Positions 1 to 5,121 of a stretch of DNA of 5,121 nucleotides are shown here, one piece after another (the first letter of the stretch is position 1; each line of letters starts with the position of its first letter). Made by a program: the position numbers and the translations under genes. A model generated the notes under the pieces. That model was not told the DNA's origin, searched no databases, and saw only the letters and a list, made by a program, of their open reading frames with translations. Location: contig JACRJM010000016.1 of assembly GCA_016219965.1 (NCBI GenBank), forward strand, positions 1-5,121. Direction: 5' to 3'. The stretch is from Candidatus Schekmanbacteria bacterium (GTDB lineage Bacteria > Schekmanbacteria > GWA2-38-11 > J061).

Positions 1-35
1 AAGCGTTGGCCATCTTCTCAAAACACCCGAAATGA
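1..35 (+). CDS. IS3-family transposase OrfA, 3' end only
   Basis: The reading frame beginning at base 3 encodes ALAIFSKHPK and then stops at TGA 33-35. This is the usual ending of the helix-turn-helix OrfA protein of IS3-family elements, immediately before OrfB. The stop overlaps the OrfB start as ATGA, with OrfB in the -1 frame relative to OrfA. This is the standard IS3 arrangement, allowing either re-initiation or a -1 shift to make the OrfAB fusion. No A-rich slippery heptamer is visible at the overlap, so coupling is the more likely mode. The rest of the gene lies left of the window. Confidence 0.6.
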   Translation, partial: ALAIFSKHPK

Positions 36-674
36 AGTACCGGTTCATAGACCGGTATAGCTCCGAGTTTAGGGTGGAGAGGATGTGTAAGGTGTTAGGA
101 GTGTCACGGAGCGGTTATTATGGATGGAGGAAGAGGCCTCAGAGGAGGCGACAGAGGGAGAACGATCAGGTGCTGATGGAGATACAGGAATCGCATAAGA
201 GGAGTAAGGAGATCTATGGGAGCCCAAGGATTACCGAGGACCTGCGTGCCAAGGGCATCAGGTGCGGCAAGAACCGTGTGGCCAGGCTCATGAGGAGTAA
301 CGGCATAGTAGCCAGGAGCAGACGCAAGTTTAAGGCAACGACCAATTCAAAGCACAATCTGCCTGTGGCGGAGAATCTGCTTGAGCAGAAGTTTCATACA
401 GATAGACCTAATAAGATCTGGGCCTCTGACATAACCTACATTCCGACGCTGGAGGGATGGCTGTACGTGGTAGTAATCATGGATATCTTCTCCCGCCAGG
501 TAGTGGGCTGGTCAATGAGCGATCGTCTGACAGCGGATTTTGTTATCAGGGCACTCTCTCAAGCTATAATAGGCCGTAGGCCTTCATCGGGTCTCATATT
601 TCATTCAGACAGAGGGGTTCAGTATGCCTGTAATGCCTTTAAAGACGTTCTGAGCCAGTACGGGTTCAGGCATG
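1..674 (+). mobile_element. IS3-family insertion sequence, right end deleted
   Basis: The end of orfA and most of orfB are present, but the sequence leaves transposase homology at about 672-675 and enters SBBP-repeat DNA. No right terminal inverted repeat is seen at the junction, and no target-site duplication can be tested because the left end is outside the window. An IS normally inserts with both ends intact, so this junction looks like a later deletion or recombination rather than an insertion boundary. Confidence 0.8.
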
Positions 675-694
675 GAGGACGTTTTTGTAATTAA
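32..694 (+). pseudogene. IS3-family transposase OrfB, truncated before the catalytic Glu
   Basis: DDE transposase/integrase of the IS3 family, which catalyses strand transfer of its own element. In order: a helix-turn-helix-like N-terminal domain (residues about 1-100, with GVSRSGYYGW and IYGSPRI motifs typical of HTH_21), then an RNase-H-fold rve core from about residue 120. The first catalytic Asp is D133 in WASDITYI and the second is D193 in FHSDRGVQY. Family members run to about 270-290 aa and carry the third residue, Glu, about 35 residues after the second Asp. Here homology stops at QYGFRH (residue about 214), and the last six codons (GGRFCN) are read out of frame from SBBP-gene DNA. 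The protein therefore lacks the Glu and the C-terminal rve_3 part and should be inactive. The start overlaps the OrfA stop (ATGA). Confidence 0.93.
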
Positions 695-896
695 GTTTGA
701 TGCAAGTGGTGTAAAGCAGTGGACAAGACAAATAGGTACGAGTAGTCATGATGTTGCTGAAGGCATAACGACGGACAAATCGGGTAATATTTATATTACT
801 GGGACTACAGAAGGTGGCCTTGATGGAAATACGTATTTGGGTAGATATGACATTTTTATTGTGAAGTATGATTTCTTAGGGGAAAAGCAGTGAACC
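675..896 (+). pseudogene. SBBP beta-propeller repeat protein, internal fragment 1
   Basis: The frame encodes two SBBP-type repeat units. The first has DVFVIKFDASGVKQWTRQIG and then GNIYITGTTEGGLDGNT; the next has YDIFIVKYDFLGEKQ. The phrases [DF]-hydrophobic-VKYD, KQWT, and GNIYxTGxT followed by GGLDGNT are the hallmark of this secreted or surface repeat family (Pfam SBBP, predicted seven-bladed propeller). Such genes usually encode several hundred to more than a thousand residues with a signal peptide. Here only about 74 residues remain, with neither start nor end: the left edge is fused to the IS3 remnant and the right edge ends in TGA at 891-893, where the repeat expects Trp (TGG). Homology ends within a few bases of that stop. 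An ATG at 672 opens the frame but lies on the junction and has no convincing ribosome binding site. Exact role unknown; family assignment is firm. Confidence 0.85.
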
Positions 897-950
897 ACCC
901 ATAACCAAATTGACCCTTTTTATCTTATGGTACATCTAACTTATTGTAAA

Positions 951-1706
951 TTATAATTTTCTCAATGAATCCATGATTTTTTCATATTTGTTCAAGTCAA
1001 CATCTATGTAGTCGTTTTCTATTATATAAGCAAGTTCAAAGAAGATTTTATTAAGTCGAGCATCTATTGATTCCTTTATTAATTTTTTATTTGAAACAAG
1101 TATGATATTATTCGAGAAGGATTCAAAAAAGATGTATTCTTTGTTGTTCCTTCGGGTAATATTACGAGATATTGCCCGGCATGTTTTTGAAAGATTTTTA
1201 ATTGCTTTCTTGAACTCAGGAGAATCATGATCAGAGCTAATAGTAAAAAGTTTTGGAAATTTTAGAGTAAATTCACTATTTTTTTCGGTGTATTGATTTT
1301 CTTTACAGTCATCCGTTTCACATAGTTTAATTTTTATTTTTTCTGCTGATGGTTCATCAACAAAAAATGGAATAAGGTACTCTCCTGAATAAAAATCCAA
1401 CACTTGACTTCTTCTATTACAAACCCCAACAAAAAATGGAATCCCTAAACTTTTCAGATATTCAGTCTTGCCCGTTATATAATAAGATTTTCTGTTACTT
1501 TTTATTTGAATTGTAAAAGATTCTTTAGGGACAAGGAATTTGGTTTTTCCATTAGGGATAATATCAAATATAACACAAAAAAAGTCAGAGCCTAAATCAT
1601 CTGCAATAGTTGACGGCTGTGATATAAATGCAAAATTAGATAATATGTATTTGGCAAGATTTTCACTTTGCCAGCCTTTTCTAAAACTGGCGAGATGTTT
1701 CTTCAT
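951..1706 (-). CDS. 251-aa protein with DUF4365/PD-(D/E)XK nuclease-like N-terminal domain
   Basis: Not recognised as a named gene. The first 110 residues fit a restriction-endonuclease-like core: E15 in the first helix (WQSENLAKYIL), D41 in DDLGSDFFC, then a strand with Q67-x-K69 (FTIQIKSN) and a following alpha/beta segment (YLKSLGIPFFVGVCNR). The spacing E ... D ... QxK matches DUF4365-type domains, where Gln replaces the usual Glu/Asp. The C-terminal half (about 130-251) is rich in Lys, Asn, Ile and Phe and has no familiar motif. No signal peptide or membrane segment is evident, so it is probably cytoplasmic. The start ATG at 1706 is supported by GAGG (1717-1714) seven bases upstream; an ATG at 1710 is in another frame. 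The coding sequence is much more AT-rich than the neighbouring toxin-antitoxin genes, suggesting acquisition. A defence or DNA-processing role is inference. Confidence 0.65.
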   Translation of the reverse strand: MKKHLASFRKGWQSENLAKYILSNFAFISQPSTIADDLGSDFFCVIFDIIPNGKTKFLVPKESFTIQIKSNRKSYYITGKTEYLKSLGIPFFVGVCNRRSQVLDFYSGEYLIPFFVDEPSAEKIKIKLCETDDCKENQYTEKNSEFTLKFPKLFTISSDHDSPEFKKAIKNLSKTCRAISRNITRRNNKEYIFFESFSNNIILVSNKKLIKESIDARLNKIFFELAYIIENDYIDVDLNKYEKIMDSLRKL

Positions 1707-1793
1707 TCATGTGCCTCTATTTATAATATTGAAAATCAGCTGCCTAAGGTAGTTCCGTTGCTGAAGGTCAACTGTACTGAGTTGATAGGCCAT
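1707..1793 (-). CDS. possible 28-aa ORF coupled to the 251-aa gene
   Basis: An ATG (1793-1791) overlaps the stop codon of the upstream decayed gene as TAATG. The frame runs 28 codons (MAYQLSTVDLQQRNYLRQLI and on) to TGA at 1709-1707, whose last base directly precedes the ATG of the 251-aa gene (TGAATG). AAAGGG lies five bases before the ATG as a possible ribosome binding site. The GAGG used by the next gene is inside its last codons. The exact joining of both ends argues for a translated coupling peptide, but the ORF is short, resembles nothing known, and could be chance. Confidence 0.3.
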   Translation of the reverse strand: MAYQLSTVDLQQRNYLRQLIFNIINRGT

Positions 1794-2343
1794 TATTTCC
1801 CTTTATTAGGAAGTTTTTTCTCACCAAATTCATATGAACCGATTTCAACTAATTCAACTATGTTACCTTTTTGATCTGTAATCACGGCTGTAGCATCAAA
1901 CGAGAATATTTTTATTAGTTGGTCGTGAGTTTCTTTTGATACTTTAATGCCAGACCATATCTAGATATCAAAAAGTCTTAAATAACGCAGTGCCCACTCT
2001 TCAATTATGTCAAGCCGTTTCTGTTTTGAATTCTTTAAAATGTCGTCCATACACAAGATTGGGACCCTTATTGCGCTGCTCTCTTTATCAAATCTAATTG
2101 GATTAAATTGGCAATTTTCTCTTGCTTCAAATTCATCTAATGACGCTTTTTTACAATTGTATTTTGTAGTTGAACTTCCCATTGAAGAATCATCCAGTCG
2201 AGATGACTAATTTGTTGGGGAGTTTGAAGAAAATTAATAATTTCTTCGCGTTGATTCGCCTCAGGTTCCAATCCATTAGCTATCGCAGGAAAAAAATAAA
2301 TCAAGAAGCTGAAAAATAAAAATAAGGTCTTATGCAATTTCAT
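1793..2343 (-). pseudogene. decayed secreted protein gene (signal peptide, frameshift, in-frame amber)
   Basis: Reading left from ATG 2343 gives a classic Sec signal peptide: MKLHK, a Leu/Phe-rich core (residues 6-18), and a probable cleavage site PAIA|NG after residue 22. The frame closes at 2137. Moving by one base within the six-A run (plus strand 2147-2152) gives VKKASLDEFEA and continues to RLFDI, which stops at TAG 1963-1961. Past the amber the same frame stays open for 55 more codons (IWSGIKVSKETHDQL ... LPNKGK) to TAA 1795-1793. Repaired, the protein would be about 183 aa, exported and mature at about 160 aa. AAAGGA just upstream of 2343 is a fair ribosome binding site. The family was not recognised. 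The gene precedes the 251-aa gene on the same strand and probably shared an operon with it. Confidence 0.6.
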
Positions 2344-2489
2344 TATTCCTTTCTTGTTGCCTAACTATTAAGTAAGTTGCAAACACCTTTCACTTTCTGA
2401 CATCCTATTTAGTAATTCCTCAATCCCGTTTTATTCAAAAATCTGCAGTATTGTACATCACATGCTGAAATGTTGCAATTGATTGCTCC

Positions 2490-2608
2490 TCTCCCTGCTG
2501 GTGGGCTTGATGGGAATACAAATGCTGGCAACGGTAGCAACGACCTTTTTGTGGTAAAATACGATTCAAATGGTACAAAGTAATGGACAAAAAAGCTCGG
2601 ACTACGAA
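2490..2608 (+). pseudogene. SBBP beta-propeller repeat protein, fragment 2
   Basis: The frame reads GGLDGNTNAGNGSNDLFVVK and then YDSNGTK, a TAA stop at 2581-2583, and WTKKLG. This is one SBBP unit in which the Gln codon of the invariant KQWT has become TAA. It aligns with the second unit of the fragment at 675-896, in the same orientation. Upstream of about 2490 the repeat homology ends abruptly; downstream it ends at about 2608, where the RAYT-type terminus ATTCCGGGGA starts. It is non-coding debris of a large secreted repeat protein, either the other half of the gene at 675-896 or a paralogue. Confidence 0.8.
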
Positions 2609-2834
2609 TAATTCCGGGGATATCCATGATAATTATTTTAATTCGTTATCTTTGGCACAGGTTTTCTCTTTCTCAGAGAACGGTTCAATTGTAACTCAAG
2701 ATTCTTAATGAAGGTCTCACTTCCCAAGGGTCTCCCGGTTCTTTCATGACAACTGATCACTTCTGCTGTTTCTTTGCTGACATCTCCTGATAGAAATTCA
2801 CGCCAGTTCCGGGGAATAATGGGCGCTGTCCCCA
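2607..2834 (-). mobile_element. RAYT/IS200-like element, internally deleted copy
   Basis: One edge is the palindromic terminus around ATTCCGGGGATATCC (2611-2625), flanked by perfect arms AATAATT (2607-2613) and AATTATT (2631-2637). The other edge is AATAATGGGCGCTGTCCCC (2816-2834). Between them is only the 3' end of a RAYT transposase gene. The same left terminus recurs at 3624 and 4914, and the GGGCGCTGTC edge recurs at 3721. GGGGACA-type motifs lie in inverted orientation at the two edges, as expected for REP-associated elements that move by an HUH (Y1) transposase. This copy can only be mobilised in trans, if at all. Confidence 0.6.
2638..2812 (-). pseudogene. REP-associated tyrosine (Y1) transposase, C-terminal remnant
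   Basis: The minus-strand frame ends NWREFLSGDVSKETAEVISC, HERTGRPLGSETFIKNLE and LQLNRSLRKRKPVPKITN. The HERTGRPLGS motif followed by a basic KPGPK-like tail is the standard C-terminus of RAYT proteins (IS200/IS605-like HUH enzymes of about 200-300 aa that process REP palindromes). The catalytic HUH motif and Tyr are absent. The frame continues upstream to an ATG at 2874, but that part (NLNLNLNL) is encoded by a simple tandem repeat and is not transposase. A near-identical 3' end is present at 4943-5061. Confidence 0.8.
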
Positions 2835-2872
2835 GATTCAGATTGAGATTGAGATTGCAGATTGCAATTGCC
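2834..2872. repeat. short degenerate tandem repeat (AGATTG/AGATTGC)
   Basis: Six- to seven-base units AGATTC, AGATTG, AGATTG, AGATTGC, AGATTGC follow one another next to the GGGGAC edge of the RAYT remnant. On the minus strand they read as the Asn-Leu run that artificially extends the transposase frame. Probably replication slippage; no function evident. Confidence 0.6.
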
Positions 2873-2928
2873 ACGGCTTTTTACGAAGCCCCTCTGTGTC
2901 ACTGTTGAATGATTTGTGGCAGCTAATT

Positions 2929-3129
2929 TCATGCAACTTTGTGCTTTGCAATTAGCTTACGGATTGCTGGAACCAGTTCTGTAGGTACTTCCATAACCGT
3001 CTGACCCGGTGTTTCAAATGCTGCTTCGTCTTCGGCTACCGCTTCTTCCTCTGACTGCGGTTCATAATGAGATAGTACCCTTTTTACACGTTCTAAGTCC
3101 CATCCTGGTGGAAATTTATTCTGTCTCAT
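2929..3129 (-). CDS. putative antitoxin, 66 aa, partner of the upstream DUF4258-like toxin
   Basis: Small acidic protein. MRQNKFPPGWDLERVKRVLS opens it, followed by an acidic middle (EEEAVAEDEAAFE, residues about 27-39) and a C-terminal TVMEVPTELVPAIRKLIAKH helix. Proteins beginning NKFPPGWDxERV are commonly found beside RelE/BrnT-type toxins and are regarded as their antitoxins; I place it there from general resemblance and context, not from a named motif. The ATG at 3129-3127 overlaps the toxin stop (ATGA). It is preceded by a strong AAGGAGG (3144-3138) eight bases away, inside the toxin gene, much better than the toxin's own site. That would favour antitoxin excess. Confidence 0.7.
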   Translation of the reverse strand: MRQNKFPPGWDLERVKRVLSHYEPQSEEEAVAEDEAAFETPGQTVMEVPTELVPAIRKLIAKHKVA

Positions 3130-3410
3130 TTTTGTTTCCTCCTTCTGCGACGGCGATATGCGATTAAAGGCTTGCCACGCAGTTCATAGGCTGTTATAAC
3201 AAAGACACTGTTCGGTTCCTGGTCAGGAACATATATTACCCTGAGATAACGTCCATTCAAAGTACGTCCAATAGTAATCCTCGATCCTTCTCTGCCTGGG
3301 CGGTCTTCGCCGGGATTTGACAAAACTTCCTCAACTTCCATCTCCTTAATATTATGACCGGAGATGTGGGGCAAATCTGTCTCTGGATCAACATAATACC
3401 GGACATTCAC
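3126..3410 (-). CDS. putative toxin of a type II module, 94 aa, DUF4258/RelE-like
   Basis: The protein has an N-terminal strand (VRYYVDPETDLPHISGHNI), a helix with EMEVEEVLSNPGEDRPGREG, then strands SRITIGRTLNGRYLRVIYVP and SVFVITAYELRGKPL, ending in a run of six Arg. The order H...I..VE.VL..P...G...G.T..GR.L.V.Y.......V.T.YE resembles DUF4258/RelE-fold proteins, many of which are ribonuclease toxins. The start is GTG at 3410-3408; AGGA (3425-3422) lies 11 bases upstream, a long and weak spacing. The preceding in-frame codons (KDDI) could belong to a longer family form, but no in-frame ATG precedes the upstream stop. The toxin comes first and overlaps the antitoxin by four bases. Family name uncertain; toxin role inferred from size and partner. 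Confidence 0.7.
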   Translation of the reverse strand: MNVRYYVDPETDLPHISGHNIKEMEVEEVLSNPGEDRPGREGSRITIGRTLNGRYLRVIYVPDQEPNSVFVITAYELRGKPLIAYRRRRRRKQK

Positions 3411-3560
3411 TATATCGTCTTTCCTATAACTATTTTTCGGTTAATTTCCGGGTACGTTGTCGTCAATCTTATCGACTATGACCTCTGTTCCGCTTGCTAC
3501 TATTTCCCTACGTCAGAAGACTCACATATTTACTTTTATACTTATACTATGTTCGTCTGA
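3411..3560 (-). other. leader/intergenic stretch with no gene seen
   Basis: This is the presumed transcribed leader between the promoter and the GTG of the toxin gene. I find no ORF with a plausible start, no tRNA-like fold and no clear terminator. It may simply be the remnant of older sequence, or a structured leader controlling the weakly initiated toxin. Confidence 0.3.
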
Positions 3561-3589
3561 ACTATATGATGAAGTCATTTGTATGTCAA
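3561..3589 (-). promoter_or_regulatory. sigma-70-type promoter for the 3410-2929 toxin-antitoxin operon
   Basis: On the minus strand, a consensus -35 TTGACA (3589-3584), a 17-base spacer and a -10 TATAGT (3566-3561, five of six consensus bases) stand upstream of the toxin gene. Transcription would begin near 3554, leaving a leader of about 145 bases before the GTG. No second gene lies between. The match is strong, but no operator repeat is obvious around it. Confidence 0.6.
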
Positions 3590-3604
3590 GTTTTCGACGT
3601 GCCT

Positions 3605-3626
3605 AATTCTATCTTGAGAGAGAATT
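3605..3626. repeat. short inverted repeat (9-bp arms, 4-base loop)
   Basis: AATTCTATC (3605-3613) and GAGAGAATT (3618-3626) pair at eight of nine positions around TTGA. The right arm overlaps the left arm of the next palindrome (AGAATT, 3621-3626), so two alternative hairpins compete for the same bases. It lies just upstream of the -35 of the minus-strand promoter. Confidence 0.45.
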
Positions 3627-3741
3627 CCGGTGACACCGTACGTAATTCTGTTTATCCTGAAGTGTAAAAGCAAAAAATGGGACAACGATTTGTAAATACA
3701 TCCCTGTTCAAGAAATAATCGGGCGCTGTCGCTATTGTCCC
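3621..3741. repeat. 121-bp MITE-like element with RAYT-type termini
   Basis: The left edge is a compound palindrome: outer arms AGAATT (3621-3626) and AATTCT (3644-3649), inner CGGTG-A-CACCG (3628-3638), containing ATTCCGGTGACACC. This matches the RAYT termini at 2611 and 4914. The right edge, AATAATCGGGCGCTGTC (3714-3730), matches the other edge of the RAYT remnant at 2816-2830. GGGACAA (3679-3685) and TTGTCCC (3735-3741) form an internal inverted pair. No coding potential is seen. The same two ends around non-coding DNA suggest a non-autonomous derivative of the same transposon family. Confidence 0.5.
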
Positions 3742-3750
3742 TCCTATCGT

Positions 3751-3969
3751 TCAGATAACCACTGGTTTGATCTTCTGCTCCGCAAGCTCTTTCTTTGTTC
3801 CGTAGTAGAGGAACGGAAGCTTCTCCATTTCAAGCTCAGCGACCTTCAGCATCTCCCGTTTAGTGGGGATATTGCGGTTTTGAAGGACGTCATATTTCGG
3901 TGTGCCTGCGGTTGTCATGTGGCCTATATTTTCATAAAGATACCTTCTTACCTTTTCGTAGATTTCCAT
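3751..3969 (-). CDS. 72-aa protein of unknown function
   Basis: Not recognised. The start ATG at 3969 is well supported by AAGGGGGT six bases upstream. The protein is soluble and lysine/glutamate-rich: an N-terminal helix (MEIYEKVRRYLYENIG), the segment HMTTAGTPKYDVLQNR, then a helix TKREMLKVAELEMEKLPF, a short strand LYYGTKKEL and a C-terminal KIKPVVI strand. It has no signal peptide and no membrane span. It stands alone between two toxin-antitoxin operons on the same strand, 145 bases upstream of the promoter of the first and 133 bases downstream of the second. The change from a globular-looking N-terminus to helix near NRNIPTK could mark an in-frame deletion of a middle segment, but that is only an impression. 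The stop is ten bases from the MITE-like element. Confidence 0.6.
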   Translation of the reverse strand: MEIYEKVRRYLYENIGHMTTAGTPKYDVLQNRNIPTKREMLKVAELEMEKLPFLYYGTKKELAEQKIKPVVI

Positions 3970-4102
3970 ATACGCACCCCCTTACAAGAGATTTTTCCCC
4001 ACGCCTTCATGAAATCAGAAACATTACTCATCAGATCATCAGTTGCCAGTTAGAATAGATAAGAGATACTCGATGGAGTAAACTGCCGGGAACATACGGT
4101 TG

Positions 4103-4357
4103 TTAGCCCATGAGTTTATCATAATCAGCGTGACTTCCGATCCAAAACCAGAGTAATCCTTCTGTAACTTCGATTGCCAGTGCTCTATAGTGAAGACCTA
4201 CACGGACGGATCGGTAATTGCCAATCTTTTTGAAATGAAGTGATGGGTATAACGGGTCAGCTTTTAAAAGTTCGAAATTTCTGTCCGCCAGTTCCTGCAC
4301 ATTTGCCGGAAGTTGCCGATAGCAGGCCCAGAAATCAGGAGAAGCAAAGTGCTTCAA
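4103..4357 (-). CDS. RelE/HigB-like toxin, 84 aa
   Basis: Type II toxin-antitoxin toxin with the RelE/ParE fold. Features: N-terminal helix pair (SPDFWACYRQLPANVQELA), a basic central strand region (YPSLHFKKIGNYRSVRVGLH then YRALAIE), and the closing motif WFWIGSHADYDKL, characteristic of a common RelE-like family in which these toxins act as mRNA interferases. Length matches the family (about 80-95 aa). The start is TTG at 4357-4355 and overlaps the antitoxin stop as TTGA. AAGGAG lies only two bases before the TTG, so initiation probably depends on the terminating antitoxin ribosome. No alternative ATG exists before the conserved region. Catalytic residues cannot be fixed from one sequence, but nothing expected is clearly missing. 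Confidence 0.85.
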   Translation of the reverse strand: MKHFASPDFWACYRQLPANVQELADRNFELLKADPLYPSLHFKKIGNYRSVRVGLHYRALAIEVTEGLLWFWIGSHADYDKLMG

Positions 4358-4554
4358 AGCTCCTTTGTCCTTCCGGCTTTGTGCGCCGCAAGGGCTTCTT
4401 CTGCCAGTTTGTCAAGCTTTCCAGCCTGAACATCTTCTTCAATCTGCTGGTCCCACGCATTTGCTTCGTATTCGAGGAACCAGTTCCGGAAAACTTCGAA
4501 GTCAGCACGGTTAAGTTTTTTGATTTCATGTTCTAGTTGCTCAACTCTTGTCAT
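4354..4554 (-). CDS. antitoxin of the RelE-like module, 66 aa
   Basis: Small acidic antitoxin: an N-terminal helix (VEQLEHEIKKLNRADFEVFR), NWFLEYEANAWDQQIEEDVQ in the middle, and a C-terminal helix rich in Ala and Lys (AGKLDKLAEEALAAHKAGRT) that would wrap the toxin. Proteins with the pattern WDxQIExDxxAGKLDxLAEEAL are the standard partners of this RelE-like toxin group. Two in-frame ATGs exist, 4560 and 4554. GGAGG (4566-4562) is only one base from the first but seven from the second, so I choose 4554 (MTRVEQ). It precedes and overlaps the toxin by four bases. Usually such antitoxins also repress their promoter, here at 4642-4670, although no DNA-binding motif is obvious in this protein. Confidence 0.85.
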   Translation of the reverse strand: MTRVEQLEHEIKKLNRADFEVFRNWFLEYEANAWDQQIEEDVQAGKLDKLAEEALAAHKAGRTKEL

Positions 4555-4641
4555 ATTCATCCCTCCGAATACATCTTTCTGAATAAGAACTTGAGAGGAT
4601 TACACCATATTCTTTCTTAAGGAAATTTATTTTCTGAAGTT

Positions 4642-4670
4642 AATGTAGCAAAATGAGATATTCATGTCAA
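4642..4670 (-). promoter_or_regulatory. sigma-70-type promoter for the 4554-4103 toxin-antitoxin operon
   Basis: On the minus strand a perfect -35 TTGACA (4670-4665), 17-base spacer and -10 TACATT (4647-4642, four of six) lie about 90 bases upstream of the antitoxin ATG, with transcription predicted near 4635. The -35 directly abuts the tandem repeat at 4671-4694, which could bind a regulator. Confidence 0.6.
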
Positions 4671-4694
4671 TTTAAGCTTAGCTTTAAGCTTAGC
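4671..4694. repeat. two 12-bp tandem repeats with TAAGCTTA palindromes, candidate operator
   Basis: TTTAAGCTTAGC occurs twice head to tail (4671-4682 and 4683-4694) and is followed by TTTGCC, the start of a third partial unit. Each unit contains the 8-bp palindrome TAAGCTTA, one helical turn apart. The block touches the -35 of the toxin-antitoxin promoter and overlaps the end of the decayed DUF5615 frame. Position and helical spacing suggest a binding site for a dimeric regulator; direct evidence is absent. Confidence 0.5.
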
Positions 4695-4767
4695 TTTGCC
4701 AGTATTCTATCCTATGTACATCGTGACCTCCCTTTGATCAATGGTCTGCAAAGAATCCTAAGCTCAC
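4690..4767 (-). pseudogene. DUF5615 PIN-like toxin remnant
   Basis: A GTG (4767-4765) overlapping the DUF433 stop by one base (TAGTG) opens the frame MSLGFFADH, followed by TGA at 4740-4738. DUF5615 proteins begin (M)xLRFFADHCVP, so the stop sits at or near the expected Cys codon. Past it the same frame reads SKGGHDVHRIEYWQS, matching the next conserved stretch (a GHDV-type motif), and closes at TAA 4692-4690. About a dozen residues are missing between the blocks and the C-terminal two thirds are gone. This is a dead copy of the PIN-like nuclease partner that usually follows DUF433. Confidence 0.65.
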
Positions 4768-4931
4768 TAAACAGCAACCTCAAATTCTGATAAGTCACGT
4801 GCATAATCAAGGCATGCAATAATCTGTTCCTTTATCAGGTCTGGAAACTCCGCTATAATCTCTTCGACAGTATTTCCTGACGCTAAATATCCAAGGATAA
4901 GACTTACCTTCCGATTCCGCGGGGACACCAT
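4767..4931 (-). pseudogene. DUF433 antitoxin-like protein, 5' end replaced by RAYT terminus
   Basis: The frame KVSLILGYLASGNTVEEIIA, EFPDLIKEQIIACLDYARDL and SEFEVAV is the C-terminal half of DUF433, whose family pattern is GTRxxVxxILxxLAxGxxxEEIxxxFPxLxxExIxAxLxYA. Full proteins are about 75-80 aa and begin with a PVIxGTR block, which is missing. At 4913-4919 the sequence passes into ATTCCG, the RAYT terminus. An ATG supplied by that element at 4931 keeps the frame open (54 codons in all), but no ribosome binding site precedes it, so expression is doubtful. DUF433 proteins are usually antitoxins or DNA-binding partners of DUF5615, whose remnant follows at once. Confidence 0.75.
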
Positions 4932-5061
4932 ACATAATTATATTAATTCGTTATCTTTGGTCCAGGTTTTCTCTTTCTCGAAGAACGGTTCAATTGTATC
5001 TCAAGATTCTTAATGAACGCCTCACTTCCCAAAGGTCTTCCGGTTCTTTCATGACAACTGA
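4914..5061 (-). mobile_element. RAYT/IS200-like element, second truncated copy
   Basis: The edge ATTCCGCGGGGACACC (4914-4929) and the adjoining sequence repeat the copy at 2611-2756 in the same orientation. By eye, the 119 bases from the transposase stop to AACTGA differ at nine positions (about 92% identical). Homology stops at 5061, before the rest of the transposase and without the GGGCGCTGTC edge. The left edge lies exactly where DUF433 homology ends. Confidence 0.65.
4943..5061 (-). pseudogene. REP-associated (Y1) transposase, C-terminal 39 residues
   Basis: The minus-strand frame SCHERTGRPLGSEAFIKNLE, IQLNRSSRKRKPGPKITN and TAA 4945-4943 is the RAYT C-terminus. It retains KPGPK, the usual tail, where the other copy has KPVPK. 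Upstream of SCHERTG (5061) the frame leaves homology and soon meets stops. It is non-functional debris. Confidence 0.75.
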
Positions 5062-5074
5062 CATTGGTTTGACA

Positions 5075-5111
5075 GTTCACGTAAAGATGTGATACACATA
5101 TTTATGTGAAC
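5075..5111. repeat. 37-bp near-perfect palindrome
   Basis: Arms GTTCACGTAAAGATGTG (5075-5091) and CACATATTTATGTGAAC (5095-5111) pair along 17 positions around a 3-base ATA centre, with one G-T wobble and one G-A mismatch. TTGACA lies at 5069-5074, directly before it, and TTATGT recurs at 5102-5107 and 5112-5117, ten bases apart. There is no T-run immediately after, so a terminator on the + strand is unlikely. A recombination site, operator or transposon end is possible. Confidence 0.6.
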
Positions 5112-5121
5112 TTATGTAAAA

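Follow-up and report, generated by a model that had tools for sequence, protein, structure and literature searches.

Gene layout and surroundings

The window, i.e., the whole stretch of DNA analysed (5,121 nt), corresponds to positions 1-5121 of contig 16 in a genome of 3.58 Mb (18 contigs, 98% complete) from a phylum represented by only four genomes in the collection. Three reading frames follow one another on its minus strand, namely (i) a broken gene for a secreted protein (2343-1793), (ii) an ORF of 28 codons (1793-1707), and (iii) an ORF of 251 codons (1706-951). The last of these, which runs from an ATG at 1706 to a TAA at 951-953 and is matched by its relatives over its whole length, encodes a stand-alone nuclease of predicted PD-(D/E)XK type (DREN/DUF4365-like) and carries a Shine-Dalgarno-like AGAGG seven bases 5' of its ATG. 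The 28-codon ORF adjoins it with zero spacing and in the same frame, TGA abutting ATG (...GGCACATGA followed by ATGAAG), while the ATG of the 28-codon ORF shares one base with the TAA closing a 30-codon open stretch (AATAATGGCC); the ORF positions and the TAATG and TGAATG junctions were found as given in the preliminary description. The upstream gene (1793..2343, minus strand), which would encode a short secreted protein, is decayed, as had also been proposed. Three-frame translation revealed a signal-peptide-like stretch at the start of 2343..2137. The coding then shifts frame at least once, continuing at 2182..1961, and is interrupted by an in-frame stop before it resumes at 1885..1793.

Both genes are held within an A+T-rich block (894..2470; 31.6% G+C versus 48% and 42% in the flanks), which is bracketed by SBBP/DUF5122 matches at 672-893 and 2470-2583 on the plus strand, opposite to both genes. 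These beta-propeller remnants look as if one gene had been split by insertion or rearrangement. An IS3-type transposase (HTH_21 and rve), incomplete at its end, lies at 2-694 on the plus strand, and repeated fragments occur in the surroundings of the window copy. A direct repeat of 142 nt, 89% identical, is found at 2615-2756 and 4920-5061; its minus strand reads ...ERTGRPLGS..., which we take to resemble REP-associated tyrosine transposases at their C-terminus, and its translation had no match in Pfam. Small toxin-antitoxin-like genes occupy 2929-3410, 4103-4560 and 4767-4931 of the minus strand, namely a DUF4258/BrnT-like gene with a partner ORF, a ParE-like gene with a partner ORF, and a DUF433 gene. 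The scan for attC sites found none in the window, and no integron integrase scored above the TIGR02249 cut-off in the genome.

A sparse family of solitary genes in bacteria and archaea

A scan of genome contigs with the whole window protein as query returned no relatives because most of the peptide patterns lay in variable parts of the protein. With the conserved core as query, the same type of scan retrieved four full-length relatives, from metagenome-assembled genomes (MAGs) of Acidobacteria (two), Nanoarchaeota and Bathyarchaeota, and a profile search added L021, a full-length member from one further bacterium, and L022, a broken copy. With the window protein, the full-length members number six. 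The relatives share 29-36% identity with the window protein over its length and are longer, i.e., 285-300 aa versus 251 aa. Alignment of the six sequences revealed 38 invariant columns, among them R9, G11, W12, E15, P31, D36, D37, G39, S40, D41, Q67, K69 and S70. As such, the residues E15, D41 and Q67xK69, already singled out in the preliminary description, are not only present but invariant in six homologues. The first two belong to codons 1-42 (1581..1706, minus strand), which cover a first helix with RxGWxxE (E15) and a loop and strand with DDLGSDFF (D41, codon 41 at 1584-1586), whereas the QxK motif (Q67, K69) sits in a strand reading TIQIKSN (1494..1514, minus strand), delimited by the invariant columns and by alignment to a DUF4365 profile.

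No model in Pfam, NCBIfam, PADLOC or PHROGs recognises the family: the window protein gave chance-level matches only, and the four relatives scanned against Pfam gave none. Among the library matches, PcF, elongation factor P and the "toxin" PHROG 18811 (E 0.019) were weak and judged to be due to chance. The family is rare, occurring in 1 of 396, 1 of 256 and 3 of 386 genomes with the starting genome counted in each, and was found on no plasmid, phage or viral contig.

The relatives are solitary genes in differing settings. L021 lies 105 nt downstream of a type IIG restriction-methylase gene, with a DUF3800 gene next, and L003 has a type IIG gene about 350 nt downstream, the adjacency to type IIG genes thus resting on these two loci. 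The contig of L003 also carries genes read as ribosomal protein S8e and transcription factor B, which indicates that this relative is truly archaeal. L005 is an integron gene cassette: its stop codon directly abuts an attC site (1108-1165, fold z -3.8) and a second attC follows the next gene (2050-2128, fold z -3.9), for a chance expectation of 0.05 per contig. Just 5' of the gene, positions 97-224 present attC-type pairing but with a long loop and a fold energy that is not significant. In this cassette array (1108-2128), the nuclease is followed by a cassette of 285 aa of unknown nature and by a Ppl-like PHP/ATPase cassette, this next-but-one cassette matching the PADLOC model Ppl. The contig, 4.5 kb in length, comes from a MAG and was binned as Bathyarchaeota, an assignment in which contigs of this kind can be misplaced; published work describes archaeal MAGs that carry integrons, as well as the transfer of these to bacteria (PMC9668308). 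The settings of L002 and L004 are not recognisably defence-like, so that defence-rich or integron settings concern three of the five relatives. In the broken copy L022, only the start of a family member is left (55 codons, 280-447, minus strand), suggesting that copies of the family are often lost.

Predicted fold and relationship to DREN domains

Two AlphaFold models were considered, one for the window protein (mean pLDDT 63.5), the other for the L005 relative (71.8). Both exhibit the succession helix, three strands, helix and strand, and a PD-(D/E)XK fold is predicted for both proteins. When ranked against solved structures, both models are led by SPARDA chains from several species (Z 8.9 and 8.8), which fill the top six rows and align over their DREN domain, although a Z near 8-9 is weak by itself and the confidence of the models only moderate. 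Next come Hjc, DpnI and I-Ssp6803I, all of them PD-(D/E)XK enzymes, and the fold class stays nearly uniform further down. The viral structure library gave nothing decisive, a DUF4365 protein of Leptospira phage LE1 appearing at rank 9.

At the sequence level, PF14280 (DUF4365) matched neither the window protein nor the four relatives at E up to 1. By profile-profile comparison with hhalign, using 11 DUF4365 domains gathered from other genomes, the family scored 34.3 (P 1.5e-4, probability 51%), against a mean of 12.2 and a maximum of 22.1 for 100 column-shuffled controls. In this alignment, D41 and QxK fall on the invariant columns of DUF4365, of which there are just three, Q67 and K69 facing the invariant Q51 and K53 of that profile. 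With D...QxK in register, the family appears distantly homologous to DUF4365/DREN. In NbaSPARDA, the catalytic residues of DREN are D41, Q60 and K62, and activity is abolished by D41A and Q60A and impaired by K62A (PMC12205087); in TmuRE, the predicted active site is Q62/K64 (PMC10810196). These D/Q/K residues indicate that the right positions had been picked from the window sequence at the outset, and the assignment to a DUF4365/PD-(D/E)XK nuclease made there agrees with the predicted fold, DREN/DUF4365 effector domains being the nearest solved structures.

Compared with the DREN of SPARDA (NbaSPARDA, TmuRE-Ago), the window family shows the same order of PD-(D/E)XK elements, with the catalytic D at 41 in both and the Q/K pair at 60/62 there and 67/69 here. 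In SPARDA, however, the nuclease is fused to APAZ and adjoined by a short Argonaute gene, whereas the family has neither: no known domain follows the nuclease core in the window protein, and no Argonaute-like ORF was recognised among those read in the window or beside the relatives. Unlike DREN, the family further possesses a C-terminal domain of its own together with the highly conserved DDLGSDFFC and RxGWxxE. The Hjc/RecU resolvases and the homing endonuclease I-Ssp6803I have the PD-(D/E)XK core in common with the family, but are weaker structural matches, lack the C-terminal domain and occur in different genomic settings. DpnI is likewise a solitary gene in which a PD-(D/E)XK core precedes a C-terminal domain; no sequence relation to the family was found, and the C-terminal half of the family has yielded no recognisable DNA reader.

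Since the full-length relatives share a C-terminal domain behind the core, the unfamiliar C-terminal half remarked upon in the preliminary description is a feature of the family rather than noise; it is real, though not a peculiarity of this protein. The matches of this domain to CorA, atlastin and others concern helical hairpins only and were not taken as homology. In the window copy, the C-terminal part (about residues 186-251; 954..1151, minus strand) is some 40 residues short of the relatives by alignment and is modelled with low confidence (pLDDT below 50 at residues 187-220). The family profile extends beyond the stop only by crossing a TAA and a TAG.

Function of the family and competing readings

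The family is real, uncatalogued and made of stand-alone proteins related to DREN that probably cut DNA or RNA. The reading preferred here, with a probability of roughly 0.55, is that the window protein belongs to a stand-alone, metal-dependent, DREN-related PD-(D/E)XK family which has reached a few scattered hosts by horizontal transfer and whose task is to defend them from foreign nucleic acid. Weighing against it are the absence of the family from plasmid, phage and viral contigs, the settings of L002 and L004 and the shortness of the window copy relative to all relatives. Mechanistically, Mg2+ would be bound by E15, D41 and Q67, and K69 would assist the cut, by analogy with D41, Q60 and K62 of the NbaSPARDA DREN. 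The C-terminal domain would stand in for the APAZ/Argonaute part and might act either in sensing the trigger or in an assembly that turns the nuclease on. Nucleic-acid cutting and the gating of the nuclease by its C-terminal domain are inferred, and a role of the family in defence is probable in view of the active site, the patchy transfer and the neighbouring genes.

For the window copy alone, and compatibly with this explanation of the family, it is well possible, if short of an even chance, that the gene is a dead fragment, i.e., a once-active member brought in by a mobile segment and now degenerating together with its neighbour. The absence of about 40 C-terminal residues, together with the position of the gene in an A+T-rich insert amid transposon debris, means that this copy may be inactive. 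The stops beyond its end, the broken adjoining gene, the obviously broken 55-codon copy of L022 in another genome and the transposon remnants throughout the contig point the same way, whereas the 251 codons remain open, all invariant core residues are intact, a ribosome-binding site is present and the third-position composition is coding-like. The window gene may be a truncated family member in partial decay.

Regarding the enzyme itself, it is rather unlikely that the family corresponds to restriction-type enzymes, either stand-alone and recognising a sequence or a modification, like DpnI, or acting as the cutting partner of an adjoining methyltransferase. DpnI does rank soon after the SPARDA chains in the structural comparison (Z 6.6 and 6.2) and type IIG genes adjoin two relatives; nonetheless, the SPARDA DREN outscores DpnI in both models, four of the six members have no methylase neighbour and nothing in the C-terminal half was recognised as a DNA-reader domain. 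Besides, type IIG enzymes as a rule have a nuclease domain of their own and need no partner. A DNA-repair or Holliday-junction enzyme of the Hjc/RecU kind, rather than a defence gene, is improbable: structures of Hjc and RecU match with Z of 4-7, but less well than DREN, they have no counterpart of the C-terminal domain, and the very patchy spread and the integron cassette ill suit a housekeeping function.

The 28-codon ORF (1707..1793, minus strand) is most likely no gene but the leader region of the nuclease, to judge from the relatives, its composition and its folding. No peptide resembling it was found 5' of the gene of any relative, its third-position G+C is 0.45 versus 0.23 for the nuclease gene, and the region folds no better than shuffled sequences. 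From simulated stops, the chance of an ATG ORF this long at a stop is about 2.8%, and the window counts 37 ATG ORFs of at least 28 aa versus about 24 in base-shuffled copies; the ORF is at most weakly unusual in length. As it lies in the frame of the nuclease, TGAATG is merely the nuclease ATG placed right after an in-frame stop, and since the conserved N-termini of the relatives start at that ATG, the peptide is no lost N-terminus. In all likelihood, the peptide is thus no partner of the nuclease and no lost part of it, the ORF is probably a chance reading frame and its apparent coupling to the nuclease gene is most likely fortuitous. That the 28-aa peptide controls the nuclease by translational coupling in a toxin-antitoxin-like pair, with or without the secreted protein, is highly improbable: zero spacing, the shared frame and an AAGGG 5' of its ATG speak for it, but no relative is preceded by such a peptide, its composition is not coding-like and the conserved N-termini start at the nuclease ATG.

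The secreted protein fares no better as a partner. No counterpart of it was seen among the ORFs beside the relatives, and its middle piece had no match in 97 other genomes. The secreted-protein/peptide/nuclease cassette put forward in the preliminary description, and with it any conserved block of the three, is rejected, as neither neighbour was seen beside any relative. Two candidate attC sites, a decayed one under the 28-codon ORF (GCCTA...TAGGC) and one via GTTAGGC just 5' of the secreted-protein ORF, were likewise rejected, since neither folded better than its shuffled versions and the scan for attC was blank.

Returning to the preferred reading of a DREN-related family in defence, DREN nucleases are familiar from work on SPARDA, of which they form the effector arm and in which they stay silent until an Argonaute filament assembles them. 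A bolder version, offered only tentatively, is that of a self-contained immune nuclease in which its own C-terminal domain replaces the Argonaute sensor and which has crossed between bacteria and archaea, in part as a cassette of integrons. If so, a stand-alone relative with a second domain of its own would reveal how a DREN-type nuclease is controlled without Argonaute, and with this family the defence genes found on integrons and restriction islands, bacterial and archaeal alike, gain a candidate that is not yet catalogued.
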